A stretch of DNA of 64,000 nucleotides from contig NZ_QVNU01000003.1 in NCBI RefSeq assembly GCF_003545715.1, positions 186,001 to 250,000 of the forward strand, in the 5' to 3' direction. Position numbers and translations under genes: made by a program. This document shows, one piece after another, positions 1-64,000 of this stretch. Position 1 is the stretch's first letter, and every line of letters begins with the position of its first letter. Origin of the DNA: Taibaiella koreensis (GTDB taxonomy: Bacteria > Bacteroidota > Bacteroidia > Chitinophagales > Chitinophagaceae). The notes below the pieces were generated by a model. It made no database searches, had not been told where the DNA came from, and was given only the letters and a program-made list of their open reading frames with translations.

Positions 1-2
1 TG

Positions 3-368
3 GCTATCCGTGCCCGGCAAGGCGGCTGCGATACCGGCCAGGCGGTGATCACCACAGCCGGCAATTTGCCTGCACAATATGTGATCCATACGGTAGGGCC
101 GGTTTGGAATGGTGGGAACAAACGGGAGGAAGCGCTGCTGCGCGATTGTTATAGCAATAGCCTGAAGCTGGCCGTGGACAATGGTTTACGGACAGTAGCG
201 TTTCCCAATATCAGCACGGGCATCTACCATTTTCCAAAGAATCGTGCCGCCACGATAGCCATCGAGGCTGTGCTGGGATTTGAAGAGAGGGAAAAATTGG
301 ATAAAGTGATCTTCGTGTGCTTTGATGAAGAGAATTATGTTTTATACCGGCAACATGGCAACTTCTGA
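3..368 (+). CDS. Macro-domain ADP-ribose hydrolase, 5' end outside window
   Basis: The reading frame is open to the left edge, so the N-terminus is missing. What remains is the C-terminal two thirds of a macro domain. The glycine-rich GGCDTGQAVIT segment, the VIHTVGPVW strand and the loop ISTGIYHFP are the ADP-ribose binding signatures of the O-acetyl-ADP-ribose/ADP-ribose-1''-phosphate hydrolase group. It heads an operon with KptA, whose reaction releases ADP-ribose 1'',2''-cyclic phosphate. Processing that by-product, or removing ADP-ribose from RNA or protein, is the likely role (inference). It overlaps the next gene by 14 bp, so the two are translationally coupled. Confidence 0.9.
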   Translation, partial: AIRARQGGCDTGQAVITTAGNLPAQYVIHTVGPVWNGGNKREEALLRDCYSNSLKLAVDNGLRTVAFPNISTGIYHFPKNRAATIAIEAVLGFEEREKLDKVIFVCFDEENYVLYRQHGNF

Positions 369-1302
369 TGATCGATTGAAATTAGCGGCACGTTCGCTTT
401 CCGGCACCGCTATCGGCGATGCCTTCGGAGAGTGTTTCTTTGGTGCGCAGGAACAGATGCTTGATCACATACAGAACAAGCACTTACCCCTGGAGAGGCT
501 GATGTTTACAGACGATACCATTATGGCGATCGCTTTGTTCCGTTCGCTGGAGGCTTTCGGAACCATCGATAAAGACTATGTTCTGGGCTGTTTTCTGCAA
601 AACTATCAAATAGATACCCATAGAGGCTATGGGCCGTCCATGCATCATTTCTTTCGCGAAGTGGCGGCAGGTGCTGATGGGAAGAAAGTTGCAGCTGAGA
701 AGTTTGAAGGTATGGGCTCGATGGGCAACGGAAGCGCCATGAGGGCGGCGCTTATCGGTGCTTATTTTTATGATAACCTGGCGTTGGTGAAGCTGCAGAC
801 AGCTGCTTCTTCCATCATCACCCATACGAACATAGAAGCGGTGGCCGGGGCCATTGCCGTGGCTACAGCGGCTGCCCTGGCGACCCGGCAACAGGAAATG
901 GGCGAACGATACAGCCGGAATACCTTTCTGAATGAGATCATCGAAGCGCTTCCGCAATCAGACACACGGTCACAGATCGGCAAGGCCCGCGCTATGGAAG
1001 GCAGCTACAGCATACCGACCCTTGTCGCTGCTCTGGGCAACGGAACACGGATGCTAGCCCAGGATACGGTGCCCCTGGCGCTATGGTGTGCTGCCAAACA
1101 TTTGAATGATTTTGAAGCCTGTCTTTGGGAATTGGTATCGGCCCTGGGTGACAGGGACACTTTATGTGCTATTGCCGGCGGCATCGTCGCCTTGTCGGCG
1201 CCCGAAACAACCATACCCCTATCCTGGCAGCACCAGGTGGAATCCTGGAAGGAAAGCGATTTTTATAAACAACCCTTAAGATCATGGAAACAAAACAACT
1301 AA
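355..1302 (+). CDS. ADP-ribosylglycohydrolase (ARH/DraG family)
   Basis: All-helical ADP-ribosylglycohydrolase of about 315 residues, which removes ADP-ribose from protein or nucleic acid. Both metal-binding signatures are visible: FTDDTIMA near the N-terminus and LGDRDT near the C-terminus. A longer reading from 322 is possible. I chose the ATG at 355 because the family homology begins right after it (RLKLAARSLSGTAIGDAFGE) and the overlap with the macro gene is then only 14 bp. It overlaps kptA by 19 bp. A second, divergent family member sits two genes downstream, so the pair may have different substrates. Confidence 0.9.
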   Translation: MATSDDRLKLAARSLSGTAIGDAFGECFFGAQEQMLDHIQNKHLPLERLMFTDDTIMAIALFRSLEAFGTIDKDYVLGCFLQNYQIDTHRGYGPSMHHFFREVAAGADGKKVAAEKFEGMGSMGNGSAMRAALIGAYFYDNLALVKLQTAASSIITHTNIEAVAGAIAVATAAALATRQQEMGERYSRNTFLNEIIEALPQSDTRSQIGKARAMEGSYSIPTLVAALGNGTRMLAQDTVPLALWCAAKHLNDFEACLWELVSALGDRDTLCAIAGGIVALSAPETTIPLSWQHQVESWKESDFYKQPLRSWKQNN

Positions 1303-1826
1303 AAACAATAAGCAAGTTCCTGAGCCTGGTGCTCAGGCATAGCCCCGAAACCATAGGCCTGCAGCTGGATGCAGAAGGATGGGCAAATGTGCAGGAGCTG
1401 ATCGGGAAAACAGCCCGTGGGCACCATCCGCTTACGCTGTCGCTGCTGGAGCAGATCGTTGCCGATAATGATAAGCAGCGCTTTGCTTTCAGCGACGACC
1501 GGCAGCTGATAAGGGCGAGCCAGGGTCATTCGGTAATGATAGATCTGAAGCTCGATCCACAGCCGCCGCCAGAGTATCTGTATCACGGTACGGTCGGGCA
1601 AAACCTTGAAGCGATCAGGGCCGGTGGATTGAATAAGATGAGTCGCCGGCATGTACACTTGAGCAGGGACAGAGAACTGGCACAGCAAGTAGGCGGCAGG
1701 CGCGGCAAGCCGGTGGTACTGAGGATAAGGGCCGGCCTCATGGACCAGGACGGCATCTCCTTTTATTTATCAGACAATGGCGTATGGTTGACCGATCATG
1801 TGCCGGTCCAATACATAGAATTTTAA
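1284..1826 (+). CDS. kptA: RNA 2'-phosphotransferase KptA/Tpt1
   Basis: 180 residues, full length for bacterial Tpt1. The enzyme transfers an internal RNA 2'-phosphate to NAD+, giving clean RNA, nicotinamide and ADP-ribose 1'',2''-cyclic phosphate. The catalytic Arg18-His19 lie in LSLVLRHSPE, the second arginine in IRASQGHS (Arg77), the YHGT motif at 100-103, and the basic SRRHVHLS stretch near 120. A 2'-phosphate arises in plant/fungal-type ligation. Other ADP-ribosylating uses of Tpt1 (capping of RNA 5'-phosphate ends) are known, so the in vivo substrate is open. Flanking macro and ARH genes fit by-product or ADP-ribose-RNA turnover. Confidence 0.95.
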   Translation: METKQLKTISKFLSLVLRHSPETIGLQLDAEGWANVQELIGKTARGHHPLTLSLLEQIVADNDKQRFAFSDDRQLIRASQGHSVMIDLKLDPQPPPEYLYHGTVGQNLEAIRAGGLNKMSRRHVHLSRDRELAQQVGGRRGKPVVLRIRAGLMDQDGISFYLSDNGVWLTDHVPVQYIEF

Positions 1827-1833
1827 AAGAGAA

Positions 1834-2397
1834 ATGAAGATGAGCTATATCAAAGAAACATCCGAGATCTATACCATAGATCAGTTCCTCAGCGAGGCGG
1901 AATGCGATCAGCTGATCGCGCAGGCGGAGACGACCGGTTTCCAGGAAGCGAAGGTCAATATCGACGGCGGCCAGAAGATGATGAAGATGATCCGCGACAA
2001 CGAGCGTATCCTCTATACCGACCAGCTGATGGCATTCAAGCTGTGGAAGAAGCTGCGACCCTACATCAGGCCTACAATCGGTAATACCTATGCAATAGGA
2101 CTGAACGAAATGTTCCGCTTCTATAAATACAGTCCCGGCCAGCGATTCAAGATGCATCGCGATGGCCGTTACCAGCGTAACGAAACGGAATGCAGCTACT
2201 ATACCTTTATGGTATACCTGAACGACGATTATGAGGGTGGCCAGACCCGGTTTGAATCGGGCGAGTATGTGGCGCCAAGGAAAGGCACGGCATTGATCTT
2301 TGAGCATAGTCTCAGGCACGAGGGCGCCCGCCTGGAGGCTGGCAACAAGTATGTACTGCGATCTGATATCATGTATAAATTGAGAAACAATGGCTGA
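1834..2397 (+). CDS. 2-oxoglutarate/Fe(II) oxygenase, prolyl 4-hydroxylase-like
   Basis: 187 residues forming one double-stranded beta-helix oxygenase domain. The iron facial triad is visible: H-x-D in KMHRDGRY, then the distal histidine in HSLRHEG. The 2-oxoglutarate-binding arginine is in KYVLRSD, and YLNDDYEGGQT is typical of the prolyl-hydroxylase branch. The gene starts 7 bp after kptA and overlaps the next ARH gene by 8 bp. Protein prolyl hydroxylation and oxidation of a modified RNA end are both conceivable; nothing in the sequence decides between them. Confidence 0.88.
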   Translation: MKMSYIKETSEIYTIDQFLSEAECDQLIAQAETTGFQEAKVNIDGGQKMMKMIRDNERILYTDQLMAFKLWKKLRPYIRPTIGNTYAIGLNEMFRFYKYSPGQRFKMHRDGRYQRNETECSYYTFMVYLNDDYEGGQTRFESGEYVAPRKGTALIFEHSLRHEGARLEAGNKYVLRSDIMYKLRNNG

Positions 2398-3361
2398 TGA
2401 AAATAAGGTAAAAGATGTATTGCTTGGGGTGGTTGTAGGAGATGCTTTAGGCGTGCCGGTGGAGTTTATTCCCAGAAAAGGCTTGCAGAACGAACCGGTG
2501 ACCGGTATGCGCGCCTACGGAACGCACCGGCAGCCGGCGGGCACCTGGTCCGATGATAGCTCGCTTACTTTTTGCCTGGCAGAGATGCTCTGCAACGGCT
2601 ATGATCTGCAGGCGCTGGCCGAACGGTTTGTAGACTGGAAGGAAGCTGCTTACTGGACGGCTCATGGTGAAGTATTTGATATCGGCATCGCCACTTCCGC
2701 TGCAATCTACTCTTTACAGAAGGGGGTGCCACCCTTGCAGGCAGGTGGAGATGACGAACACAGTAACGGGAATGGCTCTTTAATGCGCATACTGCCGTTA
2801 TTATTTTATATTAAAGACAGGCCAGTTGAGGAGCGTTATCGTATCATCGGCGAGGTATCTTCGCTGACGCATCGCCATGTACGCTCCGTTAATGCGTGCT
2901 TTATTTACCTGGAAATGGCGCGGCAATTGCTTCTGGGAAAGGATAAATGGGAGGCTTACCGCAATATGGCGCGTGATGTCAACACGTTTTTACATGCTCA
3001 CCCTGTCCGTTCACAAAGAGAGATCGATATTTTTCACCGTATATTGGAAAATCCTATCGGGGACTATGTGATCAGGCCGCTTTATGATTTTGAAGAGGAA
3101 GAGATGTATTCGACCGGCTATGTGCTGCACACACTGGAAGCATCGCTATGGTGCCTGCTGCATACGGATAATTACGCCGATGCCGTATTGAAAGCCGTAA
3201 ACCTGGGGCACGATACCGATACCACCGGGGCCGTTACAGGCGGACTGGCCGGTATCCTATACGGCAGGGAATCGATCCCGGAAGCCTGGCTGCAGGTTCT
3301 GGCGCGGAGAACGGATATTGAACAGCTGGCCGACCGGCTATACCACAAAATGTATTCATGA
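2390..3361 (+). CDS. ADP-ribosylglycohydrolase, second paralogue
   Basis: 323 residues of the ADP-ribosylglycohydrolase fold. Metal ligands appear in TWSDDSSLT (N-terminal part) and in the canonical GHDTDTTGAVTGGLAG at the C-terminal end. The N-terminal VVVGDALGVPVEF is the usual opening helix of the family. It is closer to the mainstream bacterial ADP-ribosylhydrolases than the paralogue at 355-1302. Its last codon shares ATGA with the following phosphatase gene, so translation is coupled. The substrate is unknown; a role in reversing ADP-ribosylation within the operon is inferred. Confidence 0.9.
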   Translation: MADENKVKDVLLGVVVGDALGVPVEFIPRKGLQNEPVTGMRAYGTHRQPAGTWSDDSSLTFCLAEMLCNGYDLQALAERFVDWKEAAYWTAHGEVFDIGIATSAAIYSLQKGVPPLQAGGDDEHSNGNGSLMRILPLLFYIKDRPVEERYRIIGEVSSLTHRHVRSVNACFIYLEMARQLLLGKDKWEAYRNMARDVNTFLHAHPVRSQREIDIFHRILENPIGDYVIRPLYDFEEEEMYSTGYVLHTLEASLWCLLHTDNYADAVLKAVNLGHDTDTTGAVTGGLAGILYGRESIPEAWLQVLARRTDIEQLADRLYHKMYS

Positions 3362-4089
3362 AACGTACCCTTGTTATCGGCGATATCCATGGCGCTTTAA
3401 AGGCGCTGGAGCAGTTGCTGGAAAGAATAGACTTACAGCCGGAAGATCACCTGATCTTTCTGGGCGATTATGTCGATGGCTGGTCACAGTCGGCCGGGGT
3501 GATCGATTACCTTATGGCGCTGGACAGAGAGTACTGCTGTATTTTTATCAGGGGCAACCATGACGCCTGGTGCGAAGATTGGCTCAGCGGACAACCGGGC
3601 AGCGACATATGGTTGTTCAATGGCGGGCAATCTACGGTTAAGAGCTATCTCCGGCTTACGGATGAGCAAAGGCAGGAGCACCTTGCCTTTTTCAATCGCA
3701 TGCATAATTATTATGTAGATGAAGAGAACCGCTTGTTTATCCACGCCGGCTTTTCCTCTATGCACGGGCCCGATCATGAGCACTATAAAAGCAATTATTC
3801 CTGGGATCGCACGCTTTGGGAAATGGCACTGGCTATGGACCGGCGAATCGAAAAGGATAGCTGGCTTTATCCCAGGCGGCTCTTGCTGTACCGGGAGATC
3901 TATATCGGTCATACGCCAACGTTGCGTTATGGCATGACCATGCCCATGCAGGCATGTAATGTGTGGAACCTCGATACGGGGGCCGCGTTTACCGGAAGAA
4001 TATCGGCGATGGCTATCGATGGCTATGCCGTGTGGCAGAGCGACGTAGTGCAGCAGCTGTATCCGCAGGAGAAAGGAAGGAATAAATAG
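3358..4089 (+). CDS. Calcineurin-like serine/threonine-type phosphatase
   Basis: 243 residues with the full metallophosphoesterase signature: GDIHG at the N-terminus, then GDYVDG, RGNHD, HAGF and the late GHTPT histidine. This set resembles the bacterial PrpE/lambda-phosphatase branch, which can act on phosphoproteins, dinucleoside polyphosphates or RNA-end phosphates. Start and stop overlap with the ARH gene through ATGA. Within this operon it may dephosphorylate an ADP-ribose phosphate or an RNA terminus; that is inference from context. Confidence 0.9.
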   Translation: MKRTLVIGDIHGALKALEQLLERIDLQPEDHLIFLGDYVDGWSQSAGVIDYLMALDREYCCIFIRGNHDAWCEDWLSGQPGSDIWLFNGGQSTVKSYLRLTDEQRQEHLAFFNRMHNYYVDEENRLFIHAGFSSMHGPDHEHYKSNYSWDRTLWEMALAMDRRIEKDSWLYPRRLLLYREIYIGHTPTLRYGMTMPMQACNVWNLDTGAAFTGRISAMAIDGYAVWQSDVVQQLYPQEKGRNK

Positions 4090-4101
4090 AAAGACCCGGC
4101 G

Positions 4102-4109
4102 TATTTTTG
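4102..4109 (+). promoter_or_regulatory. Bacteroidota -10 box upstream of the PRPP-synthetase-like gene
   Basis: TATTTTTG matches the TAnnTTTG consensus exactly and lies 21 bp before the ATG at 4131. No clear TTTG -33 box is seen at the expected distance. Confidence 0.5.
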
Positions 4110-4130
4110 CGCACAATCATTTCCGGTATC

Positions 4131-4976
4131 ATGAATATACTCAACCTTATCGATCCGCAACAGTCGGATATTGGCTACAAGACCATGATCTTTCCCGACG
4201 GGCAACCGCATATCAAGCTGGATAGGGACAGCTGTATGGCATTGGACCTGGAGGAGCCGCTCCGCATCCTCTGCCGGATCAATAACCCGGTAGACCTGCT
4301 GCTGTTGTTATTGGTCAAAAATACGCTCGACTATTTTGAATTCAGACATGTGGAAGTGGCGATCACTTACCTGATGGCTGCGCGAATGGACCGAGTGATG
4401 CTGGAAGGTGAGCCTTTCTCCCTGAAAGTAGTAGCAGCGATGCTGAACCAGGCGGGCTTCCGCAAGATCAGGATCTTCGATCCGCACTCAGAGGTGTCAA
4501 CCGCGCTGATCGACAGGTCTTATGCCGTGACCAACCATAAGTATGTACAGGACGCCCTGCAGCATTATTTTACGGCCAATGCCAACACGGCTTACTACCT
4601 GGTGTCGCCCGATGCCGGGGCCCTGAAGAAGATTCATAAGCTGGCGCAATACCTGGGTACCGAAAGAGTAGTAGAGTGTATGAAAGAACGGGATCTGAAA
4701 ACCGGTGCGTTGACAAGCTTTAAAACAACTATGGATAACCTTGATGGCAATACTTGTTTTATTATAGACGATATCTGCGACGGCGGCGGAACCTTTGCGG
4801 GTACGGCGGCATTGCTTAAAGAGAAGGGCGCGGGTAAGGTTGTGCTGATCGTAAGCCATGGCATCTTTAGCAAAGGCACTGCAATCGCCGGTGTCGATAC
4901 CATTTACACAACCGATTCGTATCGTAGGGTAGAAGGTGTGCATTGCCTGCCGGTGGCGCCTTACCTGCTTGTGTAA
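4131..4976 (+). CDS. Ribose-phosphate pyrophosphokinase-like / phosphoribosyltransferase-fold protein
   Basis: 281 residues from the ATG at 4131; an upstream TTG extension is less likely because the -10 box runs into it. The layout is that of a PRPP synthetase: two phosphoribosyltransferase-fold halves, with the PRPP-binding loop FIIDDICDGGGTFAGTA near residue 210 and a FRHVEVAITYLMAARMDR region resembling the N-terminal half. Such shortened Prs-like proteins often accompany nicotinamide/NAD salvage genes, but no NAMPT gene is in view. Next to NAD-consuming KptA it may supply PRPP for NAD regeneration (inference). It converges on the minus-strand gene 12 bp downstream. Confidence 0.8.
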   Translation: MNILNLIDPQQSDIGYKTMIFPDGQPHIKLDRDSCMALDLEEPLRILCRINNPVDLLLLLLVKNTLDYFEFRHVEVAITYLMAARMDRVMLEGEPFSLKVVAAMLNQAGFRKIRIFDPHSEVSTALIDRSYAVTNHKYVQDALQHYFTANANTAYYLVSPDAGALKKIHKLAQYLGTERVVECMKERDLKTGALTSFKTTMDNLDGNTCFIIDDICDGGGTFAGTAALLKEKGAGKVVLIVSHGIFSKGTAIAGVDTIYTTDSYRRVEGVHCLPVAPYLLV

Positions 4977-4988
4977 AGCCCGGGAGGA

Positions 4989-5297
4989 TTATCTGATCTC
5001 GAATTCCTGCAATACCAGGCTGCCGATCACGAAGCGGTAGCTGCCTTTACCTAGTTTTGTTGTCGGTATAAAGAAGGTTTTGTTGCTTTTTATCCTGCCC
5101 TGGAGCACTACGTTACCATTTTTATCTCTGATCGTATATTCTGCGCCAGTAGCATTGTCGACCGTAATGCCAATAGCAGTGTGGCGGCCTTTGCTGTAAA
5201 TAAGCCTTTCGTCCTGTGCTGTGGCGCGGAAAGCGGAAAGTGCTGTGGCGCAAATGAGCGCGGTAACAATAGCGGTTTTACGGAGAAGCGTTTTCAT
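4989..5297 (-). CDS. Small exported protein, tandem paralogue A
   Basis: 102 residues with a clear signal peptide (MKTLLRK, hydrophobic core, cleavage after ATAQ). The mature part is a short beta-sandwich-like domain: G-I-T-V-D-N-A-T-G, then KNGNVVLQGRIK, then FFIPTTKLGKGSYRF and LVLQEFEI. The spacing of G-x-Y and the terminal beta-strands recall small Bacteroidota DUF3244-like or T9SS-tail-like folds, though I cannot assign a family securely. It is 43 bp downstream of its same-length paralogue and presumably co-transcribed with it. Confidence 0.75.
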   Translation of the reverse strand: MKTLLRKTAIVTALICATALSAFRATAQDERLIYSKGRHTAIGITVDNATGAEYTIRDKNGNVVLQGRIKSNKTFFIPTTKLGKGSYRFVIGSLVLQEFEIR

Positions 5298-5340
5298 AAG
5301 AGGTGGTTTTTATTGGTGGTAAAAAGAAATGAGGTAAAGA

Positions 5341-5649
5341 TTATTTAATGATGAACTCTTGCAGGACCAGGCTGCCCATAACAAAGCGGTAAGTGCCTTT
5401 GCCGAGCTTGCTTGTGGGTATGAAGAAAGTTTTATCGTTTTTCACAGTACCCTGCATTACGGTATTACCCTTTTGATCTTTGATTGCGAAGCTGGCGCCG
5501 GTAGCGTTGGCTACAGCAATGCCGATAGAAGGATTAGCTGCCTTCAGATAAACCGGAATATTATCTTGTGCCATGGCCGGGAAAGCAGAAGCGGCGAGGG
5601 TCATTACAAAGGAGGCGGCGATCAGGGATTTGCGGAGAAGCGTTTTCAT
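5341..5649 (-). CDS. Small exported protein, tandem paralogue B
   Basis: 102 residues from the ATG at 5649, chosen because the signal peptide starts there and aligns with the neighbour; an upstream in-frame ATG at 5703 overlaps the promoter. Signal peptide, mature length and the motifs KGNTVMQGTVK, FFIPTSKLGKGTYRF and LVLQEF match the copy at 4989-5297. This indicates a tandem duplication. Likely periplasmic or surface protein of unknown function. Confidence 0.75.
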   Translation of the reverse strand: MKTLLRKSLIAASFVMTLAASAFPAMAQDNIPVYLKAANPSIGIAVANATGASFAIKDQKGNTVMQGTVKNDKTFFIPTSKLGKGTYRFVMGSLVLQEFIIK

Positions 5650-5696
5650 AAGAATTGTTTTTTGAAGGTTTGTGTTGTTTGTTTCGATTTCTAATG

Positions 5697-5704
5697 CAAA
5701 CATA
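5697..5704 (-). promoter_or_regulatory. -10 box for the small exported pair
   Basis: On the minus strand the sequence is TATGTTTG, an exact TAnnTTTG match, about 48 bp before the start codon at 5649. The -33 region is not recognisable. Confidence 0.5.
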
Positions 5705-5835
5705 CTGCGGCTTCGGAGCGGTCTTTTTCACTATTAGACCTATGGGCTAAACTATTCGACTTTCGACGAAAAGCCGTTCGTCGGCGAAAATGCGGTTTTG
5801 GTCGAAGCAGGTCGTCTTCGGCAAGGCAAAATGAA

Positions 5836-5865
5836 AAGCGGAGCAGCCGAAAGGCTGCTCCGCTT
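5836..5865 (-). terminator. Terminator after pnkp1
   Basis: Perfect 13-bp stem (AAGCGGAGCAGCC and its complement) with a GAAA/TTTC tetraloop, followed on the minus strand by CGCTTTTC. It sits 20 bp after the stop codon of the kinase-phosphatase gene. Confidence 0.75.
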
Positions 5866-5884
5866 AGCTATAAAAGGAAACGGC

Positions 5885-6799
5885 TTAAAAATCACCATAG
5901 AATACCTGGAAGCAAGGCAGCATAAGCTCTTCCCGCCACATATCCACTACCTGGTTTCGGTCGTCCAATACAAACTCTACAAAATATTTACCTTCGATGT
6001 AAGCCTTAAACAGCTCTTTCTTGATAAAGGCATCCTTCCGGCTGTCTTTCTCCTTTCGCATCAGCAACTCATCGAAAAGGATGCCGTGCCGTTCCAGGAA
6101 CCGTAGGGTCTGGGCTTTATAAATGTCCTCCCTGCCCGATACCAGCAGGATACGATAACCCAGTTGCCGGTACTGCACCAGCAGGTTAGCAACGGGTTGG
6201 TTCAGCTGGTCTTCTTCGCAGGAGGCTGCGTTATAGGGGTCTCTTCCGTTGAGCAGCGCCAGCGTGCCATCCAGGTCGCAGATCAGGGCTCTGGGCAAGT
6301 CCGGGTCCTGTTCCCTGTATTGGTTTACCTTTTTCTTTTTGAGCACTGGTTCGAAGTCGAACTCTTTTTTCAGTTGCTGAAGATTCGCTACGTGCTTCTG
6401 TATGGCATGCCGGGGAATCTGTTTCCCGGTCTCAGCGTACCTGGCCTCGCAACGATGGTACAGCACCTCTTCGGGGGCTTCGAAGACCTTGAAATGGATG
6501 TCGGCAAGGGTGTTGAATTTATCGATATACTCGTCCAGGTATTTCTTTTTCGTATGGGTGGCGTCCAAAATGACATTGGTCCGCTCCGCCAATAATGAGG
6601 TAATGGCCGCATCGATCATACGGGTGATCTTGCGTTCCTCCTGGTCTTCCATAAAGGCATAGGTAAAATGCATCTGCCGGAAGTCGTCCCGGCTCAGCCG
6701 CATCCAGTTGGGCTGAGTCCTTAAATGATAACGGGCAAACGTCGATTTACCCGATCCCGGTGCGCCGATCAATATCAGCAGTTGAGGCGTTTTGCTCAT
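5885..6799 (-). CDS. pnkp1: T4-type polynucleotide kinase-phosphatase (Pnkp1 of Pnkp1-Rnl-Hen1)
   Basis: 304 residues, essentially the length of phage T4 PseT (301). The N-terminal kinase has the P-loop GAPGSGKST (12-20) and LSRDDFRQ. The C-terminal HAD phosphatase starts at DLDGTL (175-180), continues with VSGRED and DSRKD, and ends with DDRNQVVDMWR and the terminal GDF shared with T4 PseT. It phosphorylates 5'-OH and removes 3'-phosphate or 2',3'-cyclic phosphate from broken RNA. Being last in the hen1-rnl-pnkp1 operon, it corresponds to Pnkp1 of the Capnocytophaga gingivalis Pnkp1-Rnl-Hen1 complex. A paralogue is at 9472-10347. Confidence 0.95.
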   Translation of the reverse strand: MSKTPQLLILIGAPGSGKSTFARYHLRTQPNWMRLSRDDFRQMHFTYAFMEDQEERKITRMIDAAITSLLAERTNVILDATHTKKKYLDEYIDKFNTLADIHFKVFEAPEEVLYHRCEARYAETGKQIPRHAIQKHVANLQQLKKEFDFEPVLKKKKVNQYREQDPDLPRALICDLDGTLALLNGRDPYNAASCEEDQLNQPVANLLVQYRQLGYRILLVSGREDIYKAQTLRFLERHGILFDELLMRKEKDSRKDAFIKKELFKAYIEGKYFVEFVLDDRNQVVDMWREELMLPCFQVFYGDF

Positions 6800-6811
6800 G
6801 ATTATCGTTGT

Positions 6812-8020
6812 TTATAGCCGCTTGTCCAGCATGCCCTCGGTCTGCTCACCCAGGATACGGTCAAGGACAAGGTTTTTCAAATGATAGTTGTCTTTGTCGA
6901 TTTCGTTGTAGGGCACCGCCAGCAATTCCCGGTTGATCATCCAGTCATTGACGGAGCAATCCAGCTTCCGGCCAATGGACCGCTTCTTTATGTTTTGTTC
7001 CAGGTCTTTTAGGAAATGAACGCCGTAGATCATGGTGAGATAATGGTTGTTCCGGACCTTGAAGGCAGGTGGTAATCCTTTAATGAAAGCCTTTGCCGGC
7101 TTGATCACCACGCCTTCTTCTTTCCCCGCAGTAAGCGTAGCAAACCATTGGTAGGCCCGTTCTGTTTCCCTATGCATCATTTCCTCATCGTCCAGCCGAA
7201 GCGTAAGCATTTCATCGTCGTTGACCATACTATAGCTCCGGTTGTCATCCGGGATATCTTCCCGGCCATCATCATACACCTTCTTCAGTATATTGAACGG
7301 TTTAAAGTGTATGGCTTCTTCCTGGCCAAAATGCGTGATCTGCTCATCATATACAGCAATGCCCTGGTTGTATTGCTCGAGGTCAAGTACCAGGAACTGT
7401 TCCAGGGCGTTATATTGCCGTTGGATATGTGCCGGGTACTTTTCTTTGAATTGCTTGTCAGGTAGGCTTGCTTTATCCCGGACGAAAGCGAGGTAAGACT
7501 CGCTTGCTTTTACCTGACCGATCTTGCCGTACAATCCTGATTGACCCAGGAAGCGGGCATGCTGCCGGTGCGCATCGAGGTATCCTTCAAACTCGTTATC
7601 GATGAGACCACGACCCAACACACTCCAGGGCATCAGCTCAGATTGTATGATGACCAGACGCAGCCCGCCCCAGTCAAACCGTTGATGCAAGGCTTTGCAG
7701 GCTTCCCCGGCAGCCTCCAGGTCGATATGCGTTATCCTGTGCCCGTTACGGCTTACGAAATAGGTATCTTCAAGGGCCTTATGCAGATAAATATCGCAAT
7801 AGGAGCCCATATACTTCTTTTGTACGAGCAGTTCTCTTACGCCGCGATCGAAGAAATAACGTATCCCTTCTTCGAGGCTCTCGATCTCGTTCCGTTTTAC
7901 GGATTTCGGAGCGGGGGAAATGGTTGGCGAAAACGCATTCACTTTATTGTCGCAGAACCAGTCGATCCGTGACCGTAGCCTTTTCAGTTCTTCCGTTTGT
8001 GTGATATCTTTTGTCGTCAT
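6812..8020 (-). CDS. rnl: RNA ligase of the Pnkp C-terminal type (Rnl)
   Basis: 402 residues equivalent to the ligase module of Clostridium thermocellum Pnkp, here free-standing. The adenylation lysine is in QKKYMGSYCD (Lys69 with the KxMGS context). Motif IV is EEGVVIKPA and motif V PAFKVRNNHYL, followed by the MIYGVHFL segment typical of this branch; the C-terminal helical part contacts Hen1 in the known complex. It seals 3'-OH/5'-phosphate ends after Pnkp1 healing. The ATG overlaps the hen1 stop by 4 bp, and pnkp1 follows after 12 bp. Confidence 0.92.
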   Translation of the reverse strand: MTTKDITQTEELKRLRSRIDWFCDNKVNAFSPTISPAPKSVKRNEIESLEEGIRYFFDRGVRELLVQKKYMGSYCDIYLHKALEDTYFVSRNGHRITHIDLEAAGEACKALHQRFDWGGLRLVIIQSELMPWSVLGRGLIDNEFEGYLDAHRQHARFLGQSGLYGKIGQVKASESYLAFVRDKASLPDKQFKEKYPAHIQRQYNALEQFLVLDLEQYNQGIAVYDEQITHFGQEEAIHFKPFNILKKVYDDGREDIPDDNRSYSMVNDDEMLTLRLDDEEMMHRETERAYQWFATLTAGKEEGVVIKPAKAFIKGLPPAFKVRNNHYLTMIYGVHFLKDLEQNIKKRSIGRKLDCSVNDWMINRELLAVPYNEIDKDNYHLKNLVLDRILGEQTEGMLDKRL

Positions 8021-9336
8021 TGTTGATCATTTTTTGGAATCCTGCTGATAATGCAGGCTTGCGTCGGTTGCAAGCCATTAAGCTTATCCCCTATCTGGTC
8101 AAAGGTGATCCGGGCATCCTCCCTGCCATCGAGGCAGCTATCGATCAATTGCCGGAAGGCCTCCCGGCTCAGTTCGAAGTGATGGTCTTCGTGCCGGAAA
8201 CGATCATCATCCCCGTAGAAGATATTGAAATCGGCGTTGGGTGTTGTGATAGTGATCTGCCTGAAATTGTAGGTCATCGCCTTTTTAATAAGATCGCCGG
8301 CCGCTTCAAGCGTATTGTGCTCGATCACCTCGCTCATAATAATATTCACCTCCTCTTTCGTTCCACAATCTTCCAGTCGCGTATAAAATTCAAGGTTGGT
8401 TGCTTCCAGCCGCCGTGCAATAGCAGCGCCCAGCTGGGCAAAACGCTCTTCCTCATCCACAGCGTAATAAGTTGCTTTAAGGCCCTTGTTCATCATCCGC
8501 TTGTAATAGCTCAGCTCTCCGCAGCCGATATCCAGGATCGCCGTTCCGGTGTCCAGCAAGCCAGTGATGAATAGCTGCCGGTCCTGCTGCGTGCCATACC
8601 AGGTCAGTTCGGCCTCGATCCCATTGCGTAAAAGGTACTGTTCCATGACCGGCTTTACCAGCTGGAACTGCTTTACCGATTTAACGGCTCTTTTAGCGTA
8701 CAGGTAAAAAATGAAGTAAGGAACCTGTTCAATATTGGTCAGCACGCGCACGTACTTATAAGCAAAGCTATCGTCGATATATTTGAAGAGCCCGTACTCA
8801 TTGGTGACATGGCTGAGCAGGGCTACCAGGCTCAGCAGATTAAAGGCCTCGAATACACTGGCTCCTTCTATTTCCAGGCAAAAGTTCCGTCCCTGCCGTT
8901 GCGTGAATTTCAGGCCTGGAAAATAGCGGGACAACAAATGCTGGCCGTCACGGTACCAGCCCGAGTGAATGTACAGCGTGGGTACGGTAATGTGACAGGC
9001 ATGCTTATCCAGAGAGCCCTGTGTGACCCCCAGCCATTTCAGTTCCTGCCGGAGGAAAGTCTCCTTATCCTTCAGGATATGGGAAAACAGCTCGGTGCAG
9101 ATATGAAGTAAGGCCAGAGGACTGCTATAGCTTTGAAAATCAAGCTGGTCGCCATCCTCGGGCATATAGCTGAACTGCGTGTCCTGGAAAACGATTTCAT
9201 ACTCATGAGGCGACACGACATTGCCTGCAATAATCCCGTCTTTCAAGGGTTTAAAGTACAGACCGAAGTCCGTATCAGGATTCTTGAACAGCAGATCCAG
9301 CAAATGTTCGTTCCGGCTTTTGATCTGTATTATCAT
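8017..9336 (-). CDS. hen1: Bacterial Hen1 3'-terminal RNA ribose 2'-O-methyltransferase
   Basis: 439 residues from the ATG at 9336. An in-frame extension to 9426 would run through the promoter and is rejected. The N-terminal half is the bacterial-specific Hen1 domain that binds the ligase. The C-terminal methyltransferase has the SAM loop LDIGCGEL (268-275), the metal-binding EVIEH (336-340) and RHEDHHFELSREAF (381-394), the hallmark of Hen1. It methylates the 2'-OH of the 3' end before ligation, so the repaired tRNA resists the same ribotoxin. It is first in the hen1-rnl-pnkp1 operon and preceded by the shared regulatory element at 9355-9393. Confidence 0.95.
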   Translation of the reverse strand: MIIQIKSRNEHLLDLLFKNPDTDFGLYFKPLKDGIIAGNVVSPHEYEIVFQDTQFSYMPEDGDQLDFQSYSSPLALLHICTELFSHILKDKETFLRQELKWLGVTQGSLDKHACHITVPTLYIHSGWYRDGQHLLSRYFPGLKFTQRQGRNFCLEIEGASVFEAFNLLSLVALLSHVTNEYGLFKYIDDSFAYKYVRVLTNIEQVPYFIFYLYAKRAVKSVKQFQLVKPVMEQYLLRNGIEAELTWYGTQQDRQLFITGLLDTGTAILDIGCGELSYYKRMMNKGLKATYYAVDEEERFAQLGAAIARRLEATNLEFYTRLEDCGTKEEVNIIMSEVIEHNTLEAAGDLIKKAMTYNFRQITITTPNADFNIFYGDDDRFRHEDHHFELSREAFRQLIDSCLDGREDARITFDQIGDKLNGLQPTQACIISRIPKNDQQ

Positions 9337-9354
9337 GGCGTTTTTATTACAGGA

Positions 9355-9393
9355 CAAAGATATTCCAGGTACTGCGCAGCACACCTGCGCAGT
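9355..9393 (-). promoter_or_regulatory. hen1 promoter with paired TGCGCA operator
   Basis: The minus-strand -10 box TATCTTTG (9355-9362) matches TAnnTTTG exactly. Ten bases upstream of it is TGCGCA (9373-9378), and a second TGCGCA (9386-9391) follows 13 bp further, covering the place where a -33 box would be. The same arrangement occurs at 16830-16866, 19640-19676 and 19771-19806. The predicted transcript start is about 12 bp before the hen1 ATG, so the leader is very short. Confidence 0.7.
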
Positions 9394-9405
9394 GAGATTT
9401 TTTTT

Positions 9406-9441
9406 TAAAAAAAGCCGGAAACACATTGTCGTGTTCCCGGC
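9406..9441 (-). terminator. Terminator after pnkp2
   Basis: Stem built from AGCCGGAAACAC and GTGTTCCCGGCT with one mismatch, followed on the minus strand by a run of seven T. It closes the operon ending at 9472 and separates it from the hen1 promoter. Confidence 0.75.
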
Positions 9442-9471
9442 TGGCTGTTCTTTTTCCAGAGAAAAGAGTAC

Positions 9472-10347
9472 TTAGAAGTCGCCATAGTATACCTGGAAGC
9501 AGGGCAGCTTGAGCTCGTCGCGCCACATATCCACTACCTGGTTGCGATCGTCAAGTACAAACCCGATATAATATTTATCCCGGATCGCTTCATCAAAGAG
9601 CTGTTTCTTGACAATCGCATCTTTGCGCCCGTCCCCTGTGACCCGCATCAGCAGCATATCATAGGCAATGCCATGTGCCTCAAGGAAGCGTAAGGTCGGC
9701 TCCTTATGCTTGTCCTCCCGGCCGGATAACAAGAGAATGGCGTACCCGGCTTTCTTGTAAGTAGCCAGCACATGGGCGACCGGCTCGTTGAGCACGTCTT
9801 TGTCGCAGCCCGAGGCGTCGAAGGGGTTGCGGCCGTTGAGCAGTGCCAACGTACCGTCCAGGTCGCACAGGATAGCAGGAGGCAGCGACCTGTCTTGCTC
9901 ACAATAGAAACCTTGGGCTTCGATATGCTGGCGGTGCATCCTGCGGATCACCTGCTCGCCTACTTTCCGCTCCCGTTCTGCATCCCGGGCAATGCACTCT
10001 TGTATGGATGTCGCCATTTCTTTGATCTCTACGGTCACCTCGTCGTTGTGCGCCTTGTTGAATTCCTGTACCAGCTGGTGGATACGCGTCAGGCTCCTTT
10101 CCGAGAGATTGGTATCGTCTACGATCACATGCTTGCCGTCGGACAGGGCCTTTACAATCAGCATATCCCGTACCTGGCGTACAAATTTTTCGTTACCATC
10201 GCTCATATAGCCGTCATCCAGCATCAGCCGCAGCTCATCCCGGTTGATCCGTTTATAGCTATTGGGATGGTCTTTCACCATTTGCCGGGCCCAGGTTGAT
10301 TTTCCGCTGCCCGGCAATCCGCGCATAATGATCACTTTCTTCATCAT
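9472..10347 (-). CDS. T4-type polynucleotide kinase-phosphatase, second paralogue
   Basis: 291 residues from the ATG at 10347 (a second ATG follows immediately). Kinase P-loop GLPGSGKST near residues 10-18, RINRDELR and DDTNL; HAD phosphatase DLDGTLALLNGR, LSGREDK and GRKDAIVKK, with the terminal DDRNQVVDMWR and GDF. Domain order equals T4 PseT and the copy at 5885-6799, but the kinase halves differ clearly, so this is an old duplication. It is last in an operon with a T4 Rnl1-like ligase. That pairing recreates the phage T4 Pnkp/Rnl1 tRNA-repair couple in a bacterium. Confidence 0.94.
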   Translation of the reverse strand: MMKKVIIMRGLPGSGKSTWARQMVKDHPNSYKRINRDELRLMLDDGYMSDGNEKFVRQVRDMLIVKALSDGKHVIVDDTNLSERSLTRIHQLVQEFNKAHNDEVTVEIKEMATSIQECIARDAERERKVGEQVIRRMHRQHIEAQGFYCEQDRSLPPAILCDLDGTLALLNGRNPFDASGCDKDVLNEPVAHVLATYKKAGYAILLLSGREDKHKEPTLRFLEAHGIAYDMLLMRVTGDGRKDAIVKKQLFDEAIRDKYYIGFVLDDRNQVVDMWRDELKLPCFQVYYGDF

Positions 10348-10354
10348 TTTGGTT

Positions 10355-11017
10355 TTAATACCGGAATTCCCTTTGGTTATTGCTGTCCAGCAGCTTTTGC
10401 CATAGAGGGTTACCGGCGCTTTCAATATAATATTGTTCCAGCTGGCCCTTTTCATAGAGCTCGTTGGCCCTGGCCCGGTATTGTTGCTCGGTTGCGTCCA
10501 GGGCAGATGCATCGTGCCGTTGGCGAAACAAGGTCTGGATGCCGGCTACCGTAGGTAAGGTATTGCCCAATAACGCGCCGGCACAATATAAGCTCCTGGC
10601 AGCATGGAACAGTTTTTCAGGCCGCTCTTTGCTGCATTGTTTCAGGTCGCGCCGGGCAAAGCCGAGGTAAGCCTTGATGATCTTATAAGTCCGGCATTGC
10701 TCCATTGGATTGGAGACCATGCCCGTAAATAAAATGATGTCGGCATGAATGGTCGTCTCACCACTGTGCAGGTTCTTGTAGAACTGCAGTTGGGAGCAAT
10801 AATTCCAGTCAGTATTGGTGGCTTCTTCTTTGTACAGGAACTGGTGCGCATTAGGCAAGCCGGAATAAAGCTCGATCGCATCGCTTTCATAAATGCAGAG
10901 GTAATCCTGGTCCGAGTCTTCACGTGCTGTACCGTAAAGCCGGCTGCCGATCAGGTATTGCTGCAGCAGCCGGGCTTGGAGCCATTCATGTTCTGTTTGA
11001 TTGATTATGATGTTCAT
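10355..11017 (-). CDS. Nucleotidyltransferase of the polymerase-beta superfamily (A)
   Basis: 220 residues from the ATG at 11017. The N-terminal signature GSRLYGTAREDSDQD is the G-S-x(n)-D-x-D catalytic loop of the minimal nucleotidyltransferases, followed by a second acidic position in IHADIILF. The rest is helical (HEPN-like in appearance), which may bind RNA. The gene is 7 bp from pnkp2 and 10 bp from the Rnl1-like ligase. It could add nucleotides to trimmed 3' ends or modify RNA or protein; no substrate can be read from the sequence. Two relatives lie upstream in the same operon. Confidence 0.8.
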   Translation of the reverse strand: MNIIINQTEHEWLQARLLQQYLIGSRLYGTAREDSDQDYLCIYESDAIELYSGLPNAHQFLYKEEATNTDWNYCSQLQFYKNLHSGETTIHADIILFTGMVSNPMEQCRTYKIIKAYLGFARRDLKQCSKERPEKLFHAARSLYCAGALLGNTLPTVAGIQTLFRQRHDASALDATEQQYRARANELYEKGQLEQYYIESAGNPLWQKLLDSNNQREFRY

Positions 11018-11027
11018 GGCATAAAGC

Positions 11028-12053
11028 TTATTCTTCTGCGATAGCGAAGGGTTTTTCAAATGCCGGCCGTAGCATCCGCCAGATCTTACCGGCGTAATCC
11101 TGTCCGTTAAGCATAGAGAACAGCAGCCCGGGGTAAGAGCAGGTATTAAAGTAAAGCGCCGTCTCCTTGCGGGTATCCAGCACCTTGAACTCGGCTCTAC
11201 ACTGCTGCTCTATTCCGGCATACTGCAGCAGCAGCCGTTCCCGTGTCTGTTTTACCCATTGGTAAAACTCATCGGGGACTTTCTCCAATAGCTCATCAAA
11301 AGAACGGTTGTCGCGCAGGTACTCCCATATATCAATGGAAGATATCTGGGTAATGATCCAGTGCAAGCGCTGATACTCGGCAAACTTTACCTTGAGCCGG
11401 TAATTGTTGTCGAAACGAATAACGAAACCCTCTTTCCCAGGGTCTTCCAGCTGCTTCAGCAACGACAGGTCTTTGACCCCGTTGTAACGTTTGACTACGG
11501 GGAAGCCTATCTCTTCCGGCGGAAATTCTGCTCCGCTCTCCGTGTCGATCACGGCCAGGAGCACCAGCGCTTCCTGGTCGCCATAATCCACCACGATCCT
11601 GTTTGCTGGATAGATGATCTCGAACAGGTAGGTCCTTTCCGGATTTAGCAGAGGAATGGCTTCCCGGTACCGGTCGTACAACAGAGCATTTGCCTTTTGT
11701 GCCTGGTCGCTGGTAAAGGAGCCGCGCGTGGCAATATAGGGTTCTCCCTTGCTCCAATACAGAATACCGAGCGAGCCATCCATCTTTTCAAAGACTTCGA
11801 AACCACCTGCTGGTAGCACAGCATCTGACTGTTCGCCAAGGTTAAAGAATTTAGGGAAAGGACGGGCGACAACATTGCCCGCCGCATCCAATATCAGTCC
11901 CCGGCAGGCGAGTGTGATCTCATTCCATGCCCTTTCATACTGTACCTGTGCGGTATAGTTATAGATATACAGATCGTCCTGCGGATGTTTACGGGAAACG
12001 ATCCAGCCCTTTTCCATCGCCTGTTGTAACAGGCCGTTATTTATCGTTGCCAT
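11028..12053 (-). CDS. T4 Rnl1-like RNA ligase
   Basis: 341 residues from the ATG at 12053. Nucleotidyltransferase motif I is FEKMDGSLGI with the adenylated lysine at about 90. Motif III is LFEIIYPANRIVVDY, very close to T4 RnlA. Motif IV is EGFVIRF and motif V RLKVKFAEYQRLHW. The C-terminal 100 residues are helical, as in the tRNA-specific domain of T4 Rnl1. It seals 5'-phosphate to 3'-OH in RNA and likely works with pnkp2 in the same operon. It lies between two nucleotidyltransferase genes with gaps of 10 bp and 1 bp. Confidence 0.92.
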   Translation of the reverse strand: MATINNGLLQQAMEKGWIVSRKHPQDDLYIYNYTAQVQYERAWNEITLACRGLILDAAGNVVARPFPKFFNLGEQSDAVLPAGGFEVFEKMDGSLGILYWSKGEPYIATRGSFTSDQAQKANALLYDRYREAIPLLNPERTYLFEIIYPANRIVVDYGDQEALVLLAVIDTESGAEFPPEEIGFPVVKRYNGVKDLSLLKQLEDPGKEGFVIRFDNNYRLKVKFAEYQRLHWIITQISSIDIWEYLRDNRSFDELLEKVPDEFYQWVKQTRERLLLQYAGIEQQCRAEFKVLDTRKETALYFNTCSYPGLLFSMLNGQDYAGKIWRMLRPAFEKPFAIAEE

Positions 12054-12054
12054 G

Positions 12055-13107
12055 TCAGGTATACAATTGTTGCCGCAGCGACACCAACAGGGCCACTGCT
12101 TTTTTTTCATCCGGCTCCGCTGGTAAAGGACTGTCCTTTGCAGCTGCCGCTATGGTTTTCATGAGTGCTTCTGCTTTATCCAGCAACGCTTCGTAGTCAT
12201 ATTCACCATTTTTAATGGCTAGCAGATCTTCCCTGTTGTGCCGCCGCACCTGCAGGGTTCCGCTGCGCAGCAGTTCTTCGGCCACCTGCAGCAGTCGTAT
12301 CGTATGCATCATGTTTTTGGCATCATAATCTTTCCCATGCGCCTTGTTGCCCAGGTAGCGCTCTTCATTCCGCAAGGCTACCCATCCCCAGTATTCCCGG
12401 TACTCCCGGCAATGCGCCGAATAGCTTTCCTGGTTAAAATAGAGATAGCTTTCCGGCTCTTCTCCTTTTGGTATGGAGGATAGGCATACTTCGTTGGCGT
12501 CCGCAGCACTGACGATACCTCTGTATCCTGCACCTGGACTATGATACAAAGCATAAAGACCTTTGGTATGCGGCATCGCCACAAGGCCGCAATCCTCTTG
12601 CCTGTAGCCTCTCGCCTGTAGCCAGGCTTCAAGAGGAAAGGATTGATGCCCTTCAGTAACGAAGCAGCAATCGATAACATGCTTTCGTTCCGGCGCTACC
12701 GGGTTACTGGCTTTCTTATTGTAGCCGCGAGCCTTTTTTATTTGCGTATAGGCGTAGCCCGCAAAGGTGTCGCGGCACAACCGTGACAGGAATAGTTCCT
12801 GTGTGAAAGCGGCCATTAGCGGGTGCCGGTAAAGCACCAGGTCGTCTGGTGTGGCCAGCAGCTCCAGCATGTTGGGATTATTGCGCAGCAAGAGCTCAAC
12901 GAAACGGCCCAGCTCGTAATATACTTCGTCGTTGGTCTCATTGCTTACCTGTGCTACATAATGCAAACCGTAGAACTGATCCCTCGGCAGGTAAAACACA
13001 CCCTTTATATCGGTATCGGAAGAGGGCGTGTCCAGGCCATAAGCCCTGCTGCCGCTGATGCATTCCAGCAGCAGCAGGCCTTTATCTTTTATTTCGGCTA
13101 TTGTCAT
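12055..13107 (-). CDS. Nucleotidyltransferase, YcgL-like (B)
   Basis: 350 residues. Catalytic loop GSRAYGLDTPSSDTDIKGV near residue 20, followed by FYLPRDQFYGL, as in the large bacterial nucleotidyltransferases annotated YcgL. The central region contains HVIDCCFVTEGHQSFPLEAWL, and the C-terminal part is helical and charged (NEERYLGNKAHGKDYDAKN). It overlaps the upstream paralogue by 26 bp and stops 1 bp before the ligase gene. Function unknown; its placement with Rnl1 and Pnkp points to RNA-end metabolism. Confidence 0.82.
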   Translation of the reverse strand: MTIAEIKDKGLLLLECISGSRAYGLDTPSSDTDIKGVFYLPRDQFYGLHYVAQVSNETNDEVYYELGRFVELLLRNNPNMLELLATPDDLVLYRHPLMAAFTQELFLSRLCRDTFAGYAYTQIKKARGYNKKASNPVAPERKHVIDCCFVTEGHQSFPLEAWLQARGYRQEDCGLVAMPHTKGLYALYHSPGAGYRGIVSAADANEVCLSSIPKGEEPESYLYFNQESYSAHCREYREYWGWVALRNEERYLGNKAHGKDYDAKNMMHTIRLLQVAEELLRSGTLQVRRHNREDLLAIKNGEYDYEALLDKAEALMKTIAAAAKDSPLPAEPDEKKAVALLVSLRQQLYT

Positions 13108-13855
13108 TTTCGGTCAGGTTTTGTCTGAAGAAATCATCTAAGCGCCCGGCATCGAAATGATCCCTGGGTAAGGTGCCAGCGTAACGGGTACACTGTTCGA
13201 ACGTTTGCCCTATCCATTCCATCATGCTTTCATCCGGTGCTATGGTATAGCCTTCGGCTGTGCCCGATTTCAACGCGATCAATGCGGTTACCTTCTGCTG
13301 TAAGGCATCGGGCATCAGGTTCATCAGTGGTTGTATGCTCATAGGCGCAATGCCGTTCTGCTCCACATTCCAAAGCGCGGCAAGCAAAGGCCGCAATACA
13401 TAGAATAGCTTTTTTATCTTTATCATTCCGTTCTCCATTGTATCCAGTGCACCCTTTGCGATGCCCAGGTAGTGATGGACATTGCTTCTCCTGCTGAAGT
13501 AATGCTGGCATAGCAACCATAACTCGTCGCGGAACCCCGGCGTCTCACGGTACACGATAGGCGACTGCAGCCATTCGAAGGGTGTGGTATTGGACTTCTG
13601 TATCAGCTGCAAGGTCTTCCGCAAATCCCATCCGCTCAGGTCCAGCTCGCTATCGATAGGAAAGCTTAGCTGCTCTTCGTAGACGCTTATGGACAAGTAT
13701 TGCGTATAAGGCCTGCGGTAGATAAACCGTACATCATAATCGCTGTCGGGCGAAGGAAATTCCCAGCCACGGCTCCCCGATTCGCAGGCGAATAGTATCT
13801 GTATTCCTTTTTCCTGTTCTATAGTTTTCAGTTGATCCAATATTCTTGTTCTCAT
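13082..13855 (-). CDS. Nucleotidyltransferase, YcgL-like (C)
   Basis: 257 residues with the classic YcgL opening: FACESGSRGWEFPSPDSDYDVRF splits into the glycine-serine loop and the D-x-D metal site, followed by FIYRRPYTQYLSI. The helical C-terminal half (KKLFYVLRPLLAALW) matches the usual HEPN-like tail of the family. Its start overlaps the basic-protein gene by 4 bp. Three non-identical nucleotidyltransferases in one RNA-repair operon suggest separate substrates rather than dosage. Confidence 0.85.
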   Translation of the reverse strand: MRTRILDQLKTIEQEKGIQILFACESGSRGWEFPSPDSDYDVRFIYRRPYTQYLSISVYEEQLSFPIDSELDLSGWDLRKTLQLIQKSNTTPFEWLQSPIVYRETPGFRDELWLLCQHYFSRRSNVHHYLGIAKGALDTMENGMIKIKKLFYVLRPLLAALWNVEQNGIAPMSIQPLMNLMPDALQQKVTALIALKSGTAEGYTIAPDESMMEWIGQTFEQCTRYAGTLPRDHFDAGRLDDFFRQNLTENDNSRNKR

Positions 13856-14187
13856 TTTTTCTCTATTAAAATATTTCTTTCAAAAATGAAGACCCGCTCC
13901 ACGGTATTACGCCGCATGGCGTCCTCTGCTGCTTTTTCAGAAGAATAGCTCCTGTAATAGCTGTGCCTGAATCCACGGGCGCTGCACATAGTGATCTTGA
14001 GCCGGATCTTGGGCTTTCTCTTTCTTTTACGTTTCGGCGCAACGGCAAGCTTGTCCCAATCCAGCTCCTCTGCGATCTGCAATACTGCGTCCCTGCGCCA
14101 GGCCTTGTTCCCTACACGTTTCAGGTAAGGACGTAAATGCTTCCATCGCTCACCTTTATATTTTCCTTTGTGATAGATATGTTCCAT
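13852..14187 (-). CDS. Small highly basic protein, unknown
   Basis: 111 residues, not recognised. Strongly basic, with a central KRKRKRKPKIRLK run at residues 52-64 flanked by tryptophan-rich N-terminal (ERWKHLRPYLKR) and aromatic C-terminal (HSYYRSYSSEK) parts. The composition suggests nucleic-acid binding, perhaps RNA or ribosome. It overlaps the downstream nucleotidyltransferase by 4 bp and begins 3 bp after the exonuclease, so it is a genuine operon member. It shares the lysine/arginine-rich style, but no obvious alignment, with the unknown protein at 28965-29720. Confidence 0.7.
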   Translation of the reverse strand: MEHIYHKGKYKGERWKHLRPYLKRVGNKAWRRDAVLQIAEELDWDKLAVAPKRKRKRKPKIRLKITMCSARGFRHSYYRSYSSEKAAEDAMRRNTVERVFIFERNILIEKK

Positions 14188-14190
14188 GTC

Positions 14191-14733
14191 TTATTGCTTT
14201 TGTTGCAGGCACCAGTATAGTATCGAAGCGATGTTGCGGGCATCGTCAACGCCTCTGTGATGCGTTCCCATCAATGGTAATCCCAGCAGGTCAAGCGCGC
14301 CTTTCATCCCCGGTTTTTTCTTAAGACCCTTCTGCAGGCTAAACCACTCCTTCACATTGATATGCTGCGCCGACAGGGGATAGGGGCATTGCATGCGGGC
14401 ACATTGGTCGCGCATCATACGCAGGTCATAAGCCCCGTAGCTGGCCCAGGTATACTGTTGCAGGTGCTGCAGCCGCTTGCAGGCGGCAAGGAAAGAGATG
14501 CCCTCCTGTTCTAGCAACTCCCCGGTAATGGTTGTCAGCTGGGTGCAGAACTGACTTACAGTCGATCGCCCGGGCTTTATCAACAGGGCTTCATTATCAC
14601 TGATGTCGCCGGTTCGGGTGTCGAGCAGGCAGGTACCGATCTCGATCACCTCGCTGATCTGTCCACGGGGTGCTTCGCCTTCCCAGCAAGTAGCTTCAAG
14701 GTCTATGACGAGTATTTTATCCGTGAGTGTCAT
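14191..14733 (-). CDS. DEDDh 3'-5' exonuclease, ERI1/KapD-like
   Basis: 180 residues covering a complete exonuclease fold. Exo I is VIDLEATCW (Asp11, Glu13), Exo II lies in SYGAYDLRMMR, and Exo III is HRGVDDARN with the catalytic histidine. The linker between Exo I and II resembles the ERI1/3'hExo branch, which trims RNA 3' ends (histone mRNA, 5.8S rRNA, siRNA). Here it probably trims damaged RNA 3' ends before nucleotide re-addition or ligation. It overlaps the S24-like gene by 4 bp upstream. Confidence 0.88.
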   Translation of the reverse strand: MTLTDKILVIDLEATCWEGEAPRGQISEVIEIGTCLLDTRTGDISDNEALLIKPGRSTVSQFCTQLTTITGELLEQEGISFLAACKRLQHLQQYTWASYGAYDLRMMRDQCARMQCPYPLSAQHINVKEWFSLQKGLKKKPGMKGALDLLGLPLMGTHHRGVDDARNIASILYWCLQQKQ

Positions 14734-15062
14734 CGTTTGCCTCCTCTTTCAAATATAACCTTATTCTGGTATTCCCCGGTGATCACCCGGCCGTAAATGA
14801 TCTTTGTCCAGCCGTTCTCATAACCGTGATTGTTGGCGATGAGGAAACCTTTGTTCGCATCTTTTTTGATGATCTTATGGGCATCAATATAGCGACCCTT
14901 CACTTTACAAAATACGATATCGCCGATCTCGTAAGTATCCGTTTTTTCAAACGTGAGCACGCTCCCGCTTTTCAGTATAGGCAGCATCGAATGGCCATAG
15001 GCCTTCATGCTGCCGCTGCCTTTAGTGTCAAGGTCTTGTTTTAGTCTTTCACATTTATTCAT
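14730..15062 (-). CDS. S24/S26-like serine peptidase domain protein
   Basis: 110 residues, a bare peptidase domain without DNA-binding or obvious membrane segment. The nucleophile motif GHSMLPILKSG is followed by the beta-strand EIGDIVFCKVKGRYIDAHKII, where the general-base lysine of the LexA/signal-peptidase clan would lie. It may self-cleave or cleave a partner to switch the system on, or be a degenerate relative. It is first in the run of tightly packed genes down to 9472 and follows a weak hairpin after the slipin gene. Confidence 0.75.
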   Translation of the reverse strand: MNKCERLKQDLDTKGSGSMKAYGHSMLPILKSGSVLTFEKTDTYEIGDIVFCKVKGRYIDAHKIIKKDANKGFLIANNHGYENGWTKIIYGRVITGEYQNKVIFERGGKR

Positions 15063-15077
15063 GTGATTATTTTTTAT

Positions 15078-15108
15078 AAAGGCCCGGAATATTTGTGCCC
15101 GGGCCTTT
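15078..15108 (-). terminator. Hairpin between slipin and S24-like gene (weak terminator or attenuator)
   Basis: Ten-base-pair stem AAAGGCCCGG/CCGGGCCTTT with a short T tract (TTTATAAA) on the minus strand. I see no good -10 box in the 49-bp gap. Partial read-through from the slipin transcript into the operon below is therefore likely. Confidence 0.55.
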
Positions 15109-15111
15109 GTC

Positions 15112-16209
15112 TTATTGTTTAATGAAGATCTGCTTCAACTGATCCACGATCTGTCCGCCCCCGGAGAGGCTGATTGTATGGATCTTCTCCGCGATCTTTT
15201 CTACATACTCCATTTCCTTTAGCTTATACAGCATCTGATTGTCTTCCATTAGCTTCGCGGTATTCAGCAAGCTCCTGGTGGATGCTGTTTCTTCTCTCCT
15301 GGTGATGATATTGGCCTGGGCTTTCTTTTCAGCGATCAATACCTGGTTCAGGATATCTTTAACATCGCCCGGAAGAATGATGTCTTTCACCCCGCAGTAG
15401 TGCAATGCGATACCCAGCCCGGCTACTCTTTCCATCGATTGCAGCCGCACCGCTTCTGCTATACGCTCCTTGCTATCCATCAGCTCGTCCAAGTTCAGGC
15501 CACCGATGAATTCGCGAAGCGCCAGCTGCATCAGGGTATAAAGCTGCTTGTCGTATTCACGGTTGTCGGCCAGGGCCTTCACAATATCCACTACTTTGTA
15601 CTGAATGGTGAAGTTGATCCGCAGCTGGGCTTTATCCCGGGTCAGGATCTCCTGTCCGTTGATGTCCATAGCCTGCTGCCGCATATCTGCCTTGGCAATA
15701 TGAACCGTGGTGCTGTTCTTCCACCAGTAATATTGACCAGCTTCCAGCAGTTTGCTGTATTTACCGTCGATGAATAGCAATGCCTGTTCGTAGGCTTCTA
15801 CCTTATAGGCACGCACATGGGCGTTTAGCGGCGCCTTGTCCAGGAGGTTACGGTCGATCGTCACCGGGATATCCAAGGCGCTTGTATCCGCTTTCAAAAA
15901 GGTATAGTTGCTCAGGCTGTTCCAGTAGAAATGCCTTCCCGGTCCCAGCACGGATCTAAAGTTCCCATTCAGGTAGAACAGGGCCAGCTCGTTATCCCCG
16001 ACCTCGTTTATCGTGATCGCCTCGGCAAAGCCGGGGTGCTGCAGCAATACATCCATATCATGGTTCAGCTGAAGTGGTCTGCTGCAGTCGTATACTTCAA
16101 CCTTTTCGCCAAAGCCCAGCCAGTAATCCCCTTCGGTTACTACGCGCTGGAATGATCCTTTCCGGAATACGAGGCCAACATGGTTGGCATTGATCCTGAT
16201 CTTTTTCAT
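15112..16209 (-). CDS. Slipin-type SPFH/band-7 protein
   Basis: 365 residues. The N-terminal third holds three repeats of a beta-unit (NHVGLVFRKGSF, NELALFYLNGNF, EQALLFIDGKYSKLL), each ending in a G-x-Y/F-W turn. The band-7 domain follows from about residue 180 (ILTRDKAQLRINFTIQYKVVD), then an AEKKAQANIITRREETA coiled coil. Unlike membrane slipins I see no transmembrane helix. Slipin genes are known companions of bacterial RNA-repair operons, where they may form a scaffold. It is preceded by a leader of about 600 nt carrying two tRNA-like modules. Confidence 0.85.
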   Translation of the reverse strand: MKKIRINANHVGLVFRKGSFQRVVTEGDYWLGFGEKVEVYDCSRPLQLNHDMDVLLQHPGFAEAITINEVGDNELALFYLNGNFRSVLGPGRHFYWNSLSNYTFLKADTSALDIPVTIDRNLLDKAPLNAHVRAYKVEAYEQALLFIDGKYSKLLEAGQYYWWKNSTTVHIAKADMRQQAMDINGQEILTRDKAQLRINFTIQYKVVDIVKALADNREYDKQLYTLMQLALREFIGGLNLDELMDSKERIAEAVRLQSMERVAGLGIALHYCGVKDIILPGDVKDILNQVLIAEKKAQANIITRREETASTRSLLNTAKLMEDNQMLYKLKEMEYVEKIAEKIHTISLSGGGQIVDQLKQIFIKQ

Positions 16210-16221
16210 CGTCTTTCGTTT

Positions 16222-16290
16222 TTATGCTTCTACTTTTTTTACAATAAATAGTGTGTCGCTGTATTCCATTTCCCCATAGCGGAAAGGCAT
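16222..16290 (-). CDS. Possible 22-residue ORF just upstream of slipin
   Basis: ATG at 16290 and TAA at 16222, ending 13 bp before the slipin start. The peptide MPFRYGEMEYSDTLFIVKKV plus EA looks protein-like, and the open frame continues upstream of the ATG for about ten codons. It could be a leader peptide coupling translation to slipin, or the remnant of a longer gene. I see no ribosome-binding site that decides this. Confidence 0.3.
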   Translation of the reverse strand: MPFRYGEMEYSDTLFIVKKVEA

Positions 16291-16513
16291 ACGTGCCTGG
16301 TTGTTCCCGGAGCGATCTTCCTGTTATCTGCAACCATTCCTGTTGCCAGAGCATAGCTGTGAGCATAGGGCGGAGGCTCCCGGCGACGCCATTGATGTCA
16401 GGCCTTTACAAAGCTTCAGACAAATTGCTTCCGGAAAAGATGTTCCCGGAAGCCGGAACACAGAACACACTATCAGGCGGGTGTTTGAAAAGTTACCCTT
16501 CTTTTTCTGATGG

Positions 16514-16574
16514 TTGTTGCTAAACCGCTAGCATTCCTGCGAATAGGAAACGGGAGTCGAACCCGTGTACACAA
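16514..16574 (-). ncRNA. Permuted tRNA-like module 2 (Y RNA-like)
   Basis: Minus-strand RNA order: closing strand TTGT, T-arm with stem ACGGG/CCCGT and loop TTCGACT (16550-16566), acceptor-like hairpin TTCCT/AGGAA (16534-16549) closed by a six-base loop, D-arm TGCT/AGCA with loop AGCGGTTT containing the GG pair (16518-16533), and closing strand ACAA. This is a tRNA elbow in circularly permuted order, with the acceptor end closed by a loop and the anticodon stem as the open end. The TTCGA and GG loops needed for T-loop/D-loop docking are both present. Not a translatable tRNA. Confidence 0.75.
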
Positions 16575-16576
16575 AG

Positions 16577-16640
16577 GCCGTGCTCTGACCATCTGAGCTA
16601 TCTCTGTCAAGAGAGCGGGACTCGAACCCGCGACCCCGGC
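16577..16640 (-). ncRNA. Permuted tRNA-like module 1 (Y RNA-like)
   Basis: Minus-strand RNA order: closing strand GCCG, T-arm GCGGG/CCCGC with loop TTCGAGT (16615-16631), acceptor-like hairpin TCTCT-TGAC-AGAGA (16601-16614), TA at the position of tRNA bases 8-9, D-arm GCTCAGATGGTCAGAGC (16582-16598), A as base 26, then closing strand CGGC. Every stem is fully paired. The layout equals a tRNA cut at the anticodon arm and joined through its acceptor ends, as described for the module of bacterial Y RNAs. It lies 2 nt from module 2, in the leader of the slipin transcript. Confidence 0.8.
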
Positions 16641-16699
16641 ATTAGAAAACAATCGGCATGCGTTGCGTCAGCATAGAAACGGACAGTGCCCATTCTACT

Positions 16700-16771
16700 T
16701 TGCCTGCTGTACGGAAACAGGCAACCGGTACGCTGTTCATGCGGGATTGCCATTCCCCTGTGACGGGGAAT
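16700..16771 (-). other. Two 5' hairpins upstream of the tRNA-like modules
   Basis: Between the promoter at 16830 and module 1 the RNA can form ATTCCCC-gtcaca-GGGGAAT (16752-16771) and TTGCCTG-n11-CAGGCAA (16700-16724). A smaller ATGC/GCAT hairpin lies near 16660. They could be the stem region of a Y RNA-like transcript or protein-binding sites. No ORF is convincing here. Confidence 0.55.
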
Positions 16772-16829
16772 ATCGTGAAGGCTTATGCCTGATCAATCTT
16801 TTAAAGAACTACTGTTTGTTTTGTTAATG

Positions 16830-16866
16830 CAAAGATGGCCTTAGTACTGCGCAGTGTATCTACGCG
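16830..16866 (-). promoter_or_regulatory. Promoter and paired operator for tRNA-like RNAs and slipin
   Basis: The minus-strand -10 box CATCTTTG (16830-16837) is one base off TAnnTTTG. Ten bases upstream is the palindrome ACTGCGCAGT (16846-16855, core TGCGCA at 16848-16853), and at 13 bp offset a second, weaker half, TACGCG (16861-16866). Geometry is identical to the hen1 and RING-TerD promoters. Predicted transcript start about 16823, giving a leader of about 610 nt before slipin. Confidence 0.65.
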
Positions 16867-16958
16867 ATGGAAAATATTTTTTTGATCTTGATTAATCTAT
16901 TGATAAATAGCATTAATAGGCACAAACATGCTTCTTGTCGGTGTATAACTAAAACGTA

Positions 16959-16977
16959 TGCGCATGTGTATTGCGTA
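16959..16977. promoter_or_regulatory. Additional distal paired operator
   Basis: TGCGCA (16959-16964) and TGCGTA (16972-16977) again stand 13 bp apart, here about 110 bp upstream of the RNA/slipin promoter operator and with no clear -10 box beside them. It may be an auxiliary site for looping, or mark an unrecognised promoter. Confidence 0.5.
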
Positions 16978-17007
16978 GTTATTTTGGTTATGGACAGCTA
17001 ATGACAT

Positions 17008-17040
17008 AAAAAGGGGCCGTTCTCATAAGAGGCGGCCCCT
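17008..17040 (-). terminator. Terminator after RING-TerD gene
   Basis: Stem AGGGGCCG/CGGCCCCT followed on the minus strand by five T, 19 bp after the stop codon at 17059. It isolates the RING-TerD message from the RNA/slipin unit. Confidence 0.75.
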
Positions 17041-17058
17041 GGCAAGGAGGCTTAATTT

Positions 17059-19293
17059 CTAGTCGATCAGGAGCTGGGTTACTGCTGCTGTGTTCCTGGC
17101 CCACTGCTGATCATATACCTCATCGGCGGGAAGGTGCTCAACCAGGGTCATACCCTGGGCTCCGGCTTTCAGTTGCAGCAATGCGCCTACACTCAGCTTG
17201 TTGTTGAGCTTAGCCAGCAAAGCGGTAACACCCTTGCGATCCAGGTTTTGGACCATCTGGCCTGAGAAGGTCATCTCCAGCCATATAATTTCACGTGCGG
17301 TCACGTCAAGCACGCCAAACACCAGACCCTTGGCCACGCTTTGCGTCACGCGCACCTGGTGCTGCACGCAAGAGGGGTCGTACGCTACACCGCTACGCTC
17401 CGAGATCTTCATCGGATGCTTGCTATCCATCCAGCCTACTACCAGATTGGGGCTGATGCTACCGTTGCTGTAAGCATTACAGGTGAAGGTGACATACTGC
17501 GCACCCGCTGCTGCCAACTCCCGCACATCGATATCGATATACTCGGCCGTCCCGATCTTATTGGGAATGCTCCGGATATCGCCGCTGTGTTTGCAGCCGG
17601 TAGTAACCAACCTGCTGTAGGAGCAGATGTCGCTTCCTGTAGCATAGGCAATGTGGCAGCTCAGGTCCATGTCCAGGTGCTGGGCTGGCAAGCCCTGCCC
17701 CCACTGCATGAATAACCTTACGGTATCGCCTTCCAGCGGGAACCGGGTCCCCATCAGCGCTGCCGGCAGATCCTGCACCGTATCGCTACGATCGCCGATC
17801 GCTACCGGCATGTGATACAGCAGGGGATCGATAAACATCGTCTTACCCGCCGGGCTCATTTTTGCGAAGCGCGCTTTCATCGCATCGAGGCACAGATCTT
17901 CAATACTGGCTTGCATGGCGCTCAGCTCTTCCGGCTCGTATAGCTTCAGCAGCTGGTTGGCCGGAACTGTTTTATGGGTTCCACCCAGCGGCTTTACGCT
18001 CCGGGCGATACCAGGATTGAAATAGTTGCCGGCATACATATTCAACGTGAATACAAGCCGTGCAGGCACCTGGTCGATCACCTGCCTGAAGGCATTCAGG
18101 GTGTCTTCGGCGCCAAACCACAGCATATTGGCAAACAAGGAACGCGCAAACAATCCAGGACGTTGCTGCAACAAAGCAAAAGCGGTAGCAGCATCATATT
18201 TAATCCGTACCTGCTCCACCCGGCCCTGCCATACCTCATAGGTCTGGTTGTAAAATACGTCCAGCAAGGTTCTCAGTCGTTCGAAGCCAACCTTCCGGGC
18301 ATACTCCGGTAACCTCAGGGCCCTGATAAACCGTACCCACATACCTCTTTTCGGGTGCATGAGCTCACAGGCTTTTTCGGCGGGTATAGCGAGGTCATTT
18401 AGCCATTTCGCTACGATCTGGCAGTCCTTTCTGCTGTACTTAAGCCGCAGGTCGTGGCGCTGCTGCGCTGCACCCACACCGCTCCGGTTCAGCGATGGAT
18501 GTATGTGCGCATGGTTACGGCTGTTCCGTTTAATCAGCGTCCCGGGCTCGACCAGCTGCAGGAATCCTGTCTTTTGGTACCAGAGGTAACGAAGAATATC
18601 CGTAGGACTGGTAAAGTACCGGCCCGCTTCATCGACTGCGCCTTTTGTTTTGAGTGTATCGATCACCAGCATCAGGGTCTCCTTCATGCCGATCGCGACT
18701 TCAGGAGCGGGAAGCGCCTGGAGCAGGAGCTTCAGACTATCGGCCTGGGTAGCGTCCAGTGGTGTTTTAGAGGTCAGCAGGTCCTTATAGAAATCCTGCA
18801 GCTCCTTATCCTGCCACAACTCCAGCACCTTCAGTTTGCTACCTTGTCCATAGTCTTCTATCTCGCCAAATATAAAGGGTGTGCCGCAGAAGGGGCACCC
18901 ATTATAGCGCTCCAGCGGAAAGGTATTGGATGGAATTACGTGACCGCAGGGCATTGCCGTTCCCTTTGCCTTGAACATATTGGCAAAATAAGTGACCAGG
19001 TGATCGGCGCGGGTTTCGCCTGTAGGCGTATCCCAGCCTTTGACCAGCGGCGTCCAGCTTTTGTATATACCTGTTACTGTTTTAAGCGCTTCCAGCAACT
19101 CCAGCTTAAAGGCCGGCGTCATTTCATTGAGCGCATGCAGCAAAGACTCGGAGAAGGTAAAGCCCAGCCTGGCGGCATTGGCAGCCAGAGTGGAGGTTGT
19201 GGGCGTGATCTCTTTTTGAGGTGCCGCAGGCAACGTCGATGGGATCCAAATGGCGTTTTGCCTTAAAGCAACCTGATGTAAATTCGTTTTCAT
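17059..19293 (-). CDS. RING-like zinc-finger protein with C-terminal TerD-like domain
   Basis: 744 residues. Near residue 115 a zinc-finger pattern C-G-H (116-118) and C-P-F-C-G (133-137) looks like half of a RING finger. A long helical central part follows, containing RLKYSRKDCQIVAKWL and HPKRGMWVRFIRALRL. The C-terminal 250 residues have the TerD pattern: LDMDLSCHIAY, then HSGDI, then IDIDVRELA, and a late WLEMTFSG. It resembles the family NCBI calls MXAN_6230/SCO0854 RING-domain proteins, from memory and not checked. It has no TROVE or MIDAS signature, so it is not Ro60, although it sits where rsr would in Ro/Y RNA/rtc loci. It may be a scaffold or RNA-binding sensor. Confidence 0.72.
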   Translation of the reverse strand: MKTNLHQVALRQNAIWIPSTLPAAPQKEITPTTSTLAANAARLGFTFSESLLHALNEMTPAFKLELLEALKTVTGIYKSWTPLVKGWDTPTGETRADHLVTYFANMFKAKGTAMPCGHVIPSNTFPLERYNGCPFCGTPFIFGEIEDYGQGSKLKVLELWQDKELQDFYKDLLTSKTPLDATQADSLKLLLQALPAPEVAIGMKETLMLVIDTLKTKGAVDEAGRYFTSPTDILRYLWYQKTGFLQLVEPGTLIKRNSRNHAHIHPSLNRSGVGAAQQRHDLRLKYSRKDCQIVAKWLNDLAIPAEKACELMHPKRGMWVRFIRALRLPEYARKVGFERLRTLLDVFYNQTYEVWQGRVEQVRIKYDAATAFALLQQRPGLFARSLFANMLWFGAEDTLNAFRQVIDQVPARLVFTLNMYAGNYFNPGIARSVKPLGGTHKTVPANQLLKLYEPEELSAMQASIEDLCLDAMKARFAKMSPAGKTMFIDPLLYHMPVAIGDRSDTVQDLPAALMGTRFPLEGDTVRLFMQWGQGLPAQHLDMDLSCHIAYATGSDICSYSRLVTTGCKHSGDIRSIPNKIGTAEYIDIDVRELAAAGAQYVTFTCNAYSNGSISPNLVVGWMDSKHPMKISERSGVAYDPSCVQHQVRVTQSVAKGLVFGVLDVTAREIIWLEMTFSGQMVQNLDRKGVTALLAKLNNKLSVGALLQLKAGAQGMTLVEHLPADEVYDQQWARNTAAVTQLLID

Positions 19294-19351
19294 AGTACAT
19301 TGTTTTTAAAAGATCAGATAATCGGTTTCCTGGTTTCACCCTTTGAAGTTG

Positions 19352-19627
19352 GAAGTAAGGAAATCTTGACCTGACCGGTGATGATAATAGAAAAGCTCGG
19401 TTTGGAGTCTTTGTAGTAAGCCTTTCTTGACCATTTCCGGGAAACGGGCCGGAGTCGAACCGGCGACCTGGACGTCCTGTGCGTAAGAAGTAAGCCTTAG
19501 TTGACCCATGGGGTAATGTTAAAGCTACCTGCTCTACCGCTGAGCTACCGTCTCCTTGCTCCATAAAGATAATTACCGGCGTGGGATCATTAACAGTGAT
19601 GTGTTGGAAGTAACGCCGTTTTGACCT
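19352..19627. repeat. Four 21-bp direct repeats in the RING-TerD leader
   Basis: Copies at 19352-19372, 19413-19433, 19487-19507 and 19607-19627. The plus-strand consensus is GAAGTAAG-n6-TTGACC, most degenerate in the middle. Start-to-start spacing is 61, 74 and 120 bp. The third copy lies inside the central insert of the tRNA-like RNA, and the fourth begins at the predicted transcript start. Spacers are unrelated to each other and of unequal length, so this is not a CRISPR array. Confidence 0.75.
19441..19554 (-). ncRNA. tRNA-like RNA in normal order with enlarged central insert
   Basis: Minus strand: acceptor GAGACGG (19548-19554) pairs over 7 bp, one of them G-U, with CCGTTTC (19441-19447). 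Then TA, D-arm GCTC-AGCGGTA-GAGC (19531-19545), A26, and T-arm GCCGG/CCGGC with loop TTCGACT (19448-19464). Instead of a normal anticodon arm and short variable loop there are about 66 nt. They include a possible GGTAG/TTACC stem with an 8-base loop, the 21-bp repeat, and the palindrome GGACGTCC. No CCA is encoded. It is not a functional elongator tRNA by the usual criteria; more likely a decoy, sensor or Y RNA-like element in the 5' leader of the RING-TerD mRNA. Confidence 0.75.
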
Positions 19628-19639
19628 TCATGGATAAAG

Positions 19640-19676
19640 CAAAGATGCACCTGGTATTGCGCAATATACCTGCGTT
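19640..19676 (-). promoter_or_regulatory. RING-TerD promoter with paired operator
   Basis: Minus-strand -10 box CATCTTTG (19640-19647); TGCGCA within ATTGCGCAAT (core 19658-19663); second half TGCGTT (19671-19676) at 13 bp offset. Spacing matches the slipin/RNA and hen1 promoters base for base. Predicted start near 19633 leaves a leader of about 340 nt holding the repeats and the tRNA-like RNA. Confidence 0.68.
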
Positions 19677-19770
19677 GTGTTTAGAAAATGGCTAACTATT
19701 TTTTAAAGTATTTGATAATGATTTATTTAGGTGAGAAAATAATTATCAAAAGGACTGATCGGAAAACAAT

Positions 19771-19806
19771 TGCGCAGCTCTATTGCGTATTACAGGTATC
19801 TTTTTG
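19771..19806 (+). promoter_or_regulatory. WYL regulator promoter with paired operator
   Basis: On the plus strand TGCGCA (19771-19776) and TGCGTA (19784-19789) are 13 bp apart and followed, after 7-9 bases, by TATCTTTTTG (19797-19806), a stretched -10 box. It drives the regulator divergently from RING-TerD, which suggests autoregulation. Confidence 0.6.
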
Positions 19807-19832
19807 TAGCTTCATCCTCCAAAATCTTTATC

Positions 19833-20864
19833 ATGGCGATCAATAAACTGGCGCTGATCCGTTACAAAACCATCGACGACTGCCTGCGCAACCGTTTCCG
19901 TAAGTGGACGCTTGAAGACCTTATTGAAAAGGTAGCAGAGGTGCTCTATGAACGCGAAGGGATCGTGACCGGTGTGAGCCGCCGTACTATACAAGGCGAT
20001 ATTCAGATCATGCGTAGCGACAAGCTGGGCTATAATGCACCCATCATTGTTACCGACCGGAAGTACTATAGTTACGAGGATCGTGATTTCAGCATTACCA
20101 AGGCGCCGATCAATAATGCGGACGTGGATAAGATGAAAGAGATCGTTGGTGTGCTGAAGCAATTCAACGGCTTCAATTATTTCGATGAGATGAGCGAGAT
20201 GATCGCGAAGCTCGAAAACAATTTGTACAAATCCACCAATACCAGCCGTAACCACATCCAGTTCGAGGGCAATCAGCAACTGAAGGGTCTGGAGCATATC
20301 AACCCTTTGTACCAGGCTATATTGAACAGCCGCTCGCTGCTGATCGAGTATAAATCGTTCAAGGCGCTGCAATCGCAGCAAAGCATTTACTATCCCTATT
20401 TGCTCAAGGAATACCGCAACCGTTGGTTTGTGATCTGCAAGCCGAAAAAGGGCGCGACCCTGGCGACCCTGGCGCTTGACCGTATCATCGAATTCCAGGA
20501 GCTGCCACACGAGCCTTTCGTCGATTATAAGGGAATAGACTTTGATGTCTACTATAGCGACTTGCTGGGTGTTACCAAAAGCGAAAGAGACCGTGCGCAC
20601 AAAGTGATCCTGGAAGTGGACCGCTACAATGCACCTTATGTGCTGACCAAGCCCCTTCATGCATCACAAAAGGTGCTGGCCGAGCAGGAAGACAGTATTA
20701 TTATCCGCATTGACGTGGTGCCCAATTTCGAGCTGGAGCGGGAGATACTAGGTTTCGGCGAATGCATGAAGGTGCTGGGCCCGCGTTTCCTGGCGTCCCG
20801 TATACGGAAGCGTCTGGCCAAGGCGGCGGGGCGTTACCAACCCGACTCAAAAGAGGAAGGGTAG
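19833..20864 (+). CDS. WYL-domain transcriptional regulator of the RNA-repair island
   Basis: 343 residues from the ATG at 19833; an upstream frame extension to 19770 runs through the operator and is rejected. The N-terminal winged-helix part ends in VSRRTIQGDIQIMRSDKLGYNAPI, typical of WYL regulators. The WYL domain follows: SRSLLIEYKSF, then PYLLKEYRNRWFVICK, then LALDRIIEFQ; a C-terminal extension ends FGECMKVLGPRFLASRIRKR. WYL domains sense ligands that include nucleic acids and nucleotides. Divergent transcription from RING-TerD and a shared operator in four promoters make it the likely master regulator (inference). Its 3' end overlaps the converging gene by 18 bp. Confidence 0.9.
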   Translation: MAINKLALIRYKTIDDCLRNRFRKWTLEDLIEKVAEVLYEREGIVTGVSRRTIQGDIQIMRSDKLGYNAPIIVTDRKYYSYEDRDFSITKAPINNADVDKMKEIVGVLKQFNGFNYFDEMSEMIAKLENNLYKSTNTSRNHIQFEGNQQLKGLEHINPLYQAILNSRSLLIEYKSFKALQSQQSIYYPYLLKEYRNRWFVICKPKKGATLATLALDRIIEFQELPHEPFVDYKGIDFDVYYSDLLGVTKSERDRAHKVILEVDRYNAPYVLTKPLHASQKVLAEQEDSIIIRIDVVPNFELEREILGFGECMKVLGPRFLASRIRKRLAKAAGRYQPDSKEEG

Positions 20865-22151
20865 CTGTAGCAGCGAAGACTCATCTTTCTTACGGCAGTT
20901 GAGCTTCATGCTCACATCTATCGTTTTGTCCCGTAGCTGGCGGCCTACGCCGGAGAGGGAAGTAAAAGGAGCGGTATAGCGGTTGAGCCAAGCCAGGTCG
21001 GGCACTTGCTTTAGCTGGTCGAAGTCGGCCCGGATGAGGAAAACGAATGGCCCTTTTGCCAGGGAAAGCGGCAGTGGCGCTTCTGTCGCAGTGCTTGCCC
21101 ACAGGGTTCCCGGCGCCGTACCTGTATGCACTTTGTATAAGGGGAAGAGCTTATGTCGTACGGTATTGCTATCCCGGGACAGGATGCCTATTCTTTGCAG
21201 GTAGGTGTATAGAGGGGCATCGGCTAGTAGCTGTAACCGGAGGCCGGGAACACGGCTCTCTTTTACCGATACGGTAGCAACTTTTTCAAAGTCGTCATTA
21301 TAGTCATAGCTGATCACAGAATCTTTTTGTACAGTCGTCTTACCTACTTCAAAGATGAAACCGTGAGGATGAGCCGCGAGCAAGCTGTCTCCGCTGATGC
21401 TGATGTCTTTTATCCTGAACTGTTTTCCTTCCAGCCAGTCTGGTGCGAGGCCCAGCCAGTAAAGGGTCAAGGCATTTCCGTTGTTGGCTTCGGGCTGTGG
21501 TATTTCCTGGGTCTGCAAACTTTCTGCCTTCCATTGTAAGGCAGCAACAATAGCGCCCTGCTGAAAGTCAAGCCTGCCCTTGCCCTTTTCCGACAATAAG
21601 GTAATATGCCCTTCCTGTTCTTTGATCTTGCTGAAAGCACTTTCGGCTACAGGTATCATATCTTCCTGTCTCAGCAGCCGGCCCAGCGTTTCCGTTACGT
21701 TTTCTTTCCCAGGGGGAAAAGCGAAAGCAATCCTGTCCCCATTGTAAGCCAGAATGCAAGTTTGGTTGCCGTTACGGGCGAATGTAATACCTCCTGGCGC
21801 AGCCGGGTCTCTGCTAAAGCCCATGCCGGGCAAAGACCGGGCGAGCGCTCCGGTATCGTCGACCGGTAACGTAGCAAATAAGGTATTGCCTTGCAACCCC
21901 TTCAGGGTATAGCAAAAGATATTGGCCGGTATGGAAAGACCTTTGAAGAAACGGCGTTCGGAGCGCCGGCGTTTAAAGAGCGATCCGGAAAGACTTTGGT
22001 ACAAACGGTATACGTCGACCCGGATCAGTACCCCGGCGTTAGCCGGGATCAGGGTGCTGTAAGAAGCATGCTGCCGGTAACGGATATAGCCCCAGAAAGA
22101 TATAGCCGCCAATAGCAGCACTGCTGCTGTGATCGTGAGAAACCGTTTCAT
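20847..22151 (-). CDS. Membrane-anchored protein of unknown function
   Basis: 434 residues with one N-terminal membrane anchor (FLTITAAVLLLAAISFWGYI) and a large extracytoplasmic part rich in beta-strands. The opening NAGVLIRVDVYRLYQSL and a DYNDDFEKV segment resemble parts of the neighbouring DUF4836-like protein, so the two may be distant relatives. Not recognised further. It is 3 bp downstream of that gene and clearly co-transcribed. It interrupts the RNA-repair island without obvious functional link. Confidence 0.7.
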   Translation of the reverse strand: MKRFLTITAAVLLLAAISFWGYIRYRQHASYSTLIPANAGVLIRVDVYRLYQSLSGSLFKRRRSERRFFKGLSIPANIFCYTLKGLQGNTLFATLPVDDTGALARSLPGMGFSRDPAAPGGITFARNGNQTCILAYNGDRIAFAFPPGKENVTETLGRLLRQEDMIPVAESAFSKIKEQEGHITLLSEKGKGRLDFQQGAIVAALQWKAESLQTQEIPQPEANNGNALTLYWLGLAPDWLEGKQFRIKDISISGDSLLAAHPHGFIFEVGKTTVQKDSVISYDYNDDFEKVATVSVKESRVPGLRLQLLADAPLYTYLQRIGILSRDSNTVRHKLFPLYKVHTGTAPGTLWASTATEAPLPLSLAKGPFVFLIRADFDQLKQVPDLAWLNRYTAPFTSLSGVGRQLRDKTIDVSMKLNCRKKDESSLLQLPFLF

Positions 22152-22154
22152 CGC

Positions 22155-24206
22155 TTAATCCAGTTTGGCTGCATACTCAATAAGAGAGAGGAAATATTGC
22201 AGCGCATTGTTCTTGTTGCCGGGTACCTGGGCTACCAGCTCACCCGAGATGCGGTTGCCTTTGATGCCGGTGGTGCGGGCATACATTGGCCCGGTATTGC
22301 CCAGCAGGGTATTAAGCGCTTCCAGGTTGCGGTAGCTGCCGAATTCATCACGTGGCAGCTTGCCGATCACATTTTTGGGATTGAAGTAAAGCGCCATGTT
22401 GTTCTTCAGCAGCAGGTCCTTCTGATCCTTCGCCATATTGCCCTGGTATGTTCCGGCAGCGATCTGCTGGATGTCCCGGTAAGCAGTGCCGCAGAACACG
22501 ATGCCGTCTTTAATGAGCACATGCAGCCTGAAAGGTGCGTTGCCGGTGAGCTTGCTGTCCAGGCTGTAAATGCCGTTTTTCAATACGATCTTTTCTTTAT
22601 GGACCCCATAATCGAGCAGGCGCTGGAAGATGTGCGGATCATCTGAAGACATCATAAAGAGAAAATCGGGAACAGTCTCCGTTTTGGTCTTGGTCACCTC
22701 TTTTCGTTCATAGTCGTCGTTGTACTCGTATGTAGTATAGGTATATTCTTTCGGGCCGATATCGGTAAAGAGCAATACGGCATCGCCTTTGACCACTTTG
22801 CTTATCGCTTTCTCGTCGAGCAGCAGGGACAGGAGGTCTGCACCGATGCTTGTTTCCTCGCCATATTTAACCCCGAAGTACTGTGAAAAAACAGGTTTCA
22901 TCATCTCCGGCAATTCTTTCAGGTAATGTTCCGTATCGAAGGAGTAGCTTATAAAACCGACCAGCTTATCGCTATTGATATAGCGGGCAAATTGTTTATT
23001 GGGCTTGTGGCCATAGATCTTCTTATAGCTGGCAGCCTTCTGGTCGTCTAGCTGCATTTCAGTATTAATAAATGCTTTTTCTTTTTCGAGATACAAGCGG
23101 GCATTAATACTTTCATAGCCGCGCATCAGGTTACCCAGGCCGCTGTAACGGTATCCTGGGTAGAACGGCGTCATGAAGCTGCTATACAGGTGTTCCATGC
23201 CGGCGAGGTAAAAGGAAGCTGCGGCATTCTTGTCCTGGCTGCGCAGGAAATCGGGATTGTCCAGGATCGAAGGGCCGGTTGTTTTTTCAAAAGCGTTGGC
23301 GGCATACCGGGTCAGCCATTCCTTTGTAAGCCCGTCCTGTATTTTTTTTTGTGCTTCGTAGTCTTGGTTATAAGTGGTCTGGTCATAATAGCTGCTGGGG
23401 TCGGCAACTTCCGCAACTACAGGAGGGGCTTCAATGATTGTTACATCCGGGACGGGCTCAGGCGGAGCAATCATGATCGACACAGCTGTATCGATTACGG
23501 GTTCGGGATTCCTTTCCGTATCCCTGGTTTCTTCTTCGGCGGCGACTGCTACATTAGCAGCAGCTTCAGCGGCATTGGCAGCCTCGGCCCAGGTGGCGGT
23601 ATCTGCTATGGTAACGGGTGTATCTGCGGCAGCATAGTCGACAACTGCCGGCGCATCATAGTTGTCGCGATAATAATCGCCGTAGTTTACACGCTTGATG
23701 CCATAACGTGCGCCACGCAGGGAATCGGCTTCGAAATAAGCAACCTTGAGCGAGCCTATGGCTATAAGCGCGGTCTTGTCGTCCCACAGCAGGAGTGTTT
23801 TGTCGCCTGCACTATACAGGGACCGTGTCGCCCCTTTTCGTTCGATCTTTTTGGCCCTGCCACTCAGTAGCTGTTCAAAACGGGCGACATCGGCCAGGGA
23901 GAACAGGAGACAGTTATAGCTGATGCTGTCCGTTTGCAGGTTGTAATAATATGCAGTGCCATTGAGCTGTAGCCCGATGTCTTCTACGCTGTTGTAGTGC
24001 CCATCCTGGCGCTTTTTCGCCAATTCACCGAGCAACTTCTTACCCAATATCGAGCTGTTGAAATCTGCTATGGTAGCCAGCTCCATGAATTTGTCGCCTT
24101 TAATGGCAGCTACAGCCATGGCTTCTTTGGGAATCTTGTATGCCAGGTCCTGGCCTTTTGCGATGAGGCCGGAGCAAAGCAGCGCGGCCAGCAGTATTCT
24201 TTTCAT
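22155..24206 (-). CDS. DUF4836-like exported protein
   Basis: 683 residues with signal peptide (MKRILLAALLCSGLIAKGQ). The mature start AYKIPKEAMAVAAIKGDKFMEL is characteristic of the Bacteroidota DUF4836 family. The middle (about residues 190-270) is a low-complexity stretch dominated by A, E, D, V and P, probably a disordered linker. The C-terminal part contains RLHVLIKDGIVFCGTA. Function of the family is unknown. It is flanked by a lipoprotein gene 49 bp upstream and an anchored protein 3 bp downstream. Confidence 0.75.
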   Translation of the reverse strand: MKRILLAALLCSGLIAKGQDLAYKIPKEAMAVAAIKGDKFMELATIADFNSSILGKKLLGELAKKRQDGHYNSVEDIGLQLNGTAYYYNLQTDSISYNCLLFSLADVARFEQLLSGRAKKIERKGATRSLYSAGDKTLLLWDDKTALIAIGSLKVAYFEADSLRGARYGIKRVNYGDYYRDNYDAPAVVDYAAADTPVTIADTATWAEAANAAEAAANVAVAAEEETRDTERNPEPVIDTAVSIMIAPPEPVPDVTIIEAPPVVAEVADPSSYYDQTTYNQDYEAQKKIQDGLTKEWLTRYAANAFEKTTGPSILDNPDFLRSQDKNAAASFYLAGMEHLYSSFMTPFYPGYRYSGLGNLMRGYESINARLYLEKEKAFINTEMQLDDQKAASYKKIYGHKPNKQFARYINSDKLVGFISYSFDTEHYLKELPEMMKPVFSQYFGVKYGEETSIGADLLSLLLDEKAISKVVKGDAVLLFTDIGPKEYTYTTYEYNDDYERKEVTKTKTETVPDFLFMMSSDDPHIFQRLLDYGVHKEKIVLKNGIYSLDSKLTGNAPFRLHVLIKDGIVFCGTAYRDIQQIAAGTYQGNMAKDQKDLLLKNNMALYFNPKNVIGKLPRDEFGSYRNLEALNTLLGNTGPMYARTTGIKGNRISGELVAQVPGNKNNALQYFLSLIEYAAKLD

Positions 24207-24255
24207 GTCGGGGTTTATTTGGATACCGGGCAGACGCCTGTCCGGTGGGTTTCTA

Positions 24256-24933
24256 TTATTTGGCCAATTGTATTTGCGTGGCTACGCTGGCATTGCCGTT
24301 GATGAGGTCCATGACGCTGCACTGCTGCATCACAGCCTTGCCGTTTTTAGAGATACGTGCTTTTGGATTCGTTTGCCGCATCACGGTATTGGAAAACCGG
24401 TAGATACCCGTATAGGTGGCTGTCTTAAAAACATCCTTATCTTCTTTCTTCAGCTTATTAAACTCGGTCTTTGCCGCGGTATAGTATTTGTAATCCCGGC
24501 TGAATGTAGCCGTAGCCTTATTGTAGCTATAGGTCGATATGGTGCTTGTTTTGATCTTTTGCGCTTCCAGTATTTCCCTGCTGATGTTATTGATGTTGCC
24601 GGCCTCACGGAAAGAAAAGCTGATGCTGGCTATATAGTTGTTGAAATCCGTCTTACTGCTGACGTTGCTGATGCCGGGCATTTTTTTTAGCCGGGCTACT
24701 GCTTCGTCCATTTCCTGCTTTATTTTGGCGCGGCTAGGCACTTTGTAGCCGTTGATACTGTCCATCATCAGGACCGAGGACACTTTATTCCTGCTCTGGC
24801 TAAGGTTAAGTGTGATGGTCATGGCGCCACTGCCATCGGCATTCATACTGATCTCCTCGATGATCTCAAAACAGGAAGAGAAAAGAACGGGCAGGCAAAG
24901 GAGTAATAACAGGAGCTTATATCGTTTTAACAT
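24256..24933 (-). CDS. Lipoprotein of unknown function
   Basis: 225 residues. Signal peptide ends in the lipobox VLFSSC, so it is an outer- or inner-membrane lipoprotein. The mature part starts EIIEEISMNADGSGAMTITLNLS, an arrangement typical of Bacteroidota lipoproteins of the LppM-like kind. A helical middle (VARLKKMPGISNVSSKTDF) and a terminal strand region follow. It is first in the three-gene unit with the DUF4836-like and anchored proteins, suggesting an envelope complex (inference). Confidence 0.75.
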   Translation of the reverse strand: MLKRYKLLLLLLCLPVLFSSCFEIIEEISMNADGSGAMTITLNLSQSRNKVSSVLMMDSINGYKVPSRAKIKQEMDEAVARLKKMPGISNVSSKTDFNNYIASISFSFREAGNINNISREILEAQKIKTSTISTYSYNKATATFSRDYKYYTAAKTEFNKLKKEDKDVFKTATYTGIYRFSNTVMRQTNPKARISKNGKAVMQQCSVMDLINGNASVATQIQLAK

Positions 24934-24989
24934 GGGATAGGGACTAAGCCGGACGCAGGGTAACGTCGTGCGCTATTGAAAATCTGCCG

Positions 24990-24997
24990 CGAAGATA
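24990..24997 (-). promoter_or_regulatory. Possible -10 box for the lipoprotein unit
   Basis: Minus-strand TATCTTCG, 7 of 8 bases of TAnnTTTG, about 60 bp upstream of the start at 24933. No clear -33 box. Confidence 0.3.
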
Positions 24998-25046
24998 AAC
25001 AAGGTAAGGCTTTCCCCTTCTCCCGGGAGGCTACTATAAAATGTTA

Positions 25047-25077
25047 AAAAAACCCACACCAGATGAGGCGTGGGTTT
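25047..25077 (-). terminator. Terminator after HD-Pnk
   Basis: Stem AAACCCACACC/GGCGTGGGTTT followed on the minus strand by seven T. It ends the rtcB-prfH-ligase-HD-Pnk operon ten bases after its last stop codon. Confidence 0.8.
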
Positions 25078-25086
25078 CATGCAAGC

Positions 25087-26190
25087 TTAGTCGGATTGAT
25101 AGATCACGGATGTTGCTTCGGTAGGCGCCGGAACCTCCAGCTTCTGCAACATTTTAAATAAGGCGGCTCGGGGCAGCGCCTCTTCTCTTGCGGCATTCTG
25201 CTTTAGCCAGACAGGATAGGGCCTTTCTATGTACACTATCGTTACCCGGGCCTTGTATGTTGCGAACAGGTCGACGAGCTGGCTACGCATTTGCTTTGTG
25301 ATGTTCGTAGCGTTCCACAGGAAGCCCTGCCCTGCCCGCAGGCAGACACGAGCCTGCTCTTTGGCTTCCTGCGCAACAAAGCCGTTGGCCCAGCGATCTT
25401 TCGGATCCAGCTTATGCTTTTGTCTTATCGCATCCAGGCTGATCACCGGCAACTGCGGGTGGTGTGCCCGGATATAGTGATCTTTGCCCATTCCGGGCAG
25501 GCCCGATAGCAACACCACTTCGCAGGTACTGTCGTCGAAAGGCACATAAACAGGGCTGGCATGCTCTGTACGGAAATAATGAAAACGGGCGCGTTCATTG
25601 GCAAATACCCGCGGTTCGCCCCAACATTCCTGCTCCCTGCAATAGGCTTCAAAGAAATCGATCCGTTCGAGGAGTTCTTCCTTGTCGGCGCAGATACGGC
25701 CCAGTACATCAGCTCTTGCCAGTAAGGCCAGCCATTCGGTATTCACGCCAAAAGAAGCTTCCAGCAGGTATTTCTGCGGATCAGGCTTGTGCATGAGCCA
25801 GAGCGGCAGGCCATGGTAACGCACCAGGCCGGCGATCTGCTCTCTTACGGCAAAAGGCGTTCCGAAGCCGGTATACAGTAGTTGCCGTGCCGTCCTCGAT
25901 CCCTTTTTGGCATGCCCGGGAGAGACAATGCTGCCGTCGGCCTCGGTAAATGTGGTGCTGCGCTTTTCCACATCATGAAGTAGCGCAGCTGTCCACAGGA
26001 TGTCCCTTTCGGTCTGCGGCAGGGCCTTATACCCGGGGAGCGCCACGAGCGCCTGCAATACCATTTGCGTGTGGACAGCGACATTGCCTTCGGCATGATG
26101 ACGCGGGTCCTGTGGTGTATCGGCCATATCGGCGACCCAGTCGTACTGCCGCGAGAGCGTATCCCAATCCTGGTATAATAATGTTTTCAT
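25087..26190 (-). CDS. HD-Pnk: HD phosphoesterase fused to polynucleotide kinase
   Basis: 367 residues in two enzymatic domains. N-terminal HD domain with His40, His72-Asp73 in AALLHDVEK, and further ligands in VSPGHAKKG and LARADVLG. C-terminal kinase with P-loop SGLPGMGKD (229-237) and ISLDAIRQ. The architecture equals Runella slithyformis HD-Pnk, a known bifunctional enzyme that removes 2',3'-cyclic phosphate and phosphorylates 5'-OH ends. The P-loop ends in GKD-H rather than GKS/T, worth noting. ATGA overlap with the ligase gene upstream indicates the healing-sealing pair is translated together. Confidence 0.92.
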   Translation of the reverse strand: MKTLLYQDWDTLSRQYDWVADMADTPQDPRHHAEGNVAVHTQMVLQALVALPGYKALPQTERDILWTAALLHDVEKRSTTFTEADGSIVSPGHAKKGSRTARQLLYTGFGTPFAVREQIAGLVRYHGLPLWLMHKPDPQKYLLEASFGVNTEWLALLARADVLGRICADKEELLERIDFFEAYCREQECWGEPRVFANERARFHYFRTEHASPVYVPFDDSTCEVVLLSGLPGMGKDHYIRAHHPQLPVISLDAIRQKHKLDPKDRWANGFVAQEAKEQARVCLRAGQGFLWNATNITKQMRSQLVDLFATYKARVTIVYIERPYPVWLKQNAAREEALPRAALFKMLQKLEVPAPTEATSVIYQSD

Positions 26191-26894
26191 AGTGTCTCCT
26201 TTTTATATTCATAATGCAGCGGAGCCCTTCGCCAGTTGCGGGTCCAGTGCACATCGGTTTGTACATGCCCCTTGCGTACGTATTTGAATACGTTTTCGCC
26301 CAGGGCGTTCACATCGAAGCCTGCTGTGTTACGGGTAACGATCCCTTCGCGGGTGCAGGATTTCCCCGTAGCCGGATCTACGGCATCGAATACACTGTTT
26401 TCCTGGCTCAGCCGAAGGACGGTTTCGCTAAAATCAGCCTCGTGCTGTTTCCCTGGTGCACCGATGATATCCAGCACCGGTACGACAGGGAGGTCAAATG
26501 CACCAGCATAGAAGACAACCTCCTCCCAGGAGAGCCAGCGGTCCAGGCTGCGCACCGCGAATACATAATAATACTGCTCCAGCTTCCTGTACGCGATCGA
26601 GTGGATCGCATACAGGTTTTCTCCGAACAGCTCCAGGTCGCCCAGGTCGTTCTTCATCAAGGCCCATTGCTGCCGGAGCCTGCTGGTCCAGGGCGATGTA
26701 GTGGGCGCCGCATGTGAGCGGGCAAAGACGCCGTAACGGTTCAGGCAATTGTTTTCGCCATCCAGCTTTTCCGTATGGATCAGCGCTTCCATTTTTTGTA
26801 TGTGTGACCAGTACTGATATTGTATCCGGTCGTCGCTTGTGGTGCCCGGAGAAAATGGAAAATGCCCCGTGCGGCCATATTTTCTTGCATCCAT
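26187..26894 (-). CDS. Rnl2-like RNA ligase
   Basis: 235 residues from the ATG at 26894; an in-frame upstream extension overlaps prfH antisense to nothing conserved and is rejected. Motif I is TEKLDGENNC with the adenylated lysine at 43, motif III GENLYAIHSIAY, a VFAVRS strand, motif IV REGIVTR and motif V FKYVRKGHVQTDVHW. The short length without a separate C-terminal domain matches compact PF09414-type ligases. It overlaps HD-Pnk by 4 bp, which presumably prepares its 5'-phosphate/3'-OH ends, and follows prfH by 41 bp. Confidence 0.88.
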   Translation of the reverse strand: MDARKYGRTGHFPFSPGTTSDDRIQYQYWSHIQKMEALIHTEKLDGENNCLNRYGVFARSHAAPTTSPWTSRLRQQWALMKNDLGDLELFGENLYAIHSIAYRKLEQYYYVFAVRSLDRWLSWEEVVFYAGAFDLPVVPVLDIIGAPGKQHEADFSETVLRLSQENSVFDAVDPATGKSCTREGIVTRNTAGFDVNALGENVFKYVRKGHVQTDVHWTRNWRRAPLHYEYKKETL

Positions 26895-26935
26895 ATGAAT
26901 CGTTTTTATGCACCGGTCATAGGACGGGCGCGTGA

Positions 26936-27553
26936 TCAATTGAGGGATGCCACTATCGTCCTGGTTGCATTCCCCCGTTCCAGCTGGTTGTGTTCCTGCC
27001 ATTGCTCGGTCTGTTGCTTCATCAGCTGCTCCGTCTGCCAGGCAATCACTTTTTGTTTGAGCCTTTCCTGGCATAGTTTCCGGTTCTGAAGCTGAGAGCG
27101 GTGATCGCTGGCGGTTGCCTGCAGGCCCGAGGGTTTGTGTACGCCGCGGACGGCAGTTTCCACCTTGTTTACATGCTGTCCGCCTGGACCCGAAGCCCTC
27201 ATCGTTTCAAAGTAAACGTCCTTGTCCTGCCAGGTTTGCGGCGTTTGGATGGGGAAAATGGCGATACCGACGAACCAGTTGCGCCGCTTGTACATTTTAC
27301 GGTAAGGACTTTGTGCGATCCATTGTAAAGTACCTTCCCACTCTGCTACAAAATCCCGGAGCGAAGGCCCTTCGGCCATCAGCGTTGCGGAAAGCAATGT
27401 GCCCCTGAGTCCTGCTTTTTTATTGTCGAGCACCTCGATGCGGATGCCGGTTGTCCTGGCATGCTGCAGCATGAGCTCTTGCACTCTGGCAACGACCCGG
27501 CAACATTCTGCGGGACCACGTCCAGAGCTGATTTGTATAATGATCTTTTCCAT
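26936..27553 (-). CDS. prfH: Peptide chain release factor H
   Basis: 205 residues, the size of RF-H. The peptidyl-tRNA hydrolysis motif sits in SGPGGQHVNKVETAVR, followed by the basic C-terminal tail typical of RF2-like rescue factors; the codon-recognition domains of RF1/RF2 are replaced by a short N-terminal domain (MEKIIIQISSGRGP). RF-H is known to be encoded with a second-type RtcB and to free ribosomes whose 16S decoding centre has been cut, so that RtcB can repair them. Here it lies 24 bp downstream of rtcB. Confidence 0.94.
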   Translation of the reverse strand: MEKIIIQISSGRGPAECCRVVARVQELMLQHARTTGIRIEVLDNKKAGLRGTLLSATLMAEGPSLRDFVAEWEGTLQWIAQSPYRKMYKRRNWFVGIAIFPIQTPQTWQDKDVYFETMRASGPGGQHVNKVETAVRGVHKPSGLQATASDHRSQLQNRKLCQERLKQKVIAWQTEQLMKQQTEQWQEHNQLERGNATRTIVASLN

Positions 27554-27577
27554 AAGTGTTGTTTTTTAGCGGTTCTA

Positions 27578-28990
27578 TTATTCTTTGTTCATTCTTACAA
27601 TGCGGGGCATGAATTTTCCCTGGATGCTGACCAGTTCCTGCTGCGCTGTCATTACGCGTTCGATGTCCTTGTAGGCCGTAGGGTTCTCTTCCACACTACC
27701 GCCAATGAGCGTAACACCGGCTTCGGCAAGCATCTTTTTGAGCGCCGAGGCGGTCATGTTTTCCCGGGCACGTTTGCGGCTCATGGCCCTCCCAGCGCCA
27801 TGTGAAGCGGAATACAATGCATCGCCTTGTCCTTTGCCGGCTACCAGGTAGGCGGCCGTCGTCATGCTGCCGGGAATAATGCCCAGCTCGCCCTCATGCG
27901 CCGGCGTAGCGCCTTTACGGTGCAGGATGACCTCGCTACCGTCAGCCAGCGTATCCTTCCAGGCGAAGTTGTGGTGGTTCTCCACCCTTACCAGCACCTG
28001 CAGTCCGACAGCCTTGAGCACATTGGCATGGATGCGGTCGTGACAGGCTTTGGCATAATCGCCGGCCAGATTCATGCTGAGCCAGTATTCCTGTCCTGCT
28101 TCGCTATCCATATCGAGCCAGGCTAATGATTGCGCCTCCCGGGGCAGCTTACAGGTGTCCATGGCGATACGGGTGTAGTGTTGGGCAATATTGGCGCCCA
28201 GACCGCGGCTACCCGAATGCGACAGCAAGGCCATATAGGTCTTTGCCGGTAATCCCAGGCCGTTGTCCTCATGCAGCTCAATGAGCCCGAACTCAACAAA
28301 ATGATTGCCACTGCCCGAGCTGCCCAGCTGCCGGGCAGCTTTCATCTGCAACCGCTTCAGCAATGTGGTGGCGTCAAAGGCCTCGTGATCCAACACCTCG
28401 TGGTCCTGCGCCCGTTCGAGGCCACCCTCGATGCCAAAATGGGTATGCTCTTTGAGCGCGCACTTCATCTGGTAGGCATGGCTCTTGAGAAAGGCCGGGC
28501 CTTCATCCAGGATGGACAGCGACATGCGGCAGCCGATATCGACGCCTACAGCATAAGGGATCACTGCCCTGCGGGTGGCCAGCACGCCGCCGATAGGCAG
28601 GCCGTAGCCGGTATGGGCATCGGGCATCAGCGCGCCCTGTACGGTTACCGGCAACGACATGGCCAGCTCCATCTGCTTTTTGGCGCTATGCTCCACTTCT
28701 TTGCCGCCATATACTTTCAGCCGCCCGGTTTGTTCGAGCAAGGAAAATGTCTGGTAGTTACAGGGCTGCTCTTCTGTAATGAAGGTAGCCGCGAGTTTCC
28801 CGAGTACTTCGTCGTTTACATAGGTCTCTGGTTGATTTTTAATGTTCGTTAATAATGTGATCCAGGCGGCTTTGCTCTCATGTCTGAAATGCCTGGGTAT
28901 GATATTTGTAGCCAGGCTGCGGGCAATGTCGTTGGTATAGCCCAGCCGGCTCAGTTCTTTTGTTTTAAGAAAATGGCTCATGTTCTTCAT
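27578..28990 (-). CDS. rtcB: RNA-splicing ligase RtcB (PrfH-associated type)
   Basis: 470 residues from the ATG at 28990 (a second ATG is at 28981). Signatures: LMPDAHTGYGLPIGGVLA, VGVDIGCRMSL with the metal-binding cysteine, LGSSGSGNHFVEFG, and the guanylated histidine in SASHGAGRAMSR. It joins 2',3'-cyclic-phosphate or 3'-phosphate ends to 5'-OH ends using GTP. Adjacency to prfH assigns it to the rRNA/tRNA-repair subgroup. Its start overlaps the upstream unknown gene by 26 bp. Confidence 0.95.
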   Translation of the reverse strand: MKNMSHFLKTKELSRLGYTNDIARSLATNIIPRHFRHESKAAWITLLTNIKNQPETYVNDEVLGKLAATFITEEQPCNYQTFSLLEQTGRLKVYGGKEVEHSAKKQMELAMSLPVTVQGALMPDAHTGYGLPIGGVLATRRAVIPYAVGVDIGCRMSLSILDEGPAFLKSHAYQMKCALKEHTHFGIEGGLERAQDHEVLDHEAFDATTLLKRLQMKAARQLGSSGSGNHFVEFGLIELHEDNGLGLPAKTYMALLSHSGSRGLGANIAQHYTRIAMDTCKLPREAQSLAWLDMDSEAGQEYWLSMNLAGDYAKACHDRIHANVLKAVGLQVLVRVENHHNFAWKDTLADGSEVILHRKGATPAHEGELGIIPGSMTTAAYLVAGKGQGDALYSASHGAGRAMSRKRARENMTASALKKMLAEAGVTLIGGSVEENPTAYKDIERVMTAQQELVSIQGKFMPRIVRMNKE

Positions 28991-29720
28991 CGTTTGCCGC
29001 TTCTGCTGTAATGCGGTACAGCGGCTTGTTGTGTAAAGGATTCTTTTCCCGGTCGGTCCTTCTATCCCACCTGCTGCGCCAGCCACAGCCCCATACTATT
29101 CTGTTCAGGCGGGGGCCGAGATGGTGTTGGGTAATGTGGTTGTCGATCTGCTCCAGTTCCTGTTCCAGCACCTCATCCACGGTCTTTACATGAGTGATCA
29201 TGTTGGGTCTTACCTGGAGCACGAAACGCCATGGCTCTGCAAACACATATTGGATATAAGGCTTGCCGCCCTTATCCACGTACTCTTTGGGATAGAAAAG
29301 AACTTTTTCTTCGGGGCTCAGCTGAGCACGGCTCCATTCGTAGCTGTAGAAGGCGCGCAGATGCTGAGGCTTCACTTCGTAAAGTTTTTTCCTGTTCCTT
29401 TTCCGTTTAACCCTTCTTTTAAAAGACCGGTTGACGGCGTAATCTATAGTATTGATCTTGCTCAGCAGGTTGCTGTAAAAAGCTGCGGCAGCGCTCCGGG
29501 CTACATCTTCCCTGAGGATGAAAGTCCTTTTCCAGCCGCGCTGGTAGGGCTCTTCCAAAGGTGTTAGCGGCAGGCGTCGCCGTGCCATCAGGAGTTCTTC
29601 CTGGCGATTTTGCAGCCGTATCAGCTGTTTGTCGCGATCTTCTTTCAGTGATCGCTTTCTTTGCCTTGCGGTGCGTAGCCTATAGCAACCTGGTTCAAAC
29701 GAGCTGTCATGATGGTCCAT
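28965..29720 (-). CDS. Arginine/lysine-rich unknown protein heading the rtcB operon
   Basis: 251 residues from the ATG at 29720. In-frame ATGs at 29798 and 29861 are possible, and the sequence between them is protein-like, so the N-terminus is uncertain. Not recognised. It is rich in basic patches (RTARQRKRSLKEDRDK, FKRRVKRKRNRKK) and aromatic residues, with AFYSYEWSRAQLSPEEKVLFY in the middle and no membrane segment. This suggests binding to RNA or ribosome. It overlaps rtcB by 26 bp, so it belongs to the repair operon. Confidence 0.7.
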   Translation of the reverse strand: MDHHDSSFEPGCYRLRTARQRKRSLKEDRDKQLIRLQNRQEELLMARRRLPLTPLEEPYQRGWKRTFILREDVARSAAAAFYSNLLSKINTIDYAVNRSFKRRVKRKRNRKKLYEVKPQHLRAFYSYEWSRAQLSPEEKVLFYPKEYVDKGGKPYIQYVFAEPWRFVLQVRPNMITHVKTVDEVLEQELEQIDNHITQHHLGPRLNRIVWGCGWRSRWDRRTDREKNPLHNKPLYRITAEAANDEEHEPFS

Positions 29721-30050
29721 AACAGGGGGTTTGATCCGTTTATCAAAATGGGTGGATATCCGTTCGTCCTTGCGCAAAGGATATATCCCCTGAGACATCA
29801 AGGCTGCGGTATGCCAGGCATACGGAAAGATCAGCAAAGGAGCATGATCGTAGGGGCACAACAGGAAATGACCGTTGGCTCAGGGGCAGGCATAGCTTCA
29901 CCGCTGCTTTACGCAGCGCAATTTCTTCTTTTCACAAAAAGAAAAAGCTATTCCCGCCCGGGTCAGGCAGCAATGATAAGGGATGGTATGTAGAGACAGT
30001 AAGTCATTGGCTATTGTGCATTAGAGGGTCAACACACTCAATATCGCCGG
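29721..30050 (-). other. Long leader of the rtcB-prfH operon
   Basis: From the promoter at 30051 about 320 nt separate the predicted transcript start from the chosen ATG at 29720. It holds a hairpin GCTGCgtaaaGCAGC near 29905-29920 and another around GGATAT/ATATCC near 29750-29785. Part of it may be coding if an upstream ATG is used. I see no tRNA-like elements or shared operator. Confidence 0.4.
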
Positions 30051-30080
30051 CAAAAATAAAGCAAAAACACAAACCACAAA
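30051..30080 (-). promoter_or_regulatory. Promoter of the rtcB-prfH operon
   Basis: Minus strand: -33 box TTTG (30077-30080), 18 bases, -10 box TATTTTTG (30051-30058), an exact TAnnTTTG. Unlike the hen1, slipin and RING-TerD promoters it has a normal -33 box and no TGCGCA pair, so it appears to be expressed independently. Confidence 0.6.
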
Positions 30081-30096
30081 TTTTTAAGCTATAGAT

Positions 30097-30462
30097 TTAA
30101 TCTTTCTTGTGCAAAAGTTTTTCTATTGCCACGCCCGCCAGCACGCCGGCACAATAAGCCAGCAGATCCGACCATAGAAAGCCTTGGCCCAGCACAAGAC
30201 GACCGGGCAGGGTAGAACGCAAGGCGTTGATCCATGGCGCCCTGTAGCATTGGCTGAATTCGATGGCAAAGCATATCGACAGGCTTATGGCTGCTATTGC
30301 AATGCTGCGTTTATGCAGGAAAATAAGGCGCATGATAAAGTACATCATCAGGGCATATAGCGCATCGCCCGTCGCAGCCGGAACAAACGACAGGCGTCTG
30401 GATAGCAGGCCAAGAACGATTGTTGCTGCAATAATGCCCAGGCAGGCAATACGGTTTTTCAT
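30097..30462 (-). CDS. DUF2809 membrane protein
   Basis: 121 residues with four hydrophobic segments. The DUF2809 signature is visible as ATGDALYALMMYFI, EFSQCYRAPWINALRSTLPG and LVLGQGFLWSDLLAYCAGV. Small inner-membrane protein of unknown function, sometimes likened to VanZ-type proteins. It is transcribed away from the thiamine operon. Confidence 0.85.
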   Translation of the reverse strand: MKNRIACLGIIAATIVLGLLSRRLSFVPAATGDALYALMMYFIMRLIFLHKRSIAIAAISLSICFAIEFSQCYRAPWINALRSTLPGRLVLGQGFLWSDLLAYCAGVLAGVAIEKLLHKKD

Positions 30463-30520
30463 CGGTAGGCGGATAAGCAGACAAAGTATGGATAAACTTT
30501 GTTAAACCGGCGTCACCGGC

Positions 30521-30550
30521 TTTGCCGTTCCGATTTAATATTTACCTTCG
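30521..30550 (+). promoter_or_regulatory. Promoter of the thiamine operon
   Basis: TTTG (30521-30524), 18 bases, TACCTTCG (30543-30550; 7 of 8 bases of TAnnTTTG). Transcription would begin a few bases before the TPP aptamer. Confidence 0.55.
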
Positions 30551-30552
30551 TT

Positions 30553-30633
30553 CCGCTTTAGGGGTGCCTTAGTGCTGAGATAATACCCTACGAACCTGAT
30601 GCAGTTAGTACTGCCGAAGGGAAAAGTAAGACT
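30553..30633 (+). promoter_or_regulatory. TPP riboswitch (THI element)
   Basis: All conserved blocks of the TPP aptamer are present in order: GGGGTGCC, then TGCTGAGATAATACCC, then GAACCTGATGCAGTTAGTACTGC and the closing GAAGGGAAA. It precedes thiS by about 80 nt. Thiamine pyrophosphate binding should shut down the whole thiS-to-thiF operon, probably by hiding the thiS start region, since no strong terminator stem follows. Confidence 0.95.
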
Positions 30634-30712
30634 ATTCCGTGTGCCGGTATACCTGTATGGTATAGCGATCTACGCACCGCTACTGTCGTTCCTGGAGCCA
30701 ATCTGTTTGGGA

Positions 30713-30916
30713 ATGAAAATATTTATCAACGACGAGCCGCATGATGTTGCTGAAGCAGCAACCCTGGCACATATTGTTTTTGGCCGGTTGGGTGAAAAGC
30801 AAAAAGGCATTGCCGTGGCCGTAAACAACAACGTGATCGCCCGGCAGGAACGGGAAAGCTATGTGCTGCAGACAGGCGATCATGTCCTGATCATTAAAGC
30901 AACACAAGGAGGATAG
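30713..30916 (+). CDS. thiS: Sulfur carrier protein ThiS
   Basis: 67 residues from the ATG at 30713; the longer frame to 30599 runs into the riboswitch. Ubiquitin-like fold with the obligatory C-terminal Gly-Gly (KATQGG), which is adenylated by ThiF and turned into a thiocarboxylate for thiazole synthesis. First gene of the operon, 3 bp before thiC. Confidence 0.93.
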   Translation: MKIFINDEPHDVAEAATLAHIVFGRLGEKQKGIAVAVNNNVIARQERESYVLQTGDHVLIIKATQGG

Positions 30917-32764
<1,848 letters not shown>

Positions 32765-32768
32765 TACC

Positions 32769-33386
32769 ATGCCCGGATTGATCCTGATCTCCGAGCCCGG
32801 CCACAGGGAGAACGAGGCGCAATTGCTCAATGGCATGTTTGCTGCCGGACTTTCCCTGCTGCACCTTCGTAAGCCGGAGCAAGCGATGGGTGAAGTCTTC
32901 AGTCTGCTGACGGCGATTGACCCGGCCTACCGGGAACGGATCGTGCTCCCGTTTTCGTTGACGCAGCGCAATCGCTCTCCGTTTCCGGAATACAGGAGGA
33001 TCCATTTTCCCGGGCAGTTGCGTCAGCGTACGAAGCCGGAGTACTTCAGCGCATTACGGGATAAAGGCTATCTGTTGTCTACCTCGATCCATGAAATGGC
33101 TTCACTGGATGCTTTACCGCCGGCTTTTGCTTATACCTTCCTGGGCCCTGTTTTCGATAGCATATCCAAACCGGGCTATGCGGCCATGGATCGCGAGGTC
33201 TTGATGCAACTGCCGGAGGCACGTCGTACCAAGGTCATCGCCCTCGGAGGGATCAATGAAGAGAATTGCAGGACGGCCCTGGACTACGGCTTCGACGGTG
33301 TTGCGGTGCTGGGCGCTGTTTGGCACAGCGAAGATCCTCTGGGACAATTTAAAAAGATACAGGCATGCCTTATGAAAGACCGGTAG
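32769..33386 (+). CDS. ThiE/TenI-like thiamine phosphate synthase paralogue
   Basis: 205 residues from the ATG at 32769 (alternatives at 32742 and 32748 overlap thiC). The barrel begins LILISEPGH, and the phosphate-binding end is VIALGGINEENCRTALDYGFDGVAVLGAVW, as in TenI/ThiE. Conserved catalytic features are weaker than in the true ThiE two genes later: HLRKPEQ replaces the usual QLR-K, and the pyrimidine pocket is altered. It may be a thiazole tautomerase (TenI role), which the operon otherwise lacks; this is inference. Confidence 0.8.
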   Translation: MPGLILISEPGHRENEAQLLNGMFAAGLSLLHLRKPEQAMGEVFSLLTAIDPAYRERIVLPFSLTQRNRSPFPEYRRIHFPGQLRQRTKPEYFSALRDKGYLLSTSIHEMASLDALPPAFAYTFLGPVFDSISKPGYAAMDREVLMQLPEARRTKVIALGGINEENCRTALDYGFDGVAVLGAVWHSEDPLGQFKKIQACLMKDR

Positions 33387-34117
33387 TGCTTAGCATAGCG
33401 GGTTACGATCCCAGTGGTGGCGCCGGTGTGCTGGCCGACATCAAGGCTTTTGAACAGCATCGCTGCCTGGGTATGGCAGCCGTAACCGCCTGGACAGTAC
33501 AGACGGAAGACAAGTTTTTTCAGTGGACACCCATGACAGCAGAGCAGATCCTGTCCCAGGTGGAACCGCTGCTGGAGCAGTATGCGATACAATGGGTCAA
33601 GATAGGATTGTGTCCAGGGCCGGAACTGTTGCTGACTTTGCTGCGCCGGCTGAAGGAACGGTTCCCGCAACTGAGGATAATCTGGGACCCCGTGTTATCG
33701 GCATCTGCGGGTTTCTCTTTTGTGACGGCCATACAGGAATCTTTGCTGGCGACGATTGCGGCGCATATATACCTGGTTACACCCAATGTACCCGAAGCCA
33801 TGTTGCTCAGCGGCGCGGCAGATGAAATGAAGGCCGGGGAAGGCCTGGCCCGCTATACGAATGTGCTGCTGAAAGGTGGGCATTCGGAGAGTGTTCGCGG
33901 GACCGATCGCTTATGGACCGAAGGCCGGCAGGTCGCCCTGCCGCCGGGTACCCGTATCGTCTACAACAAGCACGGTTCAGGCTGCATTTTATCGGCCGCC
34001 ATTACGGCTAACCTGGCCCATGGACTGACTTTGGAGCATGCCTGTCGTGAAGGGAAAAAATATGTAGAACAAGTGTTACGCAGCAACACACAATTACTCG
34101 CTTATCATGTTGCCTAA
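33365..34117 (+). CDS. thiD: HMP/HMP-phosphate kinase ThiD
   Basis: 250 residues of ribokinase fold. Opening SIAGYDPSGGAGVLADIKAF is the ThiD substrate signature (GxDxSGGAG), with VTAWTVQTE, IWDPVLSASAG and the anion-hole HGSGCILSAAI near the C-terminus. It phosphorylates HMP and HMP-P to HMP-PP. It overlaps the preceding gene by 22 bp and thiE by 11 bp. Confidence 0.95.
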   Translation: MPYERPVVLSIAGYDPSGGAGVLADIKAFEQHRCLGMAAVTAWTVQTEDKFFQWTPMTAEQILSQVEPLLEQYAIQWVKIGLCPGPELLLTLLRRLKERFPQLRIIWDPVLSASAGFSFVTAIQESLLATIAAHIYLVTPNVPEAMLLSGAADEMKAGEGLARYTNVLLKGGHSESVRGTDRLWTEGRQVALPPGTRIVYNKHGSGCILSAAITANLAHGLTLEHACREGKKYVEQVLRSNTQLLAYHVA

Positions 34118-34709
34118 ACTACAATACATATCGCAGGGAGCGACGGCCCCACAGCAGCTGGAACACATCAGGAAAGTGCTTGACCTGGGATGTAAATGGA
34201 TACAACTACGCTTCAAGCAGCAGGAACAAATCGTTCTGGTGTCGCTTGCGGAAACCGTAAAGCAATTGTGCGCCGCTTACGATGCGATGCTGATCATTAA
34301 TGATCATGTAAACATTGCAAAAGAAGTGGCCGCAGACGGGGTACATCTGGGTTTATCGGATACACCGGTTGCCGTCGCCCGTCAGACACTGGAAGCAGGA
34401 AAGATCATAGGCGGTACGGCCAATACCCTGGATGATGTAAGACAGCGCATAAGGGAAGGCTGTGATTATATCGGCCTAGGTCCTTACCGCTTCACTGCCA
34501 CGAAGGAAAAGCTGAGTCCCGTGCTCGGCCTGGAAGGTTACCGTCAGCTCTTCGCCAGTCTCTCCGCGACGGAGCGCACTGTCCCTATCTACGCTATTGG
34601 CGGTATTCTTAAAGAAGATATTCCAGCGCTTTTGGACGCAGGATTATATGGTATTGCCGTTTCCGGTTTGCTGACGCATACTGTGGAACCTATTGATTGT
34701 ATTATTTAA
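34107..34709 (+). CDS. thiE: Thiamine phosphate synthase ThiE
   Basis: 200 residues. TIM barrel with [30 protein letters not shown], then [25 protein letters not shown] and [11 protein letters not shown], the full pattern of the enzyme that joins HMP-PP and THZ-P. Overlaps thiD by 11 bp. Confidence 0.95.
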
Positions 34710-34719
34710 AACGGATACT

Positions 34720-35499
34720 ATGGATCATTTAAAGATCGCCGACAGGGTTTTTAGCTCCCGCTTATTCCTGGGCACGGGTAAATTCGGCTCGCCGCAGCTG
34801 ATGGGTGAGGCTGTCAGCGCCTCCGGTTCCGAACTGGTGACTGTGTCGTTGAAGCGCATCGACGCCGAAACGGAAACAGATACGCTACTAGAACAATTGC
34901 AGCTACCGGGTGTGCAGGTATTGCCCAATACTTCCGGTGCGCGCAATGCCAGAGAAGCTGTATTTGCGGCGCAGCTTGCCCGTGAGGCGCTGGAAACGAA
35001 CTGGCTCAAGCTGGAGATCCATCCCGATCCGAAATACCTGATGCCGGATGCGCTGGAAACGTTGAAGGCCACGGAGGAGCTGGCCCGGCTGGGTTTTGTG
35101 GTGCTGCCTTATATCCATGCCGATCCTGTGCTGTGCAAGCAGCTGGAAGAAGCCGGTACTGCGGCGGTAATGCCCTTGGGCGCGCCCATAGGGACCAATA
35201 AAGGTTTGCGGACCCTCGACTTCCTGGAGATCATCATCGAGCAGAGCAGGGTACCCGTGATCGTTGATGCCGGTATCGGTGCGCCCTCGCATGCCGCACA
35301 GGCCATGGAGCTGGGCGCCGATGCCGTATTGGTCAATACAGCTGTTGCCGTAAGCAGTGATCCGGTGCGTATGGCAGAGGCTTTTAAATGGGCTGTAGCT
35401 GCGGGCCGGGCTGCTTATGTAGCCGGCCTGGGCGGTATGCGCCGCCATGCCGGTGCCAGCAGTCCTTTAACCGCTTTTCTTGATGACCTGAACGCATAG
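34720..35499 (+). CDS. thiG: Thiazole synthase ThiG
   Basis: 259 residues from the ATG at 34720. ThiG signatures: [29 protein letters not shown] (with the Schiff-base lysine region), [13 protein letters not shown] and [20 protein letters not shown]. It forms the thiazole ring from DXP, dehydroglycine and ThiS thiocarboxylate. It starts 10 bp after thiE and ends 4 bp before thiH. Confidence 0.96.
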
Positions 35500-35503
35500 A
35501 CTT

Positions 35504-36628
35504 ATGTTCTCTGAAATTTTTGAGTGCTACGATTGGGATACGATTGCCGGGGAAATTGCCGGCAAAACGGAAGCGGATGTGCAGGCGGCCCTTCAGAAAA
35601 GCAAACGCAACCTGGAAGACTTCAAAGCGCTGATATCTCCGGCAGCGCTGCCTTTCCTGGAGCAGATGGCCCGGCTCAGCCATGGGCTGACGCAAAAGCG
35701 TTTTGGTAAAACCATACAAATGTATGCGCCGCTGTACCTGAGCAATGAGTGTCAGAACATCTGCACGTATTGCGCCTTTAGCCTCGACAACAACATACCA
35801 CGCAGAACATTGAGCGGAGCGGAGATACTGCAGGAGATTGCCGTACTGAAGCAAATGGGCTACGATCATGTATTGCTGGTAACCGGGGAAGCCAATAAAA
35901 CAGTAGGCGTAGCCTACCTAAAGGAGACGATCCGGCTGATCCGGCCGCATTTTTCCAATATTTCCATGGAAGTACAACCCTTAGATGAGGCCGACTACGC
36001 TTTGCTGCGTGGGGAAGGTCTGCATAGCGTGCTGGTGTACCAGGAAACGTACCACAGGGACCACTACAAGCAATATCATCCCAAAGGGAAAAAGTCGAAT
36101 TTTCAATACCGTCTCGAGACGCCTGACCGGCTTGGGAAAGCAGGTATCCATAAGATCGGGTTGGGTACACTGATCGGGCTGGAAGACTGGCGGGCCGAAG
36201 CCTTCTTTACGGCATTGCACCTGCAATACCTGGAAAGAACCTATTGGCGAACGAAGTACTCTGTTTCTTTCCCTCGCCTGCGCCCGATCGAGCAGGCGGG
36301 TCAAAACGATCCCAAGGTCTTTGAACGCTATATGAGCGATAAGGAACTGGTACAGCTGATTTGTGCCTACCGCTTACTGGACGAGGAGCTGGAACTTTCT
36401 TTATCTACGCGGGAAGAAGAACGCTTCCGGGATCATATTATTCCGCTGGGTATTACCAGCATGAGCGCCGGATCCAAAACCAATCCGGGCGGCTATGCCG
36501 TATCACCCCAGTCACTGGAGCAATTTGAGATCTCCGATGAACGGAGCCCTGAAGAAATGGCTGCTGTAATAAGGGCCAAAGGCTATGAGCCCATATGGAA
36601 AGATTGGCACCCGGTATGGATGCAATAA
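35504..36628 (+). CDS. thiH: 2-iminoacetate synthase ThiH
   Basis: 374 residues, radical SAM. The cluster motif CQNICTYC (C-x3-C-x2-C) follows LYLSNE, as in ThiH/HydG, with LVTGEANKTVG and FPRLRP further on. It cleaves tyrosine to dehydroglycine for ThiG, the anaerobic route. No ThiO is present, consistent with this. Confidence 0.96.
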   Translation: MFSEIFECYDWDTIAGEIAGKTEADVQAALQKSKRNLEDFKALISPAALPFLEQMARLSHGLTQKRFGKTIQMYAPLYLSNECQNICTYCAFSLDNNIPRRTLSGAEILQEIAVLKQMGYDHVLLVTGEANKTVGVAYLKETIRLIRPHFSNISMEVQPLDEADYALLRGEGLHSVLVYQETYHRDHYKQYHPKGKKSNFQYRLETPDRLGKAGIHKIGLGTLIGLEDWRAEAFFTALHLQYLERTYWRTKYSVSFPRLRPIEQAGQNDPKVFERYMSDKELVQLICAYRLLDEELELSLSTREEERFRDHIIPLGITSMSAGSKTNPGGYAVSPQSLEQFEISDERSPEEMAAVIRAKGYEPIWKDWHPVWMQ

Positions 36629-36642
36629 TAAAGCGGGGATAT

Positions 36643-37353
36643 ATGTTCACTACAGAGGAAGTCGTGCGCTACAGCCGGCAGATCATTCTCGAAGATATTG
36701 GTCCTGAAGGGCAGCGACAGATCAAGCAAGGCAGGGTACTGGTGATCGGCGCCGGCGGCCTCGGTTGCCCCGTGCTCCAATACCTGAATGCCGTTGGCAT
36801 AGGTACTCTGGGCATTGCCGAATTCGACGTCGTGGAAGCGACAAATCTTCACCGGCAAATACTCTACCGGCCCTCAGACATCGGCCGTAAAAAGGCGACA
36901 GCTGCTATCGAAGTGCTGCATGCCCACAATCCTTATACACAGCTGGTACATCATGATATAAAGGTCGATGAAACCAATGCTGCTGCATTGGTAGCGGACT
37001 ACGACCTCGTGGTGGATGGCTGCGATAACTTCAATACACGTTACGCCGTGAACGATGCCTGCGTACAGCAGGGAAAGCCTTTGGTCTATGGTAGCATCCT
37101 GGGCTTCGAAGGGCAGGTGACGGTGTTTAACCGTGACGGCAGCGGACAACTACGTGATCTGTTCCCCGAACCACCCGATGCAGACGAAGTGCCTTCCTGC
37201 TCGGAAAATGGCGTGCTGGGAACAGTGCCGGGTATCATCGGTACCATTATGGCGCAGGCAGCGATCCATATCCTCCTCGGCCAGCCCTCCTTCGAAGGCC
37301 GCTTCCTGTTGCTGGATACCCGCAGCATGGAACGTAAAGTATTATCCTTCTGA
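36643..37353 (+). CDS. thiF: ThiS adenylyltransferase ThiF (HesA/MoeB/ThiF family)
   Basis: 236 residues from the ATG at 36643. Rossmann loop VIGAGGLGCPVLQYL, the adenylation region LHRQILY and VVDGCDNFNTRY, and a candidate catalytic cysteine in PSCSENGVLGTVPG. I do not see the paired CxxC zinc motifs of some family members. It activates ThiS; a shared role in molybdopterin synthesis cannot be excluded. Its end overlaps the converging transporter gene by 12 bp. Confidence 0.92.
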   Translation: MFTTEEVVRYSRQIILEDIGPEGQRQIKQGRVLVIGAGGLGCPVLQYLNAVGIGTLGIAEFDVVEATNLHRQILYRPSDIGRKKATAAIEVLHAHNPYTQLVHHDIKVDETNAAALVADYDLVVDGCDNFNTRYAVNDACVQQGKPLVYGSILGFEGQVTVFNRDGSGQLRDLFPEPPDADEVPSCSENGVLGTVPGIIGTIMAQAAIHILLGQPSFEGRFLLLDTRSMERKVLSF

Positions 37354-38775
37354 TGGGCCGGTTGGTCCATCTGTACCGGAGATCCGGGGGCTAAACAAAG
37401 TGCGGGCATAAGCAAGGCTATACAGTACGGCTACGATGCTCATCAAGATGATGAAAAAGCCATAATAACTGGCGCCCGATAAGCGACTTAAAATACCCTT
37501 GTGACCGATATTGTTGTTGATGAGGGACACCAGGTAATTTCCCAGCGAGATCGTCAGCAGCCAGAAAGACATAATTGTGCTTTTCATGGAAGCCGGCGCC
37601 TGCGCGTAAGCATATTCCAGCCCGGTAAGATAGACGAGGATCTCAGCCGTCGTCTGTAGAAAATAAGCGAGTATCTGCCATGCTGCGGAGGGATGCTGCC
37701 CCCGGTCTATCAGTTGCTGCAGCATAAAGATGACTACGAAAGACAGGATCAGCAGCACAAAGCCGGCAAGTATTTTGCGATGCTCGTTAAAGTTGATGCC
37801 TTTGCGTTGCAGAAAGGGATATACCGCGCTGGTAAATAAAGGAGTGAGCACCAGTATAAACACAGGGTTGGCCGCTTGCACCTGCTGGGGCAGCAAAGTG
37901 ATACCCGCAACGTTGAGATCGAGCTTGGTCGCCTGGATCACCCATTCCGAGGTGCTTTGATCGCTCAGCATCCAATAGGCCGGGACAAAAGCAAATAAGG
38001 CAATCACTTTCCATACGGATTGAACAGCGGCTACGGTATCCGGCCCGTAGCGTTGTGCCGCGATCTTCCGGGGGCTTTGCCCACCGAAGAGCTGCCTTAT
38101 ATTTTTCAATACATAAAAATTTACGCCCAGGAAGTGATCCTTAGGAAAGCCCGCGGGTTTTACCCGCACATATTTTTTCCTGCCCATGAAAAAGACCAGC
38201 GTGGCCAATAGCATCAGCAGACCCGGTACACCAAAGGCCACCCTGGCGCCGAAGTGCTGTAGCAGGTAAGGAATAAAGAGCGTGGAAAAGAAGGAACCGA
38301 AATTGATGCTGAGGTAAAACCAGCTGAACGCTTTCCCCAGCAAATGCCGGTTGCTGTCGTCGAACTGATCACCGACATTGGCCGATACGCAAGGCTTGAT
38401 ACCACCCGAGCCGACCGCGATCAATACCAGGCCCGACATGAACATCGGGTAGTGATCGGTGAAGCCGGCCATGAGAAAGTTGCCCAAGCAGTATACCAGT
38501 GATAGCCATAGGATAATGGTGTATTTACCCAGGAACCAGTCTGCCAGCAGGGCGCCCGCGATGGGCATCAGGTAATTGAGCGTGATAAAGAAGTGGGTTG
38601 CTTCATTGGCTCTGGCCTCAGCAGCCACCTGTAGCGCCGGATCGCCGCCGGGGTTGAAAAAGTGCGTGGCCAGGTATACCGTAAGGATCGCCCTGAGACC
38701 ATAATAGCTGAAACGTTCGGCCGCTTCGTTGCCGATAATGTATTTGATCCCTGCTGGAATGCTGCCTTTAGCCAT
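37342..38775 (-). CDS. POT/PTR-family proton-dependent oligopeptide transporter
   Basis: 477 residues from the ATG at 38775, with about 12-14 membrane helices. The POT signature is visible at the start (NEAAERFSYYGLRAIL, the E-x-x-E-R-F-x-Y-Y motif) and again in FSWFYLSINFGSF, with VGSGGIKPCVSANVGDQF between. It imports di- and tripeptides with protons. Single gene, convergent with thiF. Confidence 0.93.
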   Translation of the reverse strand: MAKGSIPAGIKYIIGNEAAERFSYYGLRAILTVYLATHFFNPGGDPALQVAAEARANEATHFFITLNYLMPIAGALLADWFLGKYTIILWLSLVYCLGNFLMAGFTDHYPMFMSGLVLIAVGSGGIKPCVSANVGDQFDDSNRHLLGKAFSWFYLSINFGSFFSTLFIPYLLQHFGARVAFGVPGLLMLLATLVFFMGRKKYVRVKPAGFPKDHFLGVNFYVLKNIRQLFGGQSPRKIAAQRYGPDTVAAVQSVWKVIALFAFVPAYWMLSDQSTSEWVIQATKLDLNVAGITLLPQQVQAANPVFILVLTPLFTSAVYPFLQRKGINFNEHRKILAGFVLLILSFVVIFMLQQLIDRGQHPSAAWQILAYFLQTTAEILVYLTGLEYAYAQAPASMKSTIMSFWLLTISLGNYLVSLINNNIGHKGILSRLSGASYYGFFIILMSIVAVLYSLAYARTLFSPRISGTDGPTGPSEG

Positions 38776-38894
38776 GATCGCGGTTGCTTTTGTTCCCTTA
38801 AAAATGGGAAAAAACAAATGAGCGCGTTGCGCTAATTCTGTAAGCTGCAGAAAACAGGGATTAAGCGGAGCTGTTCCATCGCCGGGACGTTTTG

Positions 38895-39665
38895 CTACAG
38901 ATCGCGGAATACACGGCTGAGTTGTTGCTTATAATTGCGGCTCATCTTGAGGGTCTCTTGGTTTCGCATCACGATCTTATACTCGCCGTTGAAATAAGGA
39001 ATAAATTCCTGCACGAAGGCCGCGTTAATGATATGCGAGCGATGGATACGTACGAACTGCTGCGGGGCAAGCTTCTGCTCCAGGGCGCCGAGGCTGTCGT
39101 TGATGAGGTGATAACCGTGTTCTGTAAATACCTTTACATAATCGCCGGCTGCTTCAAAATAAACAATATCGGATACGGCCAAATAGAAGATCCGTTGCGC
39201 TTCTTTGATCGCTATGCGCTCCAGGTAGGCCGGTGGCGCCTGCTGTTCCCGGAGCATACGCAGCAGGCCATCGTAAAGATGCTGTTCCCTGCCGCCGGTA
39301 TGGCGGTCCAGAAAACGGCGTATGGCTAAGCCGAATTTGTCCCGGTCAAAGGGCTTTAGCAGATAGCCCACGGCATTGGCTTCAAAAGCGCGGAGGGCAT
39401 ATTGGTCATAGGCCGTTGTGAAAATGATATACGGGTCATGCTTGCCTGTAATGGCATCCAGCAGCTCGAAGCCGTTCATTACCGGCATCTGTATATCAAG
39501 AAAGACCAGGTCGGGTCGCAGAACGGGTATTTTTTCCGCAGCTTGTCGGCTCTTGGTAAAGCGGCTGGTCAAGGCAATCTCAGGGAACTCTTTCAGGTAT
39601 TCCTCGATCACGTTGGCGGCTAAAGGCTCATCGTCTACGATAATGGCGGTGATTCTGGCTGTCAT
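38895..39665 (-). CDS. LytTR-type response regulator
   Basis: 256 residues. Receiver domain with VDDEPLA, the phospho-acceptor aspartate in LVFLDIQMP (about residue 57) and YLLKPFD. The C-terminal LytTR DNA-binding domain has YFEAAGDYVKVF and FVRIHRSHIIN. It overlaps the kinase gene by 4 bp. Targets are unknown; the transporter directly downstream is a candidate. Confidence 0.94.
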   Translation of the reverse strand: MTARITAIIVDDEPLAANVIEEYLKEFPEIALTSRFTKSRQAAEKIPVLRPDLVFLDIQMPVMNGFELLDAITGKHDPYIIFTTAYDQYALRAFEANAVGYLLKPFDRDKFGLAIRRFLDRHTGGREQHLYDGLLRMLREQQAPPAYLERIAIKEAQRIFYLAVSDIVYFEAAGDYVKVFTEHGYHLINDSLGALEQKLAPQQFVRIHRSHIINAAFVQEFIPYFNGEYKIVMRNQETLKMSRNYKQQLSRVFRDL

Positions 39666-40783
39666 ACAAGTGGTATCATCAATTCAGCTATCGTGGTTCC
39701 ATTCCCTTCGTTGTACAGCCGGTAGGTAGCTTGCTCACCGAAGTACTGTTTCAGGCGTTCGCTTACGTTGCTTTGACCGATGCCGTGCCCCTTTGCGGGC
39801 CGGCCGGGATCCAGCTCGCCGGTATTGCTTACCGCAAGCCTTAGCCGGCTTTCTGCTAAGGTCGCACTGATCCGGATCTCCGCCGGTTCGTCGGTTTGTT
39901 CTACGCCGTGGATCACGGCATTTTCCACCACCGGCTGCAAGATAAAATAAGGAACCGATATGGCAGCCGCATCAGGAGCAATCTGTTTGGAATAGATCAG
40001 GCGTTCGCCGAAGCGAGTCTGCTGTAAAGAGAGGTAAAGGTCTGCGATCCGTAATTCTTCTTCCAGGGGCACCAGCTCCCGTTCCTGTTGTTCCAACGAC
40101 AGCCGCAGCAGATCGCTGAGAGCGGAGAGCATGCGTACCGCTTTATCATTCTCTTTGCTGAGAATAAGTCCCGTAATCGATTGGTGAGCATTGAACAGGA
40201 AATGGGGTTGTATCTGCATCTTGAGCGTTTGCAGCTGAGCCAGCGTGAGCCTGTATTTCAGCTCTTTATTCTGCAGCTCCGTTTGCAACAATTCCTTTTG
40301 CGTCGTTTGCAGGGAATGCAGGTAAATGTACATATTCACCATGCCCACGATGAGAAAGTAATTAATGATATAGGCAAAATATTTCTGGAGGAAAGGGATC
40401 ATCAGCTCTCCAAGTACGACTTTTCTATGGTAAAAGGCCTCTGCCATTGGTTTGATAATAGCCAGCTCCACCATGAATTCCAGCGCCAGGATGGCCGTTC
40501 CGAAAAAGATATGCAGCAGTATGAACCAAAACAGACGGCAATTGCCGATATTAATCTTGAGCGCCAGCAGTACGATCGCTGGTGTGAGCAGGAGCCATAG
40601 CAACCAGCGTAGCAGGTATTGCCGCTGCTCGATAAGGTCCAGCGCCTTCATGCCGAAATAACGGTTGGCGATCAGCTCGGCGCCATATACAAAAAATCCG
40701 AGCAGCAGCCAGAACAGCAGCGCTGCCAGCAGGATGCGGCTGCTGTGCCTGCGAAAAAGCGCGATATAAGGGATCGTGGGCAT
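39662..40783 (-). CDS. LytS-type sensor histidine kinase
   Basis: 373 residues. Four N-terminal membrane helices with short loops, a coiled linker (LLQTELQNKELKYRLTLAQ), and the His_kinase domain with PHFLFNAHQSITGLI instead of the usual LNSI. The ATPase end has NTGELDPGRPAKGHGIGQSNV. Partner of the LytTR regulator. A possible minus-strand -10 box TAATTTCG lies at 40800-40807. Confidence 0.92.
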   Translation of the reverse strand: MPTIPYIALFRRHSSRILLAALLFWLLLGFFVYGAELIANRYFGMKALDLIEQRQYLLRWLLWLLLTPAIVLLALKINIGNCRLFWFILLHIFFGTAILALEFMVELAIIKPMAEAFYHRKVVLGELMIPFLQKYFAYIINYFLIVGMVNMYIYLHSLQTTQKELLQTELQNKELKYRLTLAQLQTLKMQIQPHFLFNAHQSITGLILSKENDKAVRMLSALSDLLRLSLEQQERELVPLEEELRIADLYLSLQQTRFGERLIYSKQIAPDAAAISVPYFILQPVVENAVIHGVEQTDEPAEIRISATLAESRLRLAVSNTGELDPGRPAKGHGIGQSNVSERLKQYFGEQATYRLYNEGNGTTIAELMIPLV

Positions 40784-40831
40784 GATACAAAGGAAGGTAC
40801 GAAATTAACAATATTCTGCCCGCTCCCTTTC

Positions 40832-40861
40832 TTTGAATACGCCTGGTCCGGATTAACTTTG
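40832..40861 (+). promoter_or_regulatory. Promoter of the HD hydrolase
   Basis: TTTG (40832-40835), 18 bases, TAACTTTG (40854-40861): an exact match to the Bacteroidota primary-sigma consensus, 35 bp before the ATG. Confidence 0.65.
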
Positions 40862-40896
40862 CACCTGGTTTATTTTCCTACCCAATAACCATAGCT

Positions 40897-41487
40897 ATGC
40901 AGGACCTGGAACGCCAGATCGCCTTTATCAAAGAGATCGACAAAGTGAAATACATACAGCGCCGTACGCGCCTGTTCCAAAGCGACCGCCACGAGAACGA
41001 TGCCGAGCACAGCTGGCACCTGGCGATGATGACCCTGGTGCTGGCGCCCCATGCCAATGAGCCCGTCGACGTGCTGAAAGTACTCAAAATGGTGCTGATC
41101 CATGATATTGTAGAAATCGATGCCGGCGATACCTTTATTTACGATACCCAGAAGGCGCATGAAAACACCGATGAAGAGCGCCTCGCGGCTACCCGTATCT
41201 TCGGCATACTGCCTGACGACCAGGCCCAGGAGCTGATTGCCATCTGGGAAGAATTCGAAGCGGGAGAAACCGCCGAAGCCCGCTTTGCCCGGTCGATGGA
41301 TCGCCTGGAGCCGCTGCTGCAGAATGTCTCTAACGATGGGGGTACCTGGAAGGAGTTTGACGTCGACTACCGGAAGGTCTATGAGAAGAAGGAAAAGATC
41401 CGTAATGGCTCTGCCGTGCTATGGAACTATGCTCATGGCCTGATAGAGGATAGCGTAGCGCGGGGTATTCTGAAGAAAGAAGACTAA
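40897..41487 (+). CDS. HD-domain phosphohydrolase, YfbR/HDDC2-like
   Basis: 196 residues. Metal ligands in NDAEHSWHLAMM and LIHDIVEIDAGDT, with a late conserved aspartate in RSMDRLEPLLQN. This is the pattern of HDDC2/YfbR 5'-deoxynucleotidases. It probably dephosphorylates deoxynucleoside monophosphates. Monocistronic, with its own consensus promoter. Confidence 0.88.
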   Translation: MQDLERQIAFIKEIDKVKYIQRRTRLFQSDRHENDAEHSWHLAMMTLVLAPHANEPVDVLKVLKMVLIHDIVEIDAGDTFIYDTQKAHENTDEERLAATRIFGILPDDQAQELIAIWEEFEAGETAEARFARSMDRLEPLLQNVSNDGGTWKEFDVDYRKVYEKKEKIRNGSAVLWNYAHGLIEDSVARGILKKED

Positions 41488-41495
41488 GCAAACGG

Positions 41496-42089
41496 CTATT
41501 GCGCCGGTCGCAGCACCTTATAGTGTAGCAGTACAACACCCGAACTGAACATTTCGCTTTGCAAGAGCTCAAGGGAATACCCACCCGGCGATGAAGCAAA
41601 TAAAGGCTTACCCTTGCCGAGCAATACGGGATGTACCCACAGCTGGTATTCGTCTACAAGCCCCAGGCGGATCAATTCTGTTGTCAGCTGACCGCTGCCA
41701 AGGATGAAGATCGCTTTGTGCAGCCCCGATACCGGTTTTCTCAGCCGGTTCATCACCACCCTCAGCTTACCGGAAACTATCGTGGAATTGCGCCATTCCG
41801 GCTCGGCAAGGGTATTGGAAAAGACCACTTTGGGAAAACCATTGAGCATGGCGGCAAAGGCAAAATCTTCACGGGAGCAAAAAGGATCAGACTGTTTGGC
41901 GGTCCAGTAGCGGGCCATAGCCTGGTAGGTCTTCCGGCCCAGCAATACACTGTCGTGGCGCATCAGCTCCTGTAGCAAACGGGCGCCCATGACCCGGTTC
42001 CAGCGCTCGAAGTGCCAGTCGAGCTCGCAGTTGGGCCCGGAATAGTAGCCATCAAGGCTGATATTCATCGATACAATAACCTTTCTCAT
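41496..42089 (-). CDS. Dihydrofolate reductase-like (RibD C-terminal) family protein
   Basis: 197 residues: SMNISLDGYYSGP, LLGRKTYQAMARYW, VVFSNTL and IFILGSGQLTTELIRLGLVDEYQLWVHPV split over the domain are typical of the stand-alone RibD_C/YwjB-like NADPH reductases. The substrate is unknown and it is not the housekeeping FolA. Converges on the HD gene 8 bp away. Confidence 0.88.
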   Translation of the reverse strand: MRKVIVSMNISLDGYYSGPNCELDWHFERWNRVMGARLLQELMRHDSVLLGRKTYQAMARYWTAKQSDPFCSREDFAFAAMLNGFPKVVFSNTLAEPEWRNSTIVSGKLRVVMNRLRKPVSGLHKAIFILGSGQLTTELIRLGLVDEYQLWVHPVLLGKGKPLFASSPGGYSLELLQSEMFSSGVVLLHYKVLRPAQ

Positions 42090-42314
42090 CTGTACAATAG
42101 AATGCCCTTGGAGGCAGGACCAGGGCCCTTTCCCGGCCTGCTTTTTGGTAATACAAAATTACTACTGGCGATCGCCTGGGGCAGGGGGTAGTTCCGACAG
42201 AAAACAGTCGCTTTACGACGAAAAGGGGCTGATGGGGAATCGCCTGACATTTGTATGCCTTGTGAAATGGCGCATAGGGTATTCTCCCTATCTTTATCTG
42301 CCAATAACCCGGAC

Positions 42315-43202
42315 ATGACAAACAAGATGAATGCTGCGCGGGCCGCGCAGCTCGAAAAGGCGCTGCAATGGGCCAGGGATAACGATCAGATCAGGGCGAT
42401 GCTGCTTACCAGCTCGATGGTAAATCCCGATGCTCCTGTAGACGATTTCAGCGACCTGGACATAGAATGGGTGATCCGGGATTTGCCGGCTTTCCTGGCC
42501 GATGACAGCTGGCTGAGCCACTTTGGCGAAGTGGTGAGCTATATTGTGGAGAATGAGGACGCTTTTGGTGGCCGGCATGCCATGCGTATGGTCTTCTATG
42601 CCGATTATTCCAAGATCGATTTCAAGCTGTATGCCGTCGATAAATTTGTCGAGGATACCCTGGCCGAAACCCTGCCAGAGGATTGGGATGTAGGCTACAA
42701 GGTGCTGCTGGATAAAGATGGGATTACCCGGTCATTAAAGCCGCCTACCTATGAATCGGTGCTGATTAAAAAACCTTCGCAAGAACATTTTCAATGGGTA
42801 TTGAATAACTATTGGTGGGACCTTACCTATGTGGTCAAATGCCTGTGGCGCGAAGAGTTGTTCTATGCCCGGTTCATGTCGGAGCAGGTCATGCGCTTTG
42901 AGCACCTGCAGCACATTATTGAATGGTATATAGGGATGCAGCACGACTGGAAGGTGACGACCAATAAATATGGCCGCCTGTTTAAACAGTACCTGAGCCC
43001 GGAGCTATGGCAAAAGGTGGAACAGACCTTTGCCGGCGCCGATATGCAGGACAATTGGCGGGCGCTGGAGGCTTATGTCAGCCTGGGCCGGGAGCTGGGC
43101 ATGGCTATTGCCGGCCGTCTTGGTTATCGTTACCCCTCGAAGCTGGATGAACAGATCACAAAGTACATCGCTACGGTAAAGCAAATGCCTCCTAAAAAAT
43201 AA
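42315..43202 (+). CDS. Aminoglycoside 6-adenylyltransferase-like (AadK family)
   Basis: 295 residues from the ATG at 42315. Nucleotidyltransferase loop LLTSSMVNPDAPVDDFSDLD with the catalytic D-x-D, then FKLYAVDKFV, and a helical tail with WWDLTYVVKCLWREELFYARFM as in streptomycin 6-adenylyltransferases. Such genes are common in chromosomes and often give no resistance; the physiological substrate is unproved. Confidence 0.85.
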   Translation: MTNKMNAARAAQLEKALQWARDNDQIRAMLLTSSMVNPDAPVDDFSDLDIEWVIRDLPAFLADDSWLSHFGEVVSYIVENEDAFGGRHAMRMVFYADYSKIDFKLYAVDKFVEDTLAETLPEDWDVGYKVLLDKDGITRSLKPPTYESVLIKKPSQEHFQWVLNNYWWDLTYVVKCLWREELFYARFMSEQVMRFEHLQHIIEWYIGMQHDWKVTTNKYGRLFKQYLSPELWQKVEQTFAGADMQDNWRALEAYVSLGRELGMAIAGRLGYRYPSKLDEQITKYIATVKQMPPKK

Positions 43203-43211
43203 AATCTGAGT

Positions 43212-43330
43212 ATCCGGATATAGGAAACAAAGCCGGTCCTTGAGCTTGTCGAAAGGACAAAGATGGTGCTTCGGCAAGCTCAGCAACCGTGATGTAGAAG
43301 CAAATTGTATCGTATTTCCTATATCAGGAT
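43212..43330. repeat. MITE-like 119-bp imperfect palindrome
   Basis: Outer 16-bp inverted arms ATCCGGATATAGGAAA (43212-43227) and its complement at 43315-43330 differ by one base. Inside lies a second inverted pair, TTGAGCTTGTCGAA near 43240-43253 and its near-complement TTCGGCAAGCTCA near 43270-43282. The nested structure resembles miniature inverted-repeat or REP-type elements. No transposase nearby. Confidence 0.65.
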
Positions 43331-43349
43331 GGTCACTAAATAAAATATT

Positions 43350-43922
43350 ATGGACAAAGAATGGATAAAGGATAAGATATTCGATAAAGAAACTGACCTT
43401 TTTACAGACAGCAAGGGAGAGTACGAAAACTGCAGCTTTCTTAATTGCAACTTCAATAAGGCCGACCTTTCTGATAACGAATTCAACGACTGTATCTTTG
43501 AGCGTTGCGATCTGAGCCTGGCCAGTGTTCAGAAAGCGGCTTTCCGCAATGTCGTTTTCAGAGATTGTAAGTTGATGGGGCTACATTTCGAAGCCTGCAA
43601 CCCTTTCAACCTCGCCTTTCGCTTTGAGCGTAGTATCCTCGATCATAGCTCATTTTTCCAGGTAAAAATGAAGGATACAATCTTTGACGGTTGCCAGCTG
43701 CGCGAGGCCGACTTTACGGAAGCCGATCTAAGCCAGGCTGTGTTCGCGCAATGCGATCTGGCCGGTGCCCGCTTCGACCAAACGATCCTGGAAAAGGCCG
43801 ACCTGCGCAGCGCCTTCCACTATACGATCGATCCCTCGATCAATCGGCTGAAGAAGGCCCGCTTATCTGTACCCGGCGTATTGGCCTTGTTGGCCCCGCT
43901 CGGCATTGACATCGACTATTAG
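43350..43922 (+). CDS. Pentapeptide-repeat protein, Qnr/McbG-like
   Basis: 190 residues of right-handed quadrilateral beta-helix: repeats such as CSFLNCNFNKADLS, CIFERCDLSLASVQKAAF, FRDCKLMGLHFEACN and ADFTEADLSQAVFAQCDLAGA. Length, a central break (CNPFNLAF) and a C-terminal helix (INRLKKARLSVPGVLALL) follow Qnr and McbG, DNA mimics that protect gyrase. Whether it protects gyrase here is untested. Confidence 0.85.
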   Translation: MDKEWIKDKIFDKETDLFTDSKGEYENCSFLNCNFNKADLSDNEFNDCIFERCDLSLASVQKAAFRNVVFRDCKLMGLHFEACNPFNLAFRFERSILDHSSFFQVKMKDTIFDGCQLREADFTEADLSQAVFAQCDLAGARFDQTILEKADLRSAFHYTIDPSINRLKKARLSVPGVLALLAPLGIDIDY

Positions 43923-43928
43923 CCCGGA

Positions 43929-45914
43929 TCAGGGTAGATGCAGCTCTATATTGACCGCAGTTCCCTGGCCGGGGGTGGAGCGTATGTCCAGTTTGCCGTT
44001 CAGATAATCGACACGATTGCGGATATTGGTCAGGCCGATGCCGGTAGCCTCGCTCCCCCTTATCGGCTCAAAGCCTTTTCCGTTGTCCTCTACTGTAATG
44101 AGAAAAATGTGATCATCCTGGCTGCACTGGACCATAATCTTAGTGGCCACTGCGTGTCGTACCGCGTTGGACAGTGTCTCCTGGACAATACGGTAGATAT
44201 TGGCCTGTATGGTTGGTTCCATGCCGGGATCGATGCCGTAAGCCTGGAAGCTGATCGCGGTTTGGGGGCCGATCAGCGATTCGCAAAGATCCTTGAGCGC
44301 CATAGACAGACCCAGCTTCAGCAGGCTTTCCGGCATCATGTTGCGTGCAATGCGGCGCAGTTCCGATAAGGATTGGTCCAGTCGCTGGATCACGCCATCA
44401 AGCTGACCGTCCTTGTTGGACGGGCCTTGCTGGGCGAGATTGATCTTGATCCCCGCCAGCATGCCGCCCAGGCCATCATGCAGATCGCGCGCCACCCGTT
44501 GCCGTTCTCTTTCTTCTCCTTGCAGCATCGCCTGCGTAAATCGCAATTGCTGCTGTTGCTCCAGCTCTTTAAGCTGCTGCTGATAATTGATCTCTTTCTG
44601 GAGGGCGAGCTTTCGCTTGTTCCGGTAATAAATGACCAGGAGCAAAGTGGTGATCAGGAGGAAAATGGTACCGGCCCCAAGTAGTCCGTTAAGCAGGCGC
44701 TGGCTCCTCGCCTTCAAAGCACTTTGCTGCTTTTCCGATTCAAGCACCATGATCTTCTGCTGTTTTTCCCTGCTTTGGTATTTGACTTCTATGGCGGCAA
44801 TGTCGTTCTGCAGACGGCTTTGATAGAAGCTGTCGCTGGTACTGCTATAGCGTTTTTGCCAGTCGAAAGCCGATTTCATATTCCCTTCGCCGGCGTAGGC
44901 TTCAGCCATCATCAGATAGGTATACATCCGGTTGGTCGCGTATGAGGCCCAGGCTGGCTGGCCCAGCATATAGTCCATTACTTCCCGCGCCCTGGGAAAA
45001 TCCTTTTGGTTGAAATAGGCGACCAGCTTTTGTCCCTGCAGCCGCATCTCCTTTCTTGCATCATGTACTTGCTGTGCCAGCACAATGCCTTTGTCTATAC
45101 TTTTTAATGACTGTGCAAACTGGCCCAGGTTGGTGTAGTACATGGCATCGGCGGCGTAGTAATCCAGGAAGTATTCCGAGTGCGGATGGGGCAACAGTAC
45201 CTGGTAGGCGCTATCAAGCACGCCCCTGGCTTCGCTGTTCTTTTGCTGGAGTAAATAAGCTTCGGCCAGCGTATGGTAGCCGAACAGCAGCTGCTCAGGT
45301 GGGGCATTATACCTGAGGAAGAGACCTACGGCTTGCCGGCAATACTGCTCAGATTGGAGATTCTGCTGGGTATTTTTAAAAATCATACCCATAGCAAGAT
45401 AGCATTTACCCAGAAATACACTATCTCCCGATTGCTTTGCCAGCGGGATGACCTGATCGGTAAGGAGCTCGGCAAATACCTTTTGGTTGTCCTTGATCTG
45501 TTGTACCACGCCGAAACTATACAGTGCCCGGCCCCTGAATAAAATGGCTTCCTTGCTCCCGAACGATCGCATGCTCCGGGCTACCTGCTGGAAAGAGGCT
45601 TCCGCATCATCCAGCCTGCCGGTCATCATCCGGGCGATACCTTCGTAATATTGGCCTGCGGTCTGCAGATAGGCGCTCTTACCTGCCCGTCGCAGCCCCT
45701 CCCTGAGATAGGCGCCATTCTTTGCTGTATCTGCACCGGCATAGATTTCGGAAAGCAGGAAGTTGATCCTCGCTTTCGCGCTGTCGGGGCCCGTTTCGCC
45801 CAGCCGCCGCGAAAGACTGTCTATATAGCGGGTCTGGTCCAGGGGTTTCAACTGTGCTTTTGCTCCCGGTATAGAGAAGCAAAGGATGAGTAATATGAAT
45901 AAAGCTTCTCTCAT
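43929..45914 (-). CDS. TPR-containing sensor histidine kinase (NarX/DesK type)
   Basis: 661 residues from the ATG at 45914: signal peptide ending GAKAQ, a periplasmic array of about seven TPR-like helix pairs (for example ARINFLLSEIYAGADTAKNG), one membrane helix near residue 410 (GLLGAGTIFLLITTLLLVIYY), then a coiled coil and HisKA_3 with the phospho-histidine in VARDLHDGLGGML. The HATPase ends EATGIGLTNIRNRV. No response regulator is adjacent, so it is an orphan in this window. Confidence 0.9.
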   Translation of the reverse strand: MREALFILLILCFSIPGAKAQLKPLDQTRYIDSLSRRLGETGPDSAKARINFLLSEIYAGADTAKNGAYLREGLRRAGKSAYLQTAGQYYEGIARMMTGRLDDAEASFQQVARSMRSFGSKEAILFRGRALYSFGVVQQIKDNQKVFAELLTDQVIPLAKQSGDSVFLGKCYLAMGMIFKNTQQNLQSEQYCRQAVGLFLRYNAPPEQLLFGYHTLAEAYLLQQKNSEARGVLDSAYQVLLPHPHSEYFLDYYAADAMYYTNLGQFAQSLKSIDKGIVLAQQVHDARKEMRLQGQKLVAYFNQKDFPRAREVMDYMLGQPAWASYATNRMYTYLMMAEAYAGEGNMKSAFDWQKRYSSTSDSFYQSRLQNDIAAIEVKYQSREKQQKIMVLESEKQQSALKARSQRLLNGLLGAGTIFLLITTLLLVIYYRNKRKLALQKEINYQQQLKELEQQQQLRFTQAMLQGEERERQRVARDLHDGLGGMLAGIKINLAQQGPSNKDGQLDGVIQRLDQSLSELRRIARNMMPESLLKLGLSMALKDLCESLIGPQTAISFQAYGIDPGMEPTIQANIYRIVQETLSNAVRHAVATKIMVQCSQDDHIFLITVEDNGKGFEPIRGSEATGIGLTNIRNRVDYLNGKLDIRSTPGQGTAVNIELHLP

Positions 45915-45951
45915 AAGCGCAAAATCGCCATTTTCTATATTTAAAAAAATT

Positions 45952-46000
45952 AAAAATGAATAAAATGGCAAAAAATGAATAAAATGGCAAAAAATGAATG
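45952..46000. repeat. 2.5 tandem copies of a 19-bp unit
   Basis: Unit AAAAATGAATAAAATGGCA at 45952-45970 and 45971-45989, partial copy to 46000. It lies between the divergent kinase and AraC genes and may have arisen by slippage; it overlaps the kinase leader. Confidence 0.8.
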
Positions 46001-46109
46001 TTTTCAGCTGGTTGCGGAGAGCAGGTGCGGCAGCAAATGTGCCGTATGGTGTACATTTGAGAACGAAATGGCTACAACGTTTTGATGCGTTTTATTTAAC
46101 CGATTGCCT

Positions 46110-47189
46110 ATGAACATATTCCTGATGTCCCTTGCCTCCGGGGCCTGCTTTCTTTTAGGCTTCCTGCTACTGCTGCAACAGGAAGAACGACGACCCGCCT
46201 TTCGCTGGCTCGCATTCTTTATACTCATCATGGGCATCGCTTTCCTGGGTATTTACTGGACCGGAGCACAGTACGGCTGGGTCGCATCGCTGAATTCGCT
46301 GCAATTCCTGCTGGCGCCCTGTCTGCTGCTAGGCGTATCGCATTTTGCCGATAAGGATCGTCTTTTCAGGAAAAAGGATATCCTGCATTTTCTGCCCTTT
46401 GTACTGTATTGGGTCGCTGATCTGTCCATAGCGGCAAAGGGAACCCTGTTATCCCTGAAACTGTTTTCCATCGGATCGGCAGACCTATTGCTCAGGGATA
46501 TCTTGCCTGTACAGTTGCTGATCTATATTGCTTGTGCTTATAGGATGCTCCGGGGGAAAGGGCAGGGGAAGGGCCGCATGCGTTATCTGTTGCTGACCTT
46601 GCTCCTGATTACCCTGTTCTGGATAAATGATGCTCTATTCGGGATCGGCTTTTTGATGAAAGTAATGCCGCTGGCCTATACCGGGTCTGTTTTTTTGCTC
46701 GCCTACTTCGTATTAAAGGGACGCAGCGATGTAATACCTACTACGGAATCTCCTACGCCTTCGTTATCTGCCGGGAAAGAAGAACCGGAAGCGAATACTC
46801 CCCGCGCATCCCGGTTGGACAGGCAGCAGCTCAGCCTGCTGTCGGGCCGGCTGGAAATCCTGATGACAGGTGAAAAGATTTTCCTGGATAATGAGCTTAG
46901 CCTCCCCCAGCTGGCGGAGCGGCTCGGGATCAGCGTTCATGATACTTCTTACCTGATCAATGAGGCAACGGGCAACAGCTACCACCACCTGGTTAACAGC
47001 CGGAGGGTAGAAGAGGCCAAACGGCTGCTATCCTCCGGGGAGGCCGGCCGGTTGAATATGGTGGGCATCGCCTTTGCCGCAGGCTTCAATTCGAAGACGG
47101 CGTTCAATACTGCATTTAAAAAATGGACCGGACTGTCGCCAACGGCTTTCCGGCAGGAAATGGACCGGGAAAAGTGTTCGGATGGATAA
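46110..47189 (+). CDS. AraC-family regulator with membrane N-terminus
   Basis: 359 residues from the ATG at 46110. Seven hydrophobic helices fill the first 215 residues, followed by a linker and a C-terminal AraC DNA-binding domain (LSLPQLAERLGISVHDTSYLINEATG, then VGIAFAAGFNSKTAFNTAFKKWTGLSP). This membrane-embedded AraC layout is common in Bacteroidota and presumably senses an envelope signal. The hydrolase gene downstream begins 56 bp after its stop. Confidence 0.88.
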   Translation: MNIFLMSLASGACFLLGFLLLLQQEERRPAFRWLAFFILIMGIAFLGIYWTGAQYGWVASLNSLQFLLAPCLLLGVSHFADKDRLFRKKDILHFLPFVLYWVADLSIAAKGTLLSLKLFSIGSADLLLRDILPVQLLIYIACAYRMLRGKGQGKGRMRYLLLTLLLITLFWINDALFGIGFLMKVMPLAYTGSVFLLAYFVLKGRSDVIPTTESPTPSLSAGKEEPEANTPRASRLDRQQLSLLSGRLEILMTGEKIFLDNELSLPQLAERLGISVHDTSYLINEATGNSYHHLVNSRRVEEAKRLLSSGEAGRLNMVGIAFAAGFNSKTAFNTAFKKWTGLSPTAFRQEMDREKCSDG

Positions 47190-47245
47190 CCCGGAACAGG
47201 ATTAAAGCCGGTAGCAGCTACTTTCGCCGGAAAAATCCTGTGTTT

Positions 47246-48658
47246 ATGCTGCTTAGCCGTTTTTGTTACCTCCTGTTGGCTTATATGCTTGTTTTCGCTC
47301 CCTCCCGGGCTTGTACCATCTTTATTGCCAATGATGGCCGGCAGGTCTGGGTCGGTAACAATGAAGATGAAGACCCTGCCCTCCGGTACCGGCTTTGGTA
47401 TTACCCCGCAATCAATAAGCACAACGGTTATATGATCTGGACCGAGCTGTCGCCCGACGGCAAGATGGACAGCCTTATGTACCATATTCCCCAGGGTGGG
47501 ATGAACGACAAAGGGCTCTTCATGGACTATACCGCTATCGACGAGTTACCGGTATTGCGGGATCCCTCCCGGCAGGACCGGGAGACCGAGATCGTGACTG
47601 ACCTGCTGCAGCAATGTGGCACCGTAGCGGAAGCGCTGCAATTTATCGAACGTTTCAACCTCGTACGCCTCACCGGCGCGCAGCTGTTTATTGCAGATGA
47701 GAACGGCGACTATGCTACCGTACATGGCAGCTATGTGATGCGGCGTAGCACCCCCGACTTCGCGTTGACCAATTACAGGGTTAACGACGGTCATTATGAG
47801 GCCTGCTGGCGCAGGGACGCCGCCCTGGCAGGACTGAATAGCGGCCAATCCCGTTCCCTTAAAAATATAGTAGACCTTCTGCAGCAAACAACCCAGAAGA
47901 AGCCGGGCAACCTGGTATCCAACTATTCTATGGCTATCGCTTTGAAAGACCGCAGGATCAATCTTTACTATAAGAATGACTTTTCAACACCCCTTGTGCT
48001 CTCGCTGGGCGCTGAGCTAAAAAAAGGAGCACATTACCGGGACATGGATGGCTATTTCCCTCAAGCGATCGGCCCCGTACTCCGTACTGCCTACACTGCG
48101 GGTGGCATTGATAGGACAGTGAAGGTTTATGACTCGCTTCGGGGGCATTCCCCCACACGATATAATTTCGGCAGCGACGAGGCCCTGGATGTCGCCCTGC
48201 AACTGCTTGCGAAGGAAAAGCCGGCCGAAGCGCTGCGGCTGCTGGAAAGCATCAGGCATTTCGATCCGGGCAAACAAACGCTGAACGCCTGGTGTGGCGT
48301 TGCTAGCAGGAAGCTTGGAAAAGCAGCTGAAAGCGACCGTTGCTTTGCGTCAGCGTTGGCTGCGGATCCGGATAATTATGTGGCTACTTTGTTTGGAAAA
48401 CAGGCCGGGGGAACGGTCACCTTCCGCATGAACGATTTTGGTTACGCCCAGTTGGTAAACCTGGTGAGCGACAGCGCCCGCTGGCCGCCTGCGCCCATGA
48501 AGAAAGATGCCGCCGGCGCCTGGACCTGTACCTTGCAGCTGCCTCCCGGGACCTACCGGTATAAGTTCATTGTGAATGGTATTTACCTGGCCGATCAGGT
48601 CAACCTGCTGCGCACCGGCTTCGGGCCGGATATTTATTCTATACTTTATGTGTGGTAG
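47246..48658 (+). CDS. C45/choloylglycine-hydrolase-like Ntn hydrolase with C-terminal E-set domain
   Basis: 470 residues from the ATG at 47246; a longer frame overlaps the AraC gene. The signal peptide ends at SRA, leaving Cys23 (CTIFIANDGRQVWVGNNEDE) as the new N-terminus, the catalytic position of Ntn amidases. GAQLFIADENGDYATVHG and FALTNYRV follow. A TPR-like segment lies near 320-400, and the end (MKKDAAGAWTCTLQLPPG, YKFIVNG) is a carbohydrate-binding E-set/CBM48-like domain. Likely periplasmic linear-amide hydrolase; substrate unknown. Confidence 0.82.
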   Translation: MLLSRFCYLLLAYMLVFAPSRACTIFIANDGRQVWVGNNEDEDPALRYRLWYYPAINKHNGYMIWTELSPDGKMDSLMYHIPQGGMNDKGLFMDYTAIDELPVLRDPSRQDRETEIVTDLLQQCGTVAEALQFIERFNLVRLTGAQLFIADENGDYATVHGSYVMRRSTPDFALTNYRVNDGHYEACWRRDAALAGLNSGQSRSLKNIVDLLQQTTQKKPGNLVSNYSMAIALKDRRINLYYKNDFSTPLVLSLGAELKKGAHYRDMDGYFPQAIGPVLRTAYTAGGIDRTVKVYDSLRGHSPTRYNFGSDEALDVALQLLAKEKPAEALRLLESIRHFDPGKQTLNAWCGVASRKLGKAAESDRCFASALAADPDNYVATLFGKQAGGTVTFRMNDFGYAQLVNLVSDSARWPPAPMKKDAAGAWTCTLQLPPGTYRYKFIVNGIYLADQVNLLRTGFGPDIYSILYVW

Positions 48659-48710
48659 ACGATAGCCTGGTTAATGTAAAGAAAGGCTACCTATGTCATT
48701 CGGCCAGAAG

Positions 48711-48753
48711 AAAAAAGCCGCCGCATCTTCATACCCGTTGAAGATGCGGCGAC
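48711..48753 (-). terminator. Terminator after first short-chain dehydrogenase
   Basis: Perfect stem CGCCGCATCTTC/GAAGATGCGGCG with a 9-base loop and six T on the minus strand, 11 bp after the stop codon. Confidence 0.85.
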
Positions 48754-48763
48754 CACTCCGGGA

Positions 48764-49516
48764 TTAGTTGGTCGCGCCGCCATTGACCAGCAGATGTTGC
48801 CCGTTGACGAAAGAAGAAAGGTCGCTGGCAAAGAATTCCGCTACGTTGGCCACATCCTCTACTTCGGCCAGGCGGCCCATCGGGGAGCTGTCGAGCAATT
48901 GTTGCCTCAGGCGCGGATAAGATCCCGGCTCGGCGAATATGCCGGAATGATCCACGGCGAAAGGAATAATGGAATTGACGGTTACACCACGATGACCGAT
49001 CTCCTTAGCCAAGATATCGACCATATACCGTGGCGTGGTCTTGCTGCCGCCATATACCGCCATACCAGGCACAGGGAAAGAGGTAGTGGACGATGCGATG
49101 TAAATGATGCGGCCATTGTCTTCGACATGCTTGGCGGCCTGCTGCATAGTGAAATAAGAACCCTTTGTATTGATGGAGAAGACGCGGTCAAACTGCTCTT
49201 CGGTAAAATCGACTACCGGCGTTTCCACCATTTCGATGCCGGCATTGGCTACCACGATGTCGATCTTACCGAAAGCTTCTTTGGCGGCAGCAAACAACCT
49301 TTCGATCTCGCTTACCTTGCTCACATCGGCCTGCACGGAAAGTACACGGACCCCCATTGCTTTGATATTGCTTTCCACTTCATCGGCGGAAGCCTTGTCG
49401 CGGGAGTAATTAATAACGATATCGGCGCCCATGGCAGCATAGCGTTCAGCGATGGCTTTTCCCAGCCCGCGGGCCGATCCGGTGATCAGGGCTACTTTAT
49501 TCTTTAACGTGTTCAT
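48764..49516 (-). CDS. Short-chain dehydrogenase/reductase
   Basis: 250 residues. Cofactor loop TGSARGLGKAIAERY, NAGIE, the catalytic serine region YIASSTTSF and Y-x3-K in VYGGSKTTPRY. Classical SDR preferring NADP(H) or NAD(H), substrate unknown. Probably co-transcribed with the next SDR (66-bp gap), under the AraC regulator upstream. Confidence 0.92.
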   Translation of the reverse strand: MNTLKNKVALITGSARGLGKAIAERYAAMGADIVINYSRDKASADEVESNIKAMGVRVLSVQADVSKVSEIERLFAAAKEAFGKIDIVVANAGIEMVETPVVDFTEEQFDRVFSINTKGSYFTMQQAAKHVEDNGRIIYIASSTTSFPVPGMAVYGGSKTTPRYMVDILAKEIGHRGVTVNSIIPFAVDHSGIFAEPGSYPRLRQQLLDSSPMGRLAEVEDVANVAEFFASDLSSFVNGQHLLVNGGATN

Positions 49517-49582
49517 GATTGTTGCTTTTATGGATTGAAAAAGAGAATACTATTTTGTAGATGAAGGATGACGAAGGCAGCG

Positions 49583-50323
49583 TTATGCCATAGCGCCGTT
49601 CACGCCTATTGTTTGTCCGCTGATCCATTTGGCATCGTCGCTCAGGAGAAAGGCGACCACTGGAGCAATGTCTTCCGGTTCGCCTATGCGGTTAAAGGCG
49701 TTGAGCGAGGCCAGGCGATCGATCAGTTCTTGCGGCTTGCCGTTGGTAAACAGCTCGGTATTGGTAGGGCCGGGCAGCACAGCATTTACATTAATGCCAC
49801 GGGAACCAATCTCTTTGGCAAATACACGGGTAAGCTGTTCCACCGCACCCTTGGTCGCTACATAGCTGCTATAGGTAGGCATCATGGCGCGGGTAGTGGT
49901 GGAAGAGAAATTGACAATGCTACCGCCATCAGCAAGCTTTGTAGCCGCTTCGCGCAAAGTGTTGAAGGTGCCCTTTACATTGACCTCAAACTGGCGGATA
50001 AAGTCTTCGTCCGTGGTATCTTTAAGCAGTTTGGTGATCATGATGCCGGCATTGTTGACCAGGCCATCGATTCTGCTGTAATGCTTGATAGCTGCGTCGA
50101 ACAATGCGGCCACTTCTGCAGACTGGCTCACATCGGCCTGCAGGGCAATGGCTTCGCCGCCGGCCGCTTTAATACTTAGTACTGTCTGTTCGGCGCTTGC
50201 AGCGTTGCCGGCGTAGTTTACGATCACTTTCGCGCCGGCTCCGGCCAGCTGTTGTGCTATAGCGGCGCCGATACCTCTTGAAGCGCCGGTCACCAGGATT
50301 ACTTTTTCGTTCAGTGTTTTCAT
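49583..50323 (-). CDS. Short-chain dehydrogenase/reductase, FabG-like
   Basis: 246 residues from the ATG at 50323. TGASRGIGAAIAQQL, NNAGIMI, NFSSTTTRA and Y-x3-K in YSSYVATKGAVEQL. The C-terminus ENIAP-type segment EDIAPVVAFLLSDDAKWISGQ with IGVNGAMA is FabG-like. Not adjacent to fatty-acid genes, so more likely a detoxifying or secondary reductase. Confidence 0.92.
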   Translation of the reverse strand: MKTLNEKVILVTGASRGIGAAIAQQLAGAGAKVIVNYAGNAASAEQTVLSIKAAGGEAIALQADVSQSAEVAALFDAAIKHYSRIDGLVNNAGIMITKLLKDTTDEDFIRQFEVNVKGTFNTLREAATKLADGGSIVNFSSTTTRAMMPTYSSYVATKGAVEQLTRVFAKEIGSRGINVNAVLPGPTNTELFTNGKPQELIDRLASLNAFNRIGEPEDIAPVVAFLLSDDAKWISGQTIGVNGAMA

Positions 50324-50415
50324 AACCTTTGTTTTGATTGCCGTTATTGACAATACAAAGGTGGTACAGGAACGAGGGCTAATGTTGCGCAGCTTACAGG
50401 AGCTGTTGCAAATTT

Positions 50416-51354
50416 CTAAGATGAGGAGAGATGATACGCTTTCCGGTACGCAGCGGGCGACATGTTCGTATGCTTTTTGAAATAATTGCTGAAGTGGGCG
50501 GTCTCAGCAAAGCCCAGGGTATAGGTGATCTCTTTAACAGACAGGCCGGGATTTTGTAATAGCGATTTCGCCTCTGCAATTGTTTTTTCAGCAATCCATG
50601 TCCCGATCGATTTTCCCGTTTTGGTTTTGATCACATTGTTCAGGTAATTGGGATGCAGGTTTTGCGCATCGGCATATTCCTGCACACGGAACACCTGCTC
50701 CGCCTTACCTGCACGTAGCGTGCGATAATGCTGTTCCAACAGGCGTTTGAAGTTTTTGACAATAACGGAGCTGCGATTGCCTTCATAGATAGGATCATAA
50801 TCGGGCCAGAAATATTCTTTTATTTTCAGCAGCAGGACTACGAACAAGTTACCGATAATGCGCCTGCGGTAGGGTGAACGGTTGTTATATTCATGATGGA
50901 TCTGCAGATAGATCCGTTCAAATTCCGCAAACACATCGGGGGTGAGACGCCGGCCGGGAAAGGTCTCCGCTAGCAAAAAAGGGAATTCTTCGAAAATGCC
51001 TGCATGCACATTCTCCTTAAGAAAAGCTTCGCTGAGGGTGATCAGGTACACCTCTTCGGTGCGCTGCCATTCGTAGGAGCGGTAATGGCCGGGATTGGTA
51101 AAATAAGCCATGCCCTGTTCCAGGTCGAAAGTCTGGTCGTCTATCGTGTATTGTCCCTGTCCCTGCTTGACGAAGTTGAATACAAAAAAATTCAGCCGGT
51201 GGGTGGGGCAGGTGAAAGGCAATACTCCTTCAAAGGCATCCCTCAGGTTGAAGATCGTAAAATCGGTATGCTTATCGATCTGGTCGGTGGGTAGCCCCAG
51301 GTAGCGATATTGCTCATAAAGGGTATTGAATACGGGGGCCTTTTCTGCTTTCAT
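50416..51354 (-). CDS. AraC-family transcriptional regulator
   Basis: 312 residues. N-terminal cupin-type sensing domain (FVKQGQGQYTIDDQTFDLEQG) and C-terminal AraC domain with VQEYADAQNLHPNYLNNVIKTKTGKS and ITYTLGFAETAHFSNYFKKHTNMSPAAYRK. It lies 92 bp upstream of the two SDR genes on the same strand and probably controls them. Confidence 0.9.
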   Translation of the reverse strand: MKAEKAPVFNTLYEQYRYLGLPTDQIDKHTDFTIFNLRDAFEGVLPFTCPTHRLNFFVFNFVKQGQGQYTIDDQTFDLEQGMAYFTNPGHYRSYEWQRTEEVYLITLSEAFLKENVHAGIFEEFPFLLAETFPGRRLTPDVFAEFERIYLQIHHEYNNRSPYRRRIIGNLFVVLLLKIKEYFWPDYDPIYEGNRSSVIVKNFKRLLEQHYRTLRAGKAEQVFRVQEYADAQNLHPNYLNNVIKTKTGKSIGTWIAEKTIAEAKSLLQNPGLSVKEITYTLGFAETAHFSNYFKKHTNMSPAAYRKAYHLSSS

Positions 51355-51525
51355 AAAAGAAAGAATAGCTGATGTCGCCTGTAAATGTACGGCTTGGGTT
51401 GGATAAATTATCGGACGGTATGCGGCTCTATCTGGTTCTGAAGCTTTGCGCTGCAGTTTATTTCAGTATTAGATATGTTGTGTATATTTAAGCATTGGCG
51501 ATAGCCTGAGAGAACATCGATCACT

Positions 51526-52212
51526 ATGAAGTTTTGGGAGCTGATAGCTGCATTCAGAAATGAAACGGACAATTTGAAATCTGTATTACAACAACAGCGT
51601 TGGCGAAAATACCAGATCTGTTATTGTAACCTGGAAGCGATACAAGCCATGCAGGATAAAAGGATTTTGGACGAAGATATCCCGTTCCAATTGGCAAAAG
51701 AAGTTTGTGAGTTGAGCGAGTTGACATTTTTTCTCTATTATAGAGAAGAGCCTCATCGGCTGTCAAAAAATAAGTTGGATACAGATCAGCCATTTGAGCA
51801 GCTTTCTCCTTATGATATCCTGGTCCGGTTTGGTGGCGCATTCATCGCGAGAACGATAGAGAATGGTGTTTCGGAAGTGATGCCTGGAGTGATTGGTAAC
51901 GATATAGAGGTGCTTGCTGTTTATAAGCTGACCAATATCGGCATGATGGCTTTTTTACGAATGGACAATGGTTTTCTTAAAAAAGGCGATCAGATTGGCT
52001 CTTTGGATAATCTGCGACAATGGACCGTGCTTGAAGAGCCATTTATACTGGTTGACCCCTATGAAGCAAAGGAGAAAAGAGAACGGCAAAAAGAGCAAGG
52101 CATCAGGCTCTATAAAATTTTGCCCATGAATGGAAGCGGCAAGCCCCAAGAGACTGAAATATTAAAGTTATATCGCACCATTCAACTTGCAAACCCTGGC
52201 TCGGTATTTTGA
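51526..52212 (+). CDS. Unknown cytoplasmic protein in AT-rich islet
   Basis: 228 residues, not recognised. It starts MKFWELIAAFRNETDNLKSVL, has no signal or membrane segment, and is rich in charged residues. A beta-rich middle (YDILVRFGGAFIARTIENGV) is followed by a helical end. Base composition is visibly more AT-rich than neighbouring genes, most strongly toward the 3' end. It overlaps the reading frame of the next gene region by a few bases, so the two form a unit next to tmRNA. Confidence 0.65.
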   Translation: MKFWELIAAFRNETDNLKSVLQQQRWRKYQICYCNLEAIQAMQDKRILDEDIPFQLAKEVCELSELTFFLYYREEPHRLSKNKLDTDQPFEQLSPYDILVRFGGAFIARTIENGVSEVMPGVIGNDIEVLAVYKLTNIGMMAFLRMDNGFLKKGDQIGSLDNLRQWTVLEEPFILVDPYEAKEKRERQKEQGIRLYKILPMNGSGKPQETEILKLYRTIQLANPGSVF

Positions 52213-52229
52213 ATCATAATATAAAATAT

Positions 52230-52763
52230 ATGAAAACATTTGAAATATGGTCTCTTGCAATTCAAATCGTCGGAATTTTGGCCGTTGTGGTCACAATTCT
52301 ATATGCGAGTAAGCAAATAAGGATCAATAAAAATATTCATAAGGAGACACTGGAGTGGAATAGAAAAACGGTAACCGAAAATGAGTTGAACAACAGGCAT
52401 GATAAAGAAATAAGATCTTTTTTGACAAAGAAATTTCAAGCTTATGTCGAAAAGGGAATTTGCAAAATCCCCCTCGTCAAAATTCAGGATGCCATTAGGG
52501 ATGAGATAGACATTCAGTTGCAAATCCATTCATACTTAAATAGATATGAAAGAATCTCCAGAGGCATTAAAAACGGACTTTATGATAGAGCAATGATTAT
52601 TAGCGCAATGAAATACGTAATTGTAAAGGTATATTTTAATTATGAGGATTACATCGAGTATAGAAGAACTATAGCAAATAAGAACTCCTGGAAGCATTTT
52701 GAATCGCTTGCCAAGGAATTGAATAATGAATATAAAATACATACTGATCCATCAGAAGAATGA
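52230..52763 (+). CDS. Membrane-anchored DUF4760-like protein in AT-rich islet
   Basis: 177 residues from the ATG at 52230. One N-terminal transmembrane helix (IWSLAIQIVGILAVVVTILY), then a helical cytoplasmic part starting KQIRINKNIHKETLEWNRK, like DUF4760-type proteins often found beside phage-defence or mobile genes. Strongly AT-rich compared with the rest of the window, which suggests transfer. Function unknown. Confidence 0.6.
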   Translation: MKTFEIWSLAIQIVGILAVVVTILYASKQIRINKNIHKETLEWNRKTVTENELNNRHDKEIRSFLTKKFQAYVEKGICKIPLVKIQDAIRDEIDIQLQIHSYLNRYERISRGIKNGLYDRAMIISAMKYVIVKVYFNYEDYIEYRRTIANKNSWKHFESLAKELNNEYKIHTDPSEE

Positions 52764-52830
52764 CCTGTTCTTTTGATAAGGTATGGTGACCTGTTATGCT
52801 CTATTCGAATTATTGCCGATTTTCATTAAA

Positions 52831-52865
52831 CGAATAAAACCTGCTCCGAGAGCAGGTTTTATTCG
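52831..52865. terminator. Bidirectional terminator between AT-rich islet and tmRNA
   Basis: Perfect 16-bp inverted repeat CGAATAAAACCTGCTC and its complement around CGA. T-rich arms on both strands let it serve the plus-strand islet and the minus-strand tmRNA. Confidence 0.85.
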
Positions 52866-52869
52866 TTTG

Positions 52870-53240
52870 TGGAGCCGGCGGGAATCGAACCCGCGTCCAA
52901 ACACCGGTTGAAAAAGTCTTCTACATGCTTATTCCGTTATTATTTGTCGGCGATGATCAGGAAGCGGACAAACCAAATCATTACTTAGCTGGATGGTCTT
53001 AAGTTGCAGGCACAGCCTTCTGCAACAGCAATCTGCTTTCTTTTTGAGTCGGCGGCGGGGCTAGGTAGCAGACAAACCTGCCCGGGCGGCCCTAATGACT
53101 ATCTAATTACTAATTAGGCAGCCATGGCATACTGAGTATTGCCATTTGAAGTTTGAGTATTCAGATTAAAGCGCTAATTACACAACGCGCTGCATGCTTA
53201 CACCCTCCCCGCCATGGTGCTGTCAAAACCGGGCGGCCCC
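52870..53240 (-). ncRNA. ssrA: Transfer-messenger RNA
   Basis: About 371 nt. Acceptor ends GGGGCCG (5') and CGGCTCC-A (3') pair over 7 bp, and the T-arm GCGGGTTCGATTCCCGC is canonical. The tag frame ends ...NTQYAMAA followed by TAA, near + strand 53111-53150; the C-terminal YAMAA fits Bacteroidota tags. The alanyl identity base pair region and CCA are not encoded. Pseudoknot-rich GC blocks follow the tag. Its role is trans-translation rescue of stalled ribosomes, complementary to RF-H in the repair island. Confidence 0.95.
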
Positions 53241-53283
53241 GTCTGGGATTGAGAAACGTATAAGGTTTTCAAAGAACCGTCTG

Positions 53284-53291
53284 CAAAGATA
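53284..53291 (-). promoter_or_regulatory. -10 box of ssrA
   Basis: Minus-strand TATCTTTG, an exact TAnnTTTG, about 45 bp upstream of the mature 5' end. This implies a short precursor trimmed by RNase P. The -33 box is not clear. Confidence 0.5.
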
Positions 53292-53347
53292 CGAAAAAGA
53301 CGGATCAAAACGGAAGCGTACAGGATTCCGTGATATTGCCTGTTTAT

Positions 53348-53382
53348 AAAAAGATCATCCGCAGTATTCATTGCGGATGATC
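53348..53382 (-). terminator. Terminator after the T9SS adhesin
   Basis: Stem GATCATCCGC/GCGGATGATC with a ten-base loop and five T on the minus strand, 55 bp after the stop codon. Confidence 0.8.
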
Positions 53383-53436
53383 CCGGGAAGAAATATACCT
53401 TTTTAGTGCAGGTGACCCACCTGTTACATTCTCCTT

Positions 53437-56400
53437 TTACTGTTTGGTTACCTTAATCTGCCATTGCTGCCCTTTCCTGTTCTCAAAACGGAACCAGTAC
53501 ATGCCCTGGGCCAGCGGGGACAGGTCCACCTGGTACACGCCGTTGCGCGCTACTTCCTCGCGCCGTACCCGGTGTCCCAGCGCATCGTATATGCTTAGCG
53601 CATCACCGGCTGCCAGGCCTTCAATGTTCACCGTTCTATTGGCCGGATTGGGATAGAGCTTGAAGTTATCAGGAATACCGGGATTGCCGATACCGCTGGT
53701 GCCCACGCTCACTTTAATGGTATTGCTCCATACCGTATCCGGATCGGCGCAGGGTGAGAAGCTTCGCAGCAATGCCTGTATACGACTGGCGCTGTTGAAG
53801 TCGGTGCCGGCAACGGCAGTCCAGGAAGGGCCTGCGGCTGTAGCGACGTAGACGCCGTTCTTATACCAGGTTACCTGTGCGCCGGGACTGCCCTCGGTTA
53901 CAGAGGCATTAAAGGTCACCGGCTGGCCGTTTACAGCGCTGGCAGGCGAGCTCGAAATGCTGATCGCCGGATGGGTAACGGTAGTTACCGACATGGGTAC
54001 CATATTGCTGATCACTTTGGCCGGCGTTACACAAAGCGCGCTGCTGGTCATCTCGCAGGTTACAACATCATTATCGGCAGGTGTATAAGTAAAGCTGGTG
54101 CTATTGCTGCCATTGATCACATTGTTCACCTTCCATTGATAAAAGGGCGCCGTACCGCCGCCGCCGGGCGTTGCCAGAAAGTGCACTGGTATGTCGGAGC
54201 ACACATTGTTTTCCGGCACATAGATATTCAGCGTTGCCGTTACCGAAGGCGTTACCTGCATGATAAGCATGTTGCTGACGATGCCATTGGCCGATACGCA
54301 GGGATAATTGCTGGTCAGCACGCACCGCACCGTATCGGCGGCGGCAGGCACATAGGTAAAGGTATTGCCGGTGCCGGTTGTCGGATTGCCATTTACCTGC
54401 CACCCGTAAGCGGGCAAGGTCCCTCCGTTTGTGGTGGTAGCGGTATAGGTTACCGTAGTGCCCGAGCAGAGCAGCGCCGGGGCGTTGCTGCTGATATTGA
54501 TCGTGGGTGTAAGCACGGGTGTGGAAGTCACCGCTTTAGTAGCTGGTGTAACCGACGAACCGCAGGTATTTGCGGGTGATACTGTGATGCCGCCATTGCT
54601 GCTGCCCACCGTTACTGTTATGGAATTAGTGGTCGATGTTCCGGTCCAGCCGGCCGGAAGGGTCCAGGAATAGCTGGTGGCGCCTGTTGCCGTCGGTATG
54701 GAATAAGTCTGTGTGCTGCCGGCGCAGGGAGCATCGGGCCCGGTAATAGCGCCGGGATTGGCCGGCACTGGTGTTACGGTTACGGTAGCGGTGGTATTGC
54801 TGCCGGTGCAGCCATTGGCGCTGGCCTTTATAGTATAGGTCGCAGTACCGTTGGCATTGGTGGTGGCAGTAAGGTTCTGAGCAATAGTAGCGCCGCTGCC
54901 TGCCGTCGCCCCGGTTACATTGGTCTGGCTTATCGTCCAGCTAAAGGTGGCGCCGCTCACCGGCGAGCTGAGCGCCAGGCTGGTTGCGGCCCCGCTGCAC
55001 AAGCTCTGTGATGCTGGCGTAACTGTTGTTGCCGGCAAAGGCCTTACGGTCACGGTATCCCTTATAGTAGTGCCGCAGCCGCTGGCAGTAGCTGTGATGG
55101 CATAAATAGCCTGGCCTATAGCCGCTCCGGTAGTGGTCAACGTTTGGGCAATGGTGCCGCCGCTGCCGGCACTCGCACCGCTCACGCCGGTCTGGGTTAC
55201 GGTCCAGGCAAGGCTGGCGCCGGTGGTAGTAGACGACGCTGTAATGGCAGTACCGCTGCCGCTGCAGATCGACTGCGGCATGGGGCTTGCGCTTACATTG
55301 GGATTTGGGGTTACGGTAAGGTTCAGCGTGGTGGTGCTATCGCAGCCGGTCACCAGCGAAGCCCTGGTATAAGTGGCCACGGCGGTGCCGCCGGCCGCTA
55401 CCGGCAACCCGTTCCAGGTATAAGGCAGCTGACTTTGGCAAATAGTCAGGTTCTGTGTGGCGGTCAGCAAGGGGTTAACGGTAAGGTTCAAGGTGGTGAT
55501 GCTGTCGCAACCGGCTACATTAAGGCTGGTATCCTTGGCCACGGCAGTACCGCCTGCTGTAAGTGTTTTGCCATTCCAGGTATAAGGCAGCAGGTTGGCG
55601 CAGATGGTTATGTTCTGGGTCGCGGTTACCACGGCATTGATGCTCAGGTTCAGGGTAGTGGTGCTGTCGCAGCCGGTTACCAGCGAAGGTCTTGTATAGG
55701 TGGCCACAGCTGTACCGCCTGCCGCAATGCTTTGGCTGTTCCAGGTATAAGGCAATTGATTGGCACATATGGTCAAATCCTGCGTTGCGTTAATGAGCGG
55801 ATTGGCCGTCACCGTCACCGGGTCGGAAGTGTCGCGACAGCCGGTGCTGTTGCTGCGTAGCACAACGGTATAATTACCTATAGCACCTGCATTATAAGAC
55901 GCGGCGGTGGCCGGGGGCACGATGTTGGCGCCGTTCCGCTGCCATTGATAAGTGAACGCACCGCTGTTGGCATTTAGCGTTACCGTTCCTCCGGGGCAGA
56001 AGGCGGTAGGGCCAGAGGAGATCGTTGCTACAGGCGGTGGAATAATGGTGAGCGTAGCCGGGTTGGAATTGCTGGCGGTACAGCCCGTGAAATAATTCAC
56101 TACACAACGGTAACTATAACCGTCATAGCTTGAGGGTGCAGCGGTGAGTGTTAGTGTTGCAGTTGTTGCACCGCCATAGATCGTGTTGTTGGTGATATTG
56201 GTATAACCCGATCCGGTATTGACCTGCCATTGGTACAGGGTGCCATTGCCCGAAACAACGCGGAAGCTGGTATCGCTACCCGGGCAGATCGCTGCATTGA
56301 CAGGTTGGGTGGAAAAGGTTACGGTCTGACAAGGCGTAAACTCGTCGGCGCCTTTATCGGGTGTGGTTACACTGCGGCTCTGGCCGTCGATATCGGTTGT

Positions 56401-58059
56401 GATACCGCTTACCGGGCTGCCATTGTTGCTAATGCCCGGGTTGGCCGGGCTCAGATGCAGGTCGTTGGGCCCCAGGAATACCGGCTGCACCACGGTCGAG
56501 CTGGCATTGCCGCCCAGGCTGGTCTGCAACTGTGCCAGCGTATTGGTAATCGATGCATTGGTGCCTGTGCTGCTGAGATTGGTGCTGGTGCTGTAGTAGT
56601 TGTTATAATTGATGGCACCAAATACGCCGGAGCCCGTAGTAGCAAGATTGGACAGTGCCAGACGGCTGTTGGCATTACCCACGGTCTGCAGGTTGGTGAG
56701 AATGTTGTTCCGCAGATTGATGGTGCCCGATGAGTTCACATTGGCCGTGATCAGCAGGCAGGAAGCCCGGTGGCCGCCCGTGGACGTCTGGTCCGTATTC
56801 AGTACCACAGTATTGAAATCGATATCGATACCACCGCCGCCATCGACAACGATGCCATTACCATTATCGGCCGACGTATAATCGGTGTAACCATAACCGG
56901 CTACATCCCATACGAAGTTGTTGTTTATCTTCATATCAGACGAATTGATGGTAGTCGCCATCAACATGCCGGCAGCGCCGTAGCCTGCAGTGTTGGTGTT
57001 TTTGATGTTGCTCACCTTATTGGCTTTCACAACCACACCCGACATGGCGCTGTAAAGGAACATGCCCATTGTGGTGCCGCTACCCGATGAGCTCAGATTG
57101 CTGACGATATTGTCGTTTACGGTAATATTGGAGCTGGTTATCCCGGTCGATACATTGATGCCGATCGGAGCAAAGGTGCTGGTGCCCGAATAGCGCAGTC
57201 CGGAGACGGTATTGCCCGATATCGTCGTATTGGTGGTTGCTGTGGCTATCCAGATGGCACGGTCGAACTCCGGACTGGCGGTTTCGAAATTTCCTACCGA
57301 ATTATTGCTGATAGTGAGGCCGGTGAGCCCTTGGCCGTAAATACCCACAAGCCGTATGGCATCGGTGCCCGTGGCATCCAGGCTATTTTCGGTAACCAGC
57401 GTATTATTACCATTGCCCGTAGCCACCACAGCATAAAGGTAGAGGCCGATATAGGCCTTCCGGATATCATTGTTGCGGAACGTAATATTGTTGAAGTAGC
57501 CCGGAACGCCTACTGTGCCGGCATCGCCGACCAATACAGCAGTGCTGCTATTCGTACCATTGATCAGTATAGTGTTCTTTACCGTTACATTGGATATGGG
57601 TGTGATACCCACCGAGCCCACCAGCATAACATTGCTCGCTGTGCCGTTGGTATTGGTGATGGTAAGATTGCGGGAGGTGCTGCCATTGTTGGAACCGTCG
57701 ATGGTAAGGTTGCTGGACCCGTTGCATCTTACCACGGGGCCGGAACCGATGTTCCCGCTCACAGTAGGCGATGCGCCGGTTCCGGGCTTCACGGTTACCG
57801 AGGCATAGTTGGCGCTGCCGCTGCCGCTGGCATTGAGGCTTGCCATTGCGGTTTCGGTGGTGTTGCCGGTGATCAGGATGGTCACCGCGCCGCGATGCGT
57901 ACCGGCATTGACTGCATCAAAAGCACTTTTTAAAGTAGTGTAGCTGGTTGGACCCATAGTACCGGCGGTTGCCGTTACGCTAACCTGGGCCTGCGTGGTG
58001 TGGATGATAAGGAACAGCCCCGATAAGACGAGGAGGAGCCTGAAGTACAGATGCTGCAT
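53437..58059 (-). CDS. Giant T9SS-exported beta-helix and Ig/PKD-like adhesin
   Basis: 1,540 residues from the ATG at 58059. Signal peptide ends TTQAQ. Residues 30-600 are a right-handed parallel beta-helix rich in NNTISGNTVSGL-type turns, with N and T dominant. Residue ~600 onward holds Ig/PKD-like modules, including three near-identical 58-residue units beginning around ATQ-L-TICANQLPYTWN and ending TGCDSTTTLNL (DNA 55310-55800). The C-terminus FKLYPNPANRTVNIEG, YDALGHRV and GMYWFRF is a type A T9SS sorting domain, so it is surface-anchored or released by T9SS. Adhesion or polysaccharide contact is inferred. Confidence 0.9.
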   Translation of the reverse strand: MQHLYFRLLLVLSGLFLIIHTTQAQVSVTATAGTMGPTSYTTLKSAFDAVNAGTHRGAVTILITGNTTETAMASLNASGSGSANYASVTVKPGTGASPTVSGNIGSGPVVRCNGSSNLTIDGSNNGSTSRNLTITNTNGTASNVMLVGSVGITPISNVTVKNTILINGTNSSTAVLVGDAGTVGVPGYFNNITFRNNDIRKAYIGLYLYAVVATGNGNNTLVTENSLDATGTDAIRLVGIYGQGLTGLTISNNSVGNFETASPEFDRAIWIATATTNTTISGNTVSGLRYSGTSTFAPIGINVSTGITSSNITVNDNIVSNLSSSGSGTTMGMFLYSAMSGVVVKANKVSNIKNTNTAGYGAAGMLMATTINSSDMKINNNFVWDVAGYGYTDYTSADNGNGIVVDGGGGIDIDFNTVVLNTDQTSTGGHRASCLLITANVNSSGTINLRNNILTNLQTVGNANSRLALSNLATTGSGVFGAINYNNYYSTSTNLSSTGTNASITNTLAQLQTSLGGNASSTVVQPVFLGPNDLHLSPANPGISNNGSPVSGITTDIDGQSRSVTTPDKGADEFTPCQTVTFSTQPVNAAICPGSDTSFRVVSGNGTLYQWQVNTGSGYTNITNNTIYGGATTATLTLTAAPSSYDGYSYRCVVNYFTGCTASNSNPATLTIIPPPVATISSGPTAFCPGGTVTLNANSGAFTYQWQRNGANIVPPATAASYNAGAIGNYTVVLRSNSTGCRDTSDPVTVTANPLINATQDLTICANQLPYTWNSQSIAAGGTAVATYTRPSLVTGCDSTTTLNLSINAVVTATQNITICANLLPYTWNGKTLTAGGTAVAKDTSLNVAGCDSITTLNLTVNPLLTATQNLTICQSQLPYTWNGLPVAAGGTAVATYTRASLVTGCDSTTTLNLTVTPNPNVSASPMPQSICSGSGTAITASSTTTGASLAWTVTQTGVSGASAGSGGTIAQTLTTTGAAIGQAIYAITATASGCGTTIRDTVTVRPLPATTVTPASQSLCSGAATSLALSSPVSGATFSWTISQTNVTGATAGSGATIAQNLTATTNANGTATYTIKASANGCTGSNTTATVTVTPVPANPGAITGPDAPCAGSTQTYSIPTATGATSYSWTLPAGWTGTSTTNSITVTVGSSNGGITVSPANTCGSSVTPATKAVTSTPVLTPTINISSNAPALLCSGTTVTYTATTTNGGTLPAYGWQVNGNPTTGTGNTFTYVPAAADTVRCVLTSNYPCVSANGIVSNMLIMQVTPSVTATLNIYVPENNVCSDIPVHFLATPGGGGTAPFYQWKVNNVINGSNSTSFTYTPADNDVVTCEMTSSALCVTPAKVISNMVPMSVTTVTHPAISISSSPASAVNGQPVTFNASVTEGSPGAQVTWYKNGVYVATAAGPSWTAVAGTDFNSASRIQALLRSFSPCADPDTVWSNTIKVSVGTSGIGNPGIPDNFKLYPNPANRTVNIEGLAAGDALSIYDALGHRVRREEVARNGVYQVDLSPLAQGMYWFRFENRKGQQWQIKVTKQ

Positions 58060-58273
58060 AAGCAATGGTTTTATTTTCGGTTAAGGTGGGTTGGGAACCC
58101 ATATATTTGGTTTTTATTGAAAATGCTTTAACATTTCCTGTTAAAGATATTCTTAATTTTTAAAAATATATACATATTCAGGTTATTTCCTGCCGAAAAC
58201 GGGTAGAAATACGTATAAATAGGTTTAACAAAATAATACTTAACTTTAAGCAGATATTTCTAAGCTAAAGCTA

Positions 58274-58711
58274 ATGGATAAGGAAATTGTCAAGCACTAT
58301 TCCAATGGAACGCTTACTGTGGTATGGCAACCAGGGCGCTGCGTCCACTCTACGGTGTGCTGGAAGCAGGCAACGGGCTTGCCCGAGGTCTTCAACCCCA
58401 AGGAAAAGCCATGGATTAAAATAGAAGGGGCAGATTCTGACCGTATAGCAGCCCAGGTGGCTAAATGCCCAAGCGGCGCGCTGAGTTCCTTTTATAATGA
58501 AGAAGGACCTGGGGCGGTAACGGTATCACAGGAAACAAAAATAGAGGTCTCACCCAACGGTCCTTTGCTGGTTTATGGCAACATTACGGTGAAAGATAAG
58601 GAGGGCAACGAATCGCGCCGGACCAAGGTTACAGCGTTCTGTCGTTGCGGACAATCACAAAACAAGCCTTATTGCGACGGTAGTCATATCCCCTCGGGTT
58701 TTGAAGGTTAA
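58274..58711 (+). CDS. YjdI-type ferredoxin-like plus CDGSH iron-sulfur protein
   Basis: 145 residues in two parts. The N-terminal domain carries cysteines in GRCVHSTVCWKQ and VAKCPSGAL (YjdI, mono-cluster binding). The C-terminal CDGSH domain has CRCGQSQNKPYCDGSH, the three-Cys one-His ligand set of a redox-active 2Fe-2S cluster. Cytosolic electron-transfer or Fe-S/redox sensing role. A -10-like TAACTTTA lies at 58241-58248. Confidence 0.92.
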   Translation: MDKEIVKHYSNGTLTVVWQPGRCVHSTVCWKQATGLPEVFNPKEKPWIKIEGADSDRIAAQVAKCPSGALSSFYNEEGPGAVTVSQETKIEVSPNGPLLVYGNITVKDKEGNESRRTKVTAFCRCGQSQNKPYCDGSHIPSGFEG

Positions 58712-58730
58712 ATTCTTCGCTATAAATAGC

Positions 58731-58764
58731 AAAGGCCCGCAAATCCGTTTGCGGGCCTTTTTTT
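58731..58764 (+). terminator. Terminator after CDGSH gene
   Basis: Stem AAAGGCCCGCAAA/TTTGCGGGCCTTT with a TCCG loop followed by four more T. Confidence 0.9.
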
Positions 58765-58857
58765 CAAACACATAAGCTGTTTATCTGGCGGTGTCCATTG
58801 CCTGATTTTTTTTGCAGGAAGAGCAGCCAATAGGCAGCCCCTTAATGCCAAACGGAA

Positions 58858-58956
58858 TTAATCCCGGCTCCTGAAGCGAAGCAGCTTATCGCCCATTACA
58901 CCCGCGCCTACAAAAACCAGCAGCGTGGCGGCGCTTAATATCGTCATAACAATCAT
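58858..58956 (-). CDS. 32-residue membrane peptide at the end of the haem operon
   Basis: ATG at 58956, 12 bp after the hmuS stop; TAA at 58858. The peptide starts MIVMTILSAATLLVFVGAGV, one transmembrane helix, and ends in a basic cytoplasmic tail (DKLLRFRSRD). Position, hydrophobic profile and lack of competing ORF support a real small protein, perhaps stabilising the transporter or a terminal oxidase-like complex. Too short for homology to settle. Confidence 0.55.
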   Translation of the reverse strand: MIVMTILSAATLLVFVGAGVMGDKLLRFRSRD

Positions 58957-58968
58957 CTTGCTTATTTT

Positions 58969-59997
58969 TTAGAATTGAGTAAGGTCTTGTACCAGCTGGC
59001 GCCATTCGGTCAGCTCGGGAATACCCGGCTTACGCTTGCCAAAGAACTGAACGATCATTTCGCCGCGCTGATCATATACTTCAATCGAAGTGATCATACC
59101 GTCAACAGAGGGTTTTCTTACCGCGTAAATGTGTGCTATGGCCGTTTCGCGCAGGTGCAGGTTAAAGTCGGGATCCATAACGTTGTACCAGGGACCGGCT
59201 TCCATCACTTTCTTTACTTCACCGGTATGGATTTGGATACAGCCGCGGTTGCCTACGAATACCATGATGGGTACATTCCTTTCCGATGCCGCGGTCAGCA
59301 TTTTACGTGCCGTATCATTGTCCACAGCCTTTACGTATTCTTCGGGGGCCAGGCGCATAGCTTGCAGGCGGCTTACACCGTGCTTGCCCAGCAGGCCAAA
59401 GAATTCATGCGTGTCTTTAATGCCTTTCCAGGCTTCCTGGAAGGCCGGTACGTCAATCTCACTATCGGCCTTTTCGGGGGCGGAAGCAGGGTAGGGAACC
59501 AGGTCAAGCACCACATCCTGGTCAGCCGCTTTGTATTTAGCCGCCAGTGCATGGTACGCGTCCATATCGGTATCGGCGGTACAATAGATCTTATGAATGG
59601 CCTCGCCGCTCTTATCGAAGAACTGGAAGCTGAAGCGGTCATTTTCCGCAACGGCAAAACCGCTGGCCCAATGCATCATAAAAAGACGCAGATCGATATC
59701 TTCGTTAAGGGCCGTACCTACGGGACCCTGGAAAGTAATATTGTTGTACACACCCTTGCGCTCGTGTACGGCATCGTCGTTACGGGTAAGCGCCATCACT
59801 TTGCCCAGGGCAGCCACTTCCACCAGGAATGCCTTCCAGTCGCCTTCCAGTCGCGTTACGGAGCTCCCGATACCGGTAGCCAGCAGTTCCGCTTCGCTTG
59901 CACCCAGCTGCTTTGCCGCATCGCGTATCCGCAGTTTGGGATTTTCGGTCTTAAGCTGTTCCCATTGTTCTTTCAGAGAAATTGTTGCTGTACTCAT
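58969..59997 (-). CDS. hmuS: Haemin-degrading/haem-handling factor HmuS (HemS/ChuS family)
   Basis: 342 residues, the usual HemS/ChuS length, formed by two repeats of the same domain. The N-terminal helix has LKTENPKLRIRDAAKQLG, and each half contains a MALTRN- or NRGCIQ-type strand region (ALTRNDDAVHERKG; VGNRGCIQIHTGEV). It carries and may break down haem in the cytoplasm. It is separated from hmuV by 165 bp of simple repeats. Confidence 0.93.
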   Translation of the reverse strand: MSTATISLKEQWEQLKTENPKLRIRDAAKQLGASEAELLATGIGSSVTRLEGDWKAFLVEVAALGKVMALTRNDDAVHERKGVYNNITFQGPVGTALNEDIDLRLFMMHWASGFAVAENDRFSFQFFDKSGEAIHKIYCTADTDMDAYHALAAKYKAADQDVVLDLVPYPASAPEKADSEIDVPAFQEAWKGIKDTHEFFGLLGKHGVSRLQAMRLAPEEYVKAVDNDTARKMLTAASERNVPIMVFVGNRGCIQIHTGEVKKVMEAGPWYNVMDPDFNLHLRETAIAHIYAVRKPSVDGMITSIEVYDQRGEMIVQFFGKRKPGIPELTEWRQLVQDLTQF

Positions 59998-60000
59998 TAT

Positions 60001-60160
60001 TCAGAATATTAGATGTTGTGTATTAGGTATTATGTATTAGGTATTACGTATTGAATGTGCATATTTGATATCTGGTTCCTGGTTCTTGGCTCTTAATACT
60101 TGATACTTGGTTCTTGATACTTGACTCTTAATACTTGATACTTGATACTTGATACTTGAT
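60001..60160. repeat. Degenerate simple-sequence array between hmuV and hmuS
   Basis: The interval is built from variants of TACTTGA/TTGATACT and TATTAGGTAT, with perfect short runs near 60120-60158. It looks like slippage-born low-complexity DNA. No promoter for hmuS is obvious in it, and the array may vary in length between strains. Confidence 0.75.
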
Positions 60161-60162
60161 CC

Positions 60163-60972
60163 CTACCATTGCAGCTGCTGGTATTGCTGATGTACGGGAC
60201 ATACCGTTATAAATGAATGCGGATAATCTTCAGCCTGGTGCAGTGCCGCTTTTACACCAAAGGTTTCATAAATATGCTTGGTGTCCAGTGCTTCTTCCTT
60301 TGGCGCAAAACATACGGTGCGACCCTGTTTCAACAGCAATACATCGTCGGCGTATTGCATAGCGAGGTTAAGATCGTGCAATACCGCAATCACGGTAAAA
60401 TGTGCCTGTGTCAACCCTTTTACCAGGGATAGCAGCTGGTGCTGGTACTGGATATCGAGCGCGCTTACCGGCTCGTCCAGCAATACCAACTTCTGGTCCG
60501 AAGGTGTGTCCCAAACCTGGGCCAGTACCCTCGCCAGTTGTACCCGCTGTTGCTCGCCGCCCGAAAGCGTCAGGTAATTGCGGTTAAGAAAATGCTCGAC
60601 ACCGGCATAGGCAGCCACCTTGGCGATCACATTATGGCATTGCTCCGTCAGCTTGCTCCGAAAATGCGGGTAACGGCCCATAGCAATGATGTCAAACGCG
60701 GTGAAGGGAAGCTGTACACTGTATTGCTGCCGCAGCACTGATCGTGTCCTGGCTAGTTCACGCTGATCCCAGTCCCTCATCGCTTTACCCTGCCATGTAA
60801 TACGGCCGGCAGAAGGCTGCAGCGTACCGCTGATCAGTTTCAGCAATGTAGACTTACCCGCGCCGTTGCTCCCCATGAGCGCCGTAAGCGCGCCGGGCCT
60901 GATGGCGGCAGTAACCTCCGTCAGCAGGGCTTTGCCCTGAACCTCGTACGATATGTCGTTTACCTGCAGCAT
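60163..60972 (-). CDS. hmuV: Haem ABC transporter ATP-binding protein HmuV
   Basis: 269 residues. Walker A GSNGAGKST, signature LSGGEQQRVQLARVLAQV, Walker B KLVLLDEPVSALD and the switch histidine in AVLHDLNLA. FecE/HmuV type importer ATPase. Starts 6 bp after hmuU stops. Confidence 0.95.
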   Translation of the reverse strand: MLQVNDISYEVQGKALLTEVTAAIRPGALTALMGSNGAGKSTLLKLISGTLQPSAGRITWQGKAMRDWDQRELARTRSVLRQQYSVQLPFTAFDIIAMGRYPHFRSKLTEQCHNVIAKVAAYAGVEHFLNRNYLTLSGGEQQRVQLARVLAQVWDTPSDQKLVLLDEPVSALDIQYQHQLLSLVKGLTQAHFTVIAVLHDLNLAMQYADDVLLLKQGRTVCFAPKEEALDTKHIYETFGVKAALHQAEDYPHSFITVCPVHQQYQQLQW

Positions 60973-60978
60973 CTTTTT

Positions 60979-62016
60979 CTATAACAAGGCGTTTCTTTTC
61001 TTTTCCTTTAACAGCAGGTAGAGGAAAAATGGTCCTCCACCCAGGGCACTGATGATCCCGATGGGTATCTCTACGGGGGGCGCTATAGTACGGCTCATCA
61101 GGTCGGCCAGTACCAGCAGCATACCGCCACATAATGCGGCAGCGATCAGCAATCTGCGGTGTTCGGGACCTACAGCCATTCGTACAATATGAGGTACTAC
61201 CAGGCCTACGAAACCGATGATACCGGCCACTGCTACCGATGCCCCTACACCCATAGCGCACAGCAGCATTACTATAGTCTTCATGCGCTCGGTGCGAATA
61301 CCCAGGTAGGCGGCATCACTTTCGCCCAGGCTGAACGCATTCAGGGCTTTTGCCATTAGCGGCAAACCGATGATGCTGGCCGCGCAAAAAGGCAGTATAC
61401 CCGCTACATTGACCCATGTGGCCCCGCCAAGACTGCCCATCATCCAAAAGGTGACGCTGCGCAGCTGCTGGTCGTTGGCCAGGAAGGTAACGAAGCCCGT
61501 AATCGCACCTGCGATCGCATTGAGCGCGACGCCTGCCAGCAACATGATGCCGACATTGGTTTTACCCTGCTGCCGCGACAGGCGATAGACCAGCACCGAA
61601 GCCAGCAATGCACCAGCAAAAGTGGCCAGATTGAGGCTATACTGTCCCAGCATAGACTGAAAGCCCGCAAAGAGCTTGCTACCCAGCACGATCATGATCA
61701 CCGCAGCCGTAGCGCCGCTGCTGCTGATACCGATCAGGCTGGGATCGGCCATGGGATTGCGGTACAAGCCCTGCATCGCGCCGCCGCAGATAGATAAGGT
61801 GCTCCCGATGAGGAGCGACATCAATACCCTGGGCAGCCTGATGATCCATAGCACATTCTCCTGCTGCTCCGTAAAGGGGATGCCGGTATGCCAGCCCGCC
61901 TTATGACAGAGGATGCTGAAAATCTGGGCCGGGCTAATGCTCAAGGCCCCTGCGCCGGTAGACCAAACCAGCGCTGCGATCAGTAAAACGGTCAATAAAA
62001 CAAAGAACCCTTTCAA
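60979..62016 (-). CDS. hmuU: Haem ABC transporter permease HmuU
   Basis: 345 residues with about ten membrane helices of the FecCD family: RLPRVLMSLLIGSTLSICGGAMQGL, NPMADPSLIGISSGA-like segment and GFVGLVVPHIVRMAVGPEHR, the ATPase-coupling loop. Second gene of the operon, 36 bp after hmuT. Confidence 0.95.
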   Translation of the reverse strand: MKGFFVLLTVLLIAALVWSTGAGALSISPAQIFSILCHKAGWHTGIPFTEQQENVLWIIRLPRVLMSLLIGSTLSICGGAMQGLYRNPMADPSLIGISSSGATAAVIMIVLGSKLFAGFQSMLGQYSLNLATFAGALLASVLVYRLSRQQGKTNVGIMLLAGVALNAIAGAITGFVTFLANDQQLRSVTFWMMGSLGGATWVNVAGILPFCAASIIGLPLMAKALNAFSLGESDAAYLGIRTERMKTIVMLLCAMGVGASVAVAGIIGFVGLVVPHIVRMAVGPEHRRLLIAAALCGGMLLVLADLMSRTIAPPVEIPIGIISALGGGPFFLYLLLKEKKRNALL

Positions 62017-62052
62017 AAAACAAAATCTTAATCAGCCAATGTTATGCGTAAT

Positions 62053-62946
62053 CTATTTTGAAGCAACTTTAGGCGCCGTCTCACCGGCATGTATCTTTTC
62101 GCCCAGTTCTTTTATGGCAGCTACCACTCTGGGGCCAAAGCCGGCAAGCAGCTCGCCATCCATTACGATAAAATGCTTATTCTTTCCTGCTTTCGTTTGC
62201 GCAATACCCGGCACTTTCAGCATGCCTTCGGGACCATCTACACTTTGCAGGCCGGAGCTGAACAGCAGGATCGCTTCCGGATCGGCTTTTACTACAGACT
62301 CGGCGGTAAGCGGCTTGAATCCTTCTATATCGCCGGCAGCATTGGTGCCGCCTGCCAGCTCAATCATAGTAGCCATGGGCATATGCTTACCGCATACAGA
62401 CAAGGCGCCTGCGCCACGGGCATAGATGAACAATACTGATGGTTTGGAAGTATAGGTGGGTAGCAGGGCATATGCCGAATCGATACCGGCTACCAGCTTT
62501 TTGCCAGCTTCTTCGCGATGGAAGGAATCGGCCAGCTGGGTAATGAATTTTTTGGTTCCGGCCACGGAGTAGTCCTGCTCGATCACCCATACCTTAATGC
62601 CCGCCTGTTGCAGCTGGGTGGCTTGTTCGGGTTTGATCCCCCTTTCCTTCATGCTGATCACATAGTCGGGCTTGAGCGCCAGTATGGATTCCACATTAAG
62701 GTTATGCGTATGACCAACCTTGGGTTTGGACTGGAGGGAGGCGGGATAGGTGCTGGTGACATCGATGCCGGCAAGGTTATCTTCCATGCCCAGCGCTACC
62801 AGTGTTTCGGATAGCGCACCACTCAGGGAAACGATACGTACGGGTTTGTTGGTGGCTTCCGGTTTTCCGGCCTGATCGCCGGTAGCAGAGCCGCAGGAAT
62901 ATAAGGTAACAGAGAGTAAACTGAGAGAAAGGAGCTTGCGAAGCAT
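62053..62946 (-). CDS. hmuT: Haem-binding periplasmic lipoprotein HmuT
   Basis: 297 residues. Lipobox SVTLYSC at the end of the signal peptide, then a type III substrate-binding fold: RIVSLSGALSETLVALGMEDNLAGID, KPKVGHTHNLNVESILALKPD, and the late VVAAIKELGEKIH. PF01497-type haemin binder delivering to HmuUV. First gene of the operon. Confidence 0.94.
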   Translation of the reverse strand: MLRKLLSLSLLSVTLYSCGSATGDQAGKPEATNKPVRIVSLSGALSETLVALGMEDNLAGIDVTSTYPASLQSKPKVGHTHNLNVESILALKPDYVISMKERGIKPEQATQLQQAGIKVWVIEQDYSVAGTKKFITQLADSFHREEAGKKLVAGIDSAYALLPTYTSKPSVLFIYARGAGALSVCGKHMPMATMIELAGGTNAAGDIEGFKPLTAESVVKADPEAILLFSSGLQSVDGPEGMLKVPGIAQTKAGKNKHFIVMDGELLAGFGPRVVAAIKELGEKIHAGETAPKVASK

Positions 62947-62975
62947 GGCAATAATTTCGATTTAAACTATTGCCG

Positions 62976-62983
62976 CAAAAGTA
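62976..62983 (-). promoter_or_regulatory. -10 box of the hmu operon
   Basis: Minus-strand TACTTTTG, an exact TAnnTTTG, 30 bp before the hmuT ATG. I see no convincing Fur box, although the AT-rich stretch upstream could hide one. Confidence 0.5.
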
Positions 62984-63044
62984 ATGTCACGAAATTGTAA
63001 AGAATATCAAAATCAGGAAAAGATGTTTCACAATCGGGAAAATA

Positions 63045-63079
63045 AAAAAGAGTCAACTTTAAAAAAGTTGACTCTTTTT
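63045..63079 (-). terminator. Terminator after ompH
   Basis: Stem AAAAAGAGTCAAC/GTTGACTCTTTTT with T-rich ends, 27 bp after the stop codon at 63106. The symmetric A/T arms could work on both strands. Confidence 0.85.
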
Positions 63080-63105
63080 CACTGGGAATAGTGACTGCTA
63101 AGAGA

Positions 63106-63603
63106 TTACTTGATACCCAGCTTGGCTTTCACCTGGGGCATAATGTTTTCGGTTTCTTTGGCATACAGCAACTGTGTACCATCGAAGATATAATCGAAGC
63201 CGCCTTCTGTGCCTACATCCTTAATTGCCTTTTGGGCTTTATCCAGGATGGGTTTGAACAGCTCTTCTCTTTTCTTGGACATCTTATCGTCAGCGCCCTG
63301 CCTGAACTCTTCGATACGGTTCTGCAGGTCGTTCAGTTCTTTTTCTTTCACTTCTTTCACCGCGTCAGACATGGTGCTTGCGCCGTCCTGGTAGGCCTTG
63401 AACTTGGTTTGCGCATCTGCCGCCATTGATTTCATTGTAGTTTCCAGCTCTTTACCGTATTTGGTCAGAACTGAGTCTGCTTTACGGGCTTCAGGCATGG
63501 TTTCCAGCAGTTCGCGGGAATTGATATAGCCTGTTTTTTTCTGTGCACTGGCTCCAAAACCAATAGTCATTCCGAGAGCAAGCAAAAAAAGGATTTTCTT
63601 CAT
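63106..63603 (-). CDS. OmpH/Skp-family periplasmic chaperone
   Basis: 165 residues. Signal peptide MKKILFLLALGMTIGFGASAQ, then the Skp opening KTGYINSRELLETMP, a long coiled coil (residues 45-125, rich in K, E, Q, A) and the closing strands FDYIFDGTQLLYA. It escorts outer-membrane proteins to the BAM complex. In Bacteroidota it normally follows bamA and a sister ompH, and the sister is present just upstream here. Confidence 0.93.
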   Translation of the reverse strand: MKKILFLLALGMTIGFGASAQKKTGYINSRELLETMPEARKADSVLTKYGKELETTMKSMAADAQTKFKAYQDGASTMSDAVKEVKEKELNDLQNRIEEFRQGADDKMSKKREELFKPILDKAQKAIKDVGTEGGFDYIFDGTQLLYAKETENIMPQVKAKLGIK

Positions 63604-63689
63604 CTTATAACCTCTTGTTTTTGTGGTACTGTTCCTTTTCCGTGGGGGAGGAACCTGATTTTGTTATATTGAAAATTTAAAAATTGCAG

Positions 63690-63697
63690 CGAAGGTA
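63690..63697 (-). promoter_or_regulatory. Possible -10 box for the distal ompH
   Basis: Minus-strand TACCTTCG, 7 of 8 bases of TAnnTTTG, 87 bp upstream of the start at 63603. Read-through from the upstream ompH is equally possible. Confidence 0.3.
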
Positions 63698-63704
63698 AGG
63701 GAAA

Positions 63705-64000
63705 TTATTTTACACCCGGAATCAATTTCAGAATCTCATCGCTTTTATCGAGCTTGGGATCGGCGTAAAAGATAGTAATACCGCCGGCCTTATCATACAC
63801 CATGTCAAAGCTACGTGACTGCGCATATTGCTGTACGGCATTGTACACCTTATCCTGAATCGGTTTGACCAGGCTCTGGCGCTTTTTGAATACCTCGCCT
63901 TCATAGCCGAAATATTTCTTCTGTAGGTCCTTGGCCTCTTTCTCTTTAGCTACGATTTCGTCTTCCCGTTTTTTGCGGGCATCTTCCGAGAGCATAGGGC
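63705..64000 (-). CDS. OmpH/Skp-family chaperone, N-terminus outside window
   Basis: The frame is open to the right edge. The visible 97 residues are the second half of a Skp-like coiled coil (ARKKREDEIVAKEKEAKDLQ) and the C-terminal strands SFDMVYDKAGGITIFYADPKLDKSDEI. It differs from the neighbour at 63106-63603, so the pair are diverged paralogues. bamA would be expected further upstream, outside the window. Confidence 0.88.
   Translation of the reverse strand, partial: PMLSEDARKKREDEIVAKEKEAKDLQKKYFGYEGEVFKKRQSLVKPIQDKVYNAVQQYAQSRSFDMVYDKAGGITIFYADPKLDKSDEILKLIPGVK

What the first reader, a model, noticed from the sequence alone, without database searches (positions are those of the whole stretch)
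16514..16640. Two tandem circularly permuted tRNA-like modules in the slipin leader
Each module runs T-arm, acceptor hairpin closed by a short loop, D-arm, with the anticodon stem as the open end. All stems pair (GCGGG/CCCGC, TCTCT/AGAGA, GCTC/GAGC; ACGGG/CCCGT, TTCCT/AGGAA, TGCT/AGCA), and both have TTCGA T-loops and GG D-loops. This is the topology described for bacterial Y RNA modules, but here they occur as a double unit and no Ro60 gene is visible. They could be tRNA decoys, sensors for the repair enzymes, or scaffolds for slipin or RING-TerD.
Basis: partly seen in the sequence, partly recalled or inferred. Interest (0 to 1): 0.9.

Follow-up and report, generated by a model that had tools for sequence, protein, structure and literature searches.

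The report
Paired tRNA mimics in RNA-repair leader
The RNA upstream of a bacterial RNA-repair gene carries two tRNA look-alikes whose parts are in shuffled order, and the arrangement is conserved next to that gene in dozens of related bacteria, so it is very probably a real RNA whose job is still to be tested.

Summary
Minus strand 16640-16514 holds two tandem permuted tRNA modules (T-arm, closed acceptor hairpin, D-arm, flank-closed anticodon stem). Rfam YrlA matches module 1 below its cut-off (39.1 bits, E 6e-7). A covariance model built without Taibaiella finds the pair at E 7e-23. In 39 relatives 37 of 41 pairs change on both sides. The tertiary 15-48 pair covaries inside each permuted module (p 5e-7, 2e-7) but not in conventional order (p 0.84). 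Of 70 Bacteroidota slipin loci, 66 have a T-arm within 720 nt upstream and 51 at least two; control windows 1 of 262. The modules sit in a ~600-nt leader with a 5' domain, a pseudoknot and a long-range helix ending 37 nt before the slipin AUG. Against: the module pair is not unusually stable by energy alone. No Ro60 gene was found. Best reading: RNA partner of a slipin RNA-repair assembly; cis regulation is the main rival. A tRNA-like RNA partner for Band-7 proteins was, as I recall, proposed in 2016; the permuted double form is filed as a new variant. Function is inferred.

The parts
16845..16866 (-). operator-like dyad CGCGTA-N7-TGCGCAGTA, with a CATCTTTG promoter-like element at 16837-16830
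   Evidence: 3 mismatches to the pattern; 10 matches in the window against 1.83 expected, 0 of 100 shuffles reach 10. Binding by the WYL protein and the start site are inferred
16956..16980 (.). second operator-like dyad upstream of the leader
   Evidence: 3 mismatches
16665..16733 (-). 5' domain: closing stem GCGT 16733-16730 with ACGC 16668-16665, hairpin GCCTG/CAGGC, stem TAGAA/TTCTA (16697-16674), TATGCTG motif
   Evidence: aligned in 38 chosen loci; compensatory stems CAGA/TCTG, CAAC/GTTG, CAGC/GCTG, TATCA/TGATA, TATTG/CAATA read by eye (coordinates)
16577..16640 (-). module 1: flank-formed anticodon stem GCCG/CGGC, variable loop GGGTC, T-arm 16631-16615, acceptor hairpin 16614-16601, U8-A9, D-arm 16598-16582
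16514..16574 (-). module 2: flank stem TTGT/ACAA, T-arm 16566-16550, acceptor hairpin 16549-16534, D-arm 16533-16518
16479..16505 (-). H-type pseudoknot: S1 AAAAG 16505-16501 with CTTTT 16492-16488; S2 GGGT 16498-16495 with ACCC 16482-16479
   Evidence: read by eye; compensated in relatives (GGGC/GCCC L001; CAAG/CTTG and GGTC/GACC L005; CACC/GGTG L004; CAGC/GCTG L045) in the sequences; no statistical test was made
16247..16474 (-). 3' domain closed by a long-range helix: GATAGTGTGTT 16474-16464 with GACACACTATT 16257-16247, ending 37 nt before the slipin AUG
   Evidence: 35 chosen loci: mean helix score 23.5 against 18.0 for mismatched loci, 0 of 5000 permutations reach it, 13 of 35 exceed the 95th percentile singly (the regions compared were chosen after seeing helices by eye); also in the fold
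15112..16209 (-). slipin / Band_7 gene directly downstream
   Evidence: Pfam Band_7 E 9.6e-32; AlphaFold2 mean pLDDT 81, pTM 0.58, three beta repeats, SPFH domain, long helix
5885..15062 (-). RNA-repair genes downstream: S24-like peptidase, RNase_T exonuclease, RlaP-type nucleotidyltransferases (two above the Pfam cut-off, a third just below it), T4-Rnl1-like ligase, two PNKP kinase-phosphatases, Hen1, PNKP-type ligase
19770..20864 (+). WYL-WCX regulator with a weak HTH match, divergent
   Evidence: Pfam WYL 5.5e-9, WCX 1.1e-9, HTH_11 0.0065 below cut-off; PADLOC WYL 9.5e-22

Best explanation
SHOWN by comparison: the two modules are conserved permuted tRNA-like folds that keep the tertiary signature of a tRNA elbow, and they are the core of a ~600-nt structured RNA directly upstream of a subfamily of SPFH (slipin) genes in RNA-repair operons. 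INFERRED: the RNA is made from the operator-controlled promoter near 16830 when the WYL regulator senses RNA damage, and serves as the RNA partner of the slipin oligomer made from the same transcript. Its tRNA-shaped modules cannot be charged (their acceptor ends are closed by short loops), so they act as docking sites that hold tRNA-handling proteins of the operon (ligase, nucleotidyltransferases, Hen1/PNKP) on the slipin assembly, much as the YrlA module tethers PNPase to Rsr (PMC8394870, passages). The anticodon arm of module 2, conserved in shape but not in anticodon, would present a generic anticodon loop to those enzymes.
For: Two-sided changes in every helix. Permuted partners: acceptor hairpins 85% and 86% paired against 47% for the conventional acceptor, and 15-48 covariation only inside permuted modules (p 6e-5 and 1.7e-4 after collapsing to 34 of 47 rows at 70% identity, conventional 0.82). 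Held-out detection of the window. Linkage: 16 of the 20 slipin-bearing genomes among 395 Bacteroidota have a hit of at least 76 bits 249-522 nt from the slipin match. T-arms upstream in 66 of 70 loci against 1 of 262 control windows. Acceptor loops of 3-6 nt in 41 of 47 (module 1) and 38 of 47 (module 2) rows. Weak fold likeness of slipin to major vault protein: seven MVP chains among the 50 listed, TM 0.36-0.49 by query length, E 1e-9 to 1e-8, rmsd 12-14 A. [quoted passage not shown]
Against: No RNA-seq, binding or structure data. The RNA lies in the 5' leader and, where the long-range helix is clear to me, it ends 25-67 nt before the AUG, which suits cis regulation as well. Energy alone does not favour the modules. 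The vault likeness is weak: stomatin has the best E-values and no MVP chain is found by sequence. The module-2 anticodon arm is lost in the window itself. Most Proteobacterial leaders look like conventional cloverleaves (12 of 16 by eye), so permutation is not needed for whatever the RNA does.
Confidence: 0.5

Rival explanations
1. Cis-regulatory tRNA mimic: a repair enzyme or tRNA-binding protein of the operon binds the modules in its own mRNA leader and lowers slipin expression; damaged tRNAs compete it away and switch expression on.
For: Adjacency to slipin in all 16 linked hits; the long-range helix ends close to the AUG; tRNA-like leaders before slipin in three phyla; the tRNA-like yjdF leader acts in cis on translation (PMC9142559, abstract and passages). 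The E. coli thrS operator precedent is recalled.
Against: About 600 nt with several conserved domains is large for an autoregulatory operator; transcription already appears to be under the WYL regulator. I did not look for a conserved alternative structure at the AUG.
Confidence: 0.3
2. Decoy: the modules, above all the anticodon arm of module 2, absorb anticodon nucleases or other attackers of tRNA.
For: By alignment columns a 7-nt anticodon loop in 42 of 47 rows, U33 in 35 of 42, purine 37 in 40 of 42; ordinary tRNA genes upstream in 12 of 16 loci scanned, which fits a spare-tRNA logic; YrlA has been suggested as a competitive inhibitor of a nuclease (PMC7790460, passages).
Against: 20 different anticodons among 42 loops; module 1, and both modules of the window, have no anticodon loop; one copy per operon is poor stoichiometry for a decoy.
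Confidence: 0.12
3. Permuted tRNA gene: the operon's ligase joins the anticodon ends and the acceptor loop is then cut, giving a working tRNA, as in red algae.
For: The order (3' half before 5' half) is that of permuted tRNA genes (PMC3978253, passages); an RNA ligase is in the operon.
Against: Acceptor loops are mostly 3-6 nt, with CCA in the loop in only 2 and 3 of 47 rows; module 2 is not open at the anticodon in most relatives; anticodons vary.
Confidence: 0.03
4. Decaying tandem tRNA genes with no function.
For: Tandem tRNA genes also score with the model: 7 of the 9 hits of at least 73 bits that are not the slipin-adjacent ones were inspected, and all 7 are ordinary tRNA genes.
Against: Two-sided changes in all helices, 15-48 covariation in the permuted register, no ARAGORN tRNA in the region.
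Confidence: 0.02

Closest known systems
Band-7/slipin-associated tRNA-like RNA (Burroughs and Aravind 2016, Nucleic Acids Res 44:8525)
   Same: A tRNA-like noncoding RNA proposed as cognate partner of SPFH/Band-7 proteins in RNA-repair operons. Recalled from the abstract; the paper is not held. [quoted passage not shown]
   Different: I could not check whether permutation, the double unit, the pseudoknot or the long-range helix were described there. This is the main limit on the novelty claim.
Bacterial Y RNA YrlA (Rfam RF02553)
   Same: Module 1: closing stem, T-arm, closed acceptor hairpin, UA, D-arm; E 6.1e-7. YrlA is also linked to RNA repair.
   Different: Below the Rfam cut-off (39.1 against 69 bits); two modules, the second usually with an anticodon arm; no Rsr/Ro60; partner gene is a slipin; part of a ~600-nt leader.
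Circularly permuted tRNA genes (algae, archaea; PMC3978253)
   Same: 3' half precedes 5' half, joined at the acceptor end.
   Different: Very short acceptor loop, no CCA in most, two units fused in a larger RNA.
yjdF riboswitch (PMC9142559)
   Same: tRNA-like elbow in the leader of a bacterial gene.
   Different: Single tRNA-like fold with a ligand site; I saw no link to RNA repair in the passages read.
Vault particle (major vault protein and vault RNA)
   Same: SPFH-type domain with beta repeats (weak fold match) and an accompanying small RNA.
   Different: No evidence of a cage here; vault RNA is not, to my knowledge, a permuted tRNA.

Membership tests
YrlA (RF02553) | score above the Rfam gathering threshold (69 bits) | tested here: not met
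   39.1 bits
YrlA (RF02553) | permuted tRNA-like module: T-arm, closed acceptor hairpin, D-arm | tested here: met
YrlA (RF02553) | single module on a long basal stem formed by the RNA's ends | tested here: not met
   in the alignment 5 of 13 pairs of the two outer stems are non-standard and their 3' strands would have to use the T2 arm; a second module follows directly
YrlA (RF02553) | Rsr/Ro60 (TROVE) gene in the genome | tested here: not met
   no match at E <= 1 in the assembly (99.65% complete); control rings in 1 of 14
functional tRNA gene | cloverleaf with paired acceptor, called by ARAGORN | tested here: not met
   one search finds only the tmRNA; conventional acceptor 47% paired over 47 rows. 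Rfam tRNA does score 33 bits, over its cut-off of 29
Band-7-associated tRNA-like RNA (2016) | tRNA-like RNA sharing an operon with an SPFH/Band-7 gene in an RNA-repair system | tested here: met
   the definition is recalled plus one citing passage; co-transcription is inferred from position
Band-7-associated tRNA-like RNA (2016) | same secondary structure as the published RNA | not testable with these tools
   paper not held
permuted tRNA gene | yields a CCA-ended, charged tRNA | not testable with these tools
   sequence argues against it
vault RNA | bound to a major-vault-protein cage | not testable with these tools
   only the fold likeness of slipin was tested

The most novel reading that the evidence does not exclude
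A large, so far uncatalogued bacterial RNA class built around chained, re-partnered tRNA modules is the RNA half of a vault-like SPFH particle: a damage-induced ribonucleoprotein in which tRNA mimics organise tRNA-repair enzymes, found in Bacteroidota and, with related leaders, in Bacillota and Proteobacteria including E. coli.
Probability: 0.3. Interest if true: 0.9.

Novelty: new variant of a known kind. Interest (0 to 1): 0.66.

Why it matters
It gives a specific, testable structure for the RNA that accompanies slipin proteins in RNA-repair operons, with tertiary-pair covariation pointing to real tRNA-like folds in permuted order. It suggests how a tandem tRNA pair can become a mimic by swapping acceptor partners while keeping linear order. 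A slipin leader with a T-arm-like element (by eye) is present in 1624 of 5426 complete E. coli genomes, so the old question of what SPFH or vault-like proteins do with small RNAs could be approached in a common laboratory species.

Tried and rejected
Conventional cloverleaf between D1 and T2 (the Rfam tRNA hit at 16607-16542): rejected, acceptor 47% paired and no 15-48 covariation. Chance hairpins: rejected. RING/TerD protein as a hidden Ro60: its model matches TerD at E 2e-4 and none of the 50 listed PDB matches is Ro60; no PDB sequence match at E <= 1. Phage origin: no slipin match in 50,697 phage records. Energy z-score as proof: failed for the module pair. Hits of R1 other than the 16 slipin-adjacent ones: 9 of at least 73 bits, 7 inspected, all ordinary tandem tRNA genes; G257:C43:183851 (about 1.7 kb upstream of a slipin) and G359:C32:267 were not inspected.

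Rows and exceptions. Four of 70 loci show no T-arm by my strict rule: L071, L074 and L076 hold a GTTCGA motif with an imperfect stem; L077 is a slipin fragment with an in-frame stop and was left as it is. No two of the 70 upstream regions share more than 36% of their 20-mers. Of 51 loci with T-arms spaced 50-100 nt, 47 were aligned in A1 (left out: L035, duplicate of L001; L010, L030, L067, odd spacing) and 39 in A2 (also left out: L001, L015, L036 of Taibaiella, to keep the window test held out, and L024, L028, L053, L054, L066). Loci were selected for the T-arm pattern, so T-arm pairing and U54, C56, A58 are not independent evidence; the other helices and positions are. Four of the 20 slipin genomes lack a 76-bit hit: G190 (56.7 bits, adjacent), G084 (63.2 and 59.5 bits 1.3-1.7 kb off; an adjacent 67.6-bit hit appears), G002 and G249 (none listed at E <= 1e-8). 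Searches used a chosen 38 and 35 of the loci.

Full report
The site. The window lies in a Chitinophagaceae genome of the same genus as Taibaiella helva (slipin 78% identical). On the minus strand a RING/TerD gene is followed by an 849-nt intergenic stretch, then slipin and RNA-repair genes: RNase_T exonuclease, RlaP-type nucleotidyltransferases (two above the Pfam cut-off, a third just below), a T4-Rnl1-like ligase, two PNKP kinase-phosphatases, Hen1 and a PNKP-type ligase; a WYL-WCX regulator is divergent. The finding lies in the stretch before slipin.

The modules are real. Rfam finds YrlA over module 1 at E 6.1e-7, below the family's cut-off, and tRNA over the overlap at 33 bits. Slipin relatives were collected: 14 loci from named genomes, 20 of 395 sampled Bacteroidota and 44 of 195 of the family (the last two overlap). 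Of 70 Bacteroidota slipin loci with at least 400 nt upstream, 66 hold a T-arm within 720 nt upstream and 51 at least two; in 262 control windows from 12 of the loci, 1 holds one and 0 hold two.

Topology. In 47 aligned loci (A1) the acceptor hairpins are 85% and 86% paired with up to six pair types per position, D1 99%, D2 75%, the flank-formed anticodon stem of module 1 81%, and the anticodon hairpin after module 2 97%; the conventional acceptor partner is 47% paired. On the 39-row alignment A2, 37 of 41 pairs have changes on both sides, and the covariation score is 0.635 against 0.209 (sd 0.010) for shuffles and at most 0.148 for slid partners. Helix 7 (D2) is only 60% paired in A2, which I put down to gap placement in the D-loop.

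Tertiary evidence. tRNA position 15 pairs with 48 (the Levitt pair; recalled numbering). Inside permuted module 1 the counts are G-C 36, A-U 8, A-C 3; in module 2 G-C 16, A-U 24, G-U 2, A-C 3, other 2 (Fisher p 5e-7 and 1.9e-7). For the conventional D1 x T2 combination p is 0.84, for the cross combination 0.62. After collapsing rows at 70% identity (34 of 47) the values are 6e-5, 1.7e-4, 0.82 and 0.56. Related rows are still not independent, but the contrast between registers uses the same rows. U8, A14 and G18 of module 1 are invariant in 47 rows; the column taken as G19 is mixed (G in 23 of 47), probably through D-loop gaps. I take this as good evidence for L-shaped permuted folds.

Held-out test and specificity. 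Model R1, with no Taibaiella sequence, finds the window at 16642-16498 minus, 76.2 bits, E 7.1e-23. Over 395 Bacteroidota genomes 25 listed hits reach 73 bits: 16 lie 249-522 nt from the slipin match, in 16 of the 20 slipin genomes; of the 9 others, 7 were inspected and all are ordinary tandem tRNA genes, some with near-identical acceptors such as Phe-Phe and Gly-Gly. So the model alone does not separate permuted modules from such tRNA pairs; position and ARAGORN do.

The larger RNA. A 5' domain with compensatory stems precedes module 1 (38 loci, by eye). An H-type pseudoknot follows module 2 (by eye). A long-range helix joins the sequence after the pseudoknot to a strand near the slipin AUG: mean helix score 23.5 in 35 loci against 18.0 for mismatched loci, 0 of 5000 permutations; only 13 of 35 exceed the 95th percentile singly, in some loci the best helix lies elsewhere, and the regions were chosen after seeing helices by eye. 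In the window it is 11 pairs, 16474-16464 with 16257-16247. The 585-nt leader folds better than all 100 shuffles (z -3.24), while the module pair does not (z -0.61, 55 of 200 shuffles as good). No Rfam family covers the leader at its cut-off except the partial tRNA match.

Other phyla. Slipin was found in 5 of 299 genomes of the phylum of Robinsoniella and 16 of 299 of the phylum of Aliikangiella, and their leaders were read by eye. Of the five, L128 and L129 (and the named L011 and L063; L012 is the same genome as L128) show one permuted module with an anticodon-like hairpin, L131 a T-arm and hairpin, L130 no motif, L132 T-arms only about 0.9 kb off. Of the sixteen, 12 show a conventional-order tRNA-like element, mostly with a short acceptor, preceded by a second T-arm or a tRNA; the others differ. 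Rfam tRNA scores three of the three Proteobacterial loci given to it, and L133 also a partial YrlA match of 33 bits. In E. coli (L061) and Citrobacter (L062) my strict rule finds no T-arm; by eye there is a 4-bp T-arm and a hairpin, and R1 gives only 17.2 and 14.6 bits. That E. coli leader occurs in 1624 of 5426 complete genomes, behind a sequence resembling a sigma-54 promoter (recalled consensus); rtcR is annotated beside the Citrobacter copy.

Regulation. A dyad TRCGCA-N7-TGCGCARTA occurs at five places of the cluster (9370, 16845, 16956, 19655, 19768), which make 8 of 10 loose matches in the window against 1.83 expected; those at 9370, 16845 and 19655 are followed by ATCTTTG. That the WYL protein binds them is inferred.

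The partner protein. The slipin model has three beta repeats before the SPFH domain and, by my reading, no N-terminal membrane segment. It matches stomatin best by E-value (5e-15, query TM 0.42); seven major vault protein chains are among the 50 listed matches, with query TM 0.36-0.49, E 1e-9 to 1e-8 and rmsd 12-14 A. This weak likeness fits the statement in PMC13404743 (passage) on bacterial MVP homologs and operon ncRNAs.

Mechanism and standing. The RNA's identity is well supported; its action is inferred. I favour an RNA scaffold for a slipin repair assembly (0.5), with cis regulation second (0.3). In the listings of eight literature searches I saw no description of this RNA; the 2016 paper that, as I recall, reports a tRNA-like partner of Band-7 proteins is not in the library, so I file this as a new variant of a known kind.

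Noticed in passing
window 19440-19554 (-): A different tRNA-like leader precedes the RING/TerD gene: conventional order, 7-bp acceptor, about 60-nt insert at the anticodon, and repeats of GGTCAA-N-CTTACT in and around it. A T-arm lies within 240 nt upstream in 11 of 13 homologs, one of them (L162) a fragment.
   Followed up: partly
L080-L096, mostly 1-4 kb upstream of slipin: Arrays of 1-14 ordinary tRNA genes, no anticodon repeated within a locus, in 12 of 16 loci scanned with ARAGORN; in L092 and L096 followed by an RNaseH_like (PF04308) gene.
   Followed up: partly
window 9370-9394, 16845-16866, 16956-16980, 19655-19676, 19768-19792: Shared operator-like dyads that may define a WYL-controlled regulon.
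   Followed up: partly
E. coli complete genomes; L061, L062, L163: Slipin leader in 1624 of 5426 genomes, with a nucleotidyltransferase gene next to slipin in the three records viewed; rtcR divergent in Citrobacter.
   Followed up: partly
window 30550-30639 (+) and 52867-53240 (-): TPP riboswitch and tmRNA, both over the Rfam cut-off.
   Followed up: no
L133-L136, L139, L142-L148 (Proteobacteria slipin leaders): Same linear order of tRNA elements but apparently conventional pairing, some with a CCA-ended tRNA directly before the tRNA-like element, suggesting how re-partnering could turn tandem tRNAs into permuted modules (by eye).
   Followed up: no
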